From the NCBI RefSeq assembly GCF_900128475.1, contig NZ_LT635838.1, forward strand, positions 145,803 through 209,802: 64,000 nt of DNA, given 5' to 3'. The notes beneath the pieces are model-generated. The model was not told the DNA's origin. It made no database searches and saw only the letters and a program-made list of their open reading frames with translations. Numbering within the stretch: position 1 is the stretch's first letter; each line of letters opens with the position of its first letter. The translations under genes were made by a program, and so were the position numbers. The DNA comes from Mediterranea massiliensis. GTDB taxonomy: Bacteria > Bacteroidota > Bacteroidia > Bacteroidales > Bacteroidaceae. Positions 1 through 64,000 of this stretch are shown here, piece by piece.

Positions 1-588
1 ATACATGGAAATAAGTCTCGCGAGAAATTATTTCTTTTAAATCACTTTAAGTTAGGTGAGCTGGAAACAAGATTTCAGACTTGCATGATAAAACCTGAAC
101 AGTATTTGTTTGGAAATGTCAGTGGTATATTGGGAACGGATATCATAAGTAGGGCGAACTGATACATTGATTTTAAGGAAAAGAATATAATGGCTGGGGC
201 AACTATTCCGGAACATTACGATTATATGTTGGAATATCAGGTTAAGAATAACCTGTATTATACAGACATGGATATAGGAAATTTGAGTGTCAAAGATATC
301 CTGGTAGATACTGGCTACAGTCGCAGTGATTTTGTACTTGAAGATCAACTCAAGCAAAGTTTAAAGGGAATTGAATTCAGTAAAACTGATACATGCTTTT
401 CGTTTACAAATGCCAAGGAGGTATATGAAATCTACAAAAAGGACGAATGTCGCCTGAATAACATACATATTGAAAATGTTACCTTCTCTTTCTCAGCAAA
501 TAGAAATATTATAGGACTCGAATTTTTCAAACGATTTTCATCCGTATATATTGACTCGGATAACTGTAGGATATACTGCTGTAAATAA
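1..588 (+). pseudogene. Retropepsin-like aspartic protease remnant with in-frame stop
   Basis: Reading frame 1 is open from the window edge to a TGA at 160-162, then continues in the same frame to the TAA at 586-588. Both halves look like retropepsin-type aspartic protease domains. The upstream part ends with the flap-closing motif GILGTDIISRAN, and the stop is followed directly by YIDFKEKNI, the usual continuation. The downstream part has the catalytic DTG in DILVDTGYS and its own C-terminal NIIGLEFFKRF. The stop most simply replaces a Trp codon (TGG to TGA). An ATG at 190 could still start a 132-aa single-domain product. The 5' end lies outside the window. Two-domain retropepsin proteins are common in Bacteroidales; substrate is unknown. 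I infer a recently broken gene, though a sequencing error at one base would also explain it. Confidence 0.6.
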
Positions 589-832
589 CTCAACGTGAGT
601 CCGATATAGGCAATAAATATTTCATTGAAAATTAAGAACACAGCAATAAAAGCATTAAATTTATAGTACTCAATTATAACTATGTTCTCAGAGCCTAAAG
701 CTTCTGCTTTTTTGAAAAGAGGCCTGCCATTGACGTGAACTTTATCAATGACGGGCAATTGGCTATCTTCTGATTCTTACTTTCGAACTCACATTTTTAA
801 TTGAGGGATTCTTCAGACCGATTATTTATCCG

Positions 833-840
833 TAATTTTG
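833..840 (+). promoter_or_regulatory. Bacteroides -7 box (TAATTTTG) before the YdeI-like gene
   Basis: The octamer matches TAnnTTTG and lies 16 bp before the ATG at 857. No TTTG is present at the usual 19-21 bp upstream, so only the -7 half is supported. I see no convincing gene in 589-832. Confidence 0.4.
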
Positions 841-1083
841 CATCTGTTTTAGTTACATGGGTATGAGCAGAATAAGCATGGTGAATTTATTGGAGGTCAA
901 ATCAAGGCAGGAATTACGTCAGTGGCTAATTCAGAACCATCGGACAGAAACGGAGTGTTGGGTGATAGTAAAGAGGGGCAGACCCAAGGATGACGGTACT
1001 TTCTGGTATATCGATGCTGTGGAAGAAGCTATGTGCTTTGGGTGGATAGACAGCACCGTCAAGAAGATTGACGAAAATATCAC

Positions 1084-1264
1084 GAGGCTGTCTCAAAATA
1101 GAAATTCAAAAGTAATAATCTTACAGATTGAAACTTAGTAATAAAAAGCCTCCTGCTTTAGCCCTTATTTATTGCAATTATAGGACTAAAAGCAGGAGGT
1201 TTTTATGTTGTAGCTTATAAATTGTAAGTAAACTTATCTCTGTTTTTAATTTTGAGACAGCCTC
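1084..1264. mobile_element. MITE of 181 bp with 16-bp perfect terminal inverted repeats
   Basis: The element begins with GAGGCTGTCTCAAAAT (1084-1099) and ends with its exact reverse complement (1249-1264). It carries no open reading frame of note and interrupts a recognisable gene, which is the best evidence that it is mobile. The GGCTGTCTC-type end resembles termini of several Bacteroides insertion sequences, so it is probably mobilised in trans by such a transposase; no matching autonomous copy is in this window. I could not settle a target-site duplication: the flanks (CAC on the left, CCC on the right) do not clearly repeat. Confidence 0.75.
1142..1204. terminator. Long terminator-like hairpin inside the MITE
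   Basis: AAAAAGCCTCCTGCTTTAG on the left pairs with the CTAAAAGCAGGAGGTTTTT on the right, around a loop of about 25 nt. A T-run follows on the plus strand and an A-run precedes, so it could stop transcription from either side. The element thereby adds a bidirectional terminator to whatever it lands in. Confidence 0.6.
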
Positions 1265-1725
1265 CCCGGAAGTCTGGAAGTATTTGGTCTGAATTGAACA
1301 AGGAGAGATGCCGTCGTATGGAACGGCTCGGATTGATGACAGATGCAGGCCGCGCTGTATTGCCAGATATGACAGAAAACGGGTTTGTGATAGACAAGGA
1401 TATTTTGAAGTCATTGAAGGATGACCCGGTAGTTTGGGATAACTTCTGCCGTTTCCCTGATTTATATAAACGGGTACGGATAGATACCATTCAAATCAAG
1501 AAAAAACAGCTGGAACTGTATAAAAGCCGTCTGAATAAATTCATAGAAAACACACGGAAAGGAATCCTCTACGGAGAGTGGAATGATAACGGCCGGTTGC
1601 TGAAATAACATTCCTCCAATCCGATTGATGAGATATCCCCACCATACCGACAACTTGACCCGGATAAGGTTTCTTATTTGTTGTCATGGGTATATAAAAA
1701 TAGCAAACATGAACACTTATAAGAC

Positions 1726-1885
1726 AGGAGGCGGCTCGGCATAGCCAAACTGAAAAACTTTGTTTTTCGTTTGCCTCTGCCCTCGCCTTTCACTATCTTT
1801 TCATAAAATAGGAGGCGGCTCGGCAGAGTCAAACTGAAAAACTTTGTTTTTCGTTTGCCTCTGCTCTCGCCTTTCACTATCTTTG
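1726..1885 (+). repeat. 84-bp tandem duplication carrying a promoter
   Basis: Two nearly identical copies start at 1726 and 1810 (period 84 bp). Each begins AGGAGGCGGCTCGGC and ends at a CACTATCTTT promoter element. The second copy differs at only a few bases within the shared core. The unit therefore repeats a complete Bacteroides-type promoter just before the acyltransferase gene. 1609-1725 holds nothing I can identify. Confidence 0.85.
1854..1885 (+). promoter_or_regulatory. Consensus Bacteroides promoter for the acyltransferase gene
   Basis: TTTG at 1854-1857, exactly 20 bp, then TATCTTTG at 1878-1885: a full match to the Bacteroides TTTG-N19-21-TAnnTTTG promoter. It lies 23 bp before the ATG at 1909. 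The upstream duplicate (TTTG 1770-1773, N20, TATCTTTT 1794-1801) has lost only the last G. Confidence 0.8.
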
Positions 1886-1908
1886 CCCCCGAAAAAACAG
1901 CCTGTGTT

Positions 1909-2667
1909 ATGAAATTCTTCTACTACATTTATCAGATTTGCATCGCACTTCCCCTTTTCCTGGTGCTGACCATCCTGACAGCCGTTGTCACCATCATCGG
2001 TTCGCTGCTGGGCGGAGCACACTTCTGGGGCTACTACCCCGGCAAGATATGGTCGCAACTGACGTGTTACATTCTTCTGCTGCCTGTTCACGTCGTGGGA
2101 CGCGAGAAGCTGCACAAGCATACCTCCTACGTCTTTGTCCCCAACCATCAGGGAGCTTTCGACATCTTCCTCATCTACGGTTTCCTGGGCCGTAACTTCA
2201 AGTGGATGATGAAGAAGAGCCTGCGGAAAATCCCGTTTGTGGGCAAAGCCTGCGAAAGCGCCGGCCACATCTTCGTGGAGCGCGGCAATCCGAAGAAGAT
2301 GTTCGCCATGATGCGCAAGGCCGAAGCGTCGCTGACGAACGGCGTGTCGCTCGTTGTCTTTCCCGAAGGGGCCCGCACGTTCACGGGCCACATGGGCTAC
2401 TTCAAGCGCGGTGCCTTCCAGCTGGCCGACGACCTGCAACTGGCCGTTGTGCCCGTCACCATCGACGGATCGTTCGAGATACTGCCCCGCACGGGCAAGT
2501 GGGTACACCGCCACCGCCTCATCATGACCATCCACGACCCCATCCCGCCCAAATGCAAGGGGCCCGAAAACATCAAGGCTACCATGACCGAAGCCTATGC
2601 TGCCGTGGAGAGCGCCCTGCCCGAGAAATACAAAGGTATGGTGAAGAACGAAGACCAGGACCGTTGA
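1909..2667 (+). CDS. plsC: 1-acyl-sn-glycerol-3-phosphate acyltransferase (PlsC family)
   Basis: Transfers an acyl chain to lysophosphatidic acid to form phosphatidic acid at the inner membrane. The 252-aa product begins MKFFYYIYQICIALPLFL, an N-terminal membrane helix. It then shows the acyltransferase box NHQGAFDIF (HX4D, catalytic His and Asp) around residue 80, the glycine-rich block GNPKKMFAMM, and the acceptor motif FPEGART around residue 155. Length is normal for PlsC. I chose ATG 1909 rather than the upstream in-frame ATG 1855, because 1855 lies inside the promoter itself. It stands alone behind the duplicated promoter. A lyso-ornithine or other lysolipid acyltransferase is possible, since the family does not fix the acceptor. 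Confidence 0.85.
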   Translation: MKFFYYIYQICIALPLFLVLTILTAVVTIIGSLLGGAHFWGYYPGKIWSQLTCYILLLPVHVVGREKLHKHTSYVFVPNHQGAFDIFLIYGFLGRNFKWMMKKSLRKIPFVGKACESAGHIFVERGNPKKMFAMMRKAEASLTNGVSLVVFPEGARTFTGHMGYFKRGAFQLADDLQLAVVPVTIDGSFEILPRTGKWVHRHRLIMTIHDPIPPKCKGPENIKATMTEAYAAVESALPEKYKGMVKNEDQDR

Positions 2668-2705
2668 GCATTCTCCTTCCAGGATTTTTCCTCCCCTTCC
2701 CACAC

Positions 2706-2820
2706 AGTGCTTCCTGAGGGTCTGACGAAGTGCTTTGTTACCCCCTGACGAAGCACTTCATGAGCACCTCACGCAGTGCTTCGTCAGAGTGCCAGAAAGC
2801 ACTGCATGACGAAGGCAGGC
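2706..2820. repeat. Phased 23-bp repeat array, 5 units (array A)
   Basis: Units start at 2706, 2729, 2752, 2775 and 2798, exactly 23 bp apart. Each opens with AGTGCTT or its inverted form AGCACT; the remaining bases are partly conserved (often TGA at unit positions 10-12). CTGACGAAGCACT in units 2-3 is perfectly complementary to AGTGCTTCGTCAG in unit 4, so a 13-bp stem can form. The array lies between the 3' end of plsC and the 3' end of the DUF4369 gene, which converge on it. A sister array with the same period and core is at 43167-43304. Confidence 0.85.
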
Positions 2821-2927
2821 TGCAAACGGACAAGAAGACATACGACGATACGAAAAGAGAGCGAATTCCAAGGGCACGGCCCGTTGGAATTCGCTCTCCT
2901 GTTTTTTCTGTAAATCCTACTGCCCCA

Positions 2928-3674
2928 TCAAGGCCGCGTGGCAGCCACATTCTGCTGCAACCGCTTGTGCTCCTCGATGAGCTTCATGTTCTCCTTCGCT
3001 TTGGAGACGTAATCCTTCACCAGCACATTGTCCTTGAACGAAGCCGGAGCATCCTTCAGGATGGCCTCGATGTTGGGTGTCATGACGGGATAGGGCAAGG
3101 TGCTGCACATCATCATGAAGACGCTGGGCCCCAGGACGTTTTCGTAATTGTCTGCAATGAACTGCTTCAAGTAAGTGTTCATCGCACCGACCAGCGAGTC
3201 GGACTCCTGCTGCAACTGGTCGTGGATATCGTCCAACGCCACACCATCGAGCACCATGCGGGCCTCCTTGCGGTCCACTTCCTCGATGGCCAGCTCCAGC
3301 GCATTGCGCTTGTCGATAAATTCATACAGCTTGTCGTTCAGGGGAGTTCCCTCGGCCTTCATCTGTACGTTGGCAATGTCCACACGGATGTGGCCGTTCT
3401 CCAGCACCAGCGGCATCAGACCTTCGTCACCCATATAAAGGGTCACCATCCGTACACTGTCCACCGGCCCTTTCATCTTAAACAGCCCGTGTATCACTTC
3501 CGCCGAGTCGACAGCCACCCAGTCGCCGTCCTGCAGGGTCTTCAGGTAAAGCATCTTGCCGTCAAGGCTGGTTACGGAGGACTGTCCTTCTATCCTGTAC
3601 CCCCTGCTGCACGAAGCACACAGCAACAGCGCCAGCAAAGGGAAAGCATAATGAACAAACATTTTATACTTCAT
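2928..3674 (-). CDS. DUF4369-type lipoprotein
   Basis: Predicted lipoprotein of 248 aa. The signal sequence MKYKMFVHYAFPLLALLLCAS ends at a lipobox with Cys22. The mature part begins with the beta-rich DUF4369 pattern (YRIEGQSSVTSLDGKMLYLKTLQDGDWVAVDSAEV), which in related Bacteroidales proteins often precedes a thioredoxin-like domain. Here the C-terminal half is helical instead (ALELAIEEVDRKEAR to SKAKENMKLIEEHKRL) and has no CxxC, so a thioredoxin role is not supported. A TACCTTTG -7 box sits at 3704-3711 on its strand. It is monocistronic and diverges from the sulfatase maturase gene. Function unknown. Confidence 0.75.
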   Translation of the reverse strand: MKYKMFVHYAFPLLALLLCASCSRGYRIEGQSSVTSLDGKMLYLKTLQDGDWVAVDSAEVIHGLFKMKGPVDSVRMVTLYMGDEGLMPLVLENGHIRVDIANVQMKAEGTPLNDKLYEFIDKRNALELAIEEVDRKEARMVLDGVALDDIHDQLQQESDSLVGAMNTYLKQFIADNYENVLGPSVFMMMCSTLPYPVMTPNIEAILKDAPASFKDNVLVKDYVSKAKENMKLIEEHKRLQQNVAATRP

Positions 3675-3703
3675 AAGAAATATATCATTTGAATTTCACG
3701 GCG

Positions 3704-3711
3704 CAAAGGTA
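3704..3711 (-). promoter_or_regulatory. -7 box (TACCTTTG) for the DUF4369 gene
   Basis: Reverse strand TACCTTTG, 29 bp before the start at 3674. No clear TTTG at the -33 position. Confidence 0.45.
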
Positions 3712-3764
3712 TTAATAATCCTTATAAAGGAGGAGGGCGGAAACGTATTTTCATTTGCTTTACG

Positions 3765-3772
3765 TATTTTTG
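3765..3772 (+). promoter_or_regulatory. -7 box (TATTTTTG) for the sulfatase maturase gene
   Basis: Matches TAnnTTTG and lies 35 bp before the ATG at 3808. The -33 element is not clear. Confidence 0.45.
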
Positions 3773-3807
3773 CACTTAAATTAATAAAAAAGCAACAAGA
3801 AACGAAC

Positions 3808-5046
3808 ATGTCTACCTACGCACCTTTCGCCAAACCGCTCTACGTGATGCTGAAACCCGTAGGAGCCGTATGCAACCTGGCATGCGACTATTGTTACTAC
3901 CTGGAAAAGTCCAAACTCTACAAGGACAATCCCAAGCACGTGATGAGCGAGGAGCTGCTGGAGAAGTTCATCGAGGAATACATCCAGTCGCAGACCATGC
4001 CGCAGGTGCTCTTCACCTGGCACGGCGGAGAGACGCTGATGCGCCCCCTGTCGTTCTACAAGCGGGCCATGGAGCTGCAGAAGAAATATGCCGGCGGACG
4101 CACCATCGACAACTGCATCCAGACCAACGGCACGCTGCTCACCGACGAGTGGTGCCGCTTCTTCAAGGAGAACAACTGGCTGGTGGGTGTCTCCATCGAC
4201 GGCCCGCAGGAGTTCCATGACGAGTACCGCAAGAACAAGCAGGGACGCCCCTCGTTCCACAAGGTGATGCAGGGCATCAACCTGCTGAAGAAGCACGGGG
4301 TGGAGTGGAACGGCATGGCGGTGGTAAACGACTACAACGCCGACTATCCCGACGAGTTCTACCGCTTCTTCAAGGATCTGGGATGCCACTACATCCAGTT
4401 TGCCCCCATCGTGGAGCGCATCCTGCCCCACGGCGACGGACGTCACTTGGCTTCGCTGGCCGACGGCGGTGACGCGCCGCTGGCCGACTTCTCCGTCAGC
4501 CCCGAACAATGGGGCAACTTCCTCTGCCGCCTGTTCGACCTGTGGGTCAAGGAGGACGTGGGCACGTACTACATCCAGATCTTCGACTCCACGCTGGCCA
4601 ACTGGGTGGGCGAACAGCCCGGCGTATGCTCCATGGCACGGACGTGCGGCCATGCCGGCGTAATGGAGTTCAACGGCGACGTCTACTCGTGCGACCACTT
4701 CGTCTTCCCCGAATACAAGCTGGGCAACATCTACCAGCAGACCCTGGTGGAGATGATGTACAGCGAACGCCAGCAGCGTTTCGGACAGAACAAGTTCGAC
4801 TCCCTGCCCCGCCAGTGCAAGGAGTGTGAGTGGCTCTTCGCCTGCAACGGCGACTGCCCCAAGAACCGCTTCGCCCGCACGGCCGACGGCGAGCCGGGCC
4901 TCAACTACCTCTGCGCCGGCTACCGGAAGTTCTTCAGCCACGTGGCCCCCTACATGGACTTCATGAAGAAGGAGTACCTGGCCCAGCGCGCGCCTGCCAA
5001 CGTGATGGACGCCATCCGCGAAGGCAAGCTGCCCATGCCCCGATAA
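3808..5046 (+). CDS. Anaerobic sulfatase-maturating enzyme (radical SAM, SPASM)
   Basis: Converts the active-site Ser or Cys of sulfatases to formylglycine using S-adenosylmethionine. The 412-aa product carries the radical SAM cluster motif CNLACDYC near residue 25. FTWHGGE lies around residue 70, and C-terminal SPASM cysteines bind two auxiliary Fe-S clusters ([41 protein letters not shown]). Length is typical of anSME. The two sulfatases in this window (11292 and 14373) both have Ser at the modified position. Of the known maturases only the anaerobic type handles Ser, so this enzyme is the natural partner, although it is not in the same operon. Start ATG 3808 fits the upstream -7 box. Confidence 0.92.
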
Positions 5047-5096
5047 AAACTTATAGAAAAACAACGTATAAATCATTATTAATTAAAGTGACATAC

Positions 5097-7256
5097 ATGA
5101 AAATCAAGAAGTACCTCGTTGCGGCCCTCGCCGCAGCATTCACCTTCTCGGCACAGGCCGACGAAGGCATGTGGCTGCTCCAGCTGATGAAGCAGCAGAA
5201 CTCCATCGACCTGATGAAGAAACAGGGTCTGAAGCTGGAAGCCGACGACCTCTACAACCCCAACGGCGTGTCGCTGAAAGATGCTGTCGGCATCTTCGGC
5301 GGAGGCTGTACCGGCGAAATCATCTCGCCCGAAGGCCTCATCCTGACCAACCACCACTGCGGATATGCCTCCATCCAGCAGCACTCCAGCGTGGAGCACG
5401 ACTACCTGACCGACGGCTTCTGGGCCAAGAGCCGCGCCGAAGAGCTGCCTACTCCGGGACTGAAGTTCCGCTTCGTGCACCGCATCGTGGACATCACCGA
5501 TCTGGTGAACGCCAAGGTAAAGGCCGGTGAGGTGAACGAATACGAAGCCATGACCAGCAAGTTCCTCGGCAAGCTGGCCAAGGAAGAGCTGGAGAAGAGC
5601 GACCTCAAGGGAAAGCCCGGCATCGAGGTGCGTGCCCTGCCCTTCTACGCCGGCAACAAGTATTACCTCTTCTATTATAAGGTGTACAGCGACGTGCGCA
5701 TGGTGGCCGCTCCCCCCTCGAGCGTAGGCAAGTTCGGCGGCGAGACAGACAACTGGATGTGGCCCCGCCACACGGGCGACTTCTCCATGTTCCGCATCTA
5801 TGCCGACAAGAACGGAGAGCCTGCCCAGTACAGCGCCGACAACGTGCCCCTGAAGACTCCGAAGTTCTTCCCCATCTCGCTGAAGGGACTGGACGAAGGC
5901 GACTATGCCATGATCATGGGCTTCCCCGGCTCCACTGAACGCTACCTCACCGAGAGTGAAGTGCGCCAGCGCATGACCGCCGTCAACCAGGCCATGATAG
6001 ACATGCGTACCGTCTACCTGGACGTGCTGAAGAAGTACATGCGCCAGAGCGACAAGACCCGCATCCAGTATGCCAACAAGTTTGCCGGCAGCAGCAACTA
6101 CTGGAAGAACTCCATCGGCATGAACAAGGCCATCGTGGACAACAACGTGCTCGAGACCAAGGCCGAGCAGGAGAAGCGCTTCGCCGCCTTCGCCCAGGGC
6201 AAGCCCGAATATGAAGGTGTGGTGGAGAAGATAGACGCCATTGTGGAGAAAATGACTCCCGCCCTGCGCCGTGCCGAATATCTGTACGAGGCCCTGAACG
6301 GAGCCATCGAATTCGGCTGCCCGCCCGCGCTGATGGACAAGATGAAGGAAGCCATCGAATCGAAGAACGACTCCCTGCTCCAGTCTGCCAAGAAGCAGCT
6401 GGAATCGGTATACGAAGGCATCTACAACAAGGACTACGACCAGCAGGTGGACCGCGCCGTGGCCAAAGCCATCCTGCCCGCCCTGGCCAAGGCCCTGACA
6501 CCCGAAGAACTGCCCGCCTTCTACCAGACCATCGAGAAAGAGTACAAGGGCGACTATGACGCCTACGTGGACGACCTCTTCGACACCTCCATCATGGGCA
6601 GCCGGGCCAACTTCGACAAGTTCCTGAAGAAGCCCAGCGTGAAGGCCATCGAGCGTGACCTGGCCACCGAATACAGCCGCACGAAGCTCGAAGCCATCAA
6701 AGCTGCCGCAACCGAGTACAGCCAGACGTCAAAAGAACTGGGCCTGCTGCACAAGGCCTACATCCGCGGACTGGGTGAGATGAAGCAGCCCGTGCCCGCC
6801 TACCCCGACGCCAACTTCACCATCCGCCTGACCTACGGCAACGTGAAGTCCTACAACCCGAAGGACGGCGTACACTACAAGTACTTCACCACCACCGACG
6901 GCATCCTCGAGAAGGAAGACCCCGAAAATCCTGAATTCGTGGTTCCGGCCAAGCTGAAGGAGCTCATCCAGAAGAAGGACTTCGGACGCTATGCCATGGC
7001 CGACGGCACCATGCCCGTCTGCTTCCTGACGACGAACGACATCACCGGCGGCAACTCCGGCTCGCCCGTCATCGACGGCGAAGGACGCCTCATCGGCTGC
7101 GCCTTCGACGGTAACTGGGAATCGCTGAGCGGCGACATCAACTTCGACAACAACCTGCAGCGCTGCATCGCACTCGACATCCGCTACGTGCTCTTCATCC
7201 TCGAAAAGCTGGGCGGCTGCGGGCACCTCATCGACGAGATGACCATCGTGGAGTAA
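5097..7256 (+). CDS. S46 dipeptidyl-peptidase, DPP7-like
   Basis: Exported serine peptidase of 719 aa that removes dipeptides from peptide N-termini. A signal peptide [20 protein letters not shown] precedes the mature start ADEGMW, which is typical of S46. The His is in LTNHHCGYA, the Asp lies in the [13 protein letters not shown] region and the nucleophile is in GGNSGSP. Counting 18 residues from that Ser reaches CAFDG, so the specificity position (673 in the Porphyromonas numbering) is Gly; this predicts DPP7-type preference for hydrophobic P1 residues. ATG 5097 starts the signal peptide; an upstream in-frame extension has no support. It is followed 115 bp later by a paralogue with Arg at the same position. 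Both probably serve periplasmic peptide use. Confidence 0.92.
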
Positions 7257-7267
7257 TCAAATAAACA

Positions 7268-7330
7268 GGCACGGATTACACGGACTATCACGGAGAAAAA
7301 CGACCGTGAACCCTCCGCGAAATCCGTGCC
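7268..7330. repeat. Inverted repeat between the two S46 peptidase genes
   Basis: GGCACGGATT (7268-7277) pairs perfectly with AATCCGTGCC (7321-7330). The left half is a short direct repeat of CACGGA spaced 9-10 bp. It could act as a partial terminator or processing stem between two same-direction genes. Confidence 0.6.
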
Positions 7331-7371
7331 TCATTTATACCAATTCACTTATATATCCCTGATTCTACATT

Positions 7372-9537
7372 ATGATGAACAAACTTCTATTTGCGGCAGC
7401 CCTGTCTGCCCTGACACTCCCCGCCCTGGCCGACGAAGGCATGTGGATGCTGACCGACCTGAAGCGGCAGAACGAGGCCGCCATGCAGGAACTGGGCCTG
7501 CTGCTGCCGGCCGACTCCATCTACAACCCCGAAGGCATCGCCCTGAAGGACGCCGTCGTACACTTCGGCGGAGGCTGCACGGGCGAGGTCATCTCGGCCG
7601 AAGGCCTGGTGCTCACCAACCACCACTGCGGCTACGGTGCCATCCAGCAGCACTCGAGCGTGGAGCACGACTACCTGACGGACGGCTTCTGGGCCATGAG
7701 CCGGCAGGAGGAGCTGCCGTGCAAGGGACTCACCGTTACCTTCATCGACCGCATCCTCGACGTGACGGACTACGTACAGCAGCAGCTGGCCAAGGATCCC
7801 GACCCGCAGGGCACCAACTACCTCTCGCCCAAGTACCTGACTCAGGTGTGCGCCCGCTTCCTCCAGGAGCAGAACATCACCCTGGGCACCGGCGAAAAGG
7901 CCGAGCTGAAGACCTTCTACGGCGGCAACCGCTATTACCTCTTCGTGAAGACCGAATACAGTGACATCCGCATGGTGGGTGCGCCGCCGTCGAGCATCGG
8001 CAAGTTCGGCGCCGACACGGACAACTGGATGTGGCCCCGCCACACGGGCGACTTCTCCATCTTCCGCATCTACGCCGACAAAGACGGACGCCCCGCCGCC
8101 TACAGCGCGGACAACATGCCCCTGCGTGTGAAGAAACATCTCAACATCAGCCTCCGCGGCTACAAGGAGGGTGACTTTGCCTTCGTCATGGGCTTCCCCG
8201 GCCGCAACTGGCGCTACATGATAGCCGACGAGGTAGAGGAGCGGATGCAGACTACCAACTTCATGCGCCACCACGTGCGCGACGCCCGCCAGCGCGTCCT
8301 CATGGAGCAGATGCTCAAGGATGACGCCGTGCGCATCCATTACGCCAGCAAGTATGCCTCCAGCGCCAACTACTGGAAGAACGCCATCGGCATGAACGAA
8401 GGCCTCGTACGCCTCCACGTGCTCGACACCAAGCGTGCCCAGCAGGAAGCCCTGCTGCAACGCGGACGCGAGCTGGGCGACACGACCTATCAGGCTGCCT
8501 TCGACCGCATCCGCGCCATCGTGCAGAAGCGCCGCCCTGCCCTCTACCACCAGCAGGCCATCCAGGAGGCACTGGTCACGGCACTCGACTTCATGCGCAT
8601 CCCCAACACCACTGCCCTCGCCACCGCCCTCAAGAGCAAGGACAAGGCAGCCATCCAGGCTGCCACAGACACCCTGCGCCAGGCGGCCGACCGCTACTTC
8701 GCCTCCGTCCCCTATCCCGAAGTGGAGAAGCTCGTGGGCAAGGAGATGCTGCGCACGTATGCCAAGTACATCCCCGCCGACCAGCGTATCGGTATCTTCA
8801 AGGTCATCGACAAGCGCTTCAAGGGCGATACAGACGCCTTCATCGACGCCTGCTTCGAATACTCCATCTTCGGCAGCCGCGAGAACTTCGACAAGTTCAT
8901 CAGCAAGCCCAAGCTCTACAAGCTGACGGGCGACTGGATGGTGCTCTTCAAGTACTCCATCACCGACGGCCTGTTGCAGACAGCCATCGCCATGATGGAC
9001 GCCAACCGCGACTACAACGCCGCCCACAAGACGTGGGTCAAGGGCATGATGGACCTGCGCCAGGCCAACGGACAGCCCATCTATCCCGATGCCAACTCCA
9101 CCCTGCGCCTCACCTACGGCAAGGTGGCCTCCTACGAACCTGCCGACGGCGTGGTGTACGACTATTACACGACACTGGACGGCGTGATGCAGAAGGAAGA
9201 CCCGACGAACTGGGAGTTCGTGGTACCTGACAAGCTGAAACAGCTCTGGCAGGCGAAGGACTTCGGCCGCTATGCCCTCGAGGACGGACGGATGCCCGTG
9301 TGCTTCATCGTGGACACGGATAATACCGGCGGAAACTCGGGCAGCCCCGTGTTCAACGCCAAGGGAGAACTCATCGGCACCGGCTTCGACCGCAACTACG
9401 AAGGCCTGACGGGCGACATCGCCTTCCGCCCCTCGTCGCAGCGCGCCGCCTGCGTGGACATCCGCTACACGCTCTTCATCATCGAGAAGTATGCTGGAGC
9501 CAAGCACCTCATCGACGAGCTGAGTATCGTGGAGTGA
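7372..9537 (+). CDS. S46 dipeptidyl-peptidase, DPP11-like (acidic P1)
   Basis: Paralogue of the preceding gene, 721 aa, with signal peptide MMNKLLFAAALSALTLPALA and mature start DEGMW. The catalytic His is in LTNHHCGYG and the Ser in GGNSGSP. Eighteen residues after that Ser the sequence reads TGFDR, so the specificity position is Arg. In characterised S46 enzymes this Arg marks DPP11, which cleaves after Asp and Glu. The tandem DPP7-like and DPP11-like genes would together cover hydrophobic and acidic dipeptides. A second Met (7375) could also start. The gene is followed 60 bp later by thioredoxin. Confidence 0.92.
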   Translation: MMNKLLFAAALSALTLPALADEGMWMLTDLKRQNEAAMQELGLLLPADSIYNPEGIALKDAVVHFGGGCTGEVISAEGLVLTNHHCGYGAIQQHSSVEHDYLTDGFWAMSRQEELPCKGLTVTFIDRILDVTDYVQQQLAKDPDPQGTNYLSPKYLTQVCARFLQEQNITLGTGEKAELKTFYGGNRYYLFVKTEYSDIRMVGAPPSSIGKFGADTDNWMWPRHTGDFSIFRIYADKDGRPAAYSADNMPLRVKKHLNISLRGYKEGDFAFVMGFPGRNWRYMIADEVEERMQTTNFMRHHVRDARQRVLMEQMLKDDAVRIHYASKYASSANYWKNAIGMNEGLVRLHVLDTKRAQQEALLQRGRELGDTTYQAAFDRIRAIVQKRRPALYHQQAIQEALVTALDFMRIPNTTALATALKSKDKAAIQAATDTLRQAADRYFASVPYPEVEKLVGKEMLRTYAKYIPADQRIGIFKVIDKRFKGDTDAFIDACFEYSIFGSRENFDKFISKPKLYKLTGDWMVLFKYSITDGLLQTAIAMMDANRDYNAAHKTWVKGMMDLRQANGQPIYPDANSTLRLTYGKVASYEPADGVVYDYYTTLDGVMQKEDPTNWEFVVPDKLKQLWQAKDFGRYALEDGRMPVCFIVDTDNTGGNSGSPVFNAKGELIGTGFDRNYEGLTGDIAFRPSSQRAACVDIRYTLFIIEKYAGAKHLIDELSIVE

Positions 9538-9597
9538 ACCAAAATGACGTAACGTTTGTTAGTAGATATATCATCAACAACTAACAGGATTATCATT

Positions 9598-9897
9598 ATG
9601 GAAAAATTTGAAGAACTGATCAACAACACCGCAGAGCCCGTACTGGTGGACTTCTATGCCACGTGGTGCGGCCCCTGCAAGATGATGCACCCCATACTGA
9701 AAAACGTCAAGGCACGCGTGGGCAACAAGGCACGCATCGTCAAGATAGATGTGGACGAACAGCAGGCGCTGGCCATGAAATACCAGATTCAGGCCGTCCC
9801 CACGCTGATGCTCTTCAAGGGCGGAAAGCAGGTGTGGCGGCAGTCGGGTGTGGTGCAGAGCAACGAGCTGGTCGAACTCATTGAGAAACAGGTGTGA
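9598..9897 (+). CDS. trxA: Thioredoxin (cytoplasmic)
   Basis: Short thioredoxin of 99 aa with the active site ATWCGPCKMM near residue 25, the cis-Pro loop AVPTLMLFKGG and no signal peptide. I chose ATG 9598 (MEKFEEL) over an upstream in-frame start at 9556, because the extra residues do not resemble a thioredoxin N-terminus. It ends 31 bp before the target duplication of IS copy 1. If the segment between the two IS copies is turned back, the exported thioredoxin now at 35832-36245 becomes its immediate downstream neighbour in the same direction. Confidence 0.9.
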   Translation: MEKFEELINNTAEPVLVDFYATWCGPCKMMHPILKNVKARVGNKARIVKIDVDEQQALAMKYQIQAVPTLMLFKGGKQVWRQSGVVQSNELVELIEKQV

Positions 9898-9928
9898 GCG
9901 TTAAGGCATCAGGTTTTAAGTATTAATT

Positions 9929-9937
9929 ATCCATTAT
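9929..9937 (+). repeat. Target duplication X, outer side of IS copy 1
   Basis: ATCCATTAT directly abuts the left end of IS copy 1. It does not match the sequence right of that copy, but equals the reverse complement of 36268-36276 beside IS copy 2. Confidence 0.85.
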
Positions 9938-11261
9938 CACTACTGTCCAATAAAAGTTAGCTAATCGGTCTTTGAAATTATTGAAATACAGTCTTTTAAG
10001 CAGTCCTTTAGAATGAAACGGATTTGAATTCGTAGCTTAGCGGTCAAATTGAAGGCCGCTTATGAACCAAGATAAATACGTATTCGCTCAACTTACCGCT
10101 TTTCTGAACAGAACCCAGTTCAACAACTTCGTTCGCAAGTATGATGGCAATCGCTACGTGAAGCAATTCACCTGCTGGAATCAGCTGCTTGCTATGATGT
10201 TCGGACAACTGAGCAATCGTGAGAGTCTTCGCGACCTAATTGTGGCTTTTGAAGCACACCGAGCTAAGCAGTATCATCTTGGTTTGGGACGCCATCCAAT
10301 AGCCAAAGCCACTCTCGCTTATGCTAATCAGAATCGTGACTACAGAATCTTTGAAGACTTCGCATTCTATATAATGAAGGAAGCTTGCGAAAAGCGAGGG
10401 ACCAATATCTTGGAAATCCCAGGAAATAAGTACGCTTTTGATTCAACAACCATTCCGTTGTGTCTAGCCACATTTCCATGGGCGAAGTTCCGAAGAAAGA
10501 AAGGAGGAGTGAAAGCTCATGTCTTATATGACATTGAAGCACAAGTTCCTGCCTTCTATACTGTAACCACAGCATCGAAGCACGACTCTACAGAGATGTG
10601 TTCAATCCATTATGAACCAAATGCTTATTATATGTTCGATAGGGCTTATGACTTTTTTTAAGGAACTATATAGGATACACCTGACAGGTTCCTTTTTCGT
10701 TGTCAGAGCTAAAACGAACTTGAAATACACAATGGTTAAATGGAAGCGTAGGATGCCTAAGTATGTACTTACAGATGCTGAAGTGAAACTGACCGGATAT
10801 CTCTCAGAGAAGAAATATACCGAGTCATTCCGATTCATTCGTTACTACGATGAAGAGGGTGACCGTGAGTTCACTTTCCTGACAAACGCAACACATATTT
10901 CTGCATTGGACGTTGCTAATCTCTATAAGAAAAGATGGTTGATCGAGCTATTCTTCAAATGGCTAAAGCAGCACCTTAAAATAAAAAGATTCTGGGGCAC
11001 AACGGAAAACGCTGTCCGCATTCAAATCAGTGTAGCTATTATCACATACTGTCTTGTAGCTATTGTCCAACACGATATGCAATTGAAACGCTCAACTTAT
11101 GAAGTTTTGCAGATTCTAAGCATCTCTCTAACGGACAAAACGAACTTACGTGACCTGTTCGATAAGACTGATTTCAACGATATCAAAGAACTCGATTATC
11201 CCCTTTTTGAAGGACTATTTGATTAATTTTTTAACTCGTCCATTTTTATTGGACACTAATG
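9938..11261 (+). mobile_element. IS4-type insertion sequence, copy 1 (1324 bp)
   Basis: The ends are CACTACTGTCCAATAAAA on the left and, read inward from the right, CATTAGTGTCCAATAAAA: imperfect terminal inverted repeats of about 18 bp. The boundaries were found by comparing copy 1 with copy 2 (36277-37600), which has the same length, apparently identical transposase reading frames and opposite orientation; the two diverge exactly at these positions. Each copy is associated with 9-bp target duplications, but the partners are exchanged between copies. The element is AT-richer than its surroundings. Family from transposase motifs; size and host suit the IS942/IS1186 kind, not verified. Confidence 0.9.
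10062..11226 (+). CDS. IS4-family transposase, two overlapping frames
   Basis: DDE transposase that moves the element. The first frame (10062-10661) ends just after FDRAYDFF; the second (usable from about 10612 to 11226) continues with FKELYRIHLTGSFFVVRAKTN. The catalytic Asp residues are in FDSTTI and YMFDRAYDF, and the IS4 signature Y-R-E-K is seen in YKKRWLIELFFKWLKQ. The frames join at a run of seven T (10653-10659): skipping one T (+1 shift) gives one continuous protein of about 387 aa. Both IS copies carry the same run, so either the shift is programmed (frameshift or transcript slippage) or it predates the second insertion. The start ATG 10062 gives MNQDKYVFAQLTAFL. Confidence 0.85.
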
Positions 11262-11270
11262 ATGGGTCCT
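11262..11270 (+). repeat. Target duplication Y, inner side of IS copy 1
   Basis: ATGGGTCCT directly follows the right end of IS copy 1. It equals the reverse complement of 37601-37609, which lies outside IS copy 2. Confidence 0.85.
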
Positions 11271-11291
11271 ATTTATTTTAGAGAGTATCTT

Positions 11292-12869
11292 ATGAACCGA
11301 ATTCTGTTTACGCCGTTGTTGCTGGGAACCGCGGTTTCTCATCTTGCAGCCCAGGAACCGTCTTCGCCCAATATTGTGCTGATTATGTGTGATGATATGG
11401 GCTTCTCGGACTTGGGATGTTATGGCAGTGAGATCGAGACTCCCCATTTGGACAGCCTTGCTCAGGCGGGGGTGCGTTTCACTCAGTTTAAGAATACAGG
11501 ACGGAGTTGTCCTACCCGTGCCGCCTTGCTGACAGGACGTTATCAGCATCAGGTAGGAATGGGGTGGATGACAGCAGTAGACGAACACCGGCCGGGCTAC
11601 AGAGGGCAGATATCGAAGGAGTATCCTACCATTGCGGAAGTGATGAAAGCCAATGGATACGGGACATACATGTGCGGAAAGTGGCATGTGACGGTAGACG
11701 GGGCTTTCTATGCGCCTAATGGCAGTTTCCCCACTCAGCGGGGATTCGACCGTTATTATGGCTGTTTGACGGGAGGAGGAAGTTATTATAAGCCCAAACC
11801 TGTTTACAATGACATGGAACTTGTTACAGAGTTTCCCGATGATTATTATTATACGACAGCCATCTCCGATTCGGCTGCAAGTTTTGTCCGCCAACATCCG
11901 GCAGATACGCCGATGTTTCTGTATGTAGCCTACTATGCCCCGCATCTTCCGCTTCAGGCTCCGGCTGATAGAGTGGAAAAATGCCGCGACCGTTACAAAG
12001 TGGGGTATGACGTGTTGCGGAAGCAGCGATTTGAGAAACAAAAAGCCATGGGACTTGTACCTACGGATATGGAATTGCCTGTTTATGATAAAGAATTCGG
12101 TGGTAAGCGTCCTGCATGGGAAGATTTGACAGAGGAACAGCGTCAGAAATGGATTGAAGACATGGCAACTTATGCGGCCATGATCGAGATTATGGACGAC
12201 GGAGTGGGACAGATTGTTGAAGCTTTCCGTAAAAAGGGAAACCTGGAAAATACGGTTTTTATGTTTTTGAGTGATAACGGTGCTACGTTGGAAGGCGGTT
12301 ATTTGGGACAACTGATGGCCGACTTGTCTAATACTCCCTACCGAAGCTATAAGCAATGGTGTTATCAGGGGGGAACGAGTACTCCTTTTATCCTGACCTT
12401 TGGAGATGCTGGAAAAAATATGATGAAAGGCGAATTATGCAAGCAGACTGCTCATGTCATCGACCTGCTGCCGACTTGTATGGATTTAGGTTCGGCCATC
12501 TATCCGTCTGAGAAGTTTGAACATGCAGATCTGCCTGGCATAAGCCTGCTGCCTGCATTGAAGGGCGATGGATTGAAGGAACGTACTTTGTATTTTGAAC
12601 ATCAGAGTTCGTGTGCTGTCATTTCCGATAATTGGAAATTGGTGCGCAATGACCGGAACTCTCCTTGGGAACTGATAAATCTGACCACAGATCCATTTGA
12701 ACAAGTTGATCTTTCTGCCAGTTATCCGGAAAAGGTTCAGTCACTGGAACACTTATGGAATGTTTGGGCGGAGAGTCACGATGTATTCCCATTAGAAGAC
12801 AAACCCTGGCATGAACGTATCAGTTTTTATAAAAAGCAGAACAGTGACCAGAGCGGCAAGGACGAGTAA
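11292..12869 (+). CDS. S1-family sulfatase, Ser-type
   Basis: Exported sulfate ester hydrolase of 525 aa. A signal peptide (MNRILFTPLLLGTAVSHLAAQ) is followed by the metal-binding start NIVLIMCDDMGFSD. The formylglycine motif is SCPTRAALLTG: counting back four from the Arg puts Ser72, not the adjacent Cys, at the modified position, so it should need the anaerobic maturase. A second metal site is in FLSDNGAT. I chose ATG 11292 because the frame upstream runs into the IS. The gene starts only 31 bp after IS copy 1 and runs with a fucosidase (54-bp gap) and a second sulfatase. In the restored order it would follow SusD at roughly 120 bp. Substrate inferred as a sulfated, fucosylated glycan; subfamily not assigned. 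Confidence 0.9.
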   Translation: MNRILFTPLLLGTAVSHLAAQEPSSPNIVLIMCDDMGFSDLGCYGSEIETPHLDSLAQAGVRFTQFKNTGRSCPTRAALLTGRYQHQVGMGWMTAVDEHRPGYRGQISKEYPTIAEVMKANGYGTYMCGKWHVTVDGAFYAPNGSFPTQRGFDRYYGCLTGGGSYYKPKPVYNDMELVTEFPDDYYYTTAISDSAASFVRQHPADTPMFLYVAYYAPHLPLQAPADRVEKCRDRYKVGYDVLRKQRFEKQKAMGLVPTDMELPVYDKEFGGKRPAWEDLTEEQRQKWIEDMATYAAMIEIMDDGVGQIVEAFRKKGNLENTVFMFLSDNGATLEGGYLGQLMADLSNTPYRSYKQWCYQGGTSTPFILTFGDAGKNMMKGELCKQTAHVIDLLPTCMDLGSAIYPSEKFEHADLPGISLLPALKGDGLKERTLYFEHQSSCAVISDNWKLVRNDRNSPWELINLTTDPFEQVDLSASYPEKVQSLEHLWNVWAESHDVFPLEDKPWHERISFYKKQNSDQSGKDE

Positions 12870-12922
12870 GAAAGGATATAGAAATAGGTATTGACATAAT
12901 AAATGATAATTATTAAAATAGA

Positions 12923-14314
12923 ATGATTATGAAAAAAATAATAGGATTATTGAGCGCGTTGCTGGTAACGTTGTCAATGTATTCGCAGCAAAACTCCGGC
13001 CCTGTTCCTGCCCCTCATCAGCTGAAATGGCATGAGGCGGAAATAGGTGTTGTGTTCCACTACGACCTGCATGTGTTCGACGGTCTGGTATACGGCCAGG
13101 GAAACAACCGCATCAATCCCGTTGAGGATTATAATATCTTCAATCCCACGCAGCTTGATACGGACCAGTGGATACAGGCAGCCAAGGCGGCCGGAGCGAA
13201 GTTCGCCGTGCTTACCGCTACCCATGAGACGGGTTTTGGCCTGTGGCAGAGCGACGTGAACCCCTACTGCCTGAAGGCTGTGAAGTGGCGCGACGGAAAG
13301 GGTGACGTGGTACGCGACTTCGTGAACTCCTGCCGCAAGTACGGCATCCAGCCAGGTATCTACATCGGCATCCGCTGGAACTCTTTGTTGGGTATCCACA
13401 ACTTCAAGGCCGAGGGCGACGGCGAGTTTGCACGCAACCGCCAGGCCTGGTACAAGCGCCTGTGCGAGAAGATGGTGACGGAACTGTGTACCCGTTACGG
13501 CGACCTGTTCATGATTTGGTTTGACGGCGGTGCCGACGACCCGAAGGGACTGGGACCCGACGTAGAACCCATCGTGACCAAATATCAGCCGGAATGTCTG
13601 TTCTACCACAACGTGAACCGCGCGGACTTCCGCTGGGGAGGGTCGGAGAGCGGTACGGTAGGCTACCCCTGCTGGTCGAGTTTCCCTTATCCCTACAGCC
13701 ACAGCAATGCGAACGAAGGAGCGAGAAACCACAACGAACTGCTGGCCCACGGCGACGCTGACGGCCGTTACTGGGTGCCTGCCATGGCCGACACGCCTCT
13801 GCGCGGATACAACGGCCGCCACGAATGGTTCTGGGAACCGGGTGACGACGACAAGGCTGTCTATCCGCTGGAGAACCTGATGGACATGTACGAAAAGTCG
13901 GTGGGACGTAATGCTACGCTGATTGTAGGCCTGACGCCCAACCCCGACGGAGTGATACCCGAGGGTGACGTGAAGCGCCTGAAGGAATGGGGTGACGAGA
14001 TTGCCCGCCGTTTCGGTACACCGCTGGCACAGACTTCCGGCAAGGCGAAGAAGCTGTCGCTGGACCTGAAAGGCAAACAGACGGCCAACTATTACATCCT
14101 GCAGGAGGACATCGCGCAGGGCGAACGCATCCGTGCCTATCGGGTGGAAGCCCGTACAGGCGGGAAGTGGGTCACTGTGGCCCGGGGAACATCGGTGGGA
14201 CACAAGCGCATCGAACGTTTCGACCCTGTAGAGGCAACGGCATTCCGTGTAGTTGTGGAGCAGTGCACAGATACTCCGCAGATACGAAACTTCAGTGTTT
14301 ATTCTGCGGAATAG
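12923..14314 (+). CDS. Alpha-L-fucosidase, GH29
   Basis: Exported glycosidase of 463 aa with a short signal peptide (MKKIIGLLSALLVTLSMYSQQ). The GH29 barrel is clear: KWHEAEIGVVFHYDLHVF near the start, AKFAVLTATHETGFGLW, and MIWFDGG with the nucleophile Asp201. A beta-sandwich-like C-terminal part ends IRNFSVYSAE. It releases alpha-linked fucose, probably from mucin or Lewis-type glycans; linkage preference cannot be read from sequence. ATG 12923 and ATG 12929 are both possible starts. It lies between two sulfatases in one direction, forming a desulfation and defucosylation cassette. GC content is visibly higher than in the preceding sulfatase gene. Confidence 0.9.
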   Translation: MIMKKIIGLLSALLVTLSMYSQQNSGPVPAPHQLKWHEAEIGVVFHYDLHVFDGLVYGQGNNRINPVEDYNIFNPTQLDTDQWIQAAKAAGAKFAVLTATHETGFGLWQSDVNPYCLKAVKWRDGKGDVVRDFVNSCRKYGIQPGIYIGIRWNSLLGIHNFKAEGDGEFARNRQAWYKRLCEKMVTELCTRYGDLFMIWFDGGADDPKGLGPDVEPIVTKYQPECLFYHNVNRADFRWGGSESGTVGYPCWSSFPYPYSHSNANEGARNHNELLAHGDADGRYWVPAMADTPLRGYNGRHEWFWEPGDDDKAVYPLENLMDMYEKSVGRNATLIVGLTPNPDGVIPEGDVKRLKEWGDEIARRFGTPLAQTSGKAKKLSLDLKGKQTANYYILQEDIAQGERIRAYRVEARTGGKWVTVARGTSVGHKRIERFDPVEATAFRVVVEQCTDTPQIRNFSVYSAE

Positions 14315-14372
14315 CAGCCCTGACTTTAAACTTTCATATTCTACTAACCCCATTATCTAAACACTCTGATTT

Positions 14373-15935
14373 ATGAATAAATATTTGTTTACAGCATTGT
14401 CTCTGACGCCGTTGGTACCCATGACCGACGGGTGGGGAGCGACGAAGAAACAACCGGTTGCCGAGGAGCAGAAACGTCCCAATATTATTCTCTTTATGGT
14501 AGATGACATGGGATGGCAGGATACCTCGCTGCCCTTCTGGACCCAGAAGACTCCTTACAACGAAGCCTACGAGACGCCTAATATGGAGCGGCTGGCCAAG
14601 CAGGGCATGATGTTCACTCAGGCGTATGCCTGCAACATCAGTTCGGCTACCCGGTGCAGCCTCATTACGGGAGCCAACAATGCCCGCCATCGGGTGACCA
14701 ACTGGACGCTGGAGCGCGACAAGCAGACCGACCGCAAGAGCAATACGGTGGAGCTGCCCGACTGGAACTACAATGGTGTCAGTCAGGTGGAGGGTACGAA
14801 CAATACCTACGTAGGAACTTCCTTCGTCGAACTGCTCCGTCAGAGCGGTTATCACACCATCCATTGCGGCAAAGCCCATTGGGGTTCCATCGACACTCCG
14901 GGAGAGAATCCTACCCACTGGGGGTTTGAAGTGAATATTGCCGGCCATGCTGCCGGCGGACTGGCCACCTACCTGAGCGAGCAGAACTACGGCCACACAC
15001 GCGACGGAAAGGCCTATTCGCTGATGTCCATTCCCGGACTGGAGAATTATTGGGGTACAGGTGTCTTTGCCACTGAGGCTCTGACGCGCGAAGCCATCAA
15101 GGCGCTGGACAAGGCCAAGAAGTACAACCAGCCCTTCTACCTCTACATGTCCCATTATGCCATCCATGTGCCTATCGACAAGGACATGCGCTTCTTCCCC
15201 AAGTACGTTCGCAAGGGGCTGAGCGACAAGGAAGCTGCCTATGCTTCGCTCATCGAAGGTATGGACAAGAGTCTGGGCGACTTGATGGACTGGCTCGAAA
15301 AGAACGGTGAGGCCGACAACACCATCGTCATCTTCATGAGCGACAACGGCGGTCTGGCTGCAGAACCGGGCTGGCGCGACGGCGAGGTGCATACCCAGAA
15401 TGCGCCTCTGCGCAGCGGCAAGGGTTCGCTCTACGAGGGCGGCATCCGCGAGCCGATGATTGTGAGCTGGCCGGGCGTGGTACAGCCTGACACGCGTTGC
15501 GACAAGTATCTGATGATTGAAGACTTCTATCCGACGCTGCTCGAGATGGCGGGCGTGAAGGATTACAAGACGGTGGCTCCGCTGGACGGCGTCAGCTTCG
15601 TGCCGTTGCTGAAAGGTACGGGCGACCCCTCAAAGGGGCGTGCGCTGGTGTGGAACTTCCCCAACATCTGGGGCAATGACGGACCGGGCATCAACCTCGA
15701 CTGTGCCATCCGCAAGGACGAGTGGAAGCTGGTATATTACTACGAGACCGGTAAGAAAGAGTTGTTCAATATCCCCGAAGACATTGGCGAGAAGCACGAC
15801 GTGGCAGCCGAACATCCCGACATCGTGCGCCGCCTGTCCAAGGAACTGGGGCAGTATCTGCGCAAGGTCGATGCCCAGCGTCCTACGTTCAAGAGTACGG
15901 GCAAGCCTTGCCCCTGGCCGGACGAGGTGCAGTAG
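14373..15935 (+). CDS. S1-family sulfatase, Ser-type (second)
   Basis: Sulfatase of 520 aa. After an atypical signal region (MNKYLFTALSLTPLVPM) comes RPNIILFMVDDMGWQD, the first metal site. The modification motif reads ISSATRCSLITG: four residues before the Arg is Ser90, with Ala in the usual Pro position. FMSDNGGLAAEPG carries the second metal site, followed by LRSGKGSLYEGGIREP, a substrate-side motif of this family. It is the last gene of the sulfatase-fucosidase-sulfatase run, 58 bp after the fucosidase, and ends at a strong hairpin facing the M60-like gene. The family is clear, the exact sulfated sugar is not. Confidence 0.9.
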   Translation: MNKYLFTALSLTPLVPMTDGWGATKKQPVAEEQKRPNIILFMVDDMGWQDTSLPFWTQKTPYNEAYETPNMERLAKQGMMFTQAYACNISSATRCSLITGANNARHRVTNWTLERDKQTDRKSNTVELPDWNYNGVSQVEGTNNTYVGTSFVELLRQSGYHTIHCGKAHWGSIDTPGENPTHWGFEVNIAGHAAGGLATYLSEQNYGHTRDGKAYSLMSIPGLENYWGTGVFATEALTREAIKALDKAKKYNQPFYLYMSHYAIHVPIDKDMRFFPKYVRKGLSDKEAAYASLIEGMDKSLGDLMDWLEKNGEADNTIVIFMSDNGGLAAEPGWRDGEVHTQNAPLRSGKGSLYEGGIREPMIVSWPGVVQPDTRCDKYLMIEDFYPTLLEMAGVKDYKTVAPLDGVSFVPLLKGTGDPSKGRALVWNFPNIWGNDGPGINLDCAIRKDEWKLVYYYETGKKELFNIPEDIGEKHDVAAEHPDIVRRLSKELGQYLRKVDAQRPTFKSTGKPCPWPDEVQ

Positions 15936-15978
15936 GCAAAAGATGGGATTGCCTCCCAATGAAATAAAGTGAATATTC

Positions 15979-16056
15979 CGTCATCCCGCACTTGATGCGG
16001 GATCCATATTCCACCGGCTGTGTGGTGATGGATCCCGGCTCAAGGCCGGGATGACG
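15979..16056. terminator. Bidirectional REP-like hairpin between convergent genes
   Basis: CGTCATCCCG (15979-15988) pairs with CGGGATGACG (16047-16056). Inside are two nested arms: GCACTTGATGCGGGATCCA and TGGATCCCGGCTCAAGGCC. A T-run follows on the plus strand. It sits between the convergent sulfatase and M60-like genes and probably ends both transcripts. It looks like a dispersed palindromic element rather than a plain terminator. Confidence 0.7.
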
Positions 16057-16080
16057 TTTTTTAGTTATAGTACCCGCATA

Positions 16081-18399
16081 TTATCGGGCCGTGCACGCAA
16101 TCCGCTTGCCGTCGGCCTGGACGGCATAGATGCCTGCACCGTCCAGCGGGATGGTGGAAGGAACGGTGAACTGGAAGAAGTTGGAGAAGTAGAGCAGCTG
16201 CCCGTCTTTCCTTACCTCGAAGGCTACGGCTTGGTCACCGTCGGTGATGCTTACTTGCTGGCCCGAGAGGCTATAACCCACTTCCTTGGTAATTTGTACA
16301 TTCTCCTTGAACTGGGTGTAGTAGCCCACGTCGCCCACCTGATAGCTTTCGATACCCACGTCTCCGTTCTTCCGGTCTTCCAGGTAGTAGAAGGCATGTT
16401 TCGGGGCGGGGAACCGGGCCATGAAGTCCTTGGCTTCCTTGATCATGGCGTCTGTCACGCGGTAGTTCCAGGTGCCGTATTGTTCGATGGTAGTGTCTAC
16501 CGGCTCGAAGAAGCCCCACATCTCGAAGAAGTCCGTCAGGTTTTCGTTGGCGGCCTGGCAGGCTTTCATGGCAAACTTCAGCTGGGCAGCTCCGGGGTCG
16601 GACTCCACGATGCGGTCTTCGCGCAGCAGCTTGAAGAGGGTCTGCCAGAAGTCGGTCTTATAGCCACAGCGGTGGTAGTAGTTCCACAGCTGCCAGTTCA
16701 TGCGCATGTGTATCTCCGTATCTTCGTTCTGGTGGGTGGCGCTTCCCATATTCCACCATCCCTGGTGCTTTTCGCAGCGGGCTGTGGCCAGGGCGCTCAG
16801 TTCGCTGCCGCGCGAGCAGTACTTGCCCAGCTTGTAGAGGACGTAGTTGGAGAAGAGGTTGTTGGACGACTCGGTGGAGCCGGGCCAGTTGATGGCCTGC
16901 TGGTGGATGTGGCCTATCTCGTGGGCCGGTCCCCAGGCGTTGTCCTTGGCTGCCATGACGTTGCCCTTCAGCAGGATGTTGTTCAGGTAGGTGTAGACGA
17001 AGGCGATGCGGTAGTCCGAGGCCCACATGTAGCTGCCTTCGGGCGAGATGGCGAACAGATGGTTGTTGACCTGCGAGGGACGCACGTCTTCGATGCCCAT
17101 CAGCTCCTGCTCCCAACTGATGATGTCGTCCCACAGGTTGATGGCCGACAGGATGTCGGTCGGTACGGCCTGCTTCATCTGCTCGCGGTGGAAGTAGAAC
17201 ATGATGCGTTCGCCGCGCACGCAGAAGTATTTGTAGGTGGCCTTGCCGATGAGCTCCTGGTACTTTTCGTTGGTCTGGTGTGTCTTCAGGTCGAAGAAGC
17301 CGCTCACTTTTCCGCTGCCCGGAGCGATGTGGACGGTGACGGGCTGTGCGTTCTTGTCCGAGAGGTTGGCGGTGTACATCAGGAAGAGCATGCCTTTCTG
17401 GCTGAAGCCCACTTTGTTGACTCCTTCTTGCAGGAAGCGGGTCTCGCCGCTGGCAGCCGTCTGCACATAGGTGTTGGTGCCGTCGCCGGTCTGTTCTTCA
17501 CCGATGCACTGCAGGGACAGGGACTGGCCGTGGGTGGGGCCTACGAGCACTACCACCGAGTCGCCCGCTTCGACATAGATGCCTGTGGGGTTGTCCAGGT
17601 TGCTGTAGCGTTTGGTCATCAGCGTCTGTGCCCACTCCTCCACGTCGCTGTAGGGCTGGTACGACTGGATGCGGAACTCCTTCTCCCACGGGTCGTAGGT
17701 GTCGTTGCGCAGCTGGGTGGCCAGTGAGGCAAAGTAGGCGGGCAATGCCTGGATGGCTTCGTCGGTGGCCTCCTCCTTCACCTGGGTGCAGGCGAGGTCG
17801 GTAAATACCGTCAGCAGTTGTTGGTCGAGGGTCTTGTTGGGATTCTTTTGGTAGAACTCCATTTCGTCGCAGCTGACGAAGCCACCGAGTCCCGACTTCA
17901 CACTGAATTTGATTTTGGTCACTTTGGACAGTGTCTGGGCGAAAGGTATGCGGCTGGCCGCGTTCTGCATCCTGAAGTTGTAGCTGCCCTGCAACTGGTA
18001 CTCGGGAGCCGCTTCGGTGGCGGTGTAGACGTCCACTTCACCGAAGTTGCCGTTGCCGCTCCGGGTGTGGTAGATGATGTAGTCGATGTCGGGTTTCTGG
18101 TCGAAGAAGTATTCCAGGGTGACGGGGAAGGCAGCCTGCTGGTTCCAGATGGAGTGGTAGGGCTGTCCGTCGGCCCCGAACTTCCCGTCGAAGCTGTTTT
18201 CGATGTCCTGCCCCGGCTGGTGCTCGCTGGCTTTTCCGCCGGTGGGCGTCACTTTGATATCGGCTTCCACAATGACGTCGTCTATGGTGGGCTGCTCGGT
18301 TTCGGGCGGGACAACAACGGTGGGCGTTTCTTCTTTGCTACAGGCGGCCAGTCCTATCAGCATGCACAGGCAGGCCGCCAAACATGAGATTTTTTTCAT
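16081..18399 (-). CDS. M60-like (enhancin-type) metallopeptidase lipoprotein
   Basis: Predicted surface lipoprotein of 772 aa (lipobox LAAC, Cys20) acting on O-glycosylated proteins such as mucins. Residues of roughly 40-190 look like an F5/8-type carbohydrate-binding domain (ENSFDGKFGADGQPYHSIWN to SCDEMEFY). The peptidase domain has the zinc site HEIGH (His493, Glu494, His497) with the downstream Glu in GSTESSNN, the M60 gluzincin arrangement. The C-terminal part is beta-rich. Length and order match M60-like proteins of gut Bacteroides. It converges on the sulfatase-fucosidase cassette, so it is not in the same operon, but the placement supports a mucin target. The start is the first Met, followed by a good lipoprotein signal. 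Confidence 0.85.
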   Translation of the reverse strand: MKKISCLAACLCMLIGLAACSKEETPTVVVPPETEQPTIDDVIVEADIKVTPTGGKASEHQPGQDIENSFDGKFGADGQPYHSIWNQQAAFPVTLEYFFDQKPDIDYIIYHTRSGNGNFGEVDVYTATEAAPEYQLQGSYNFRMQNAASRIPFAQTLSKVTKIKFSVKSGLGGFVSCDEMEFYQKNPNKTLDQQLLTVFTDLACTQVKEEATDEAIQALPAYFASLATQLRNDTYDPWEKEFRIQSYQPYSDVEEWAQTLMTKRYSNLDNPTGIYVEAGDSVVVLVGPTHGQSLSLQCIGEEQTGDGTNTYVQTAASGETRFLQEGVNKVGFSQKGMLFLMYTANLSDKNAQPVTVHIAPGSGKVSGFFDLKTHQTNEKYQELIGKATYKYFCVRGERIMFYFHREQMKQAVPTDILSAINLWDDIISWEQELMGIEDVRPSQVNNHLFAISPEGSYMWASDYRIAFVYTYLNNILLKGNVMAAKDNAWGPAHEIGHIHQQAINWPGSTESSNNLFSNYVLYKLGKYCSRGSELSALATARCEKHQGWWNMGSATHQNEDTEIHMRMNWQLWNYYHRCGYKTDFWQTLFKLLREDRIVESDPGAAQLKFAMKACQAANENLTDFFEMWGFFEPVDTTIEQYGTWNYRVTDAMIKEAKDFMARFPAPKHAFYYLEDRKNGDVGIESYQVGDVGYYTQFKENVQITKEVGYSLSGQQVSITDGDQAVAFEVRKDGQLLYFSNFFQFTVPSTIPLDGAGIYAVQADGKRIACTAR

Positions 18400-18496
18400 G
18401 ATGGTTTAAATGGTTTAAGGGTTAATAATAAAATAAAGAGCAGCTGTCTATGCTTGTGGAGGGCGGCAAAGGTAACGAAAGTTTTTGGAATAAGTA

Positions 18497-18540
18497 TGCT
18501 TTTCGGGTCAGAAAACATTGCTTTTCGGGTCAGAAAAGGC
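18497..18540. repeat. 22-bp direct repeat, 2 units
   Basis: TGCTTTTCGGGTCAGAAAA occurs at 18497 and again at 18519, exactly 22 bp later. TTTTC and GAAAA within the unit are complementary. It lies between the 5' end of the M60-like gene and the 3' end of the RNase G gene. It fits the same period and palindromic-core architecture as the larger arrays in this window. Confidence 0.75.
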
Positions 18541-18556
18541 CGGGTTATCAAACAAT

Positions 18557-18587
18557 AAGGGAGGACTTCGGTTTGAAGCCCTCCCTT
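18557..18587 (-). terminator. Intrinsic terminator after the RNase G gene
   Basis: On the reverse strand GGGAGGGCTTC pairs with GAAGTCCTCCC and is followed by TTATTGTTTG. It begins 10 bp after the stop codon. Confidence 0.75.
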
Positions 18588-18596
18588 GCTTATGGA

Positions 18597-20174
18597 TTAC
18601 TGCTTGATTTCAACTTCTTCCTTCATGTCTATCTCCTCACCGTGGGGATCGTAGAAGACGTATTGCAGAAACGCGAGTTTCTGGTCGGGAATCACTTTGA
18701 TACCAAGTCCGTACTTCATCTGCCACTTGCGCTTCAGGGATACGAGGCCCTGGTTGACGTAGGCGGCGACGTACGGGTGGATGTGTAACGAGAATTTCTT
18801 TATCTTCAGTTTGTTGGCCAGATAGTCAATCTTGCTCTCCAGAGTGTCGGTAAAGAGAATGGACGACTTGATTCTGCCTTTGCCGAAGCAGGTGGGGCAG
18901 GTTTCTGTCGTATCGACGTCCATGGCGGGACGCACGCGCTGGCGGGTTATCTGCATCAGCCCGAATTTGCTGAGCGGAAGGATGTTGTGGCGTGCGCGGT
19001 CCTTCTGCATGTTTTGGCACATGCGTTCGTAAAGCTTCTGCCGGTTCTCGGCTTCGTTCATGTCGATGAAGTCGACGACGATGATGCCTCCCATATCGCG
19101 CAGGCGGAGCTGGCGGGCCAGTTCGTCGGCTGCGCCGAGGTTCACTTCGAGGGCGTTGGCTTCCTGCCCGTTGGCGTTCTTGGTGCGGTTGCCGCTGTTC
19201 ACGTCCACTACGTGGAGCGCTTCGGTGTGCTCGATGATGAGGTAGGCACCGCTCTTGTAAGATACCGTCTTGCCGAATGAAGCCTTGATCTGCTTGGTGA
19301 TGGCAAAGTTGTCGTAGATGGGAAGCTGGCCTTTGTACAGTTTCACGATTCCTGCCCGTTCAGGGGCTATGAGTGCCACGTAATCCTTGATTTCGTGGTA
19401 AACAGCCTCGTTGTTCACGTGGATGCTTTCGAAGGAAGGATTGAACAAGTCGCGCAGCAAACCGACGGCGCGGCTGGTCTCTTCGTAAATCAGTGTCGGA
19501 AATTTGGTGGCTTTCTGTACCTTGACGATGGCGTCTTCCCAATGCTTCAGCAATACTTTAAGTTCTCCGTCCAGTTCGGCTACGCGCTTGCCTTCGGCCA
19601 CGGTGCGCACGATGACACCGAAGTTCTTGGGCTTGATGCTCATCAGCAGCTGCTTGAGGCGGGCGCGTTCTTCGCTCGACTTAATTTTTTGTGATACGGA
19701 AACCTTGTCGTTGAAAGGTATCAGCACGAGGTAGCGTCCGGCAAACGAAAGCTCGGATGTCAGTCGCGGCCCTTTCGTTGAGATGGGTTCCTTGACAATC
19801 TGCACCACGACTTCTTGTCCTACCTTGAGTGTGTTGGCTATGGTGCCTTCCTTTTCAAGGTCGGGAAGCAGGGTTGCTTTGGTAATGGGGTTGAGTTTCT
19901 TGCGGTCGCTTAAAGTTTGCTTTACGTATTTCTCTAAAGATCGGAATTGAGGACCCAGGTCCTGATAATGAAGAAAAGCGTCTTTCTCGTAACCCACGTC
20001 CACGAAGCAGGCATTCAGGCCGGGCATCAATTTCTTGACGCGACCCAAATACATGTTGCCCACGGAGAAGGATATGTTGCGTCCTTCGCTCTGGAGCTCT
20101 ACCAGCTGTTTGTCTTCGAGCAGCGCGATGGAGACTTCCTTGGGCTGTACATCTACAACGAGTTCGCTTGTCAC
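18597..20174 (-). CDS. rng: Ribonuclease E/G family endoribonuclease
   Basis: Single-strand endoribonuclease of 525 aa for rRNA maturation and mRNA turnover. The N-terminal S1 domain is seen in GNMYLGRVKKLMPGLNACFVDV. The catalytic magnesium-binding Asp residues are in LHVVDVNSG and GGIIVVDFIDM. The zinc-link motif is CPTCFGKG. It lacks the long C-terminal scaffold of RNase E, so it is of G length. It lies downstream of HU and the 30-aa ribosomal-type gene on the same strand, an arrangement I recall as common in Bacteroidetes. ATG 20174 gives MTSELVVDVQPKEVSIALLED, a normal N-terminus. Confidence 0.93.
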   Translation of the reverse strand: MTSELVVDVQPKEVSIALLEDKQLVELQSEGRNISFSVGNMYLGRVKKLMPGLNACFVDVGYEKDAFLHYQDLGPQFRSLEKYVKQTLSDRKKLNPITKATLLPDLEKEGTIANTLKVGQEVVVQIVKEPISTKGPRLTSELSFAGRYLVLIPFNDKVSVSQKIKSSEERARLKQLLMSIKPKNFGVIVRTVAEGKRVAELDGELKVLLKHWEDAIVKVQKATKFPTLIYEETSRAVGLLRDLFNPSFESIHVNNEAVYHEIKDYVALIAPERAGIVKLYKGQLPIYDNFAITKQIKASFGKTVSYKSGAYLIIEHTEALHVVDVNSGNRTKNANGQEANALEVNLGAADELARQLRLRDMGGIIVVDFIDMNEAENRQKLYERMCQNMQKDRARHNILPLSKFGLMQITRQRVRPAMDVDTTETCPTCFGKGRIKSSILFTDTLESKIDYLANKLKIKKFSLHIHPYVAAYVNQGLVSLKRKWQMKYGLGIKVIPDQKLAFLQYVFYDPHGEEIDMKEEVEIKQ

Positions 20175-20289
20175 TATCTTTAACGCTTTTAGGTTTACGA
20201 ATGTACAAAGCTTCGGGATATGCAGGAAAGGCAGGAGGTGCCTGGCTGTATAGGCTGAAGCTCTGTGGGTTCCAATGGTTCACTTAAAC

Positions 20290-20333
20290 AAAGAACAAAC
20301 TCGCGAGACATTTGTTCCGCAAGTTTGTTCTTT
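20290..20333. terminator. Hairpin upstream of the RNase G gene
   Basis: AAAGAACAAACT (20290-20301) pairs perfectly with AGTTTGTTCTTT (20322-20333). T-rich sequence follows on the plus strand; on the minus strand, the direction of the flanking genes, the run is weak (GTTTAAG). It may be an attenuator or processing site between the 30-aa gene and RNase G rather than a full stop. Confidence 0.5.
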
Positions 20334-20358
20334 AATTTTTTGTCGTTCAGACTAAAAA

Positions 20359-20451
20359 TTACTTTTTGCTTTTATGTCTGTTCTTTCTTAGTCTTTTTTT
20401 ACGCTTGTGCGTAGACATTTTATGTCTTTTTTTCTTCTTTCCGCTTGGCAT
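20359..20451 (-). CDS. 30-aa basic ribosomal-type protein (AURKAIP1/COX24, bL38-like)
   Basis: ATG at 20451 opens a 30-codon frame ending at TAA 20359-20361. The product starts MPSGKKKKRHKMSTHKRKKR and ends LRKNRHKSKK: more than half Lys and Arg, no acidic residues. Small proteins of this pattern are conserved in Bacteroidetes and annotated with the AURKAIP1/COX24 domain; one has been described as a ribosomal protein in the phylum, which I believe is named bL38. It sits between HU and RNase G on the same strand. The frame is too short for usual ORF cut-offs and is easily missed. The domain link is from memory of the sequence pattern. Confidence 0.8.
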   Translation of the reverse strand: MPSGKKKKRHKMSTHKRKKRLRKNRHKSKK

Positions 20452-20486
20452 AGCTTTAATTTTTTATGGGTTAATACTATTGTTTA

Positions 20487-20762
20487 TTATTTCTTCACTG
20501 CCAGAGTAAAGGTCTTGGCAGGTTTGAATGCCGGGATATTGTGCTCGGGAATGATGATCGTAGTGTTCTTAGAGATGTTGCGGGCTGTCTTCTGAGCTCT
20601 CTTCTTCACTATGAAACTTCCGAATCCACGAAGATAAACGTTCTCATCCTTGGCTAAAGATGCTTTGACTGCGTCCATGAATGCCTCGACGGTGGTAAGT
20701 ACGGTTGTCTTATCAATCCCCGTGTTCTTTGTAATTTCGTTTACAATGTCAGCTTTAGTCAT
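20487..20762 (-). CDS. HU-family DNA-binding protein
   Basis: Nucleoid protein of 91 aa that bends DNA as a dimer. It shows the HU fold end to end: MTKADIVNEITKNTGIDKTTV, the DNA-arm region LRGFGSFIVKKRAQKTARN, and NIPAFKPAKTF at the arm end. Length is standard. A -7 box TATATTTG lies at 20814-20821. It is the first gene of the HU, 30-aa protein, RNase G run on this strand. Confidence 0.95.
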   Translation of the reverse strand: MTKADIVNEITKNTGIDKTTVLTTVEAFMDAVKASLAKDENVYLRGFGSFIVKKRAQKTARNISKNTTIIIPEHNIPAFKPAKTFTLAVKK

Positions 20763-20813
20763 TTTTCCTTAAAAAAAATATTATTACTAATGTTTCCTTA
20801 ATTTTTTGGACTG

Positions 20814-20821
20814 CAAATATA
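20814..20821 (-). promoter_or_regulatory. -7 box (TATATTTG) for the HU gene
   Basis: Reverse strand TATATTTG, 51 bp before the HU start. No perfect TTTG at -33. Confidence 0.5.
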
Positions 20822-20906
20822 TAGCTTTTCCGCGTCTCTGAAAAATATATTTCGGACATTTTTCTAAAAAAGTCCGATGATTAAGGTTTGTTAGACGGAA
20901 AAGCGT

Positions 20907-20914
20907 TACTTTTG
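20907..20914 (+). promoter_or_regulatory. -7 box (TACTTTTG) upstream of mutY
   Basis: Matches TAnnTTTG about 105 bp before the ATG at 21019. A TTTG at 20887 is 16 bp upstream, shorter than usual. Confidence 0.4.
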
Positions 20915-21018
20915 TCTCCCGCCTGCAAAATCGTTGGGAAGTTTGCGGACGGCAAGAACCTATGTACATATATAATAGGTCTTTGCGGCTATGTTTTGCT
21001 ATTTTGACAACAAAGAGA

Positions 21019-22062
21019 ATGAGTGATTTTTCCGCCATATTATTGGAATGGTATGCCGGGCACAAGCGGGAGTTGCCCTGGAGGGAGACCCGGGACCCTT
21101 ATCGGATATGGATATCCGAGATTATCCTCCAGCAGACCCGCGTGGCGCAGGGCTACGAGTATTTTCTGAGGTTTGTGGAGCGTTTCCCCGACGTGTCGTC
21201 GCTGGCTGAGGCCGACGAGGACGAGGTCATGAAGTACTGGCAGGGGCTGGGCTATTACTCCCGTGCGCGCAACCTCCATGCAGCGGCCCGGAGCATGAGC
21301 GGGCATTTTCCCCAGACCTACGAAGGAGTGCGTGCCCTGAAAGGGGTGGGCGACTATACGGCTGCCGCCATTTGCTCCATTGCCTACGACATGCCCTATG
21401 CCGTGGTGGACGGCAACGTCTATCGGGTGCTTTCCCGATACCTGGGCATCGATGTCCCGATTGACTCTACGCAAGGCAAGAAAGTGTTTGCCGCCTTGGC
21501 GCAGGAGATGCTCGACAAGCGTCATCCGGCCCTGTACAATCAGGCCATTATGGATTTCGGCGCCATCCAGTGTACGCCCCAGGCGCCTGCCTGCCTGTTT
21601 TGTCCTCTGGCCGACAGCTGCTCGGCGCTGGCTTCGGGGCGCGTGTCCTCGTTGCCGGTGAAGCAGCATAAGGCCCGCACGACCGACCGTTTCTTTACCT
21701 ATTTATATATACGCATGGGAGACAAGTTCCTGATGCGGAAGCGGACGGAGGATGACATCTGGCGCAATTTGTATGAGTTGCCTCTGATTGAGACGGACCA
21801 TCGGTTGTCCGAAGAAGAACTGATGCGACAGGAGGTCCTGCAAACGGCATGGACGGAAGCGAAGGTTCGTCCCTGGGTGAGGCCGGTGTGGCTGGGCGTG
21901 AAGCATGTCCTGTCCCATCGCGTCATCCATGCCGATTTCTATGAAATGTGTCTGCCGGAGGATTCGCACGCCTTTGACGGATATCTGCGGGTGGATGTCG
22001 GCGACTGGGAACGTTATGCGGTTTCCCGCCTGATACACCTCTTCCTGGAGAAATATGTGTAA
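21019..22062 (+). CDS. mutY: A/G-specific adenine DNA glycosylase
   Basis: Removes adenine mispaired with 8-oxoguanine. The 347-aa product has the catalytic Glu in SEIILQQTRV, the helix-hairpin-helix GLGYYSRARNL and GVGDYTAAAI with the catalytic Asp in VVDGNVYRVLSR. The Fe-S cluster cysteines are spaced C-X6-C-X2-C-X5-C (CTPQAPACLFCPLADSC). The C-terminal NUDIX-like 8-oxoG recognition domain follows (FLMRKRTEDDIWRNLYELPL). I chose ATG 21019 (MSDFSAILLEWYAGHKRELPW) because it matches the normal MutY N-terminus; an upstream in-frame start at 20962 adds unrelated residues. It is first of a plus-strand group with ssb, gldE and a phosphopantetheinyl transferase. Confidence 0.95.
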   Translation: MSDFSAILLEWYAGHKRELPWRETRDPYRIWISEIILQQTRVAQGYEYFLRFVERFPDVSSLAEADEDEVMKYWQGLGYYSRARNLHAAARSMSGHFPQTYEGVRALKGVGDYTAAAICSIAYDMPYAVVDGNVYRVLSRYLGIDVPIDSTQGKKVFAALAQEMLDKRHPALYNQAIMDFGAIQCTPQAPACLFCPLADSCSALASGRVSSLPVKQHKARTTDRFFTYLYIRMGDKFLMRKRTEDDIWRNLYELPLIETDHRLSEEELMRQEVLQTAWTEAKVRPWVRPVWLGVKHVLSHRVIHADFYEMCLPEDSHAFDGYLRVDVGDWERYAVSRLIHLFLEKYV

Positions 22063-22076
22063 AAGTTGGACGGATA

Positions 22077-22108
22077 TTTGCAAGGTTGCATTATTCTGTT
22101 TATTTTTG
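22077..22108 (+). promoter_or_regulatory. Consensus Bacteroides promoter for ssb
   Basis: TTTG at 22077-22080, exactly 20 bp, then TATTTTTG at 22101-22108. It lies 25 bp before the ssb ATG and just after the mutY stop. Confidence 0.8.
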
Positions 22109-22133
22109 GCACTGTTTTAAAAAAGATGAAGTT

Positions 22134-22580
22134 ATGTCAATCAATAAAGTAATTCTTTTGGGAAATGTAGGGAAAGACCCCGAAGTAAGATATCTGGATA
22201 GCGGAGTGGCAGTGGCAACCTTCCCTCTGGCAACGTCCGACCGTGCTTATACGTTGGCCAACGGTACCCAGGTGCCCGAACGGACTGAATGGCATAACAT
22301 TGTCTTATGGCGTGGATTGGCCGAGACAGCCGAAAAATATGTGCACAAAGGCGACAAACTCTATATTGAAGGAAAAATACGTACCCGCTCGTACGACGAC
22401 CAGGCCGGCATCAAGCGGTATGTGACGGAGATTTTTGCCGATAACATGGAGATGTTGTCACCCAAGGCCGCTGCCCCAGCTCCGCAACCTGTGCAGGGAG
22501 CACAGCCGGCTTCTTCGCAGCCTGCCGCCTCGCAAGCCATGCCTGCCCAGGATAATGCGGCAGACGACTTGCCTTTCTGA
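22134..22580 (+). CDS. ssb: Single-stranded DNA-binding protein
   Basis: Coats single-stranded DNA during replication and repair. The 148-aa product has the OB-fold start MSINKVILLGNVGKDPEVRYL, the central WHNIVLWRGLAETAEKYVHKGDKLYIEGK, a Pro/Ala/Gln-rich linker and the acidic tip DDLPF that binds partner proteins. I chose ATG 22134 over an in-frame ATG at 22086, because the latter overlaps the promoter. A strong promoter lies just upstream. Confidence 0.95.
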   Translation: MSINKVILLGNVGKDPEVRYLDSGVAVATFPLATSDRAYTLANGTQVPERTEWHNIVLWRGLAETAEKYVHKGDKLYIEGKIRTRSYDDQAGIKRYVTEIFADNMEMLSPKAAAPAPQPVQGAQPASSQPAASQAMPAQDNAADDLPF

Positions 22581-22603
22581 TTGTTTAACTAAAACCTACC
22601 TCT

Positions 22604-23959
22604 TTGGACCCAGACGCTTATTTATGCCAGTTGGCAGATGTTTTTAATGGAATTTCAGTACAGACTCCTACCGTATCGGCTATCATAGCCATCGTGTTGG
22701 CGGGTCTTCTTTTGATTGTATCGGGTTTTGCCTCGGCTTCGGAGATTGCTTTCTTTTCACTATCGCCGGCCGATTTGAGTACGATTGCCGAGCGGAAGCA
22801 TCCGGCCGACTCCAAAATCAGCGACTTGCTCTCGGACAGCGAACGTTTGCTGGCCACGATTCTCATTACGAACAATTTCGTGAACGTGACCATCATCATG
22901 CTCTGCAACTTCTTCTTCATGAATGTCTTCCAGTTTCATTCGGCTATTGCAGAGTTTTTGGTACTGACGGTTATCCTGACTTTCCTCCTGTTGCTGTTCG
23001 GCGAGATCATGCCGAAGATCTATTCGGCACAGAAGACGCTGAGCTTCTGCCGTTTTGCCGCTTCGGGCATTTCCATGTTCCGCTCCATCTTCTATCCGTT
23101 GGAGTCATTGCTGATGCGCTCCACTTCTTTTCTGGACAAGCATATATCGCGCAAGAACCATAACATTTCGGTGGACGAGCTGTCGCATGCTCTGGAATTG
23201 ACAGACAAGACGGAGATTTCCGAAGAGAGCAGCATGCTGGAGGGTATCATCCGTTTTGGCGGTGAGACGGCCAAGGAGGTGATGACGTCCCGTCTGGATG
23301 TGGTGGACCTCGACATCCGTACGCCTTTCAAGGACGTACTGAAGTGCATCATCGAGAACGCCTATTCCCGCATTCCGGTCTATGCCGGGACGCGCGACAA
23401 CATCAAGGGTATCCTCTACATCAAAGACTTGTTGCCACACCTGAACAAGGGAGACAATTTCCGTTGGCAGTCCCTGATCCGTCCCGCTTATTTTGTTCCC
23501 GAGACCAAGATGATAGACGACCTGCTCCGCGATTTCCAGGCCAATAAGATTCATATTGCCATTGTGGTGGATGAATTTGGAGGCACCTCGGGCATCGTGA
23601 CGATGGAAGACATCATTGAGGAAATTGTGGGCGAGATACACGACGAGTACGATGACGAAGAACGTACGTACGTAGTACTGAACGACCATGCGTGGGTATT
23701 CGAGGCCAAGACGCTGCTGACCGACTTTTACAAGATTACGAAAGTGGACGAGGAGGAGTTTGACGAAGTGGCCGGAGACGCCGATACGGTGGCCGGACTG
23801 CTGCTCGAACTGAAAGGGGAATTCCCCGCCTTGCATGAACGCGTATCCTATAAAAACTATGAATTTGAAGTGCTCGAGATGGACAGTCGCCGTATCTTGA
23901 AGGTGAAGTTCACCATCTTGGAAAAGGCCGAAGAACCGGCAGGAGAAGAAGCGAAGTGA
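22604..23959 (+). CDS. gldE: GldE-type CNNM/CBS membrane protein
   Basis: Membrane protein of 451 aa related to the TlyC/CorC family. An N-terminal CNNM (DUF21) region has about four membrane segments (SAIIAIVLAGLLLIVSGFAS, then ATILITNNFVNVTIIML and FLVLTVILTFLLLLFGE). A CBS pair follows (MTSRLDVVDLDIRTPFKDVL and the FRWQSLIRPAYFVPETKMID region), and a C-terminal transporter-associated domain ends the protein. In gliding Bacteroidetes this is GldE; in non-gliding Bacteroides the role is unclear, perhaps linked to lipoprotein or divalent metal handling. No in-frame ATG fits, so TTG 22604 (giving DPDAYLCQLADVFNGISVQ) is the probable start. The next gene starts 1 bp after its stop. Confidence 0.88.
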   Translation: MDPDAYLCQLADVFNGISVQTPTVSAIIAIVLAGLLLIVSGFASASEIAFFSLSPADLSTIAERKHPADSKISDLLSDSERLLATILITNNFVNVTIIMLCNFFFMNVFQFHSAIAEFLVLTVILTFLLLLFGEIMPKIYSAQKTLSFCRFAASGISMFRSIFYPLESLLMRSTSFLDKHISRKNHNISVDELSHALELTDKTEISEESSMLEGIIRFGGETAKEVMTSRLDVVDLDIRTPFKDVLKCIIENAYSRIPVYAGTRDNIKGILYIKDLLPHLNKGDNFRWQSLIRPAYFVPETKMIDDLLRDFQANKIHIAIVVDEFGGTSGIVTMEDIIEEIVGEIHDEYDDEERTYVVLNDHAWVFEAKTLLTDFYKITKVDEEEFDEVAGDADTVAGLLLELKGEFPALHERVSYKNYEFEVLEMDSRRILKVKFTILEKAEEPAGEEAK

Positions 23960-23960
23960 G

Positions 23961-24599
23961 ATGTCTCTGTTCTTGAAACATAAGGGAGAAGACTGCTGTT
24001 GGGGTGTCTGGAAAATGGATGAAACGGAAGAGGAACTCTTGTCCATGCTGCCCCGGCGTGAGGTCTATGCCCGTTACGTCAGTCGGTTTGCGGCTCCCCA
24101 CCGGAGGTTGGAATGGCTGGCGGTGAGAGCACTGCTTTTCACGTTGCTGGGCGAGGAGAGGGAGATAGCCTATCGCCCCAGCGGCAAGCCCTATCTGGCA
24201 GACGGCTCGTATGCTCTCAGTATTTCGCATACCAAAGGATATGCGGCTGTCGTTTTGGGTGCACCCGATTCGGAAGTCGGTATTGACATCGAACAGTATG
24301 GTGAACGGGTGTGCAAGGTGGCACACAAGTTTATGCGGCCCGACGAACAGGCCTTGGCTTATGAGGGAAACGAAGCCTGGTCCCTGTTGCTGCACTGGTC
24401 GGCCAAGGAAACGATGTTCAAGTGCCTGAATGCCTCGGAGGTCGATTTCAAGGAACATTTGCAGATCTTTCCTTTTATCCCCCGGCGGGAGGGTACGTTC
24501 GATGCCCGTGAATACAGGACGGACCACAGGCAGATGTTCCACATTTCCTATCAGATTACTTCGGATTTTGTACTGACGTGGTCGGTCGTCCGGCAATAA
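23961..24599 (+). CDS. 4'-phosphopantetheinyl transferase, Sfp type
   Basis: Attaches the phosphopantetheine arm of coenzyme A to carrier proteins. The 212-aa product has the two signatures of the superfamily: VGIDIEQYGE (magnesium-binding Asp and Glu) and WSAKETMFKCL. PSGKPYL and LSISHTKGYAAVV precede them as in Sfp enzymes. It is translationally coupled to gldE (1 bp between stop and start), a pairing I recall as usual in Bacteroidales. It ends at a shared terminator with tnaA. The acceptor (fatty-acid ACP or another carrier) cannot be told from this sequence. Confidence 0.9.
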   Translation: MSLFLKHKGEDCCWGVWKMDETEEELLSMLPRREVYARYVSRFAAPHRRLEWLAVRALLFTLLGEEREIAYRPSGKPYLADGSYALSISHTKGYAAVVLGAPDSEVGIDIEQYGERVCKVAHKFMRPDEQALAYEGNEAWSLLLHWSAKETMFKCLNASEVDFKEHLQIFPFIPRREGTFDAREYRTDHRQMFHISYQITSDFVLTWSVVRQ

Positions 24600-24604
24600 G
24601 AAAG

Positions 24605-24649
24605 AAAGGCCGGAACGGGTGGAGCGTTTTTTCCCGTTTGCCGGCCTTT
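24605..24649. terminator. Bidirectional terminator between convergent genes
   Basis: AAAGGCCGG (24605-24613) pairs with CCGGCCTTT (24641-24649), with a further ACGGG/CCCGT pairing inside. It lies between the convergent phosphopantetheinyl transferase and tnaA genes. Confidence 0.75.
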
Positions 24650-24680
24650 ATGGGTTCGAATACCCTTTCGGGCAGAAGAT

Positions 24681-26054
24681 TTACAGCTTTTCCAGTTGTA
24701 CGGTGAAGTGGCGCATCAGGGGAGCTTCCCAGGTGATGCGTACACCCCGGGTGATGCTTTCCCTGCGGTCGTACACGTTTTTCAGGGCGGCGGCCACCAC
24801 GTTCATGTGATTGTCCGTGTAGACGCGCCGCGGGATGGCCAGACGCAGGAGGTCGAGACCGGTAAATCTGTTTTCGCGTGTCACGGGGTCGCGGTCGGCC
24901 AGCAGGTATCCTATTTCACAACCTCGTATGCCGGCTTCCAGATATAGTTCTACGGTCAGCGTCTGTGCCGGAAATTCTTCTTTGGGCACATGGGTTAGTA
25001 CCCGTGGGGCATCGATGAAGATGGCATGTCCGCCAGCCGGACGCTGATAGGGGATGCCGTATTCATCCAGCTTGCCGGCCAGGTATTCCACTTGGCGGAT
25101 GCGTGTCTCCAGATTGTCGAACTCCGTGTTCTCGTCCAGGCCGATGGCCAGGGCATTCATGTCGCGTCCGTTCATGCCGCCGTATGTCAGATAACCTTCG
25201 AACTGGACGCAATAGCCTTTGGCGCCTTCGTACCAGTCCTGCCGGTTGGTGGCAATGAAGCCGCCCATGTTGACGATGCCGTCTTTCTTGGCGCTCATGG
25301 TCATGCCGTCGGCCAGGCTGAACATTTCGCGGGTGATTTCCTTGATGCTTTTGTCCCGATAGCCTTCTTCGCGCGTTTTGATGAAATAGGCGTTTTCAGC
25401 GAAGCGGGCCGAATCGAACAGGACGGGTTTGCCATATTTGTTGGCCAGTGCCCGTACTTCCCGCAGGTTCTGCATGGAAACCGGTTGTCCGCCTGCCGTG
25501 TTGTTGGTGATGGTCACGATGATGAACGGGATGCGGTTTCCCTGTTCCTGCAGGGCTTTTTCCAGTTTGCGTGGGTCGACGTTGCCTTTGAAGGGAACTT
25601 CCAGCTGGGTGTCCTTGGCTTCGTCGACGGTGCAGTCTAGTGCGATGGCTTTCCGGCCTTCGATGTGTCCTTTGGTCGTGTCGAAGTGGGAGTTGCCGGG
25701 TACGATGTCTCCTTCGTGAACCAGATAGGAGAACAATACGTTTTCGGCGGCCCGTCCCTGGTGGGTGGGGATGACGTATGTGAAGCCTGTCAGGCGGGTG
25801 ATGACTTCCTTCAGCTTGAAGAAGGAAGTGGCTCCGGCATAGCTTTCGTCGCCCAGCATCATGCCGGCCCACTGGCGGTCGCTCATGGCACCGGTGCCCG
25901 AGTCGGTAATCAGGTCGATGTATACTTGTTCCGATTTGAGTTGGAAAACGTTGTAGTGTGCTTCTTTCAGCCATTGTTCGCGTTCTTGGCGGCTGCTCTT
26001 GCGGATGGGTTCCACCATTTTGATTTTCCAGGATTCTGCAAAGGGTAATTCCAT
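24681..26054 (-). CDS. tnaA: Tryptophanase (tryptophan indole-lyase)
   Basis: PLP enzyme that splits tryptophan into indole, pyruvate and ammonia. The 457-aa product has TDSGTGAMSDRQWAGMM at the N-terminus, IPTHQGRAAENVLF, the Asp and Arg region VLFDSARFAENAYF and the PLP-lysine motif MSAKKDGIVNMGGF. DSARFAENAYF is of the tryptophanase form (tyrosine phenol-lyases have DATRC), though several other segments resemble tyrosine phenol-lyase, as in other Bacteroides TnaA proteins. Upstream lie its own promoter-like site (26120-26151), a terminator (26182-26212) and a cobalamin riboswitch, all on this strand with no gene between. That suggests B12-linked control of indole formation. Confidence 0.9.
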   Translation of the reverse strand: MELPFAESWKIKMVEPIRKSSRQEREQWLKEAHYNVFQLKSEQVYIDLITDSGTGAMSDRQWAGMMLGDESYAGATSFFKLKEVITRLTGFTYVIPTHQGRAAENVLFSYLVHEGDIVPGNSHFDTTKGHIEGRKAIALDCTVDEAKDTQLEVPFKGNVDPRKLEKALQEQGNRIPFIIVTITNNTAGGQPVSMQNLREVRALANKYGKPVLFDSARFAENAYFIKTREEGYRDKSIKEITREMFSLADGMTMSAKKDGIVNMGGFIATNRQDWYEGAKGYCVQFEGYLTYGGMNGRDMNALAIGLDENTEFDNLETRIRQVEYLAGKLDEYGIPYQRPAGGHAIFIDAPRVLTHVPKEEFPAQTLTVELYLEAGIRGCEIGYLLADRDPVTRENRFTGLDLLRLAIPRRVYTDNHMNVVAAALKNVYDRRESITRGVRITWEAPLMRHFTVQLEKL

Positions 26055-26119
26055 ACTTGTTTTTTTTAAGGTTTTGATATTTTGTTAGAAATAAAACATG
26101 GTATCAGATGTTTCTGCCT

Positions 26120-26151
26120 CTAAAGTATGATAAAAGAATGGAATTTGCAAA
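26120..26151 (-). promoter_or_regulatory. Promoter-like site for tnaA
   Basis: Reverse strand TTTG (26148-26151), exactly 20 bp, then TACTTTAG (26120-26127): one mismatch to TAnnTTTG. It lies downstream of the riboswitch terminator, so tnaA may also be transcribed without the riboswitch. Confidence 0.5.
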
Positions 26152-26181
26152 TGTTTTGATACAAATGTCTTGAAATGAAAA

Positions 26182-26212
26182 ATGTCCGGCCGAAATCCCT
26201 TCGCCCGGACAT
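26182..26212 (-). terminator. Intrinsic terminator between the riboswitch and tnaA
   Basis: On the reverse strand ATGTCCGG and CCGGACAT form the outer stem, GAA and TTC an inner stem, followed by TTTTTCATTT. It lies about 130 nt past the riboswitch core and about 130 nt before tnaA. Confidence 0.75.
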
Positions 26213-26344
26213 CCTTTCATAAACTTTGGCAGAAGTTTAATGTTTTACTTTCTTTGAATCAAGTGTGGATGAATAAAATGAAGGACGGGGAAGTCCCGGT
26301 TCATTAGACTCACCGCTTTTTCCTCGAAAGCAATGATAAAGAAT

Positions 26345-26525
26345 TGGCATGGCAGGTCTTCTGACTCGTTTCTGTTGCAGGCGGCCTTCCCGGAGCAACT
26401 CCAGTGGCATGGGGTAATGTGCCGGCAACGTTTTGTGAAACTCACAGCAGCGGGACTGTTCGGGACTTGCACCCGATTCCCTTTTAATCACCGCCTCCGC
26501 TTGGTGGAAGGCTGGCGAACCAATG
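26345..26525 (-). promoter_or_regulatory. Cobalamin (B12) riboswitch
   Basis: On the reverse strand the conserved elements follow in the known order. AAAGGGAATCGGGTGCAAG is followed by TCCCGAACAGTCCCGCTGCTGTGA (the AGGGAA and CCCGC..CTGT blocks, shown at about 26440-26490). GCCACTGG comes next, and finally the B12 box AGTCAGAAGACCTGCC at 26351-26366. A -7 box TAACTTTG at 26531-26538 would start transcription just before it. The RNA binds adenosyl- or other cobalamin and normally switches off B12-related genes. Downstream there is only a short unannotated stretch, a terminator and then tnaA. Confidence 0.92.
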
Positions 26526-26530
26526 CAGGG

Positions 26531-26538
26531 CAAAGTTA
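26531..26538 (-). promoter_or_regulatory. -7 box (TAACTTTG) for the riboswitch transcript
   Basis: Reverse strand TAACTTTG, which would place the transcript start about 7 nt downstream, right at the riboswitch 5' end. No clear -33 TTTG. 26539-26653 holds nothing else I can identify. Confidence 0.5.
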
Positions 26539-26653
26539 GAAATAAATTTTGAATATCCGAATAGCTGCCGCTGAATATCATGGGATATTCGGCGGATTTA
26601 GATTTGTTTAAGAAGTTGCCCGACTCGGGAGCTGTGCAGGGGCAGATGCCGTT

Positions 26654-27226
26654 TTATTCCGCTTCTTCTATCTGCCTGAGTTCGCGATTGGCACTCACCA
26701 TCTCTTTCACTCTGTCGTGCGTGTAGTGGAAGGTAAAGAAGTCGGCCACGATGCAGGCAGCCAGTAGCAGTGACGTGAAGAGGATGTTGAACCGTGTGCC
26801 GTAGCAGCAGAGGAAGGTGATGAAGAACAGGGCGACAAGCGGATAGCTCGTCAACAGCATGCGGTTGTAGCAGCTCTTGTATTGCAGGATGTGGCGTACC
26901 TGGTTTTCCAGATTGGTTTCCCGTCTGATTTTGCCCAGTTTGTGCAGGCTGAAGATTTGTGCAAGAAGACCGTATAAGATCAGTACGGATCCTGTAATGC
27001 CGGGCAAGGGGTGGAAACCCGGCTGGGCAATCCAGGCAGACGCGAATACGATGCAGACGATCAATGCCATTGCCAGTCCCATCTTTTCCAAGCGTGTCAG
27101 CCGTTCCAGGCTGTTTTCCCGTCGTGTGTTCAGTATCCTTTTCACTTCTTCGCGGTGCAGAATTTCGTTGCGTGTGACCCGTTCGTCGAGTTCCTTCCAC
27201 GCTTGTTGCATTTCTTCCAGGTTCAT
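26654..27226 (-). CDS. Membrane protein encoded with an ECF sigma factor
   Basis: Protein of 190 aa: a charged N-terminal coiled segment (MNLEEMQQAWKELDERVTRNEILHREEVKRIL) and four hydrophobic segments, around residues 50-70, 75-95, 125-145 and 148-165. It starts 12 bp after the sigma factor stop on the same strand, the usual place for an anti-sigma or accessory partner. It lacks the FecR and zinc-binding anti-sigma motifs, so I call it only a sigma-associated membrane protein. The N-terminal cytoplasmic coiled part could contact the sigma factor. Confidence 0.7.
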   Translation of the reverse strand: MNLEEMQQAWKELDERVTRNEILHREEVKRILNTRRENSLERLTRLEKMGLAMALIVCIVFASAWIAQPGFHPLPGITGSVLILYGLLAQIFSLHKLGKIRRETNLENQVRHILQYKSCYNRMLLTSYPLVALFFITFLCCYGTRFNILFTSLLLAACIVADFFTFHYTHDRVKEMVSANRELRQIEEAE

Positions 27227-27238
27227 AATAAGAGGTAT

Positions 27239-27724
27239 TTAAAGGTTGGACATTGTTTTCAGTTTCTCTTTGATGCGGTGCAGCCGGATGGCTACCTGAT
27301 TGCGGTTGGTTCCGACTATTTCGGCTATTTCGTCATAGGTCTTTTCGTCCAGCCAGAGGACGATGTACATGCGGTCCAGCTTGTTCAGGCGGCGGATGAG
27401 GCTGTACAGGGTGTTCAGCATTTCGGCCTTCGGGTCGTTGTCGGGCAGGACGGTGTCTGCCAGTTGTAGAGGTACGTACTCGTGGTGTTTTCGGCGGCGC
27501 AGGTCGCTGATGCAGGTATTCAGGGCGACACGGTAGAGCCAGGTGCTGAAGCTGCTTCGGTTTTCGAATGTGGCGTAGCTTTTCCACAGGTTATACACCG
27601 TTTCCTGATAGAGATCGGCAATATCTTCCTTGTCCTGTGCATACATCAGGCACACTTTGTAGATGATGTGCTGGTGTTGCAGCAGCAGTTCGGTGAATTC
27701 TTTTTCCTTGTTAGTATCCGTCAT
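27239..27724 (-). CDS. ECF-type RNA polymerase sigma factor
   Basis: Sigma-70 family protein of 161 aa. Region 2 is seen in YKVCLMYAQDKEDIADLYQETVYNLWKSY and FSTWLYRVALNTCISDLRRRK. Region 4 is seen in LNKLDRMYIVLWLDEKTYDEIAEIVGTNRNQVAIRLHRIKEKLK, a helix-turn-helix for the -35 site. I chose ATG 27724 (MTDTNKEKEFTELLLQHQ) over an upstream in-frame start at 27841; the extra 39 residues do not belong to region 2. It is co-transcribed with the membrane protein 12 bp downstream. Target genes are not visible here. Confidence 0.88.
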   Translation of the reverse strand: MTDTNKEKEFTELLLQHQHIIYKVCLMYAQDKEDIADLYQETVYNLWKSYATFENRSSFSTWLYRVALNTCISDLRRRKHHEYVPLQLADTVLPDNDPKAEMLNTLYSLIRRLNKLDRMYIVLWLDEKTYDEIAEIVGTNRNQVAIRLHRIKEKLKTMSNL

Positions 27725-27893
27725 ATCCTTGTTTTTTGTTTCGTTAGTCGTGCAAGGCTTCGGCTTAGTTACAGGGAGGGTGTTATTTTTTTGTTTAGAA
27801 ACAATTTTCCGCACATTTGGGAAATATCTGCAGTCTGACAAAAGATTTATCGGAGACCGCCGGACAAGAAAGGTGGGTGAAACATAAGGGCAT

Positions 27894-27991
27894 AAAAAAA
27901 GGGCTCCGCTGAGCCCAACCTTTTATTAACCTTAAATCTAATACTATGAAAAACACGCTGCAAAGGTACGGACTTTGCGGAAATCTGCAAA
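27894..27991 (-). ncRNA. Promoter-to-terminator unit, probable small RNA of about 60 nt
   Basis: On the reverse strand TTTG (27988-27991), exactly 19 bp, then TACCTTTG (27961-27968) form a perfect Bacteroides promoter. The predicted start is near 27954. The transcript would end at the hairpin GGGCTCAGCGGAGCCC (27901-27916) followed by seven T (27894-27900). Nothing in between is a plausible protein. The layout resembles the Bacteroidales-1 small RNA class, but I cannot confirm membership. It lies upstream of the sigma factor gene and downstream of the histidine kinase gene. I see nothing in 27725-27893 or 27992-28082. Confidence 0.6.
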
Positions 27992-28082
27992 TAATCCAAG
28001 TTTTAAAATATGTTTTATAACATGTTTTATGGCTTCTATGTGCTTTGTTAACACATTTGCGGCCTTGTGACGCAGGAAGTGT

Positions 28083-29873
28083 TTATCTCTCCTTGGCCAG
28101 CGTGAACACGAATTCCAGCCCTCCGCCGGGATTGTTCTTGGCGGAAATGGTTCCTCCGTGAATCAGGACGGCATTCTTTACGATGGCCAGTCCCAGGCCG
28201 GTACCGCCCAGCTTGCGCGAGCGGCCCTTGTCTACGCGGTAGAAGCGTTCGAAGAGGCGGCTCAGGTGTTCGGGCGAGACGCCTACGCCGGTATCGGCAA
28301 AGCTGAAGTAGTAGAAGTTCTCGTCTTCGCGGAAACAGCTGATGTGTACGTGGATGTGGGTGCCTGCATAGGCAATGGCGTTGTCCATCAGGTTGCGGAA
28401 GATGGAGTAGAGCAGCGAGAAGTTGCCGCGCAGCTGGATGTGGGGCTTCAGGGAGTTGACTACAGTGATGTCTTTCTCCTCCAGCTCCAGCGCTACTTCG
28501 TTGACGATGGTACCCACCAGTACGCTGATGTCCACTTTTTCCATGTCGATGAGGTTGGCGGCTTCGTCCATGCGGGTCAGTACCGATATGTCGCGCAGGA
28601 GGCGTGTCAGGCGGTTGCTTTGTGCGTAACACCGTTCCAGGAAAGTCTGCATTTTCTCCTGTGGCAGGTCAGGGGTGCTGAGGATGGTCTCCAGATAGCC
28701 TTGGATGCTGCTGACAGGCGTCTTCAGTTCGTGAGCGATGTTTTGGGTCAGTTGGCGCTTCAGGCGGTTCTGTTCCTCTTCTTGCGAGATGTCGTTGATG
28801 GAAATCTCGAAGCTCAGGTCCTGGAAGATGATGCACTCCACGATGAAGATGCGTCCGTTCTTGTTAATGGTGAGTGACATCCGCTTCTCTTCTTTCCCCA
28901 GCGGACCCTTTTGGGCCTTGCCGATGAAGTCGGTGATTTTCTGGAATTCGCAGACGGAGAATATTTCTTCGGTGGTTTCCAGGTTGGAGTCTGATATCAG
29001 GTTGCTGTATTGGATGAACAGATTGTTGACCAGGATTTCCTTCTTTTCCTTGGTGAACACGCCCAGTCCTTCGCGCGAAGTCTGGAGGTGGGTGATCAGT
29101 TTTTCGCGTTCGATGTAGAGGGCTTCCTTTGTTTCGCGCAGGCGGCGGTATATCTGGATGATGTGTTGCGAGATTTCACCCAGTTCGTTGTGGGGGAAGG
29201 CCGACTGGAGGTCGGTCTCGATGGGTTCGTTCTTGTCGGCGCGTTTGGCAAACTGGCGCAGTTTGGCGATGGCGGTCCCCAGGCGTGACGTGAACTGGTA
29301 ATAGATGAATATCATGGCGAGGGTCACCAGCAGGGTGAACCACAGGTAGTGGCGGTCGGTGGACAGGTGGTTGATGAGGTCAACGCTGTAGGGCACGGCC
29401 GAGCGGATGAGGTAGGGGCCGAAGTCGGTGGCCGAGTAAAAATAGGGTATGCCGGTGGTTTCCGACGTGCGGCGCACGTCGTGTCCCTTGCCATGCCGCA
29501 GGGCTTGCAGCACTTCGGGACGATTGTGGTGGTTGTCTACCTTCTCGCTGCCTTTCGAGCTGTCGTACAGGACGATGCCTTTGGGGCTGATGACGGTGAC
29601 GCGCAGGTCCTTGATGCTGGTGTGCGAGATGTAGCCGCCGAGCATGGAAGACCACAGGCTGTCGGGCGTTTCCTGCAAGCGGTAGTGCAGGTCTTCGTTA
29701 TAGTCCTGCAGCTGCAGGTCGAGTAGCTCTATCTTGTATTCCTTTTCCCGCTGGTATTGGTACGTGATGACGCTGCCCGCAAAGAGGAGGAACAGCAGGA
29801 TGACCGAAAGGAAAAGTTTCCGGCTGAACGACAGGAAATGCCGGCTTTCATTCGGCTTCGAAGCAGTATCCAT
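28083..29873 (-). CDS. Sensor histidine kinase, PhoR-like
   Basis: Membrane sensor of 596 aa. TM1 is LFLSVILLFLLFAGSVITYQ near residue 22. A periplasmic sensor of about 150 residues and TM2 (YLWFTLLVTLAMIFIYYQF) follow, then a HAMP-like segment and a PAS-like region. The kinase core has His381 in NIAHELKTPVSS, the N box NLMDNAIAYAG, G1 FADTGVGVSPEH and G2 GGTGLGLAIVKNAV. Its start lies 26 bp inside the response regulator gene, so the two are translationally coupled. The signal is unknown; PhoR-like architecture alone does not show phosphate sensing. Confidence 0.9.
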   Translation of the reverse strand: MDTASKPNESRHFLSFSRKLFLSVILLFLLFAGSVITYQYQREKEYKIELLDLQLQDYNEDLHYRLQETPDSLWSSMLGGYISHTSIKDLRVTVISPKGIVLYDSSKGSEKVDNHHNRPEVLQALRHGKGHDVRRTSETTGIPYFYSATDFGPYLIRSAVPYSVDLINHLSTDRHYLWFTLLVTLAMIFIYYQFTSRLGTAIAKLRQFAKRADKNEPIETDLQSAFPHNELGEISQHIIQIYRRLRETKEALYIEREKLITHLQTSREGLGVFTKEKKEILVNNLFIQYSNLISDSNLETTEEIFSVCEFQKITDFIGKAQKGPLGKEEKRMSLTINKNGRIFIVECIIFQDLSFEISINDISQEEEQNRLKRQLTQNIAHELKTPVSSIQGYLETILSTPDLPQEKMQTFLERCYAQSNRLTRLLRDISVLTRMDEAANLIDMEKVDISVLVGTIVNEVALELEEKDITVVNSLKPHIQLRGNFSLLYSIFRNLMDNAIAYAGTHIHVHISCFREDENFYYFSFADTGVGVSPEHLSRLFERFYRVDKGRSRKLGGTGLGLAIVKNAVLIHGGTISAKNNPGGGLEFVFTLAKER

Positions 29874-30537
29874 ATCCCAGACGCGTTACGATACACTTTC
29901 CATACTCTCCGATTTTCTTGCGCAGGCGGGTGATGTTCACGTCGATGGTGCGGTCGAGGACATACACTTCGTCGCTCCAAACCTTGTTCAGGATGTCTTC
30001 GCGTGAGAAGACCCGGCCTTTGTTCTGGAGGAGCAGGAGCAGGATTTCAAATTCCTTTTTGGTCAGCGGAGCTTCTTCGCCGTTGATGCAGACCTTCTTC
30101 TTGACGATGTCCAGCACGAGCGACTTGTAGACCAGCTGTTCGGGCATCCGCTCGGATTCGGGTGTCGCGCTCCGGCGCAGGACAGCCTTGACGCGTGCCG
30201 CCACTTCGCGCAGGGAGAAGGGCTTGGAGATGTAGTCGTCGGCGCCCAGATTGAAGCCTGTGACCGTATCGTTTTCCGTATCTTTGGCGGTGATGAAGAT
30301 GATGGGGATTTGGGCCGTCTTCTTGTCCTGCTTCAGCATGCGGGCCATCTTGAAGCCGGATATCTCGCCCATCATCACGTCCAGCAGGAGCAGGTCGTAT
30401 CGGCTGATGTCCATCTGCAGGGCTTCTTCGGCCGAGTTGGCTGTATCCACTTCGTAACCTTCGTTTTCGAGGTTGAACTTTAGAATCTCACACAAGTCTT
30501 CTTCGTCGTCGACGACCAATATCCGGTAGTTGTTCAT
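29848..30537 (-). CDS. Response regulator, OmpR/PhoB family
   Basis: Transcription factor of 229 aa. The receiver domain starts MNNYRILVVDDEEDLCEIL with acidic pocket DDE and phospho-acceptor Asp53 in LLLLDVMMG; the conserved Lys is in DDYISKPFS. The C-terminal winged helix ends VYVLDRTIDVNITRLRKKIGEYGKCIVTRLGYGY. It precedes and overlaps its histidine kinase. A -7 box TACTTTTG lies at 30571-30578 on its strand. Targets cannot be told here. Confidence 0.93.
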   Translation of the reverse strand: MNNYRILVVDDEEDLCEILKFNLENEGYEVDTANSAEEALQMDISRYDLLLLDVMMGEISGFKMARMLKQDKKTAQIPIIFITAKDTENDTVTGFNLGADDYISKPFSLREVAARVKAVLRRSATPESERMPEQLVYKSLVLDIVKKKVCINGEEAPLTKKEFEILLLLLQNKGRVFSREDILNKVWSDEVYVLDRTIDVNITRLRKKIGEYGKCIVTRLGYGYCFEAE

Positions 30538-30570
30538 TTCTTCTGTCTATTTAGGTAAGGAATGGTTTTA

Positions 30571-30578
30571 CAAAAGTA
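30571..30578 (-). promoter_or_regulatory. -7 box (TACTTTTG) for the two-component operon
   Basis: Reverse strand TACTTTTG, 33 bp before the regulator start; a TTTG at 30601-30604 is 22 bp upstream, slightly longer than usual. Confidence 0.5.
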
Positions 30579-30772
30579 TGCTTTTATTCTTTTGGTGCGG
30601 CAAAATTGGAGCATTTTTGTTACGGGAGCATGAAACAAGTGTTACAATGATGTTACACCTCCCGTTTCGTGCGGGTACGTTTGCCGAAGCCGTTGCCGGC
30701 AAATCGGACGGACGGGAAAAGGTTTGTCGGAATAATTTGTCGGAAAGAGTGTGCCGATTGCGGGGAAAACCG

Positions 30773-30780
30773 TATCTTTG
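30773..30780 (+). promoter_or_regulatory. -7 box (TATCTTTG) for the transglutaminase-like gene
   Basis: Matches TAnnTTTG, 21 bp before ATG 30802. The -33 element is not clear. Confidence 0.5.
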
Positions 30781-30801
30781 TGTGACTGAAGTTTGATTGT
30801 T

Positions 30802-32013
30802 ATGAAGAAAAATGTTCGTTTGAATTGGCGGAAGCTGGCTGTTGGCCGGTGGCGGTTGGCGATTCCCTTGGGACTGGTGGTTGTGGCAGTAGTGATGGCT
30901 TTGTGGTTCAACGGCCTGCCTTTCCGGCAGACATTCGAGATAACCGATGACCTGGGCGGCAACATTTTTCCTTCGAGCATCTTGTCGGTTGCCACTACGG
31001 ACGCACAGGTCATTGTTCCTTCCGATTCTGTGTACGTGGGCAATCCAAAGTCGTGCATTGCGGTTCGTCTGCGTTCGGGCCGCAGCTATACGCGTGTCCG
31101 GGTCGAGGTGGCCGAGACGCCTTTCTTCTCCCGTTCCGTGTCCGAATTCGTACTGCCCCGGCCGCGGACCGATTACATCATCTATCCCGACATCATCTGG
31201 AACTACGAGGCCTTGAAGGCCAACGGCCAGGCCGAGCCTATCAGTGTGGCCGTCACGGTGGAGGTGAACGGCAAGGAGTGGGGGCAGAAGGTGCGGACCT
31301 TCTCCGTGCGCAGCATCAATGAGTGTCTGCTGGGCTATGTCACCAACGGGACCAAGTTTCATGATACCAGCCTCTTTTTTGCCGCATACGTCAACGAGGA
31401 GAATCCGATGATAGACCGCCTGTTGCACGAGGCGCTCAATACCCGCATCGTCAACCGCTTTCTGGGGTATCAGGGCGGTACGGCCGAGTCGGTGGACAAG
31501 CAGGTCTATGCCCTGTGGAACGTGTTGCAGAAGCGCAACTTCCGCTACAGCTCGGTGTCCAACACGAGCCTTTCGAGCAACATCGTCTTCTCCCAGCGGG
31601 TACGTACGTTCGACGACGCGCTGGAGTCGTCGCAGATCAATTGTGTGGACGGCAGTGTGCTGTTTGCCTCCCTGATGCGGGCCGTCAACATCGAACCGAT
31701 TCTGGTGCGCATACCCGGCCACATGTTTGTGGGCTACTATACCGACAGCCAGCACAAGAACATGGACTTTCTGGAGACGACGATGATCGGCGATGTCGAT
31801 TTGGCCGACTTCTTCCCCGACGAGCAGCTGGACTCTACGATGGTGGGCAAGTCGCAGAACCAGATGTCGCGCATCACTTTCGACAAGTCCAAGGAGTATG
31901 CGGGAAAAAAATACCGCCAGCACGAGGAAGGCATCCACTCCGGCAAGCTGAACTACATGTTTCTGGAGATATCGAAAGAGGTGCGCAGGAAGATACAGCC
32001 CATCGGCAAATAA
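30802..32013 (+). CDS. Membrane-anchored transglutaminase-like protein
   Basis: Protein of 403 aa with an N-terminal membrane anchor (LAIPLGLVVVAVVMALWF). A beta-rich region of about 170 residues carries no obvious motif. A C-terminal transglutaminase-like fold follows, with Cys in INCVDGSVLFASLMRA, His in RIPGHMFVGYY and an acidic residue in MDFLETTMIG, in the order Cys-His-Asp/Glu of papain-like transglutaminase folds. Such domains act as peptidases, amidases or crosslinkers; which applies is not known. I start at ATG 30802 rather than an upstream TTG. The next gene (32091, DUF3805) has its own -7 box but may be co-transcribed, 77 bp apart. Confidence 0.75.
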   Translation: MKKNVRLNWRKLAVGRWRLAIPLGLVVVAVVMALWFNGLPFRQTFEITDDLGGNIFPSSILSVATTDAQVIVPSDSVYVGNPKSCIAVRLRSGRSYTRVRVEVAETPFFSRSVSEFVLPRPRTDYIIYPDIIWNYEALKANGQAEPISVAVTVEVNGKEWGQKVRTFSVRSINECLLGYVTNGTKFHDTSLFFAAYVNEENPMIDRLLHEALNTRIVNRFLGYQGGTAESVDKQVYALWNVLQKRNFRYSSVSNTSLSSNIVFSQRVRTFDDALESSQINCVDGSVLFASLMRAVNIEPILVRIPGHMFVGYYTDSQHKNMDFLETTMIGDVDLADFFPDEQLDSTMVGKSQNQMSRITFDKSKEYAGKKYRQHEEGIHSGKLNYMFLEISKEVRRKIQPIGK

Positions 32014-32058
32014 GGATGGTTTTTGCGCTCGCCGCTTGCATATCAGCGTCGGGAGTGC

Positions 32059-32066
32059 TACCTTTG
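32059..32066 (+). promoter_or_regulatory. -7 box (TACCTTTG) for the DUF3805 gene
   Basis: TACCTTTG preceded by CTTG at 32035-32038 with 20 bp between, a near-consensus promoter 24 bp before ATG 32091. Confidence 0.6.
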
Positions 32067-32090
32067 CGAAGTCAAGTCAGAATCAACGAT

Positions 32091-32894
32091 ATGGAATCAT
32101 TCAAGAAATATATCTCTCCGGGGGCATGGTTCTCCATGGAATACCCGGCTGCGTGGAGCGAATTCGAGGACAGCGAAGGTTCGTTTCTGTTCTACAATCC
32201 CGACGAGTGGACGGGCAATTTCCGCATTTCGGCCTACCGTGGCAACGCCGGTTACGGACGCGCGTCCGTGCGGCAGGAGTTGAAGGAAAATCCTTCGGCA
32301 ACGGCTGTGCGGGTAGGGACGCTGGATTGTGCCTACAGTCAGGACGCCTTCGAGGAGAACGGCGAAAGCTATGTTTCGCACATCTGGATTGCGGGCGTGG
32401 ACGACGTGGCTTTCGAGTGCTCGTTCACCGTGCGCCAGGGAGAGCCTGTGGCCGAAGCCCAGCGGGTGATTGCTTCCCTACAGGTGCGCAAGCCGGGGGT
32501 GAAGTATCCCGCCGAGCTCATTCCCGTCCGCCTGTCCGAAATCTATCAGATAGACGAAGCTTATGCATGGGTGGAGAAGATGGTGAAAGACCTGCTGAAG
32601 AAAGATTTCCAGGGAGCGGAAGAAGACGTGGAGAGCATGCAGCAGGTGGTGGACCGCGGCGTGATAGGTCCCAAGAAGAAAGACCAGTGGTTGGCGTTGG
32701 GCATCACGCTCTGCGTCATCATGGCCAACGAAATGGACGGGCTGGAGTGGCGTACGCTGATCGACGGCAACCGCGAAGCCCTCGTTTTGCTCAATACCGC
32801 TACCGGCCAATGGACTGATCCCATGAAGCTGGCATGGAGCAAGGTGAAGGCCGGCGAGAAAGTCAACCTGGCGGAAGCCTATTGCAATGCTTGA
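32091..32894 (+). CDS. DUF3805/DUF3806-type protein
   Basis: Cytoplasmic-looking protein of 267 aa without a signal peptide. The N-terminal part (MESFKKYISPGAWFSMEYPAAWSEFEDSEGSFLFYNP and GNFRISAYRG) fits DUF3805. The C-terminal part (VKDLLKKDFQGAEEDVESMQQVVD, WLALGITLCVIMANEMDGLEWRTLIDGN) fits DUF3806. Proteins with this pair are usual in Bacteroides, function unknown. I chose ATG 32091, 24 bp after the -7 box; an in-frame extension from 31515 would run through the previous gene in a wrong frame. The family names are from recalled patterns. Confidence 0.75.
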   Translation: MESFKKYISPGAWFSMEYPAAWSEFEDSEGSFLFYNPDEWTGNFRISAYRGNAGYGRASVRQELKENPSATAVRVGTLDCAYSQDAFEENGESYVSHIWIAGVDDVAFECSFTVRQGEPVAEAQRVIASLQVRKPGVKYPAELIPVRLSEIYQIDEAYAWVEKMVKDLLKKDFQGAEEDVESMQQVVDRGVIGPKKKDQWLALGITLCVIMANEMDGLEWRTLIDGNREALVLLNTATGQWTDPMKLAWSKVKAGEKVNLAEAYCNA

Positions 32895-32935
32895 TTAATT
32901 CTTCATTATTAATTCTTCATTCTTCATTTAAATTA

Positions 32936-34813
32936 ATGTCTCCCATCCTGCAAGTAGAAAACCTCACCAAGTCGTTCGGCGACCTGGTTTTGTTTGAAAA
33001 TATATCCTTCGGCTTGGCCGAAGGCCAACGTGTCGGACTGATTGCCAAGAACGGCAGCGGCAAGTCCACCCTGCTCAACATCCTCTCGGGGAAGGAGGGC
33101 TACGACGAGGGAAAGATATCCTTTCGTCGGGACCTTCGTGTGGGCTATCTGGAACAGAGCCCCTCGTACCCCGAAGAGCTGACCGTGCTCGAAGCCTGCT
33201 TCCATCACGGCAACACGACCGTAGACCTCATCAAAGAGTATGAACACTGCATGGAGACCGAAGGCCATCCCGGTCTGGACGAGCTGCTCGTGCGCATGGA
33301 CCACGAAAAGGCGTGGGATTACGAGCAGAAAGCCAAGCAGATACTTTCCCAACTGAAGATACGTGACTTCAACCAGCAGGTGAAGCACCTTTCCGGCGGG
33401 CAGCTGAAGCGCGTGGCACTGGCCAACACCCTTATCACCGAGCCCGACCTCCTCATCCTCGACGAGCCTACCAACCACCTGGACCTCGACATGACCGAGT
33501 GGCTGGAAGAATACCTGCGCCGCACCAACCTGACGCTGCTCATGGTGACGCATGACCGCTACTTCCTGGACCGTGTCTGCTCCGAAATCATCGAGATAGA
33601 CAACCGTACGCTCTATTCCTATAAAGGAAACTACAGCTATTACCTGGAGAAGCGGCAGGAGCGCATCGACGCCAAGACGGTGGAGGTGGAGCGGGCCAAC
33701 AACCTGTACCGCACCGAGCTGGAGTGGATGCGTCGCATGCCCCAGGCCCGCGGTCACAAGGCCCGTTATCGCGAGGATGCCTTCTACGAACTGGAGAAGG
33801 TGGCCAAGCAGCGCTTCCACGACACCAACGTGAAGCTCGATGTCAAGGCTTCCTACATCGGCAACAAGATTTTCGAGGCCGACCACCTGTGCAAATCCTT
33901 CGGCGACCTGAAGATACTGGACGACTTCTCCTACATCTTCGCCCGCTATGAGAAGATGGGCATCGTGGGTAACAACGGGACGGGCAAGTCGACCTTCATC
34001 AAGATACTGATGGGACTGGTGAAGCCCGACAGCGGTACGCTGGACATCGGCGAGACCGTCCGCTTCGGTTACTACTCGCAGGACGGACTTCAGTTCAATG
34101 AGCAGATGAAGGTCATCGATGTGGTGCAGGACATTGCCGAGGTCATCGAACTGGGCAACGGCCGTCGGCTCACCGCCTCGCAGTTCCTCCAGCACTTCCT
34201 CTTCACGCCCGAGACGCAGCACAGCTATGTCTACAAGCTGAGCGGAGGTGAACGCCGCCGCCTCTACCTCTGTACGGTGCTGATGCGCAATCCCAACTTC
34301 CTGGTGCTGGATGAGCCCACCAACGATCTCGACATCGTTACCCTGCAGGTGCTCGAGGAATATCTGCAAGGCTTCAAGGGATGCGTCATCGTCGTCAGCC
34401 ACGACCGTTACTTCATGGACAAGGTGGTGGACCATCTGCTGGTGTTCAACGGTGGGGGCGACATCCGCGACTTCCCCGGCAACTACACGCAGTACCGTGA
34501 ATGGAAGGAGGCCAAGGCACGCCACGACAAGGAGCAGCAGGCTGCCGCCAAACCGCAAGCTGCCGCGAAGCCCGCCCGCACCCGGCAGGACGAGAAGCGC
34601 CGCATGAGCTTCAAGGAACGCCGCGAGTTCGAGCAGCTGGAGAAGGAGATTGCCGACCTCGAAGCCGAGAAGAAAGCCATCGAGGAAGCCTTGTGCAGCG
34701 GCACGCTTTCGGTGGACGAGCTGACGGAGAAGTCCAAACGCCTGCCGCAGCTGACGGACCTGATTGACGAGAAGACGATGCGCTGGCTGGAGTTGAGCGA
34801 GATAGAAGGATAG
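32936..34813 (+). CDS. ABC-F family ATPase, Uup-like
   Basis: Ribosome-associated ATPase of 625 aa with two nucleotide-binding domains and no membrane part. Walker A is AKNGSGKSTLL in the first and GNNGTGKSTFI in the second domain; the signatures are LSGGQLKRVALA and LSGGERRRLYL; Walker B boxes are LLILDEPTNHLD and FLVLDEPTNDLD. The inter-domain linker (YYLEKRQERIDAKTVEVERANNLYRTELEWMRR) and a Lys/Glu-rich coiled-coil C-terminus are as in Uup. ATG 32936 gives MSPILQVENLTKSFG. Upstream is a short AT-rich repeat of ATTCTTCATT words. The PHP phosphatase gene follows 16 bp later in one operon. Confidence 0.92.
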   Translation: MSPILQVENLTKSFGDLVLFENISFGLAEGQRVGLIAKNGSGKSTLLNILSGKEGYDEGKISFRRDLRVGYLEQSPSYPEELTVLEACFHHGNTTVDLIKEYEHCMETEGHPGLDELLVRMDHEKAWDYEQKAKQILSQLKIRDFNQQVKHLSGGQLKRVALANTLITEPDLLILDEPTNHLDLDMTEWLEEYLRRTNLTLLMVTHDRYFLDRVCSEIIEIDNRTLYSYKGNYSYYLEKRQERIDAKTVEVERANNLYRTELEWMRRMPQARGHKARYREDAFYELEKVAKQRFHDTNVKLDVKASYIGNKIFEADHLCKSFGDLKILDDFSYIFARYEKMGIVGNNGTGKSTFIKILMGLVKPDSGTLDIGETVRFGYYSQDGLQFNEQMKVIDVVQDIAEVIELGNGRRLTASQFLQHFLFTPETQHSYVYKLSGGERRRLYLCTVLMRNPNFLVLDEPTNDLDIVTLQVLEEYLQGFKGCVIVVSHDRYFMDKVVDHLLVFNGGGDIRDFPGNYTQYREWKEAKARHDKEQQAAAKPQAAAKPARTRQDEKRRMSFKERREFEQLEKEIADLEAEKKAIEEALCSGTLSVDELTEKSKRLPQLTDLIDEKTMRWLELSEIEG

Positions 34814-34829
34814 GGAGGGACTTGTAGAG

Positions 34830-35702
34830 ATGAATGCATCTATGACACCGATAAACGATATTTGTAAGGCGGCGGTTTCCAACTACCACAGCCATTCCCT
34901 CTATTGCGACGGCCGGGCGGGCATGGAAGACTTCGTCCGCTTTGCCCTGAGCCGGGGCTTTACGTCCTACGGCTTCTCGTCGCACGCCCCGCTGCCTTTC
35001 CCCACGGCGTGGACCATGGAGTGGGACCGCATGGACGACTATCTGGCCGAGTTCCGCCGCCTCAAGGAGAAGTATGCCGGACGCATCGAGCTGTACATCG
35101 GGCTGGAGATTGACTACCTGAACGAAGAGAGCCATCCCGCCGCCGAGTGTTTCCGCCGCCTGCCGCTGGACTACCGCATCGGTTCCGTCCACCTGCTCTA
35201 TGATGCCGAGGGACGCGTGGTGGATGCCGACCTTTCCGCCGACAAGTTCCGGCGGATGGTGGACGAGCACTTTCAGGGGGATGTGGAGCGCGTGGTGCGA
35301 CAGTATTACGAGCGTTCGTGGCGGATGGTGGAGCTGGGTGGTTTCGACATCGTGGGCCATGCCGACAAGGTGCACTACAATGCCAACTGTTACCAACCCG
35401 GGCTGGTGGACGAGCCGTGGTACGACCGCCTCGTGCGCGACTATTTCACTGAGATTGCCCGCCGCGGCTATCAGATGGAAATCAATACGAAAGCCTATGG
35501 GGAGTTGGGCGTCTTCTATCCCGACGAACGCTACTTCCCGCTGCTGCGCGAGCTGGGCATCCGTGTGCAGGTGAACAGCGACGCCCACTATCCCGAGCGC
35601 ATCATCAACGGCATGACCGAGGCTTACCGGGCCCTGCGCCGTGCAGGCTTCACGTCCGTTATGCGGCTTCGGGGCGGACAATGGACGGAATCTCCTCTAT
35701 AA
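34830..35702 (+). CDS. PHP-domain histidinol-phosphatase-like protein
   Basis: Metal-dependent phosphoesterase of 290 aa. The PHP motifs are in order: YHSHSLYCDGRAGMEDFV (motif I), GFSSHAPLPF (motif II), IGLEIDYLNEES, GSVHLLYD, FDIVGHADKVHYN and VQVNSDAHYPE (metal ligands near the C-terminus). The pattern and length match HisJ-type histidinol-phosphatase, but no other histidine genes are nearby, so another phosphate substrate is possible. It follows the ABC-F gene by 16 bp. Its 3' end runs into a 22-bp repeat array shared with the convergent thioredoxin gene. Confidence 0.82.
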   Translation: MNASMTPINDICKAAVSNYHSHSLYCDGRAGMEDFVRFALSRGFTSYGFSSHAPLPFPTAWTMEWDRMDDYLAEFRRLKEKYAGRIELYIGLEIDYLNEESHPAAECFRRLPLDYRIGSVHLLYDAEGRVVDADLSADKFRRMVDEHFQGDVERVVRQYYERSWRMVELGGFDIVGHADKVHYNANCYQPGLVDEPWYDRLVRDYFTEIARRGYQMEINTKAYGELGVFYPDERYFPLLRELGIRVQVNSDAHYPERIINGMTEAYRALRRAGFTSVMRLRGGQWTESPL

Positions 35703-35738
35703 ACCTGTTCTTCGGACAGTATCTATACAGAAAACTCC

Positions 35739-35840
35739 AGTACTTCCGTGCAAGTACTGGAGTATTTCTATGCAAGTACTCGAGTACTTGACTGGAAGTA
35801 CTGGAGTATTCGTCCGTAAGTACCGGAGCTTTTATTTCAG
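35739..35840. repeat. Phased 22-bp repeat array, about 4.5 units, AGTACT core
   Basis: AGTACT or AGTACC starts at 35753, 35775, 35797 and 35819; a second word (AGTAYT/AGTACT) starts at 35739, 35761, 35783 and 35805. Both series step by exactly 22 bp. The core is a perfect palindrome. The array lies between the convergent PHP gene and the exported thioredoxin gene, and its last unit overlaps the thioredoxin stop region (35832). Confidence 0.85.
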
Positions 35841-36245
35841 CAGGAATTCGTCGATGGCCTTCTTGTACGTGGCCTTGTCGGCGGCTCCGTTGATAAGCTG
35901 GGGTTGCTCCTTCATGGGGATGAGCACGAAGAGGGGGATGCTGGTGGCGTTGAACAGTGCGGCCAGTTCCTGCTCCTTGTCTACGTTCACCTTGTAGATG
36001 GTGATTTTACCGGCATATTCCTTGGCCAGTTCCTTCATGATGGGAGCCACCTTGCGGCAGGGACCGCACCAGTCGGCATAGAGGTCGATGATGGCGGGCT
36101 TGTCGCCCTTGTATTTCCATTCCTTGGCATTCCGATAGTCGAACACCTTGTCGATGAACATGGCTTTGTCCATCACAATCACCTCCTGGGCATGCCCGAT
36201 GAGGGCCGCTGCCGCGAGGGCCAGGGTAAGCAATAACTTCTTCAT
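35832..36245 (-). CDS. Exported thioredoxin
   Basis: Thioredoxin-fold protein of 137 aa with a signal peptide (MKKLLLTLALAAAALIGHAQ) and active site ADWCGPCRKVAP near residue 59; the cis-Pro loop is TSIPLFVLIP. It should keep periplasmic thiols reduced or act in oxidative folding, similar to the periplasmic thioredoxins known from Bacteroides. The gene starts 22 bp before the duplication beside IS copy 2. In the restored order it stands directly downstream of trxA (9598-9897) in the same direction. Confidence 0.88.
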   Translation of the reverse strand: MKKLLLTLALAAAALIGHAQEVIVMDKAMFIDKVFDYRNAKEWKYKGDKPAIIDLYADWCGPCRKVAPIMKELAKEYAGKITIYKVNVDKEQELAALFNATSIPLFVLIPMKEQPQLINGAADKATYKKAIDEFLLK

Positions 36246-36267
36246 AACAATGGAGAATTGATAATGG

Positions 36268-36276
36268 ATAATGGAT
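36268..36276 (-). repeat. Target duplication X, inner side of IS copy 2
   Basis: ATAATGGAT abuts the left end of IS copy 2. Its reverse complement equals 9929-9937 beside IS copy 1. Confidence 0.85.
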
Positions 36277-37600
36277 CATTAGTGTCCAATAAAAATGGAC
36301 GAGTTAAAAAATTAATCAAATAGTCCTTCAAAAAGGGGATAATCGAGTTCTTTGATATCGTTGAAATCAGTCTTATCGAACAGGTCACGTAAGTTCGTTT
36401 TGTCCGTTAGAGAGATGCTTAGAATCTGCAAAACTTCATAAGTTGAGCGTTTCAATTGCATATCGTGTTGGACAATAGCTACAAGACAGTATGTGATAAT
36501 AGCTACACTGATTTGAATGCGGACAGCGTTTTCCGTTGTGCCCCAGAATCTTTTTATTTTAAGGTGCTGCTTTAGCCATTTGAAGAATAGCTCGATCAAC
36601 CATCTTTTCTTATAGAGATTAGCAACGTCCAATGCAGAAATATGTGTTGCGTTTGTCAGGAAAGTGAACTCACGGTCACCCTCTTCATCGTAGTAACGAA
36701 TGAATCGGAATGACTCGGTATATTTCTTCTCTGAGAGATATCCGGTCAGTTTCACTTCAGCATCTGTAAGTACATACTTAGGCATCCTACGCTTCCATTT
36801 AACCATTGTGTATTTCAAGTTCGTTTTAGCTCTGACAACGAAAAAGGAACCTGTCAGGTGTATCCTATATAGTTCCTTAAAAAAAGTCATAAGCCCTATC
36901 GAACATATAATAAGCATTTGGTTCATAATGGATTGAACACATCTCTGTAGAGTCGTGCTTCGATGCTGTGGTTACAGTATAGAAGGCAGGAACTTGTGCT
37001 TCAATGTCATATAAGACATGAGCTTTCACTCCTCCTTTCTTTCTTCGGAACTTCGCCCATGGAAATGTGGCTAGACACAACGGAATGGTTGTTGAATCAA
37101 AAGCGTACTTATTTCCTGGGATTTCCAAGATATTGGTCCCTCGCTTTTCGCAAGCTTCCTTCATTATATAGAATGCGAAGTCTTCAAAGATTCTGTAGTC
37201 ACGATTCTGATTAGCATAAGCGAGAGTGGCTTTGGCTATTGGATGGCGTCCCAAACCAAGATGATACTGCTTAGCTCGGTGTGCTTCAAAAGCCACAATT
37301 AGGTCGCGAAGACTCTCACGATTGCTCAGTTGTCCGAACATCATAGCAAGCAGCTGATTCCAGCAGGTGAATTGCTTCACGTAGCGATTGCCATCATACT
37401 TGCGAACGAAGTTGTTGAACTGGGTTCTGTTCAGAAAAGCGGTAAGTTGAGCGAATACGTATTTATCTTGGTTCATAAGCGGCCTTCAATTTGACCGCTA
37501 AGCTACGAATTCAAATCCGTTTCATTCTAAAGGACTGCTTAAAAGACTGTATTTCAATAATTTCAAAGACCGATTAGCTAACTTTTATTGGACAGTAGTG
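36277..37600 (-). mobile_element. IS4-type insertion sequence, copy 2 (1324 bp)
   Basis: Same length, ends and transposase reading frames as copy 1, in the opposite orientation. Plus-strand ends are CATTAGTGTCC (36277) and GGACAGTAGTG (to 37600). Apparent identity of the two copies means recent spread or ongoing gene conversion, and makes them a substrate for inversion. The flanking 9-bp words pair with those of copy 1, not with each other. Confidence 0.9.
36312..37476 (-). CDS. IS4-family transposase (copy 2), two overlapping frames
   Basis: Same product as in copy 1, read on the minus strand: first frame 37476 to 36877, second frame to 36312. The frames join at the same run of seven T (seven A on the plus strand, at 36879-36885). 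The DDE residues and Y-R-E-K signature are unchanged. Confidence 0.85.
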
Positions 37601-37609
37601 AGGACCCAT
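37601..37609 (-). repeat. Target duplication Y, outer side of IS copy 2
   Basis: AGGACCCAT follows the right end of IS copy 2. Its reverse complement equals 11262-11270. Confidence 0.85.
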
Positions 37610-37610
37610 A

Positions 37611-37663
37611 AAAAAGTGTGTGCCAAAGATAGGGAAAATATCCCTTTGCTTTGGCACACTTTT
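37611..37663 (-). terminator. Terminator or attenuator after susD
   Basis: TGTGCCAAAG pairs with CTTTGGCACA, with AGGG/CCCT inside and T-runs outside. It lies 47 bp after the susD stop. In the restored gene order it would sit between susD and the first sulfatase, a place where stem-loops often lower expression of downstream enzymes. Confidence 0.7.
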
Positions 37664-37709
37664 ACCTATTGAAAACACTTAACAGAGAATTTTCAACACA
37701 TATAGTGAT

Positions 37710-39755
37710 TTATTCTCCTTCAGGGAGTGTACCATCATTCATGCTCCAGCCCGGATTTTGGTAAATCGTCGATGTGCTATAATCATTCGAGCCGGAAACA
37801 GCTGTGGTCATACGGAACTCATAATTGCTGATCGGATACAGATATTTGGCTTCCGTCCAGTTCAAGCCATTGAATCCGATATTGCTTGTGCTCTTGCGGT
37901 AAGGCAGGTAATACTTGCCTTCGGCATACTGGTCGTCTTGAGCGGAAATATTGGGTTCATTAGTTGTTCCATAGGGTGCCAAAGTAATCTTAGCGAGCTC
38001 GGCTACGGCATCTTCAGCCACAGGATCTGTATACATCTGATACATGCTGTCCCAGAAATTGAAGCCTTGGATATGTACATTCTGTACTTGGTCTAACGCA
38101 CGCCAGCGCTTCAGGTCGGCAAAGCGGAAGCCTTCGGATGCCAGTTCGATGCGGCGTTCACGACGGATGTTGTACAAGGTTGCGTCTACCTGTACGCCGC
38201 GTGAATAACTACCCCAATCCTGTTTCTCGTTCTCCATCACCGTGTTGCTGATAGTCAGCTGGTAATCGGTGGACATGCCGACGCGTTGGCGAAGCTGCCT
38301 CCAGTAGCTGTCGCAGTTGCCGCCCAGGTTGCCGTTCAGTTCATAGTAAGCTTCGATATAGTTCAGATAAGCCTCAGCCGCACGGAACGTAGGACATCCG
38401 GTGTAGGAAGCCATGGTAGGCTGCATATCTGCCGAAGTGTTCAACCCCTTGCGCAAGCTGTAGCCGGTAGGATTGCCGTTCTCCAACTGTCCCTCAAAAA
38501 TAGGGGCACGGTAGAAATAGCCGTAACCGTCGCTCTTGACATAATCGACCTGATTGGGTCCATAAGACAGCAAATCGCCGGTCTTCAGGATACACATGTC
38601 CATACGCGGGTCGCGGCCGCTAAACAAGTGTTCGTACGTGTCATCTCCCTCATAGCCGGAACCGGTGGCATAAATGGGAAGGCCGTTGGCCATCAGGTAA
38701 GAATCGACCATCGAGCGGGTATACCCCGTATTACCGCTACCGTTGCGTTGCAAGTAGTCCACCACATGATGATACACCGTAGCTTCGGAACTTGTGCTGT
38801 ACCGGCGCCACAACAATACTTCATCCATACCACTCAAATCCACGGAATTGAACATGGCGGCATAATCATCGTACAACTGATGTCCCTGTGCCACAATATC
38901 GGCAGCCTCGATAGCCTGCTCCAAGAAATAACGGACTTCTGTCTCATTATTATAACTGTAGTCGCTGAGGTAATCCATGGAAGCGCCCGGCCAGCCCGGT
39001 CCGTTGGGCACAAAAGCCGTACCGGCATGATATTTTTCCCACGTACCTTCAAACAGGGCTACACGGCTCTTCAACAAGGCGGCGCAATCGCGTGTCAACC
39101 GGTTGCTCATGGGAGGCGTGGCAGACATGTAATTATAGGCCGTATCCAAGTTGGCGATAATGAAACGGGCTACTTCGTTACGCGGACGGCGCTTGGAAGC
39201 TTCACGTACCAAATCGTAATCTTCCGTCAAGGTATTGGTCAGGATGGGGAAATCGCCCAAGTTCTGCAACGCGCGGAAGTAAAACCAGGCACGGAAGAAG
39301 TATACTTCACCCATGTAATGCTTTATATTGGTGTCATTTCCAGTGATTTCACCGTTCTCATAGCGCTGGGGCACCCGCTCCAGAAAATAATTCGCGGAGC
39401 GTATCGCCATGAGATAATCATTCCATAAATTATAATCGCCGACATACGTCATTCCGGTCACAAAAAGTTCGCTCGGGCTATCCGCTGTCTGATTATCCGT
39501 TCCATTGTCATTGGCAAACAATCCCAGGTTATAACCAGTCCCGTGGGAAGGAAGAGCCACGTTGCTTTTCCCATTGAAACCGCTAGTAGGCAAATCAAAA
39601 ACATACAAATTGGCCGCATACGCACCAAGGTCATTTTCCGCATAAAGGTACTCGGTAGTAGCCACATCAGTAATGGGTTCCAAGTCCAAGTAATTGTTGC
39701 ACGAAATGGTCATCAACCCCGTAGCAACGAACATTGAATATATTATCTTTTTCAT
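37710..39755 (-). CDS. SusD/RagB-type glycan-binding lipoprotein
   Basis: Surface lipoprotein of 681 aa that captures oligosaccharides and forms the lid of the SusC channel. The signal sequence ends at Cys19 (MKKIIYSMFVATGLMTISC), then NNYLDLEPITDVATTEYLY, typical of SusD. The helical TPR-like core is visible in MGEVYFFRAWFYFRALQNLGDFPI, and the late motif in AEAYLNYIEAYYELNG and RRERRIELASEGFRFADLKRW. It follows SusC by 27 bp on the same strand. Its size is at the upper end for the family. Confidence 0.93.
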   Translation of the reverse strand: MKKIIYSMFVATGLMTISCNNYLDLEPITDVATTEYLYAENDLGAYAANLYVFDLPTSGFNGKSNVALPSHGTGYNLGLFANDNGTDNQTADSPSELFVTGMTYVGDYNLWNDYLMAIRSANYFLERVPQRYENGEITGNDTNIKHYMGEVYFFRAWFYFRALQNLGDFPILTNTLTEDYDLVREASKRRPRNEVARFIIANLDTAYNYMSATPPMSNRLTRDCAALLKSRVALFEGTWEKYHAGTAFVPNGPGWPGASMDYLSDYSYNNETEVRYFLEQAIEAADIVAQGHQLYDDYAAMFNSVDLSGMDEVLLWRRYSTSSEATVYHHVVDYLQRNGSGNTGYTRSMVDSYLMANGLPIYATGSGYEGDDTYEHLFSGRDPRMDMCILKTGDLLSYGPNQVDYVKSDGYGYFYRAPIFEGQLENGNPTGYSLRKGLNTSADMQPTMASYTGCPTFRAAEAYLNYIEAYYELNGNLGGNCDSYWRQLRQRVGMSTDYQLTISNTVMENEKQDWGSYSRGVQVDATLYNIRRERRIELASEGFRFADLKRWRALDQVQNVHIQGFNFWDSMYQMYTDPVAEDAVAELAKITLAPYGTTNEPNISAQDDQYAEGKYYLPYRKSTSNIGFNGLNWTEAKYLYPISNYEFRMTTAVSGSNDYSTSTIYQNPGWSMNDGTLPEGE

Positions 39756-39782
39756 AATGATTATAAGCTATCAATTATTGAT

Positions 39783-42700
39783 TTAGAAAGTAACGTTCAC
39801 ACCAAAGGATACCGTGGCCTGCAAGGGGTAAGACTTACCGGAGCTGCTGCCCGTGTATGCCGAATAAGCGGTTTCCGGGTCAAATCCGTTAGGCAAGCTC
39901 GAAATAGTCAACACGTTCTCAGCGCTGACATAGAAACGGAGATGCTGCATGCCAATTTTGTCCAATATATGCTTGGGCAACGTATAACCCACCTGGATGT
40001 TCTTCAGGCGCATGTAGGCACCGTTCTGCATGTAGCGGCTCTGTGTCCGCTGGTTCTTATTATCACTCATGTAGATGCGTGGGAAGTAAGCATCCGTGTT
40101 CGGTCCGAATACCGATGTGGTATTTTCAGGACGGTAGTAATCCAAGTGCGGGGTCAAGCCCGTGGACTGCCATTCACCGCCGTTCAAGCCCCAGAATACC
40201 GGACCGTCCAGCCACAGGTCGCGCTTGGCGACGCCCTGCCAGAACATGCTGAAGTCGATGCCTTTCCAGTCGAGTCCCAGGTTCAGACCGAAGCGGAAAC
40301 GGGGCGTGCTATTACCCAGCTTGACGCGGTCGCCCGGGTCGTCCAACGTTTTGGCACCCTCGTTGACAATGCCGTCATCGTTTTGGTCTACATACATAAT
40401 GTCGCCTTCTGTCCATCCGGAGCCCCAAGAAGGACGGTTGTCTGCCAACCATGCGTCCATTTCCTCCTGGCTCTTGGCGATGCCGTGGGTCTCATAACCC
40501 CAGATATCGTTCAGTTCCTGGCCTTCATAATAAGTATCCAAGGACTTGGATTCATTCGGATAACGTTCTACAAACGAGCGCGAGTCGGAGATATTGAAGC
40601 CGACGTTGTAGTTCACGTTGCCCACGCGGTCACGCCAGTTCAGAGCCAATTCCCAACCCTTGGTCTTCAAGTCGGTATTATTGGTAGAAGGCATGCTCGT
40701 ACCGTAAATGTGGGCGATCTCGGCCGCCGGACCTACCATGTCGAGGGTCTTGCGGATGAAGTAGTCGAAGTTGGCCGTCAGTCGGCTTCTGAACATGGAC
40801 AAGTCGAAACCCACGTTCAGCGACTGCACTGTCTCCCACGTCAGCGTGGAAGCGATGGTGCCGGGCACAAGTGCAATCGAAGGAAATTCGCCATCCATCA
40901 GCCAGGAGCCTCCACTGGTTGCAACTGTCTGCAACAGATACATGGGATAATAGGAAGTAGTATTCTGGTTACCCAGCGTACCCCAAGACAAACGGGGCTT
41001 GAACTGGCTCATCAAATCCTCATCCAAGGGGAAGAATTCTTCACGGGCCACATTCCAACCCAGAGAGAAGGAGCCGAACGTTCCCCAACGGTCTTTGCGC
41101 AGGAAGCGGGACGAGCCGTCGTAACGCACGTTGGCGGCAATGAAATAACGGTCTTTGTAGTCATAGTTGATACGGCCGAAGAAACCCGCGGTAGCCCATG
41201 AATAGGCCGAAGCCTCGTTGATGACGTCTTTGCCGGTAGCGGAGCCTATTTCAGGCACGTTTTCCGTAATCAGGTCCATACGTTCCACATTCAGCACACG
41301 GTTGTTGTACTTCTCGGTATTCATACCGACCATCACCTTGAACATGTGGTCGTCGTTGATGGCAAACTCATAATCCGTGTACAAGCTCGTGGTCAGGTGA
41401 TTGGCACGAGTCCAGCGCTGGAACGCTCCGGTCTGCCCTGCCGTATAATTACCACCGTAAGCCAGCGTCAAAGGTTCGTTATTGACATTGTATTCGTATA
41501 CTCTATTCAAGTTCTGCTTGCGAAACTCATTGATGGTGCGCAAGCCGACGTTGGCATAAATGTTCCAGCCCTTCATCGGATGGAATACCAACTGGCCTTG
41601 CATGTACACGTTGTCATTTTCGGTAATGGAACGGCTTCCATTGGTCAGCTGTGCCAGCTTACCGTTACGCATGTAGTGTCCGTTGGGATCCTGGAAAGGC
41701 ATCGTAGGCCACATACGCACGATGTCGTGATAGAGCAGACCACCCAGGTCGGAATAGAGCGGGTTGTCCAGGTTGGTATGCACGTACTTCACGTTCACTT
41801 CCACATCCAGCCACTTGAAGGGCTGTGCGTTCAGTTTGGCGTTCGTGCTGATGCGTTCGTAAGAATCGTCGCCGAAGCGCAGGTTACCGTCCTGACCCAG
41901 GTAATTGGCCGACACGTAGTACTGCATCTTCTCCGAACCTCCGTTGATGTTCAGGTTGTGCTCATGCGCCCAAGACCATTTGTATTGCTTGTCATACCAG
42001 TCCACGTTGTCATTGGCTTTCTCGTGGAACTGCCAGTTGCCGTTCGTATTGGCCACGGTAGTCGTTGTAATCTCCCCGTTCATGTACTGCTGGATGCGGT
42101 TCATCGTATCGTCGTCGAAGATGACGTTACCGCCACCGTTGACACTACCCTCGTTGAAGTAGTTGGCAAACTGGTAGGAGTTCATCAGGTCGGGCAGTGA
42201 CATCGGACCGTAGTAACGGGCGTTGCCTGAATAGCTCACACTGGCCTTTCCCGCCTTACCTTTCTTGGTCGTAATCAAGATAACACCGAACGCCGCGCGC
42301 GAACCATATATAGAACTTGCAGCCGCGTCTTTCAACACAGAGATGGATTCTATGTCATCAGGGTTCAGGTTATTCATATTACCCTCGATACCGTCAATCA
42401 AAACCAGCGTGGAAGCGGTAGAACCGGTGGAGATGGTTCCTGTACCACGGATGTTGACGTCCATGGTCTGTCCCAGCTGACCACCATATCCGCCTACCGA
42501 AAGGTTCAGGCCCGGCACGGTACCCTGTAAAGACTGGCCGAGGTTGGTTACAGGACGGGATTCCAGCGACTTCGTATCGACCGTAGCCACGGCTTCCGTC
42601 AGGTTGGCCCTGCGCTGCGTACCGAAACCGACTACAACCACCTCGTCAAGCACTTGATTATCCTCTTCCAACGTAACCGAATAAGATGTCTGCGAAGAAT

Positions 42701-42950
42701 TGATTTGAACCTCCTCTGCTTTATATCCTATATAGGAAATTTCCAGAGTTCCATCAGCCGGTACATCTTTCAGATTGAAGTTACCGTCTATGTCGGTAAT
42801 CACTCCGTTGGACGTACCTTTGACAAGCACGCTGGCACCAATGATGGGCTCACCCTGCTTGTCTGAAACTTTACCTGTAATACTGAGATGCTGGGCGTAC
42901 GCGAAGAAACAGCTCCAAAGCATCAGAAAAAAAATAAGGCTTTTTTTCAT
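39783..42950 (-). CDS. SusC/RagA-type TonB-dependent outer membrane transporter
   Basis: Outer membrane importer of 1055 aa for oligosaccharides, powered by TonB. After the signal peptide (MKKSLIFFLMLWSCFFAYAQ) comes a carboxypeptidase-regulatory-like domain (ITGKVSDKQGEPIIGASVLVKGT), the TonB-box region LDEVVVVGFGTQRRANLT, the plug (GLNLSVGGYGGQLGQTMDVNIRGTG and SISVLKDAAASSIYGSRAAFGV) and the barrel ending in ATVSFGVNVTF. I chose Met at 42950; the frame extends to 43043 but the extra 31 residues have no signal-peptide character and cover the -7 box. It is divergent from the hybrid regulator that presumably controls it. Confidence 0.93.
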   Translation of the reverse strand: MKKSLIFFLMLWSCFFAYAQHLSITGKVSDKQGEPIIGASVLVKGTSNGVITDIDGNFNLKDVPADGTLEISYIGYKAEEVQINSSQTSYSVTLEEDNQVLDEVVVVGFGTQRRANLTEAVATVDTKSLESRPVTNLGQSLQGTVPGLNLSVGGYGGQLGQTMDVNIRGTGTISTGSTASTLVLIDGIEGNMNNLNPDDIESISVLKDAAASSIYGSRAAFGVILITTKKGKAGKASVSYSGNARYYGPMSLPDLMNSYQFANYFNEGSVNGGGNVIFDDDTMNRIQQYMNGEITTTTVANTNGNWQFHEKANDNVDWYDKQYKWSWAHEHNLNINGGSEKMQYYVSANYLGQDGNLRFGDDSYERISTNAKLNAQPFKWLDVEVNVKYVHTNLDNPLYSDLGGLLYHDIVRMWPTMPFQDPNGHYMRNGKLAQLTNGSRSITENDNVYMQGQLVFHPMKGWNIYANVGLRTINEFRKQNLNRVYEYNVNNEPLTLAYGGNYTAGQTGAFQRWTRANHLTTSLYTDYEFAINDDHMFKVMVGMNTEKYNNRVLNVERMDLITENVPEIGSATGKDVINEASAYSWATAGFFGRINYDYKDRYFIAANVRYDGSSRFLRKDRWGTFGSFSLGWNVAREEFFPLDEDLMSQFKPRLSWGTLGNQNTTSYYPMYLLQTVATSGGSWLMDGEFPSIALVPGTIASTLTWETVQSLNVGFDLSMFRSRLTANFDYFIRKTLDMVGPAAEIAHIYGTSMPSTNNTDLKTKGWELALNWRDRVGNVNYNVGFNISDSRSFVERYPNESKSLDTYYEGQELNDIWGYETHGIAKSQEEMDAWLADNRPSWGSGWTEGDIMYVDQNDDGIVNEGAKTLDDPGDRVKLGNSTPRFRFGLNLGLDWKGIDFSMFWQGVAKRDLWLDGPVFWGLNGGEWQSTGLTPHLDYYRPENTTSVFGPNTDAYFPRIYMSDNKNQRTQSRYMQNGAYMRLKNIQVGYTLPKHILDKIGMQHLRFYVSAENVLTISSLPNGFDPETAYSAYTGSSSGKSYPLQATVSFGVNVTF

Positions 42951-42996
42951 GTTTTTCCTTAATTTTAAAGTTAAACAACGGTTTATTACTCTGCTG

Positions 42997-43004
42997 CAAA
43001 TATA
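42997..43004 (-). promoter_or_regulatory. -7 box (TATATTTG) for susC
   Basis: Reverse strand TATATTTG, 46 bp before the SusC start. The -33 TTTG is missing, as expected for a promoter that needs an activator. Confidence 0.55.
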
Positions 43005-43166
43005 GACAATCGGCCACTGAAAGACCCTGCACGAACGTTTCATTCAACATACACGTTTAATACATCCTTAACTTTTCTTGCACTTTTGCAGCATTTTACA
43101 AGGTTTCATGTAGTCTTTGTGGCTACAGTCAAGAAAAAAAGAGGCCGAAAGGGAAAGATGCGACAC

Positions 43167-43304
43167 GGTGCTTTCTGAGCTTCTGACACAGTGCTTCGTC
43201 AAGGTGTCATGAAGTGCTTTCTGAGGGTGTAACGAAGCACTGTGTGAGGAGGTGACACGGTGCTTCGTCAGAGGGTCAGGAAGCACTGCATGAGAGAGGG
43301 ACGG
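43167..43304. repeat. Phased 23-bp repeat array, 6 units (array B)
   Basis: Units begin at 43167, 43190, 43213, 43236, 43259 and 43282, all exactly 23 bp apart. Each opens with RGTGCTT or AGCACT, the same core as array A at 2706-2820. The last two units (GGTGCTTCGTCAGAG then AGCACTGCATGA) are nearly the same as the last two of array A. Units in opposite sense can pair into stems. Confidence 0.85.
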
Positions 43305-43421
43305 AAACAGGCATCAAAGGCCTCCGAAGCTGCCGGGGTGTTCCATGTAAAATAATATAACCTCGGCACGGCAAGAGCGGCACATTTTCTATCAGACAGG
43401 CTTCACACAGAGGAAGCGAAT

Positions 43422-43509
43422 GTTTCAAACATAAAGGCCTTGGGTTTCAAACATAAGCTCCCTATGTTTGAAACCTACAGGCGTCGGGGTTCAAACCTCC
43501 TTTTCCTTC
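43422..43509. repeat. Phased 22-bp repeat array, 4 units, GTTTSAAAC core
   Basis: GTTTCAAAC at 43422 and 43444, GTTTGAAAC at 43466 and GGTTCAAAC at 43488, exactly 22 bp apart. The core is palindromic apart from its central base. The first two units share GTTTCAAACATAA. Confidence 0.85.
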
Positions 43510-43687
43510 CACTTCCGACAGGAGAAGAAAGCAAAGCCAATTTGTATAATATCATAACCATGTTTCCCTATAAGAAAATGTAAACGACAGTAAAGGGCCT
43601 GAGAAAGACACAGCCTCTTTTTTTGCATTTCATTTCGATAAATAAGTTTTTTTTTATTTCTTTGTATAGCCTAATCAGAAATGAAGC

Positions 43688-46600
43688 ATGAACCTTAAGT
43701 ATCTATATATACTACTGACCACCTGCCTGTGCCTCTGCGTGCAGCTGCCCTGCCACGCTTTCTTTGAAAAGGACCTCCACCTGCTGACCATGAAAAACGG
43801 CCTGTCGGACAACACCATCCAAGCCATCTGCAAAGATCGCAACGGGTTCATCTGGCTCAGCACACGCGATGCCCTGAACCGCTACGACGGCAAGCAAGTG
43901 AAAGTCTTCCTCTTCGACAACACCGGTGCCAACCTTTCCGACCTGAAGGAAATATCGGACGGCCTCCTGTGCTTTGAAAGCCGGGGCTACCTCCATGCCT
44001 TCGACCTGCGCGGCGAACGCTTCGTGCCCATACGGACGGAAGATGGAAAAGAAATCCAAGCGATTGCCACCGCACCCGTGAACGACTCCATCCTCTGGAT
44101 GATGAACAACCACGAGCTGATGCTGGCTCAAAAAACAAACCGTCCACAGAATGATACCATCACTTTCCGCATCCTGAAACGCTTTGAGCCCGGCAAGCAG
44201 GAGGGCAGCCTGCTGGCCAAGTTGTCACTCTCTCCCGACAAACGCTACCTCTGCATAGCCGATACGTATGGCCGCATCATTAGGGCCGACACGGAACGGA
44301 TGGACGGCTTCCAGCCCGTAAACGGCACCGGCTTCGGAAGGCCAATCCAAATCAACCATCTCCTCTACGACGAGGATGGGAACATTTGGATGACCACCCT
44401 CACCCACGGCCTTGTACGCCACAACACACGGACAGGACGTACCACCCGAATGACCTACCACAACAAGTATACGGCCAACCAGCTGTCGCACACCGATGCG
44501 TTCGAAGTGGTACGCCTTGAAAAAAACCGGTACCTGGCCGCCACGTGGAATGGCTATACCCTCATCAGCCTGAACAAGAACAATCCGGACGAAATGACGG
44601 GACAGGTATTCAACAACACCACCTCTTACGTGTTCCGCGACATCGAGACACGCATGGTTGCCGCCTACTACGACCCGCAAGGCATCCTGTGGATAGGGAC
44701 GGACGGAGGAGGAGCCATCTGGTCGGACCTGCGGGAACAGTTCTACAACCGCTATTACCAGGACCGGCACAACGAAATCTGCTCCATGCTGGGCGACGAC
44801 GAAGGCTACCTGTGGCTCACGACCTTCCATCGGGGCATTCTGCGCAGCCGCACTCCCTTCCATTCGGACGAGCCGTTGGATTTTGCCCCGGCCGGCACTT
44901 CCGAAGTACAGCAACGGCACACGGTGCTGAGCAGTACCCGGGACCGGGAAGGAAACCTGTGGTTCGGGAATGCGGACGGCACCCTGACCCGATATGACGC
45001 ACGAAGAAAGAAATTCCAGATTATAAAACTGACCGACGGCTCCACTCCGGTCGAAGGCGCATCGGTATGGAGCCTGCTGGCCGACAGCCGGGGAACCATC
45101 TGGGCAGGGACACAGGCCGGACTTTTCGGCGTCGATCCCGCCACGACAACATCCCGACAAATACACTTTACAGACCCGGAAGGGAAGACGCTTCCCGCTC
45201 CCTATATCCGCGCACTGGCCGAAACAGCCGACCACCACCTCTGGCTAGGCACCACTACGGGGCTCTACCGATACGACTGTCAGGAAGAACGGCTGGAAAC
45301 AGGATATGAAAAAGCAGCCGGCATTTCCGACCCTTCCATCCGCTCCCTCCACGCTGCCGGCAACGGACTGCTGTATGTGGGCTATATGAACAGGCTGGCC
45401 GTCCTCTCGCCCGCGGAAAACCGCATCGTGCAAACCTACGGCACCCAGGACGGGCTGTGCAACGACTTCGTGGGCTGCATCACCGAAGACGAAAAGGGAA
45501 ACATCTGGATCGGATCCAACTCGGGCATCTCGCGTTACGACAGCCGCCAGCACCTGTTCTACAACTACTACGTGTCGGGCAGCAACCGTTCGGCCCTCTA
45601 CTGGAAGCACACCCTGTTCTGGGGGAACAACAAGAACCTGACTTACTTCAAGCCCGACAAGACAGACCGGTTCGAAGTACCGAAGAAGGTCCTGATAACC
45701 GGACTCGAGGTCAACAACAGCCCCGTAGACATCGGCCGGCCGGTCAACGGACAAACCATCCTGCCCTATGGCATCTCCTACCTGTCGGACATCCGGCTGA
45801 GCTACAAGAACCGCGACTTTTCCCTCAACTTCAGCGACCTTTCCTACTCGGACGAACAGCAGATGTATGCCTACCGCCTGTACCCCTACCAGCAGGAATG
45901 GATCTACACGCAAGGAGAGGAAAAGGTGTCCTACACCAACCTGAAGCACGGCGACTACATTTTCGAAATCAAGAACATCCACCCCAACAAGACCTCGGAC
46001 CAGATTACCCGCCTGCACATCGCCATCGACCCTCATTGGAGCAACAGTGCCTGGTTCCGCCTGTGCATCTTCCTCGCCGCAGCCCTGGTCCTGTGGTATG
46101 TCTGGAGGCGCATCCGCATGAGGGCCAAACGGCTGGAACACGAAATGCAGCTGGAGCATGAAGTGTTCACCGCCAAAGTGGAACGCGACAAGGAAAAGCA
46201 ACTGCGCCTGGAACGCGAACGCTTCTTCACCGAAATAGCCCACGAACTGCGCACGCCACTGACCCTGATTCTGGCCCCGCTCCAGGAATTGCTCCACACC
46301 GACGGCCTGTCACCCCAGGCCCGGCGCCAGCTGCAGACGGCCTTCGACAACAGCCGGTCGCTGCATGCCCAGATGGACCAACTGCTGTTCTTGCAGAAGA
46401 TAGAGGCCAACATGGTCCGGCTCAAAGTGGCGGAAACAGACATCAACCGGCTGGCCTCAGACGTATGCGAATCTTTCAAGGCCATGGCCGAGAAAGGCCA
46501 TTACCAGTTCAGCATCCACCTCCTGCCCGAACCGCTCCTGCTGTGGGTCGATGCGGAGAAGATGGCCACTGCCATACGTAACCTGCTGTCAAACGCCTTC

Positions 46601-47770
46601 AAGTACACCCAGCCACAGGGCACTGTGGAACTGATTTTGGGAAGAACCGTCATCGACGGACATCCCTTCTGCAACATTACCGTCAGCGACACAGGTGCAG
46701 GCATCCCGCAGGAAGTGAAGGAGCACCTGTTCGAACCTTTCACCACGGGAGTAAATACTCCCGTCCACTCCACCCAGACGGGCATCGGCATGCGCATCGT
46801 GAAAAACATCGCCGACCTGCACCACGGCTACATCCGGACGGCCGACCATCCCGGACACGGCACCATCATCAGCCTCTACATACCCGAAGGAAACGGCCAC
46901 TTCGACACCGCCAGCGAGAAGGTGACCTTCGTAGGCGTCTCCAAGCCCGCAGCTCCCCACCCCGCCGTGCAACCGCCATCCGAAACGGCCGACGATGCAA
47001 CCCGCCACCGCCTGCTCATCGTGGAAGACAACGCCGACATCCGGCAATACATAGCCAACCTGTTCGAAGGAGAATGCACGACCTACGAAGCGGCCAACGG
47101 CGAGGAAGGCATCAACCGGGCGGAGGAAATACAGCCCGACCTCATCATCTGCGACGTCATGATGCCCGTCAAGGACGGTCTGGAATGCTGCCGCGAACTG
47201 AAAGAATCGCCCCGGACGGCTTCCATCCCCATCCTGATGCTCACCGCCAAGTCCGAAGACTCGGACGTCATCCAGGCCCTGGGCATCGGTGCCGACGACT
47301 ACATGATGAAACCCTTCAACCCCGAAATGCTCCAGACGAGAGTGCGGAGCCTGATACGCCAGCGCGAACGGCTGAAGCGGCTGTATGCCGGCACGTTGCG
47401 GCTGAAAACCGAAGAAACCGAAGAGGGGAAGAAGGAAACGGAAGACTACTTCATCCGCCAGGTGATACAGGTAATCGAAGCCAACCTGGCCGACGAGAAC
47501 TTCAACGTCAAGATGCTGGCCGACCAGCTCCACATGAGCCAGCCGACCCTCTACCGCAAAATCAAACAGCGGAGCGAACTGGCAGCCATCGACATGATCC
47601 GCAGCGTACGCATGAGCAAAGCCGCCTCGCTGATTCTGGAAAACCGGTACAGCATGCAGGAGATTGCCGAGATGGTGGGTTACAACGACACACGCACCCT
47701 GCGGAAACACTTCGTGGCACAATTCGGCGTGTCGCCCTCCAAGTACAGCGAGCAGAACGCGGAAGAGTGA
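43688..47770 (+). CDS. Hybrid two-component system regulator (HTCS)
   Basis: One-protein sensor and transcription factor of 1360 aa, the usual controller of a polysaccharide utilisation locus. After a signal peptide there is a periplasmic sensor of two-component-propeller repeats (for example GNIWMTTLTHGLVRHNTRTG and GNIWIGSNSGISRYD) and a YYY domain before the membrane helix at about 786-808. The kinase has His852 in FFTEIAHELRTPL, N box NLLSNAFKYTQ, G1 SDTGAGIP. The receiver has Asp1156 in IICDVMMP. An AraC-type double helix-turn-helix fills about 1255-1355 (VKMLADQLHMSQPTLYRKIK). It diverges from susC and should activate it when its sugar binds. Its former targets may include the sulfatase-fucosidase genes now at 11292-15935. 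Confidence 0.93.
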   Translation: MNLKYLYILLTTCLCLCVQLPCHAFFEKDLHLLTMKNGLSDNTIQAICKDRNGFIWLSTRDALNRYDGKQVKVFLFDNTGANLSDLKEISDGLLCFESRGYLHAFDLRGERFVPIRTEDGKEIQAIATAPVNDSILWMMNNHELMLAQKTNRPQNDTITFRILKRFEPGKQEGSLLAKLSLSPDKRYLCIADTYGRIIRADTERMDGFQPVNGTGFGRPIQINHLLYDEDGNIWMTTLTHGLVRHNTRTGRTTRMTYHNKYTANQLSHTDAFEVVRLEKNRYLAATWNGYTLISLNKNNPDEMTGQVFNNTTSYVFRDIETRMVAAYYDPQGILWIGTDGGGAIWSDLREQFYNRYYQDRHNEICSMLGDDEGYLWLTTFHRGILRSRTPFHSDEPLDFAPAGTSEVQQRHTVLSSTRDREGNLWFGNADGTLTRYDARRKKFQIIKLTDGSTPVEGASVWSLLADSRGTIWAGTQAGLFGVDPATTTSRQIHFTDPEGKTLPAPYIRALAETADHHLWLGTTTGLYRYDCQEERLETGYEKAAGISDPSIRSLHAAGNGLLYVGYMNRLAVLSPAENRIVQTYGTQDGLCNDFVGCITEDEKGNIWIGSNSGISRYDSRQHLFYNYYVSGSNRSALYWKHTLFWGNNKNLTYFKPDKTDRFEVPKKVLITGLEVNNSPVDIGRPVNGQTILPYGISYLSDIRLSYKNRDFSLNFSDLSYSDEQQMYAYRLYPYQQEWIYTQGEEKVSYTNLKHGDYIFEIKNIHPNKTSDQITRLHIAIDPHWSNSAWFRLCIFLAAALVLWYVWRRIRMRAKRLEHEMQLEHEVFTAKVERDKEKQLRLERERFFTEIAHELRTPLTLILAPLQELLHTDGLSPQARRQLQTAFDNSRSLHAQMDQLLFLQKIEANMVRLKVAETDINRLASDVCESFKAMAEKGHYQFSIHLLPEPLLLWVDAEKMATAIRNLLSNAFKYTQPQGTVELILGRTVIDGHPFCNITVSDTGAGIPQEVKEHLFEPFTTGVNTPVHSTQTGIGMRIVKNIADLHHGYIRTADHPGHGTIISLYIPEGNGHFDTASEKVTFVGVSKPAAPHPAVQPPSETADDATRHRLLIVEDNADIRQYIANLFEGECTTYEAANGEEGINRAEEIQPDLIICDVMMPVKDGLECCRELKESPRTASIPILMLTAKSEDSDVIQALGIGADDYMMKPFNPEMLQTRVRSLIRQRERLKRLYAGTLRLKTEETEEGKKETEDYFIRQVIQVIEANLADENFNVKMLADQLHMSQPTLYRKIKQRSELAAIDMIRSVRMSKAASLILENRYSMQEIAEMVGYNDTRTLRKHFVAQFGVSPSKYSEQNAEE

Positions 47771-47776
47771 ACGGGG

Positions 47777-48718
47777 TCAGTTCGCCGCCCCGATGTAGCG
47801 GCTGTAGCGGCCGAAGAAACGACGGAAAGCCCCCCAGCGCATCAGCCCCTGTTCGAACAGCAGAATGCCCAGCAAGGCACAGCAGATGCCCAGCGACACG
47901 TCGATGAGATAGTGATGGCCGGAATAGACGGCCGTCCACCAGATGCCCACCATGATAAAGGCAAAGACAGCGATGATCCAGCGGCGGCAACGGCCCATGA
48001 CGGCATAGGCCAAGGCCACGACCATGTAGGCGGCATGCAGGGACGGAACGGCGGCAAAGACATTGGCGTTGCGCCCGTAGATGCCTTCGAAGACCGTAAT
48101 GCCCAGCAACTCGTCGAAACGTCCCAGGCCGGCCACATTGCCCGGCGTGGAGAGATCCGGCTCAAAGCCATAGTTCATGGCGTACCAGGGCGGAGCGGCC
48201 GGATGGATGTAATAGCCGGCAAAGCCTATCAGATTGACCAGCAGGAATACCATCGCAAAACGCAGGTAGAGGCTGCGGCGCCCCTTGAAGTAAAGCCAAA
48301 GGCCGAAAGCGATGGGCACCGGCACCCAGCAGAGGTAGAAGATACCGGCCATGAAATCGGCCGCACTGCAATGGTGGAGGGCGAAATATTCGCAGGGTAT
48401 CAGTGTCTGTCCGCCTGCCTGGATGCCGAACAGCGACTTCTCGGCTTCGTAAAGGCCACGGACGTCAATGGGGTTGACTTCATAATTGGGCCACACGCGC
48501 ATCCAGTCGTAGGACACGCCGAATATGATAAAGGGCAGCAGGGCCACAGCCAGCTTGCGGGTGGTTCTTCCCGCAAAAAACAGCAGCAGAAACAGCCCCA
48601 CCAGCAAGAAATGCTCGGGACGGATGCCCACAAACACGCCCGTCAGCACCAGGAACAGGGCTGACACTACAAGAACCGGCAGGGACTCACCTGCCGGCGG
48701 CAAAACGTTCTGTTTCAT
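47777..48718 (-). CDS. PAP2-family inositol phosphorylceramide synthase (AUR1-like)
   Basis: Membrane protein of 313 aa with about eight hydrophobic segments. The PAP2 catalytic motifs are AAVPSLHAAYMVV and YSGHHYLIDVS with the two active His residues; FDELLGITVFEGIYGRNANVFA resembles AUR1-type synthases. It would transfer phosphoinositol to ceramide, giving inositol sphingolipid. It is the last gene of a five-gene run in the same order as the inositol-lipid cluster of B. thetaiotaomicron (BT_1522-BT_1526). The start is 4 bp after the upstream gene's stop. Family and context agree; the substrate is inferred. Confidence 0.85.
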   Translation of the reverse strand: MKQNVLPPAGESLPVLVVSALFLVLTGVFVGIRPEHFLLVGLFLLLFFAGRTTRKLAVALLPFIIFGVSYDWMRVWPNYEVNPIDVRGLYEAEKSLFGIQAGGQTLIPCEYFALHHCSAADFMAGIFYLCWVPVPIAFGLWLYFKGRRSLYLRFAMVFLLVNLIGFAGYYIHPAAPPWYAMNYGFEPDLSTPGNVAGLGRFDELLGITVFEGIYGRNANVFAAVPSLHAAYMVVALAYAVMGRCRRWIIAVFAFIMVGIWWTAVYSGHHYLIDVSLGICCALLGILLFEQGLMRWGAFRRFFGRYSRYIGAAN

Positions 48719-48722
48719 CCGA

Positions 48723-49376
48723 TTATTGCTTCTTCAACAGTTTATGACAATGGTTGATACGGACAAAGGCAGTCCAGTTGGCCAACACGGCTATCACAGC
48801 CAACGGAGCAATCAGGATGTACACGCTGTCGAAAGCCGTGCAGTCCTGGAAGACACCGCAGAAGATGGCACCCAGAGCCGTCAGCACGACACGCTCGGGA
48901 CGCTGCATCAGGCCCACCTTGCAATCCAGGTCCAGACCCTCGGCACGGGCACGCACATAGCTCACCATCAACGAGCCGACCAGAGCGACAGCCGTAATGA
49001 TGCTCCCCCAGAAATATCCCTGAAAGAGCAGGAAATAGAGAATGCCGAAAAGGGTGAAAAGTTCGCTGTAGCGGTCGAGCACGGAGTCGTAGAGGGCACC
49101 GAAAGTGGACGACATGCCTCCCACCCGGGCCACACGCCCGTCCATCATGTCGAACAGGCCGGCAAACAGCACAATGCCGCCCGCCCATCCGGCAAGCGTC
49201 AGCGCCAGTTCCTCGCCGGCCCAACCGGCATATACAAACACAACGGCCGCCACGATGTTCAGCACCAGGCCGGTGGTCGTAACGAAGTTCGGGGTAATCC
49301 CCACCCGGATCATGCCCTGCACGACGGGATTGATAATCTTGTAAATCAGTTGTTGTAAGTAGTCTCTGTAAGTCAT
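48723..49376 (-). CDS. CDP-alcohol phosphatidyltransferase (phosphatidylinositol-phosphate synthase type)
   Basis: Membrane enzyme of 217 aa with the CDP-alcohol transferase motif [23 protein letters not shown], i.e. DG-X2-AR-X8-G-X3-D-X3-D (from about residue 75). In this operon the alcohol should be inositol 1-phosphate made by the upstream synthase, giving phosphatidylinositol phosphate. It lies 2 bp after the GtrA-like gene and 4 bp before the PAP2 gene, so all three are coupled. Six hydrophobic segments are visible. Confidence 0.87.
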
Positions 49377-49378
49377 AT

Positions 49379-49897
49379 CTATTCTCTTTTTTTGTTTTTC
49401 AACACATATCTCCAGATTTTCCTTATATTATGATTCCGATAAACGAACACACGCTGCATGTGGTAGTTCCAGAACAGAGCCACAACCACCGCAACAATAA
49501 TTTTTGCCAGGATGAACACGTTGTCCACATAATAGCCCAGCAGGCTGTTGACCCACGTCATGCCTGTCAGCCACTCGGTCAGGGCAAACGTGCCCCACGT
49601 GTTCAGCAAGATACTCCCTCCCCAAACGACAATGTATTTCAGCGCCACATGCACCTTCTTGCAATCTTCGGAATGGAATACCCACCGGTAATTGATGGCA
49701 CAGTTCACCACCCCTCCCATTACCGAGCCCAGAAACGTGGCATACAGATAAAAGACATCGAACAGCTTGAACAACAGGATGGTCACCAGAAAGTCGACGA
49801 AACTGGCAAACTGGGCGGAAAGCTGGGCCTTGAAAAACACCCACACCACACGACGCCAGCCGACAAACCAGTCTTTCCCTCTCAATTGGCCAACCAT
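49379..49897 (-). CDS. GtrA-family membrane protein
   Basis: Small membrane protein of 172 aa with four hydrophobic segments ([78 protein letters not shown]). NYRWVF and [10 protein letters not shown] are the repeated GtrA half-motifs. GtrA proteins are thought to flip lipid-linked sugars; here it may move an inositol lipid or its precursor, which is an inference from position. Its start overlaps the end of the PgpA-like gene by 16 bp. Confidence 0.85.
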
Positions 49898-50361
49898 CTT
49901 ACTGCAATCAAAAGAATGAAACCATAGATGCCGGACAGGATATCGTCCATCATCACTCCGATACCTCCCGGAAGGCTCTCCATCCGGCGAATGCCCAAAG
50001 GCTTGAAGATATCGAACAGGCGGAACAGGACAAAGGCCGCCAATCCGTATCCGATGTGTCCGGCCGGAGCGGCCAGCAACGTAATCCAGACACCCACCAT
50101 CTCGTCGACCACCACCCGAGACGGGTCTTCACCCCATACCGGTTCCAGACGGTCGGCAGCCCACACACCGGCCACCGTAAAGACCAAAATCAACGCGACC
50201 GTGACCCACAACAGCGTGAGCCCCGTCAGGAAGAACGACAGGAAAAACCATATCAAGGCTGCCAGCAACGCACCTGCCGTGCCGGGAGCCACCGGTGAAA
50301 AGCCCGAACCGAAGCCCGTGCCTATCAACATGGGAAGAAAAGGCGGTCTACTATTCATCAT
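49882..50361 (-). CDS. PgpA-family phosphatase (probable phosphatidylinositol-phosphate phosphatase)
   Basis: Membrane phosphatase of 159 aa related to phosphatidylglycerophosphatase A. The N-terminal motif GTGFGSGFSPVAPGTAGALLA and the catalytic acidic stretch in DPSRVVVDEMVGVWITLLA are present; RLFDIFKPLGIRRMESLPGGIGVMMDD closes the family pattern. In this operon it probably removes phosphate from phosphatidylinositol phosphate. I start at ATG 50361 (MMNSRPPFLPM); a longer frame to 50412 would begin inside a terminator hairpin. It is the first gene after that hairpin. Confidence 0.85.
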   Translation of the reverse strand: MMNSRPPFLPMLIGTGFGSGFSPVAPGTAGALLAALIWFFLSFFLTGLTLLWVTVALILVFTVAGVWAADRLEPVWGEDPSRVVVDEMVGVWITLLAAPAGHIGYGLAAFVLFRLFDIFKPLGIRRMESLPGGIGVMMDDILSGIYGFILLIAVRWLAN

Positions 50362-50380
50362 TATTTTTATGTCACACAAA

Positions 50381-50417
50381 AGAGGGTGTACACTCTTCAT
50401 CATCGTGTACATCCTCT
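50381..50417 (-). terminator. Terminator or attenuator inside the inositol-lipid operon
   Basis: On the reverse strand AGAGGATGTACA pairs with TGTACACCCTCT (one G-T pair), followed by TTTTGTG. It lies between the inositol phosphate synthase stop (50441) and the PgpA-like start (50361), so the lipid genes may get less transcript than the synthase. Confidence 0.7.
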
Positions 50418-50440
50418 TTTTTCATGCATTTTTTCTCTTC

Positions 50441-51730
50441 TCAATCGAGATAACTCGGTTCCTTCTCGCCGATCATCGCCCGGAGCGTCTGCTTCACCAT
50501 GCGCCATTGCTGGAACAGGTCGTGAACAGGCTCATGCTCGAAGTCGTGCATCGGACTCTTGCAGAAGAACGACAGCCAAGTCTGGATGCCGCACATCCCG
50601 GCACGCAGAGCCAGGTCGCTGAACAACACCAGGTCGAGCGCAATGGGCGCGGCCAGGATAGAGTCACGACACAGGAAGTTGACCTTAATCTCCATGGGAT
50701 AACCCATCCATCCGAAGATGTCGATGTTGTCCCACGCTTCCTTGTTGTCCTTTCGGGGCGGATAGTAGTTGATGCGCACCTTGTGGTAAACATTGCCATA
50801 CAAGTCGGGGAATTTCTCCGGCTCGAAGATGTTGTCGATAACCGACAGCTTGCTGACCTCCTTCGTCTTGAAGTTCTCGGGCTGGTCGAGCACCTCGCCG
50901 TCGCGGTTGCCCAGGATGTTGGTCGAGAACCAGCCGCTCACGCCCAGCATACGTGTCTTGAACATCGGCGCAAGCACGGTCTTCATCAACGTCTGTCCGC
51001 TCTTGAAGTCCTTTCCGGCAATGGGCACATTCATCTTTTTGGAGAATTCCCACATGGCCGGCGTATCCACACACAGATTGGGCGCGCCCATCACGAAGGG
51101 AGCCCCTTCGGCAATGGCTGCATAGGCATAGCACATACTCGGCGAAACAACTTCCGTATTGTTCTCCTTCATGGCCTTCTCCAGCGCCTCCAATGACATG
51201 TGCTCATCGGACAACGGAACAAAAATCTCCGTACTGGCTGCCCACAGGACAACCACACGGTCACAATGGTTAGCCGCCTTGAACTGGCGGATGTCCTCAC
51301 GCAACTGCTCTACCATGTCCCAGCGGGTAGCCGCATTCTTGACGTGCGTACCATTCAGACGTTTGGCGAAATTGTGGTCGAAGGCGGCAGTCATCGGCTG
51401 GATGGCCTGCAACTCGTCCTTCACCAGATTCAGGTCTTTCTCCTTCAACACCTCCGCATACAACGCGGCTTCGTAAGCATTGTCGGGGAAAATGTCCCAA
51501 CCGCCAAACACTACATCACTCAAATCGGCCAACGGAACAATGTCTTTAATCAAATGCTCCTTACCGTCTTGTGTCTTCATGGTAGCCATTTGCGTAATCG
51601 AACCGATGGGCTTAGCCAGTCCCTTGCGGGCAGCCAATACACCGGTTATCATCGTGGTAGCCACCGCACCACCTACTCCTACGACCAGAACTCCCAGATG
51701 TCCGGTAGCAGGATTTACGTTTTCTTTCAT
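50441..51730 (-). CDS. Myo-inositol-1-phosphate synthase
   Basis: Converts glucose 6-phosphate to inositol 1-phosphate with NAD. The 429-aa product has the Rossmann start HLGVLVVGVGGAVATTMITGV, VLWAASTEIFVP, the catalytic region APNLCVDTPAMWEF and GKDFKSGQTLMKTVLAPMFKTRML, and NFLCRDSILAAPIALDLVLF at the end. Length and order are usual for the bacterial enzyme. It is the first gene of the inositol-lipid run, feeding the four downstream lipid genes. The start is ATG 51730. The 249 bp upstream (51731-51979) hold no gene. Confidence 0.92.
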   Translation of the reverse strand: MKENVNPATGHLGVLVVGVGGAVATTMITGVLAARKGLAKPIGSITQMATMKTQDGKEHLIKDIVPLADLSDVVFGGWDIFPDNAYEAALYAEVLKEKDLNLVKDELQAIQPMTAAFDHNFAKRLNGTHVKNAATRWDMVEQLREDIRQFKAANHCDRVVVLWAASTEIFVPLSDEHMSLEALEKAMKENNTEVVSPSMCYAYAAIAEGAPFVMGAPNLCVDTPAMWEFSKKMNVPIAGKDFKSGQTLMKTVLAPMFKTRMLGVSGWFSTNILGNRDGEVLDQPENFKTKEVSKLSVIDNIFEPEKFPDLYGNVYHKVRINYYPPRKDNKEAWDNIDIFGWMGYPMEIKVNFLCRDSILAAPIALDLVLFSDLALRAGMCGIQTWLSFFCKSPMHDFEHEPVHDLFQQWRMVKQTLRAMIGEKEPSYLD

Positions 51731-51979
51731 CTCTATTCTCTTTTTTATATTAAAAAATTGCTCAAAATTAGGGCATTTAATTGATTTATCACTACTTTTT
51801 TTATCGCTTTTATTGTTCCATTAGTAAGATTTAAGTTAAAACCGCAGACATGGAATGGTTTAGAGCCCCTGATAATCTGCTTCACATTGTTTCTGATTCC
51901 TGCAATCACCCAATCAACAAACAAGATCCGATTATCGGCAAACGTTCAATCTGACCCAGCGACAGACTTCTCCCCACAA

Positions 51980-53293
51980 TTAAACAAAACTGATGCGGAA
52001 ACGGGTCAGGCCATCGTTATAAGTGCGCAGTGAAAAAGTACATTTATGCCGGCTCAAAACCTCACGAATAAAAATGAGACCGATGCCCTGTCCGTTGGGC
52101 TTGGTCGAGAAGAAGGGGCTGAAGAGCTTGGACTCCGTTTCCTTGCTGATGCCCGGCCCGTTGTCTTCCACTTCCAGAGTAGCCGGTGCCAAAGTACGGA
52201 CTACGACAAGTCCCTGGCCGGCTGGTAATGTCTCGGAAGACGCTATACTCTCAACGGCATTCTTGATGATGTTCACCACAACCTGCTCAAACAAAGCCGG
52301 GTCCAAGTTGACCATCCCCACTTCGGGACTGCACTCCACGCGCAAGGTCACCTGATGGTCGTTGCACATCCCTTCCATAAACCGCGCACAGCCTTCGGCC
52401 ACTTCATTCAGGTTGGCTGGAACTAAAGTCGGCTCAGGAATCTTCACCACGTCGGCAAAACGCGTAATGAAATTGCTCATGGAGTAACAACGCTCGATGC
52501 AGACGCGCATCACTTCACAAAAGTCTTCCATGCCCTGTTCTTCGGCCAACGCCTGTTCCACCGTATCGAGGGTCGAGGTAATGCCCGCCGTCGTATTGTT
52601 CACCTCATGGGCTATCATACGGATCACCTTCTCGTAGGCCTTCTTCTCGGCCTTCATCACTTCATCGGTCATGCGTTCTATCAAGAAAAAGGGATGGGGG
52701 AAACCACTGTCAATGAAATAAGAATGGGTGCATTTGTACACATTCGCGTCGTTCAAACGCACTACCGATGTGTGTTCCAGTTCAATGCCGGCCAGTTCTT
52801 GCGCCAATGGGCAGTCCACCTGTTCCAATTTCTTTCCTTCTATTTCAGAAACTTCAATGCCTAACATCCTGACTGCCATCGGATTCAGCTGGGTCACCTT
52901 CTCGTCGAAACTGGTAATGACCACTCCCATGGGCGAAGCCTGAATCAGCAAGTCCAGAAAATGGTTCTGTTCGCGCAGACGCAGACGTTCGCTCTTCAGC
53001 TGGTCCATCATGCGATTGAAGATCTTGACAATGCGGTCGGAATCATATTGCCCCACCGGGCTAAGGCGGCTGCTGAAATCCTGCTCACGCAACAGCTCCA
53101 TGCCATTGCCAATGGTATTCATGGGTTTCACCAGTTTGCCATAGAAAAAGACGAGGTATACCAGAATCAATACGATCCCCCCTTCGAGCACATACAGATG
53201 GAGCACCCGCATATCGCCCAGCAAGCACGGGATACCAATCCCCAAGCCTACCAGCAACAACACCAATATGATAAAATAGGTCTGTATGCGCAC
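51980..53293 (-). CDS. NtrB-type sensor histidine kinase
   Basis: Membrane kinase of 437 aa with two N-terminal helices (YFIILVLLLVGLGIGIPCLL and LYVLEGGIVLILVYLVFFY) separated by only a few residues, so it has almost no periplasmic sensor. HAMP- and PAS-like parts follow, then His229 in RMIAHEVNNTTAG, N box NIIKNAVESI, G1 VEDNGPGISKE and a G2 GQGIGLIFIREVL. It follows the sigma-54-type regulator gene by 24 bp and is last of the tolC operon. A cytoplasmic or membrane-stress signal is likely, given the short periplasmic loop. Confidence 0.9.
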   Translation of the reverse strand: MRIQTYFIILVLLLVGLGIGIPCLLGDMRVLHLYVLEGGIVLILVYLVFFYGKLVKPMNTIGNGMELLREQDFSSRLSPVGQYDSDRIVKIFNRMMDQLKSERLRLREQNHFLDLLIQASPMGVVITSFDEKVTQLNPMAVRMLGIEVSEIEGKKLEQVDCPLAQELAGIELEHTSVVRLNDANVYKCTHSYFIDSGFPHPFFLIERMTDEVMKAEKKAYEKVIRMIAHEVNNTTAGITSTLDTVEQALAEEQGMEDFCEVMRVCIERCYSMSNFITRFADVVKIPEPTLVPANLNEVAEGCARFMEGMCNDHQVTLRVECSPEVGMVNLDPALFEQVVVNIIKNAVESIASSETLPAGQGLVVVRTLAPATLEVEDNGPGISKETESKLFSPFFSTKPNGQGIGLIFIREVLSRHKCTFSLRTYNDGLTRFRISFV

Positions 53294-53317
53294 CGATGTC
53301 TCTCCAGTTTAAAGGGT

Positions 53318-54676
53318 TCAGTCGTTTACCGTAATATTATATTTTTCCAGACGCCGATACAAGGCCGCGCGGCTGATGCCCAGCATGGAAGCCACCTGAC
53401 TGAGATTGCCCTTGCACTGCTCCAAGGTCTGGAGGATGGTGCGGCGCTCTATCTCGTCCAGCGTCATGCCGGCCAGCGAAGCGACCCCTGCCGTCTGCGA
53501 CGAATCGCCCGTATGCTGATACTGTACCTCGAAATCGGCCGCTTCCAATGTCTTCTTTCCACTGACCAATATGGTTCGCTCCACCAAGTTCTTCAATTCA
53601 CGGATATTGCCCGGATAAGGCAGACGGGACAGGAAGCTCAAGGCGTCGGATGAAAATTCAACGTGAGGCAGACCGTTGGTTTCTGCCTGACGGTCGGCAA
53701 AGTAACGCACCAGCAAGGGAATGTCTTCCCGCCTTTCACGAAGCGGAGGCAATTTCACCGTTATCAGATTGATGCGATAGAACAAGTCCTCACGGAACGT
53801 ATGTTCGGCTACCATCTTGCGCAAGTCGGCATTCGTAGCCGACACCACCCGTACATCCACCTTGCGGGGACGGCTGTCGCCCAGCACCTCAAACGTCTGG
53901 TCCTGCAACACTCGCAACAGCTTCACCTGGCACGAAAGGTCCAAATCGCCAATCTCGTCCAGAAAGATGGTACCGTTGTTTGCCAGTTCGAAGCGCCCCA
54001 CCCGGTCGGAAGAAGCATCGGTAAAGGCTCCTTTCTTATGACCGAACATTTCGCTTTCGAACAAACTCTGGGAAATGCCGCCCAAGTTAACCTTGACAAA
54101 AGGCTGATGTTCGCGACGACTGTTCATGTGAATGGCTTCCGCTATCAGCTCCTTGCCGGTACCGCTTTCACCGGTTATCAGTACGGATGCATTTGTCTTG
54201 GCTATGCGCCCTACCGTATCGAGCACATCCATCAAGCCTTTGGATTTGCCGATAATATGACTGCGCTTCAGTTCACCGTTCTGGGCTATATTTTGCGACT
54301 CATCCGGATGGGACAGCTGCAAAGCCGTTTCGATGCGCTGGAGCAAAGCCGCATTGTTCCAAGGCTTGGTAATGAAATCAAAAGCCCCGGCCTGCATGCC
54401 TTGCACCGCCAACTGAATGCTTCCCCACGCCGTCATCAGAATGACAGGTACATGAGGACGGAATATTTTGACCTGCTTCAACAAGGTCAGCCCCTCTTCC
54501 CCCGTGGTGGACAACGTGAAATTCATGTCCATCAATATCAGCGAGGGTTCCTCGGACCGTACAATATCCATGGCTTCCTTCGGACCGGCGGCCGTCTTTA
54601 CTTCATACTTGGCCCGCTTCAACATAAAGCTGAGCGACGAACGGACGGCACTGTCATCATCTACTATCAGTATCAT
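53318..54676 (-). CDS. Sigma-54-dependent response regulator, NtrC family, with GAFTDA
   Basis: Activator of 452 aa. The receiver starts MILIVDDDSAVRSSL with phospho-acceptor Asp50. The AAA+ domain has Walker A GESGTGKE, Walker B IFLDEIGDL and the Arg-finger region FREDLFYRINLITVKLPPLRERREDIP. The sigma-54 contact loop at 216-221 reads GAFTDA instead of the usual GAFTGA. A Fis-type helix-turn-helix ends the protein (CKGNLSQVASMLGISRAALYRRLEKY). I chose Met 54676; a frame to 54775 adds a stretch unlike a receiver. It lies between tolC and the kinase, and a sigma-54-like promoter stands before tolC. Confidence 0.92.
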   Translation of the reverse strand: MILIVDDDSAVRSSLSFMLKRAKYEVKTAAGPKEAMDIVRSEEPSLILMDMNFTLSTTGEEGLTLLKQVKIFRPHVPVILMTAWGSIQLAVQGMQAGAFDFITKPWNNAALLQRIETALQLSHPDESQNIAQNGELKRSHIIGKSKGLMDVLDTVGRIAKTNASVLITGESGTGKELIAEAIHMNSRREHQPFVKVNLGGISQSLFESEMFGHKKGAFTDASSDRVGRFELANNGTIFLDEIGDLDLSCQVKLLRVLQDQTFEVLGDSRPRKVDVRVVSATNADLRKMVAEHTFREDLFYRINLITVKLPPLRERREDIPLLVRYFADRQAETNGLPHVEFSSDALSFLSRLPYPGNIRELKNLVERTILVSGKKTLEAADFEVQYQHTGDSSQTAGVASLAGMTLDEIERRTILQTLEQCKGNLSQVASMLGISRAALYRRLEKYNITVND

Positions 54677-54807
54677 ATTCTTCTGTCTTTGTTCTTTGTA
54701 TTCATACCACGCAAAGATAGCATAAACCCCATGAAGTACAAAATCAACCACCCGGTTTTCGGTCTTTGCCCTCAAAGCGGCAGCTATCCAAGCCGCAGGA
54801 AAACCTT

Positions 54808-56298
54808 TCAGTCTTTCACCACAGCCTCAAAATCGACTTCCAACGCTTCGTTCCGTTCAAAATCCCACAACGTCAGACTACGCAACTGATAGAAATAATA
54901 CCAATAAGAATAGAGTTCAGAAATATGTTTCTGACGTGCTTCGTCCTTGGAGTTCTGCGCATCGTTCAAGTCCAGCGTACTGATTTTGCCAATCATGAAA
55001 GTCTCTACACTGGTCCGGTAACGTTTCTCCGCAATGCGGTCCGCTTCTTCGGCTATGCCCAATTGCTGGGCCTGGTTATTGAAATTCTCCACCAGCAGGA
55101 AAATGTCCTGATTGAAGTCCATCTGCTCCTGACGGATTTTGGAAAGTACCACGTCGCGGTTGCTCTTGGCCACCTTCACCTGTCCGCGCCGCTTGCCCCA
55201 ATCCAGAATAGGTATCTTCACGCCTACCTGAACAATCTGATTATCGAGCAAATTTTCATAAGAAGCCTTGAAGTCACGGTTCTGACCCGTATAGCCGATG
55301 CTGGCGAAAAGGTCGATGCTTCGCAGGTTGCCCTTGGCCGTAGCCACTTCATAATCGGCTTCCAGCTGCCGCCGACGGATGTTCTGGGCGAAAGAGTTAC
55401 GTTCCAATGCCTTATCCAGCACCTGACGGTAATCCATGTGCAGGTCGGGCACCGACTCCGGCAGTACAGGATTGAGCACATCCTGTTCGGACACGCCGAG
55501 GAAAGAACGAAGCTGAAACATTTTCGCATTCAGGTCACTTTCAGCAGCCGTCACATCGGCCTTCCCCTGCAAGGCATTGAGTTTCAACTGGAGCAGGTCG
55601 TTTTCAGAGATCTGCCCCATCTTCCGTTTGGCAATCGCCACCTCATACAGGCGGTCGGCATTCTCCTTGTTCTGCCGGGCCGTGGCCAGTGTCTCCTTGG
55701 ACAACAACAAATTAAAGAAATAAGTAATGGCTGTAATGGTCACATTTTCAGTAGCCGAGATAAATGCGGCTTTCGCTTCCGCATAGCGGACCGGCTCAAT
55801 GCGGCGGTCCCACTTCAACGTATTCACGCCAAAGATGGGTTGGGTCAACTCCAACCCGACCGGCACCGACATGAACTGATGATATCCACCGGATCCAAGC
55901 TGTTTCACATAGTTGAGTGACGAAGTCAGCGACAGCTTGCCGCCCGTCAACCAGATATTCTGGTCAATGGATATTTCTCCCGCCAGGTTCAATGTATTGT
56001 TGCGAACAAACGTATACGAGCCATCGGAATTCTGATACGTACTATACGATTTGTTGTAACTGGGCAACGTACCGGTCAGATTAACCTCAGGAAGCAAATT
56101 GGCTCTGAAAGTACGATACTCCCAATAAGCCGTCTTCAACTCGTTCAAGGCGACAGCTGCATCCACCGACTGTACACGTGCCAGGGCTATAGCTTCCGCC
56201 AAAGTTATGTCGCGATTGCTGACCAACGTATCCGTTTGTGCAAATCCAACATAAGGCAGGCAACAACAAACTGCTATCAAAATATTCTTTTTCATCAT
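54808..56298 (-). CDS. TolC-family outer membrane efflux protein
   Basis: Outer membrane channel of 496 aa with signal peptide MMKKNILIAVCCCLPYVGFA. The two repeated helical halves are visible (ITLAEAIALARVQSVDAAVALNELKTAYWEYRT and the later RQLEADYEVATAKGNLRSIDLFASIGYTG). It would join with an inner membrane pump and adaptor that are not encoded next to it. It is first of the tolC, regulator, kinase operon; upstream are a sigma-54-like promoter and palindromic sites, so the operon probably regulates itself. Two adjacent ATGs (56298, 56295) can start it. Confidence 0.9.
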   Translation of the reverse strand: MMKKNILIAVCCCLPYVGFAQTDTLVSNRDITLAEAIALARVQSVDAAVALNELKTAYWEYRTFRANLLPEVNLTGTLPSYNKSYSTYQNSDGSYTFVRNNTLNLAGEISIDQNIWLTGGKLSLTSSLNYVKQLGSGGYHQFMSVPVGLELTQPIFGVNTLKWDRRIEPVRYAEAKAAFISATENVTITAITYFFNLLLSKETLATARQNKENADRLYEVAIAKRKMGQISENDLLQLKLNALQGKADVTAAESDLNAKMFQLRSFLGVSEQDVLNPVLPESVPDLHMDYRQVLDKALERNSFAQNIRRRQLEADYEVATAKGNLRSIDLFASIGYTGQNRDFKASYENLLDNQIVQVGVKIPILDWGKRRGQVKVAKSNRDVVLSKIRQEQMDFNQDIFLLVENFNNQAQQLGIAEEADRIAEKRYRTSVETFMIGKISTLDLNDAQNSKDEARQKHISELYSYWYYFYQLRSLTLWDFERNEALEVDFEAVVKD

Positions 56299-56330
56299 TT
56301 CACATGTTCTTGGTTACACCCACACTACAG

Positions 56331-56345
56331 ACAAAGACCGTGCCA
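56331..56345 (-). promoter_or_regulatory. Sigma-54-like promoter for tolC
   Basis: On the reverse strand TGGCACG, 4 bp, TTGT: the consensus is TGGCACG-N4-TTGC, so only the final C of the -12 element differs. It lies 32 bp before the tolC start, giving a leader of about 20 nt. The same operon encodes a sigma-54-type activator. Confidence 0.7.
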
Positions 56346-56352
56346 ATGTGCC

Positions 56353-56420
56353 AGAACATGTTCTCACAGGGGGTAGTGTTCATTTTCGGACACTTCACAT
56401 GTCCGAAAGCGGACAGTGTC
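56353..56420 (-). promoter_or_regulatory. Palindromic upstream sites, probable enhancer for the sigma-54 regulator
   Basis: AGAACATGTTCT is a perfect 12-bp palindrome (56353-56364). TTCGGACA-N7-TGTCCGAA (56385-56407) is a perfect 8-bp inverted repeat, and TGTCCG-AAAG-CGGACA overlaps it. ACATGTYC occurs at 56302, 56356 and 56397. These sites lie upstream of the -24 element as enhancers of NtrC-type regulators do. Confidence 0.6.
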
Positions 56421-56424
56421 TCCC

Positions 56425-57861
56425 CTACTTCCCAACTTCTTTCAACCCCATCTTTTCCGCCCGTTGGAGCATAAACCGACGGGCGGCTTCGTATTCATTG
56501 GGAATGACGCCGTCCAGAATGGCGTCCTTGATGGCGCTCTTCAAGGCTCCCACCTGCTGGCAGGGGGGAAGGCCGAACGTCTGCATGATTTCTTCCCCGC
56601 TGACAGGCGGCTGGAAATTACGGATGCGGTCGCGCTCTTCCAGGTCCTTCAGCTTCTGGCGTACCAACTGGAAATTCTCCAGAAAGCGTTTTTTGCGTTC
56701 GGAGTTTTTCGACGTAATGTCCGCTTCACACAGGGTCATCAGGTCATCGATGTCGTCACCGGCTTCGAAAAGGAGACGGCGGACGGCCGAATCGGTCACT
56801 TCCTCGTCGGCTATCACAATGGGACGCATGTGGAGGCTCACGAGCTTCTGCACGTATTTCATCTTCTCGTTCATGGGCAGCTTCATCTTGCGGAAGAGGT
56901 TGGGTATCATCTTCTCACCGATGAAATTGTGATTGTGGAAAGTCCACCCGGCCTTGGGGTCCCAACGCTTTGTGACGGGTTTGGCAATGTCGTGCAGCAA
57001 GGCTGCCCAGCGCAACCACAGGTTGTCGGTCTTTCGGCTGATGTTGTCGAGCACTTCGAGTGTATGGTAAAAGTTGTCCTTGTGTGCCCGTCCGTTGCGG
57101 GTTTCCACTCCCTGAAGGGCCACCAGCTCGGGGAAAATCAGTTCGAGCAGCCCGCACCGGTCCAGGTCAATGAAGCCTTTCGAAGGGATGGGCGCCAGCA
57201 TGATTTTGTTCAGCTCGTCGGCAATGCGTTCTTTCGAGATGATGCCGATGCGTTCCTTGTTGCGGCAGAGCGAATCGAACGTCTCGTCATCGATATAGAA
57301 GTTGAGCTGGGTGGCGAAACGGATGCAACGCATCATGCGCAAGGGGTCGTCACTGAAGGTGATATCGGGGTCGAGCGGCGTACGGATGGTGCGTTCCTTC
57401 AGGTCGTCCATTCCTCCGAAGGGGTCGACCAGCTCGCCGTAGCGGGCACTGTTGAGGCAGACGGCCAGGGCATTGATGGTGAAATCGCGCCGGTTCTGGT
57501 CGTCTTCCAGCGTACCGTCTTCCACGATGGGCTTGCGCGAATCGTGCGTGTACGACTCCTTGCGAGCACCCACAAACTCCACCTCCGTACCCCGATACTT
57601 CAGCTGGGCCGTACCGAAGTTCTTGAACACAGACACGTGCGCGCCCTTGCCCAACCGGCGTCCCAACGCCTCGGCCATGGCAATGCCACTGCCCACCACC
57701 ACGACATCAATATCCTTCGACGGGCGTTGCAGGAAGATGTCGCGCACATAGCCGCCCACGACGTAGCATTCCAGCCCCAGGTCGTCAGCCGTTTCAGAAA
57801 TCTGTTTGAATATCTTATCGCTGAAGCGTTGCTTCAGTTCGTCAGGAGTCAACTCTATCAT
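56425..57861 (-). CDS. cca: CCA tRNA nucleotidyltransferase with HD domain
   Basis: Adds or repairs the CCA end of tRNAs. The 478-aa product has the nucleotidyltransferase signature [24 protein letters not shown] with the two catalytic Asp residues, [11 protein letters not shown], and [18 protein letters not shown] of the RNA-binding neck. An HD domain ([22 protein letters not shown]) may trim 2',3' ends. A poly(A) polymerase of the same superfamily is less likely in this phylum. A TATCTTTG -7 box lies at 57897-57904 on its strand. It is monocistronic and diverges from a lipoprotein gene. Confidence 0.92.
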
Positions 57862-57896
57862 CTTCGGTTCGTTTGCATTTTAATGGTTTGCGGAGG

Positions 57897-57925
57897 CAAA
57901 GATAGGAATATTATTTTTATTTTTG
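57897..57925. promoter_or_regulatory. Back-to-back -7 boxes for cca and the lipoprotein gene
   Basis: Reverse strand TATCTTTG (57897-57904) faces cca; plus strand TATTTTTG (57918-57925) faces the lipoprotein gene at 57994. The two lie only 13 bp apart, so polymerases on them may interfere. Confidence 0.55.
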
Positions 57926-57993
57926 CCACCGCAAAGCGGGTCATCACGGCCATGCGGCAAAATTTAGGACAATTACGCTATCAAACTGAATAT

Positions 57994-58821
57994 ATGAAGA
58001 AAGCAATCATTCTGGCATGCCTCTGCGGCGCATTGGCTGCCTGCGAGAACGTGGAAAAGAAAGCGGCCCTGAAGCTGGACGAAGCCCGTGCCGCCTTCGA
58101 AGCCGGCAACTACAACGAAGCCAAAATGCAGATAGACAGCATCAAGCTACTCTACCCCAAGGCCTTCGACACCCGCCGGCAGGGCATCTACCTCATGCAG
58201 GAAGTGGAGCTGAAGGAGCAGGAAAAGACCGTGGCCTATCTGGACAGCATGCTGGCCGTCAAGCAGCAGGAGTTCGAAGCCATGAAAGGCAAGTTTGTGC
58301 TTGAAAAAGATACCGCCTACCAGCGCATCGGCCACTACCTGGCGCCCTCGCAAGTCATCGAACGGAACCTTCACCGCTCTTTCCTGCGCTTCCAGACGGA
58401 CGAGACAGGCCTCATGAGCCTCACGTCCATCTATTGCGGTGCCGGCAACATCCACCACACCGCCGTCAAGGTAACGGCCCCCGACGGAAGTTTTGCCGAG
58501 ACACCCGCCTCACGCGACAGCTATGAGACGACCGACCTGGGCGAGCACATCGAGAAAGCCGACTACAAGATGGGACAGGACGGAGGCCTCATCGGTTTTG
58601 TAGCCGCCAACAAGGACCGCAACCTGCGTGTGGTCTATCAGGGAGAACGCTCTTACACCACCCAGATGACGCCTGCCGACCGCCAGGCTGCCGCCAGCGT
58701 CTACGAGTTGTCCAAGGTGCTTTCCGCCATCACCGAAATCAAGAAGAACCTGGAAGAAGCCCATCTGAAGATACAGTTCGTACAGAAAAAGATGTCCGAA
58801 CGGAAGACGGAGGCCGAATAA
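57994..58821 (+). CDS. Lipoprotein with tetratricopeptide-like and coiled-coil parts
   Basis: Predicted lipoprotein of 275 aa: MKKAIILACLCGALAAC with the lipobox Cys17. Next is a helical repeat-like stretch (LKLDEARAAFEAGNYNEAKMQIDSIKLLYPKAFDTRRQG). A coiled segment rich in Glu and Lys follows (LMQEVELKEQEKTVAYLDSMLAVKQQEFEAMK), then a beta-rich middle (SLTSIYCGAGNIHHTAVKVTAPDGSFAETP) and a C-terminal coil (LSKVLSAITEIKKNLEEAHLKIQFVQKKM). I do not recognise a named family. It stands alone; ATG 57994 gives the signal peptide. Function unknown. Confidence 0.75.
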   Translation: MKKAIILACLCGALAACENVEKKAALKLDEARAAFEAGNYNEAKMQIDSIKLLYPKAFDTRRQGIYLMQEVELKEQEKTVAYLDSMLAVKQQEFEAMKGKFVLEKDTAYQRIGHYLAPSQVIERNLHRSFLRFQTDETGLMSLTSIYCGAGNIHHTAVKVTAPDGSFAETPASRDSYETTDLGEHIEKADYKMGQDGGLIGFVAANKDRNLRVVYQGERSYTTQMTPADRQAAASVYELSKVLSAITEIKKNLEEAHLKIQFVQKKMSERKTEAE

Positions 58822-58878
58822 GCCCCGCCTCCACGAGACCTGCATGCATACCCGCTTGTAGGAAACCAGTCGTTTGCC

Positions 58879-58966
58879 CTGGGTAAAGCATCCTTTTGTC
58901 CAGCTTAAACGGATGGTTTGCCCAGCTTAAACGAACGCTTTGCCCAGCTTAAACTTTTTCGCAAGA
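58879..58966. repeat. Phased 22-bp repeat array, 4 units, CAGCTTAAAC core
   Basis: CAGCTTAAAC starts at 58901, 58923 and 58945, exactly 22 bp apart; a degenerate first unit starts at 58879 (CTGGGTAAAGC). TTTGCC or TTTGTC recurs in the second half of the units. It lies between the lipoprotein gene and the second ABC-F gene, which run in the same direction. Confidence 0.8.
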
Positions 58967-59013
58967 CAAGCGGTACCCTCATTCCATAAACCCCAATAGA
59001 TACAATATATAAT

Positions 59014-60651
59014 ATGATAAGCATAGACGGACTGGCCGTAGAATTTGGCGGCACCACCCTGTTCAGTGACATATCCTTCGTCATCAACGAGAAAGACCGC
59101 ATCGCCCTCATGGGCAAGAACGGAGCGGGCAAAAGCACCCTGCTGAAGATTCTGGCCGGCGTGCGCCAGCCTACCCGCGGCAAGGTTTCGGCGCCCAAGG
59201 ACTGCGTCATTGCCTACCTGCCCCAGCACCTGATGACCGAAGACGGACGTACCGTGTTCGAAGAAGCCGCCCAGGCCTTCGCCCACCTGCACGAAATGGA
59301 GGCCGAGATAGACCGCCTGAACAAGGAACTGGAGACACGCACCGACTACGAGAGCGACAGCTACATGGAGCTCATCGAACGGGTGTCGGCCCTGAGCGAG
59401 AAGTTCTACGCCATCGATGCCACCAACTACGAGGAAGATGTGGAGAAGACCTTGCTGGGCCTCGGCTTCGAGCGGACGGACTTCAACCGACCGACGAGCG
59501 ACTTCAGCGGCGGATGGCGCATGCGCATCGAGCTGGCCAAGCTGCTCCTGCAGAAGCCCGACGTGCTACTCCTCGACGAGCCCACCAACCACCTCGACAT
59601 CGAGTCCATCCAGTGGCTCGAAGACTTCCTCATCAGCAACGGCAAGGCAGTGGTAGTCATCAGCCATGACCGCAAGTTCGTGGACAACATCACCACCCGC
59701 ACCATCGAGGTAACGATGGGCCGCATCTACGACTACAAGGTGAACTACTCCAAATACCTCGAACTGCGCAAGGAACGCCGCGAACAGCAGCAGAAGGCCT
59801 ACGACGAACAGCAGAAGTTCATTGCCGAGACGAAGGAGTTCATCGAACGCTTCAAGGGAACCTACTCCAAGACCCTGCAGGTGCAGAGCCGCGTAAAGAT
59901 GCTGGAGAAGCTGGAGCTGCTCGAAGTGGACGAAGAAGACACCTCGGCCCTGCGCCTCAAATTTCCCCCGTCGCCCCGCTCGGGCACCTACCCCGTCATC
60001 ATGGAAGGCGTAGGCAAGACGTATGGCGACCACGTGGTATTCAAGAACGCGACGCTCACCATCGAGCGTGGCGACAAGGTGGCCTTCGTGGGCCGCAACG
60101 GCGAGGGAAAGTCCACACTGGTGAAGTGCATCATGGGCGAGATTGAGCACGAAGGCACCCTGACGCTGGGGCACAAAGTGCAGATAGGCTACTTCGCCCA
60201 GAACCAGGCCTCCCTGCTCGACGAGAACCTGACCGTCTTCCAGACCATCGACGACGTGGCCAAGGGCGAGATACGCAACAAGATACGCGACCTGCTGGGC
60301 GCCTTCATGTTCGGCAGCCCCGAAGCCTCGATGAAGAAGGTCAAGGTACTCTCCGGCGGCGAACGCACCCGCCTGGCCATGATCAGGCTGCTGCTCGAAC
60401 CCGTGAACCTGCTCATTCTGGACGAGCCCACCAACCACCTCGACCTCAAGACCAAGGACATCCTGAAGCAGGCGCTGATGGACTTCGACGGCACGCTGAT
60501 TGTCGTCAGCCACGACCGCGACTTCCTCGACGGCCTGGTGAGCAAAGTCTATGAGTTCGGCCACCAGCGCGTCCGCGAACACCTCTGTGGTGTCTACGAA
60601 TTCCTGGAGAAGAAAAAAATGGAGTCGCTCAGCGAACTGGAAAAGAAATAA
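59014..60651 (+). CDS. ABC-F family ATPase
   Basis: Translation-associated ATPase of 545 aa with two nucleotide-binding domains. Walker A is MGKNGAGKSTLL and VGRNGEGKSTLV; signatures are FSGGWRMRIELAKLLL and LSGGERTRLAMI; Walker B boxes are VLLLDEPTNHLD and LLILDEPTNHLD. The linker YDYKVNYSKYLELRKERREQQQKAYDEQQKF is long and charged as in YdiF/YkpA-type members. It differs from the ABC-F protein at 32936 in lacking the long C-terminal coil. It starts 47 bp after the 22-bp array. Confidence 0.92.
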   Translation: MISIDGLAVEFGGTTLFSDISFVINEKDRIALMGKNGAGKSTLLKILAGVRQPTRGKVSAPKDCVIAYLPQHLMTEDGRTVFEEAAQAFAHLHEMEAEIDRLNKELETRTDYESDSYMELIERVSALSEKFYAIDATNYEEDVEKTLLGLGFERTDFNRPTSDFSGGWRMRIELAKLLLQKPDVLLLDEPTNHLDIESIQWLEDFLISNGKAVVVISHDRKFVDNITTRTIEVTMGRIYDYKVNYSKYLELRKERREQQQKAYDEQQKFIAETKEFIERFKGTYSKTLQVQSRVKMLEKLELLEVDEEDTSALRLKFPPSPRSGTYPVIMEGVGKTYGDHVVFKNATLTIERGDKVAFVGRNGEGKSTLVKCIMGEIEHEGTLTLGHKVQIGYFAQNQASLLDENLTVFQTIDDVAKGEIRNKIRDLLGAFMFGSPEASMKKVKVLSGGERTRLAMIRLLLEPVNLLILDEPTNHLDLKTKDILKQALMDFDGTLIVVSHDRDFLDGLVSKVYEFGHQRVREHLCGVYEFLEKKKMESLSELEKK

Positions 60652-60655
60652 TTCC

Positions 60656-60663
60656 TATCTTTG
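60656..60663 (+). promoter_or_regulatory. -7 box (TATCTTTG) before the metal efflux operon
   Basis: Matches TAnnTTTG, 21 bp before ATG 60685, overlapping the end of the ABC-F gene by none. The -33 element is unclear. Confidence 0.5.
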
Positions 60664-60684
60664 CGCAACTACACGCCGAACGCT

Positions 60685-61107
60685 ATGATGATACGGAAAC
60701 CCTATACGACCGCACTGCTGCTCCTGCTCAGCATTCTGATGCTGGCCGTGCCCGTCGTGCCCCATCATCATCATGGCAGCGAGGCCATCTGCCTGAAGAA
60801 CGACCTGCACACCGGCTGTAGTGAGGCCACCCACTCTCATCACCATCCGGCAGGCCACCCCAACTGCTGCCACGACAAGGGCTGCCTCACCCATCAGTTC
60901 GTCCAGCGTACACCGCGGGTGGAGCGTCAGACTCCCCAGCCGCGCCCTGTCCTGCTGCCGGCCGACTTCAGCACCTTCCTCAAGGCACTGAGTCCTTACA
61001 GCGAACAACCATCCGTCACTTTATACTCACCCTACGTCGAGTCCCTGCACAGCATCCGCGTTGTCTGTGCCTCAGGGCTGCGGGCTCCCCCTTCTGTTCT
61101 TGCCTGA
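60685..61107 (+). CDS. Small exported His/Cys-rich protein before metal efflux genes
   Basis: Protein of 140 aa with an N-terminal hydrophobic segment (TTALLLLLSILMLAVPVV) directly followed by metal-binding clusters: PHHHHG, SHHHPAGHPNCCHDKGC and several Cys. The C-terminal third (FLKALSPYSEQPSVTLYSPYVESLHSIRV) is not His-rich. It stands first before the RND adaptor and pump genes, so a periplasmic metal chaperone or sensor role is a fair inference. I do not recognise a named family. ATG 60685 or 60688 starts it; an upstream TTG lies in the -7 box. Confidence 0.65.
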   Translation: MMIRKPYTTALLLLLSILMLAVPVVPHHHHGSEAICLKNDLHTGCSEATHSHHHPAGHPNCCHDKGCLTHQFVQRTPRVERQTPQPRPVLLPADFSTFLKALSPYSEQPSVTLYSPYVESLHSIRVVCASGLRAPPSVLA

Positions 61108-61158
61108 CGTTCGCAGTGTGCTTCTGCACATTGCAACCCGGTTGCACCCCGATGTCAC

Positions 61159-61166
61159 TACCTTTG
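61159..61166 (+). promoter_or_regulatory. -7 box (TACCTTTG) before the RND adaptor gene
   Basis: Matches TAnnTTTG, 53 bp before ATG 61220; the -33 element is unclear. The adaptor and pump genes may thus be transcribed apart from the His-rich gene. Confidence 0.5.
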
Positions 61167-61219
61167 CAGCCGGAAAGCATATTCTTTCAATACAGCAAGA
61201 ACTTAATCCACATCTATCA

Positions 61220-62440
61220 ATGAAAAAACTGATATTATTGGGAGTCCTCGTCGCATGGTCATTGGGCTCCTGCAACAGTCGGTCCGACCACGGACACGAT
61301 GAACACGACCATGTCACCGAAGCCCATAACCACGAACAGCATGCGCTGGAAGAAGAAGGCCACAGTCACGACCACGAAGGCGATGCACACGCCGAAGCCA
61401 CCCACGCCGAAGGCACCTCGGACGAAATTGTCATGCCGCCCGCCAAGGCACAGGCCGCAGGCGTAGAAACCGGTGTGGTGGAAGCCGGGAGCTTCACCCA
61501 AGTCATCAAGACCAGCGGGCAGGTACTGGCTGCCCAAGGCGACGAGCGGGTAGCCGTAGCCCCGGTAGCGGGTGTCGTATCGTTCAAGGGAAAGGTGACC
61601 GAAGGCATGAGCGTCCGCGAAGGCATGGCCCTCGTCCTGCTCTCGTCGGGCAACATCGCCGAAGGCGACCCCGTCCAGAAAGCCCGCGTGGCCTACGAGG
61701 TGTCGAAGAAGGAATACGAACGTATGCAGGCACTTGTGGAAAGCCGCATCGTTTCCGAGAAAGAGTTTGCACAGGCCAAGCAGGCGTATGAGAATGCCCG
61801 CATCAGCTATGAAGCCGTGGCCAAAAATCACTCCGACCGCGGACAGGCCGTCACCGCTCCCATCAGCGGCTACGTGAAAAGCCTGCTGGTCAAGGAAGGC
61901 GACTACGTCACCGTGGGCCAGCCGCTGGTGAGCATCACGCAGAACCGCCGCCTCTTCCTCCGTGCCGACGTGTCGGAGAAGTATTATTCCGCCCTGCCAA
62001 GCATCACTTCGGCCAACTTCTGCACCCCCTACAACGACAAGGTATATACATTAAAGGACCTCAACGGCCGCCTGCTGTCCTATGGAAAAGCCTCGGGTGA
62101 AGGCAGCTATTACCTCCCCGTGACTTTTGAATTCGACAACCGCGGCGACATCGTACCCGGTTCCTTCGTCGAAATCTACCTGCTGTCCCAGCCCATGGAG
62201 GGCGTCATCAGCGTACCCCGCTCGGCACTGACCGAGGAACAGGGCAGCTTCTACGTCTACCTGCAGCTGGACGAGGAGTGCTACCGCAGGCAGCTCGTTA
62301 CGCTGGGCGTCGACAACGGTGAACGTGTACAGATACTCAGCGGCCTGAAGCCCGGCGACCGCCTCGTCGTCCGTGGAGCCTACCAGGTGAAACTGGCCGG
62401 AGCGACAAACGCGATACCGGCACACAGCCATGAACACTAA
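61220..62440 (+). CDS. RND efflux periplasmic adaptor, metal type (CusB/CzcB-like)
   Basis: Membrane-fusion lipoprotein of 406 aa (LGSC lipobox, Cys17). A His- and acid-rich stretch follows (HGHDEHDHVTEAHNHEQH and GHSHDHEGDAHAEATH), marking a metal-type adaptor. The barrel-sandwich halves are visible in RVAVAPVAGVVSFKGKVTEGMSVREG and ITAPISGYVKSLLVKEGDYVTVGQPLV-like text, with a helical hairpin between them (KARVAYEVSKKEYERMQALVESRIVSEKE). The C-terminus ends in HSHEH. I chose ATG 61220, which opens the lipoprotein signal; a frame from 61061 overlaps the previous gene. It pairs with the pump gene 102 bp downstream. Confidence 0.9.
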   Translation: MKKLILLGVLVAWSLGSCNSRSDHGHDEHDHVTEAHNHEQHALEEEGHSHDHEGDAHAEATHAEGTSDEIVMPPAKAQAAGVETGVVEAGSFTQVIKTSGQVLAAQGDERVAVAPVAGVVSFKGKVTEGMSVREGMALVLLSSGNIAEGDPVQKARVAYEVSKKEYERMQALVESRIVSEKEFAQAKQAYENARISYEAVAKNHSDRGQAVTAPISGYVKSLLVKEGDYVTVGQPLVSITQNRRLFLRADVSEKYYSALPSITSANFCTPYNDKVYTLKDLNGRLLSYGKASGEGSYYLPVTFEFDNRGDIVPGSFVEIYLLSQPMEGVISVPRSALTEEQGSFYVYLQLDEECYRRQLVTLGVDNGERVQILSGLKPGDRLVVRGAYQVKLAGATNAIPAHSHEH

Positions 62441-62542
62441 AATTAAACGAAGAATGAAGAATGGAAGCTATGCTTCCCAATGAAGAATTTTCCATATACA
62501 AGATTCTTCGTTCTTCATTCTTAATTCTTCATTCAACAAGTT
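62441..62542. repeat. AT-rich intergenic repeat (ATTCTTCATT words) with small hairpin
   Basis: GAAGAATGAAGAAT near 62449-62462 faces ATTCTTCGTTCTTCATTC at 62503-62520 and TAATTCTTCATTC after it, and GGAAGC-TAT-GCTTCC forms a hairpin at 62463-62477. The same ATTCTTCATT words occur at 32897-32930 before the first ABC-F gene. Confidence 0.5.
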
Positions 62543-64000
62543 ATGCTCAACAAAATCATACATTTCTCCCTGCAGAACCGCATCCTGGTGCTGGTCGCCT
62601 CGGTGCTGTTGCTCATCGGCGGTACCTATACCGCCCTGCATACGGAAGTGGACGTGTTCCCCGACCTGACGGCTCCTACCGTGGTCGTCATGACCGAAGC
62701 CAACGGCATGGCTGCCGAAGAGGTGGAACAGCTTGTCACCTTCCCCATCGAAACTGCCGTCAACGGTGCCACACACGTGCGCCGCGTACGTTCCTCGTCC
62801 ACTCACAGTTTTTCCGTAGTCTGGGTCGAATTCGACTGGGACACGGACATCTACCTGGCCCGTCAGATTGTCAGTGAGAAGCTCTCGCTCGTGGCCGAAG
62901 AATTGCCGCCCAGTGTGGGCAAGCCGACGCTGGGCCCCCAGTCGTCCATCCTCGGCGAGATGCTGATTGTAGGTCTTACGGCCGATTCCACCTCCATGCT
63001 CGACCTGCGCACGCTGGCCGACTGGACCATCCGTCCGCGCCTCTTGTCGACCGGAGGCGTCGCACAAGTAGCCGTATTGGGCGGTGACATCAAGGAATAC
63101 CAAATACAGCTCGATCCCGAACGGATGCGTCACTACGGCGTAACGCTCGGCCAGGTGCTCGACGCTACCCGCGGCATGAACCTGAACGCCAACGGAGGCG
63201 TCATCTACGAATATGGCAACGAATACATCGTGCGCGGACTGACCGCCACAACGAATACGGAGTTGCTGGGCAAGACCGTAGTCAAATCAGCGACGAGTGA
63301 TGAGCTACAAGCTACAAGCGGTAGCGATAACAACTCGTCATTCGTAGCCCGTAGCTCGTCACTTCCAGTCCTACTGGAAGACGTGGCCGACGTACGCATC
63401 GGTGCGCAGACACCCAAGCTGGGCCTGGCCTCGGAGCGCGGCAAACCGGCCGTACTGCTCACCGTGACCAAGCAACCCGCCACCAGCACCCTGGACCTGA
63501 CGGCCAAGCTGGAAGCCTCGCTGAAAGACTTGCAGAAGAACCTGCCGCCCGACGTACATGTCTCCACCGACATCTTCCGCCAGAGCCGCTTCATCGAAAG
63601 CTCCATCGGCAACGTGAAAAAGTCGCTCGTCGAAGGAGGTATCTTCGTGGTCATCGTGCTGATCCTCTTCCTGGCCAACGTCCGCACCACCGTCATTTCG
63701 CTCGTCACCCTGCCCCTGTCACTGGTTGTCTCGCTGCTCGTGCTCCACTACATGGGCCTCACCATCAACACCATGAGCTTGGGCGGTATGGCCATCGCCA
63801 TCGGTTCGCTGGTCGATGATGCCATCGTCGACGTGGAGAACGTCTACCGCCGTCTGCACGAGAACCGCCTTCTGCCACCCGGACAGCAGCAATCCGTGCT
63901 GCAGGTTGTGTTCAACGCCTCGCGCGAGGTGCGCATGCCCATCCTCAACTCCACGCTCATCATCGTCGTCAGCTTCGTGCCCCTGTTCTTCCTGAGCGGC
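62543..64000 (+). CDS. Heavy-metal RND efflux pump (CusA/CzcA-like), 5' part
   Basis: Inner membrane proton-driven pump; 486 codons are present and the frame runs off the window, full members being about 1040 aa. It starts MLNKIIHFSLQNRILVLVAS (TM1), then VDVFPDLTAPTVVVMTEANGMAAEEVEQLVTFPIE. The periplasmic porter domains follow, then TM2-4 with the proton-relay region GGMAIAIGSLVDDAIVDVENV, typical of metal-type RND pumps. Residues about 252-274 are an extra segment coded by a palindromic repeat (63296-63363) in frame, between KTVVKSA and LPVLLEDVADV. The metal (Cu, Ag, Zn, Co or Cd) cannot be told from this part. Confidence 0.92.
   Translation, partial: MLNKIIHFSLQNRILVLVASVLLLIGGTYTALHTEVDVFPDLTAPTVVVMTEANGMAAEEVEQLVTFPIETAVNGATHVRRVRSSSTHSFSVVWVEFDWDTDIYLARQIVSEKLSLVAEELPPSVGKPTLGPQSSILGEMLIVGLTADSTSMLDLRTLADWTIRPRLLSTGGVAQVAVLGGDIKEYQIQLDPERMRHYGVTLGQVLDATRGMNLNANGGVIYEYGNEYIVRGLTATTNTELLGKTVVKSATSDELQATSGSDNNSSFVARSSSLPVLLEDVADVRIGAQTPKLGLASERGKPAVLLTVTKQPATSTLDLTAKLEASLKDLQKNLPPDVHVSTDIFRQSRFIESSIGNVKKSLVEGGIFVVIVLILFLANVRTTVISLVTLPLSLVVSLLVLHYMGLTINTMSLGGMAIAIGSLVDDAIVDVENVYRRLHENRLLPPGQQQSVLQVVFNASREVRMPILNSTLIIVVSFVPLFFLSG
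63296..63363. repeat. Palindromic repeat inserted in frame in the RND pump gene
   Basis: The left arm 63296-63315 (AGTGATGAGCTAC..GCTAC) and right arm 63344-63363 (GTAGC..GTAGCTCGTCACT) match as inverted repeats at 17 of 20 positions around a 28-nt loop. It codes a Ser/Thr-rich, low-complexity stretch where relatives have none. Confidence 0.75.

Follow-up and report, generated by a model that had tools for sequence, protein, structure and literature searches.

Phased 22- and 23-bp arrays of dyad-symmetric units in intergenic DNA of Mediterranea massiliensis, possible clusters of protein-binding sites

Introduction

The window analysed in this study is a stretch of 64,000 nucleotides (C24:145803-209802) of the Mediterranea massiliensis genome, a 3.95-Mb draft in 25 contigs. 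Six of its intergenic regions carry arrays of short tandem units, here called A to F. An Rfam search of the window gave two matches, neither at an array, and a known RNA family was thus rejected as the identity of the arrays. The family names F1 to F4 are our own labels, taken from reading an 864-kb scan of the genome. Features of the window are the following.

Array A: 2698-2811, no strand; F1 family, 23-bp units with five cores AGTGCT/AGCACT, in a convergent intergenic region
Array B: 18497-18540, no strand; AAAACATTGCTTTT-type (F4-like), 22 bp, only two units
Cobalamin riboswitch: 26334-26539, minus strand; Rfam match
FopS-family sRNA: 27891-27956, minus strand; Rfam match
Array C: 35733-35835, no strand; AAGTACTSGAGTACTT-like units, 22 bp
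Array D: 43159-43295, no strand; F1 family, 23-bp units with six cores, between divergent genes, upstream of the gene at 43688-47770
Array E: 43419-43499, no strand; F2 family, ATGTTTSAAACAT, 22-bp units
Array F: 58873-58954, no strand; F3 type, GTTTGCCCAGCTTAAAC, 22-bp units

A terminator-like hairpin, separate from the array, lies 3' of array A. The window also holds an 84-bp tandem pair (1719-1889), a separate dispersed repeat whose sequence recurs widely in the genomes G108 (Caecibacteroides pullorum), G102, G160 and G187.

Methods

The genome-scale sample comprised 864 kb, that is the 64-kb window and 800 kb more from the same genome. Genes were called with a purpose-written codon-usage script and arrays were scanned as ungapped self-matches, a segment being counted at a score of at least 13 and at most 60% coding sequence.

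Results

An earlier sequence-only reading of the window had described six intergenic sites with units phased at 22 or 23 bp. This periodicity is confirmed at all six: none of 500 dinucleotide shuffles per intergenic region reached the lag-22/23 score at any site, the top single lag being the doubled one at D (46) and E (44). The phased units themselves cover 2706-2803 in A, 18497-18540 in B, 35734-35828 in C, 43167-43287 in D, about 43422-43499 in E and 58873-58954 in F. The same periods stand out in the self-match scan at genome scale. In the 864-kb sample, lag 22 has the largest number of mostly noncoding segments, 46; lag 23 has 24 and lag 21 has 14, as against two at lag 20 and one at lag 24; lag 14 gives 21 (heptamer arrays), lag 35 gives six and each remaining lag from 12 to 36 gives 0-3. 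One shuffle of the noncoding DNA, at the same score, left 0.08 segments per lag (maximum 1). Coding DNA of the sample yields three segments at lag 22, one at lag 23 and 13 at lag 21; the arrays are predominantly noncoding. Tandem arrays of 7/14 bp, mostly of GAATGAA- and CACTAAC-like heptamers, occupy 30 noncoding places of the sample, e.g. C25:55031-55190 (L033) and C25:278250-278374 (L044).

At lags 21-23 the sample contains 77 arrays; seven heptamer-like ones were excluded and 70 were clustered, a density of about one array per 12 kb. Single-linkage clustering placed 56 of them in seven groups (25, 16, 6, 3, 2, 2 and 2 members) and left 14 singletons, a family count that is approximate, because the method joins F3, F4 and several AAA/TTT-rich arrays into the group of 25. 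Arrays A and D fall into the group of 16 (F1, 23 bp), E into the group of six (F2), B and F into the loose group of 25, and C is a singleton. The notion that every site has its own core therefore has to be narrowed: A and D share one family, B, E and F cluster with dispersed 22-bp arrays, and only C is unique in the sample. Scan and clustering do support the broader claim of several unrelated cores under a common geometry of 21-23 bp, and relatives carry still other cores. Read in one orientation, the 82 F1 units follow about TSAYRMAGTGCTTCSTSAG, most core columns being forced by the search pattern, and only one of them departs from TG or CA at the centre, a regularity that is also partly forced. 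Among neighbouring F1 cores (AGTGCT/AGCACT) within 80 bp in noncoding DNA, 57 of 62 pairs are spaced by 23 bp and three more by 46 bp; in C. pullorum, with coding DNA left unmasked, 25 of 37 pairs have the 23-bp spacing. An array reaching the contig end in G187 (L254 9240-9379) repeats the core AGATACGCATCT at 23 bp and then at 22 bp. The two periods can thus interchange.

The nearest named relative, by best-segment identity to the 43688-47770 protein among the matches listed, is C. pullorum (77%), a genus placed in Bacteroidaceae, followed among these matches by Candidatus Bacteroides merdavium and Bacteroides ndongoniae (76% each). C. pullorum (432 kb, coding DNA included) gives 19, 18 and 14 segments at lags 21, 22 and 23, 16 at lag 14 and at most five at any other lag from 13 to 33. 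In four further congeneric genomes, sampled at 100 kb apiece, lag 22 yields 3, 3, 5 and 3 segments with mostly different cores, and the remaining lags between 13 and 33 yield at most two. Across 79 loci of 43688-47770 homologues (coding DNA included, score 14), lag 22 gives 17 matches, lag 23 nine, and lags 18 and 21 13 each; lag-22 matches with other cores include B. timonensis, B. ihuae, B. congonensis and a Parabacteroides. The 400 kb taken from ten genomes in other orders or classes of the phylum show one match at lag 22 and two at lag 23, with 11 each at lags 18 and 21, and in twelve other families of the order (274 kb) lags 22 and 23 (one and four) are not in excess over other lags. F1 itself is expanded in six of 157 genomes of the genus, the study genome included, expansion being taken as 20 or more pairs of phased cores, in a number no lower than fourfold that of the reversed-pattern control. 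This control is itself elevated in some F1 genomes (19 in the study genome, 55 in G187), we think due to arms recurring at the same step.

Placement was scored for 53 arrays of lag 22 or 23 whose intergenic region measures 100-1200 bp: 12 are in convergent regions (6.6 expected, P 0.03) and ten in divergent ones (15.0 expected, P 0.08), and in same-direction regions 22 of 31 are closer to the upstream stop codon. The bias to gene 3' ends is modest; such placement argues mildly against promoter operators.

The sequence-only reading had noted that most cores are palindromic, and this holds. In a pooled set of 83 arrays with at least three units (own, C. pullorum and other Bacteroidota), 37% have a dyad symmetry of at least 0.7, as against 1.2% with unit columns permuted. 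In tests of limited power, covariation of the arms is absent in the 82 F1 units, where some pairs match below expectation (e.g. 31 vs 43.0), and in 60 other arrays, where the excess of 3.4 is below the mean of a column-shuffle null (10.6, SD 7.0; P 0.87). An initial signal in the non-F1 arrays (z 3.0) was dropped: it was biased, since the dyad axis had been picked on the same data, and it vanished when the column-shuffle null was run through the whole procedure (P 0.87).

Symmetry and placement bring up the possibility that the arrays act as RNA, as hairpin series in 3' untranslated regions or as terminators. The dyad units, the bias to gene 3' ends and array C, where relatives carry a simple terminator-like hairpin, speak for it; the missing left-right covariation, limited in power as it is, the lack of Rfam matches to the six arrays, the ten of 53 arrays between divergent genes and the separate terminator-like hairpin beyond array A speak against it. 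We regard an RNA-level role as quite improbable.

Flanks could be anchored in C. pullorum (432 kb) for eight of 75 own array regions. All four anchored F1 arrays (A, D and those of L016 and L019) are still F1 there. The L014 array is kept with F4-like cores, site C has a 22-bp array with a different core, GGAAAC..GTTCCC, and at the anchored sites of E and of the L026 array (4150-4234) arrays are missing. Site A in G160 bears five 23-bp units, three of them with an altered core, and no array is found at this site in G206, G101 and G112. One-mismatch matches to the altered core number 15 in G160 (control 0) vs 2-7 (controls 0-4) in seven other genomes, the G160 genome being 80% complete and the matches having been shown as phased arrays only at site A and L259. 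In G102 the F1 array at site A is absent and about 1.9 kb of other DNA, which may be an insertion sequence, is present (L255 13035-14906).

Read by eye, an F1 array stands at D in L051 and in L052 (B. merdavium), and an F2 array stands at E in L052 and is absent from L051; B. ndongoniae (L066) has neither D nor E. Upstream of the 43688-47770 homologue of Candidatus Bacteroides pullicola there is a near-perfect four-unit 23-bp repeat (L064 4814-4905), likely a variable-number locus. Site C in G160, G206 and G101 is, by eye, a plain terminator-like hairpin, so that array C may derive from a terminator arm.

Fifteen F1 arrays have their unit order in common: the mean best score is 0.249, against 0.178 (SD 0.006) with order shuffled, a value reached by none of 200 shuffles. 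With orientation kept and the centre omitted it is 0.246, against 0.189 (SD 0.006; none of 150). F1 arrays are therefore copies of whole arrays. In many, the left units have one orientation and the right units the opposite one.

Whole-element copying is what selfish or non-autonomous mobile repeats (MITE- or REP-like) would produce, their units being transposase-binding sites and the copies decaying after transposition. Dispersal in families, the opposed orientation of left and right units and the lineage-specific expansion of F1 in six of 157 genomes fit as well, and a 23-nt array within a MITE is described for Porphyromonas gingivalis in the available part of one article (PMC4596501). In about 30 bp of flank at the 15 F1 arrays, by eye, we saw no common leader, tail, terminal inverted repeats or target duplication; the Y1 transposase (RAYT) domain PF01797, the sole transposase domain searched, had no match in the study genome; and the four of four anchored F1 arrays that persist with patterned conservation are unlike decaying elements. 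On balance we consider mobile repeats rather unlikely, albeit the strongest of the alternatives.

Conservation within F1 was assessed in five orthologue alignments of four own arrays (D twice), comprising 28 units. All 56 comparisons agree at positions 5 and 18, and AG/CT is kept in 104 of 112, the six core positions being largely forced by the search in own copies, with 5 and 18 free. The centre is kept in 42 of 56, with TG/CA switches between orthologues, positions 8 and 15 in 43 of 56 and the arm positions 6, 7, 16 and 17 in 65 of 112, as compared to 118 of 168 for linkers and 246 of 349 for aligned flanks; these position groups were chosen after the unit frequencies had been seen and describe a single family. 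Recognition of spacing rather than sequence, as formerly suggested, is disfavoured by the conservation of particular dyad positions in F1. Absent covariation is expected if half-sites are read independently. Together with the symmetric alternation of kept and free positions and the flexible centre, we infer from it the imprint of a dimeric DNA-binding protein. Protein binding fits this pattern better than slippage or hairpins in RNA do, and gene conversion from unit to unit could also maintain the key bases.

Local slippage had been put forward as the origin of the arrays. It does not account for F1, since different arrays share their unit order and orthologues keep the same key bases. A broader variant would make the arrays the functionless product of a mutational process alone, in which palindromes undergo template switching or tandem slippage at an inherent step of 22-23 bp. 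Similar linkers in some arrays (L018 15445-15527), the possible origin of array C from a terminator arm, lag 22 with unrelated cores across many species and the TG/CA switches at the F1 centre, which could be small inversions, are in its favour. Uneven conservation within the F1 dyad, the unit order shared between F1 arrays and the near absence of the periods from the ten genomes of other orders or classes weigh against it, and we find such an origin improbable.

Discussion

The arrays are real, widespread in the group, structured and probably functional. Period, dyad symmetry and dispersal are shown for the arrays in general, and a common unit order and patterned conservation at orthologous sites for F1 alone. 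The reading that we prefer, although we give it only about an even chance, is that the arrays are homotypic clusters of dyad-symmetric sites for putative dimeric DNA-binding proteins, one site for every two turns, held by selection. A separate reader would serve each family (F1 at 23 bp; F2, F3 and F4 at 22 bp; others). Neighbouring dimers two helical turns apart would lie on nearly the same face of the DNA and could bind cooperatively; copies of whole arrays would have reached many intergenic regions, with a modest preference for gene 3' ends, after which selection would preserve the bases touched by the protein and leave the linkers and the other arm bases free to drift. Protein binding, its dimeric and cooperative nature and a role of the arrays are what we infer; as a guess, the arrays may organise the chromosome or silence it locally rather than control promoters. 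Binding on one helix face is plausible, yet 23 bp correspond to 2.2 turns, so that over five F1 units the sites would make about one full circuit of the helix, which counts against a same-face arrangement. The different core at site C in C. pullorum is likewise odd for sites of a fixed reader.

HU-HIG proteins have the HU/IHF fold and are candidate readers. Matches to HU-HIG (PF18291) number 15 in the study genome, 15 in C. pullorum and 10-21 in four more genomes of the genus, compared with 0-3 in five genomes of other orders or classes and 1-3 in five further genomes of the class. Twelve other families of the order have 1-4 in eleven cases and 12 in G029, which is the source of the only lag-22 match in that set. 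Through the named loci 19 of 20 genomes were counted (L062 was left out). Among these, the counts are 16 (Parabacteroides), 19 (a Tannerellaceae MAG), 9 (Massilibacteroides), 11 (B. ihuae), 43 (B. timonensis) and 6 (a Bacteroidaceae MAG, L076). Counts are low in two Paludibacter MAGs (5 and 3), Geofilum (2), a Prevotellaceae MAG (3) and two Bacteroidales MAGs (1 and 2), and two Pedobacter, a Dyadobacter and an Emticicia have one each. Altogether, the 13 clear-array genomes counted have 6-43 matches and nearly all others 0-5. Exceptions are G020 (three matches), with a good 23-bp array (L293 164-231, score 29), and a Pedobacter locus (L070, one match) with a three-unit 22-bp match (score 20); weaker or AT-rich array matches occur elsewhere, e.g. 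in L080, L206 and L210. No array was present in the 14 kb seen of three HU-HIG-rich genomes, those of Phocaeicola plebeius (8), P. vulgatus (15) and B. fragilis (16).

The counts include ordinary HU and the pattern tracks phylogeny, so that the expansion, a confounded association with exceptions, serves only as a lead to proteins that may bind the arrays. Five HU-HIG matches lie in the 864-kb sample; three of them appear non-canonical, two of these three with a heptamer array within 250 bp, as seen post hoc. A shared chromosomal addressing system of Bacteroidaceae and Tannerellaceae, with lineage-specific dyad families on a two-turn grid read by expanded HU-HIG paralogues whose specificities turn over with their sites, is a speculation to which we attach little probability.

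If the arrays are sites for proteins not yet described, they would represent a large uncharted layer of DNA recognition in these chromosomes. Among the abundant bacteria of the human gut are relatives whose arrays have other sequences. With geometry constant and sequence variable, the co-evolution of specificity and site would be open to a direct test.

In a search of the open-access literature, subscription journals and preprints apart, this class of arrays was not found described, and the BrickBuilt element of P. gingivalis came nearest. P. gingivalis belongs to the order Bacteroidales. BrickBuilt is a minisatellite/MITE with 23-nt imperfect tandem units (1 to 22.8 per element), intergenic, with 19 dispersed elements, mostly with a leader or tail and inverted ends (PMC4596501). 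According to the available part of that article, it resembles the present arrays in the 23-nt length, the intergenic and dispersed location and the confinement of variable bases mostly to one half of the unit, but it has one core family only. It was rejected as a relative: despite equal length, the dyad of the published consensus is no better than chance (P 0.71).

REP and GTAG-/CGTC-tagged repeats are dispersed extragenic palindromes of many families, the CGTC type occurring in five phyla including Bacteroidetes (PMC3733652). As described in the accessible sections, REPs measure 20-40 bp with stem, loop and an unpaired tag at one end, which in CGTC-tagged REPs means a stem of 8-9 bp, a loop of 4-5 bp and an unpaired CGTC; REP dimers are common and GTAG clusters frequent, and 22/23-bp phased arrays are not described in these sections (PMC3733652). 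A further article, a survey of structure-related patterns in prokaryotes, covers palindromes and close repeats in general terms, and its available part contains nothing on 22/23-bp arrays (PMC4060949). By inspection, F1 arms often read CGTC/GTCA, but inside the dyad and with a 2-bp centre. RAYT-driven REPs were rejected, as PF01797 (Y1_Tnp) was found in five of 14 control genomes and had no match in the study genome.

CRISPR arrays are alike in their regular period and in combining conserved with variable parts. They differ in that the unit here is only 22-23 bp and several families occupy many loci, and in that the linkers here resemble one another from unit to unit and are retained in part at orthologous sites, which argues against unique CRISPR spacers. 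Among homotypic operator clusters and dispersed sites of nucleoid proteins, ArgR boxes, matS and Noc sites are dyad-symmetric protein sites with one reader and one sequence each. The arrays resemble ArgR boxes in having sites about two turns apart and matS and Noc sites in being dispersed along the chromosome, and differ from all three in bringing several unrelated cores under one geometry.
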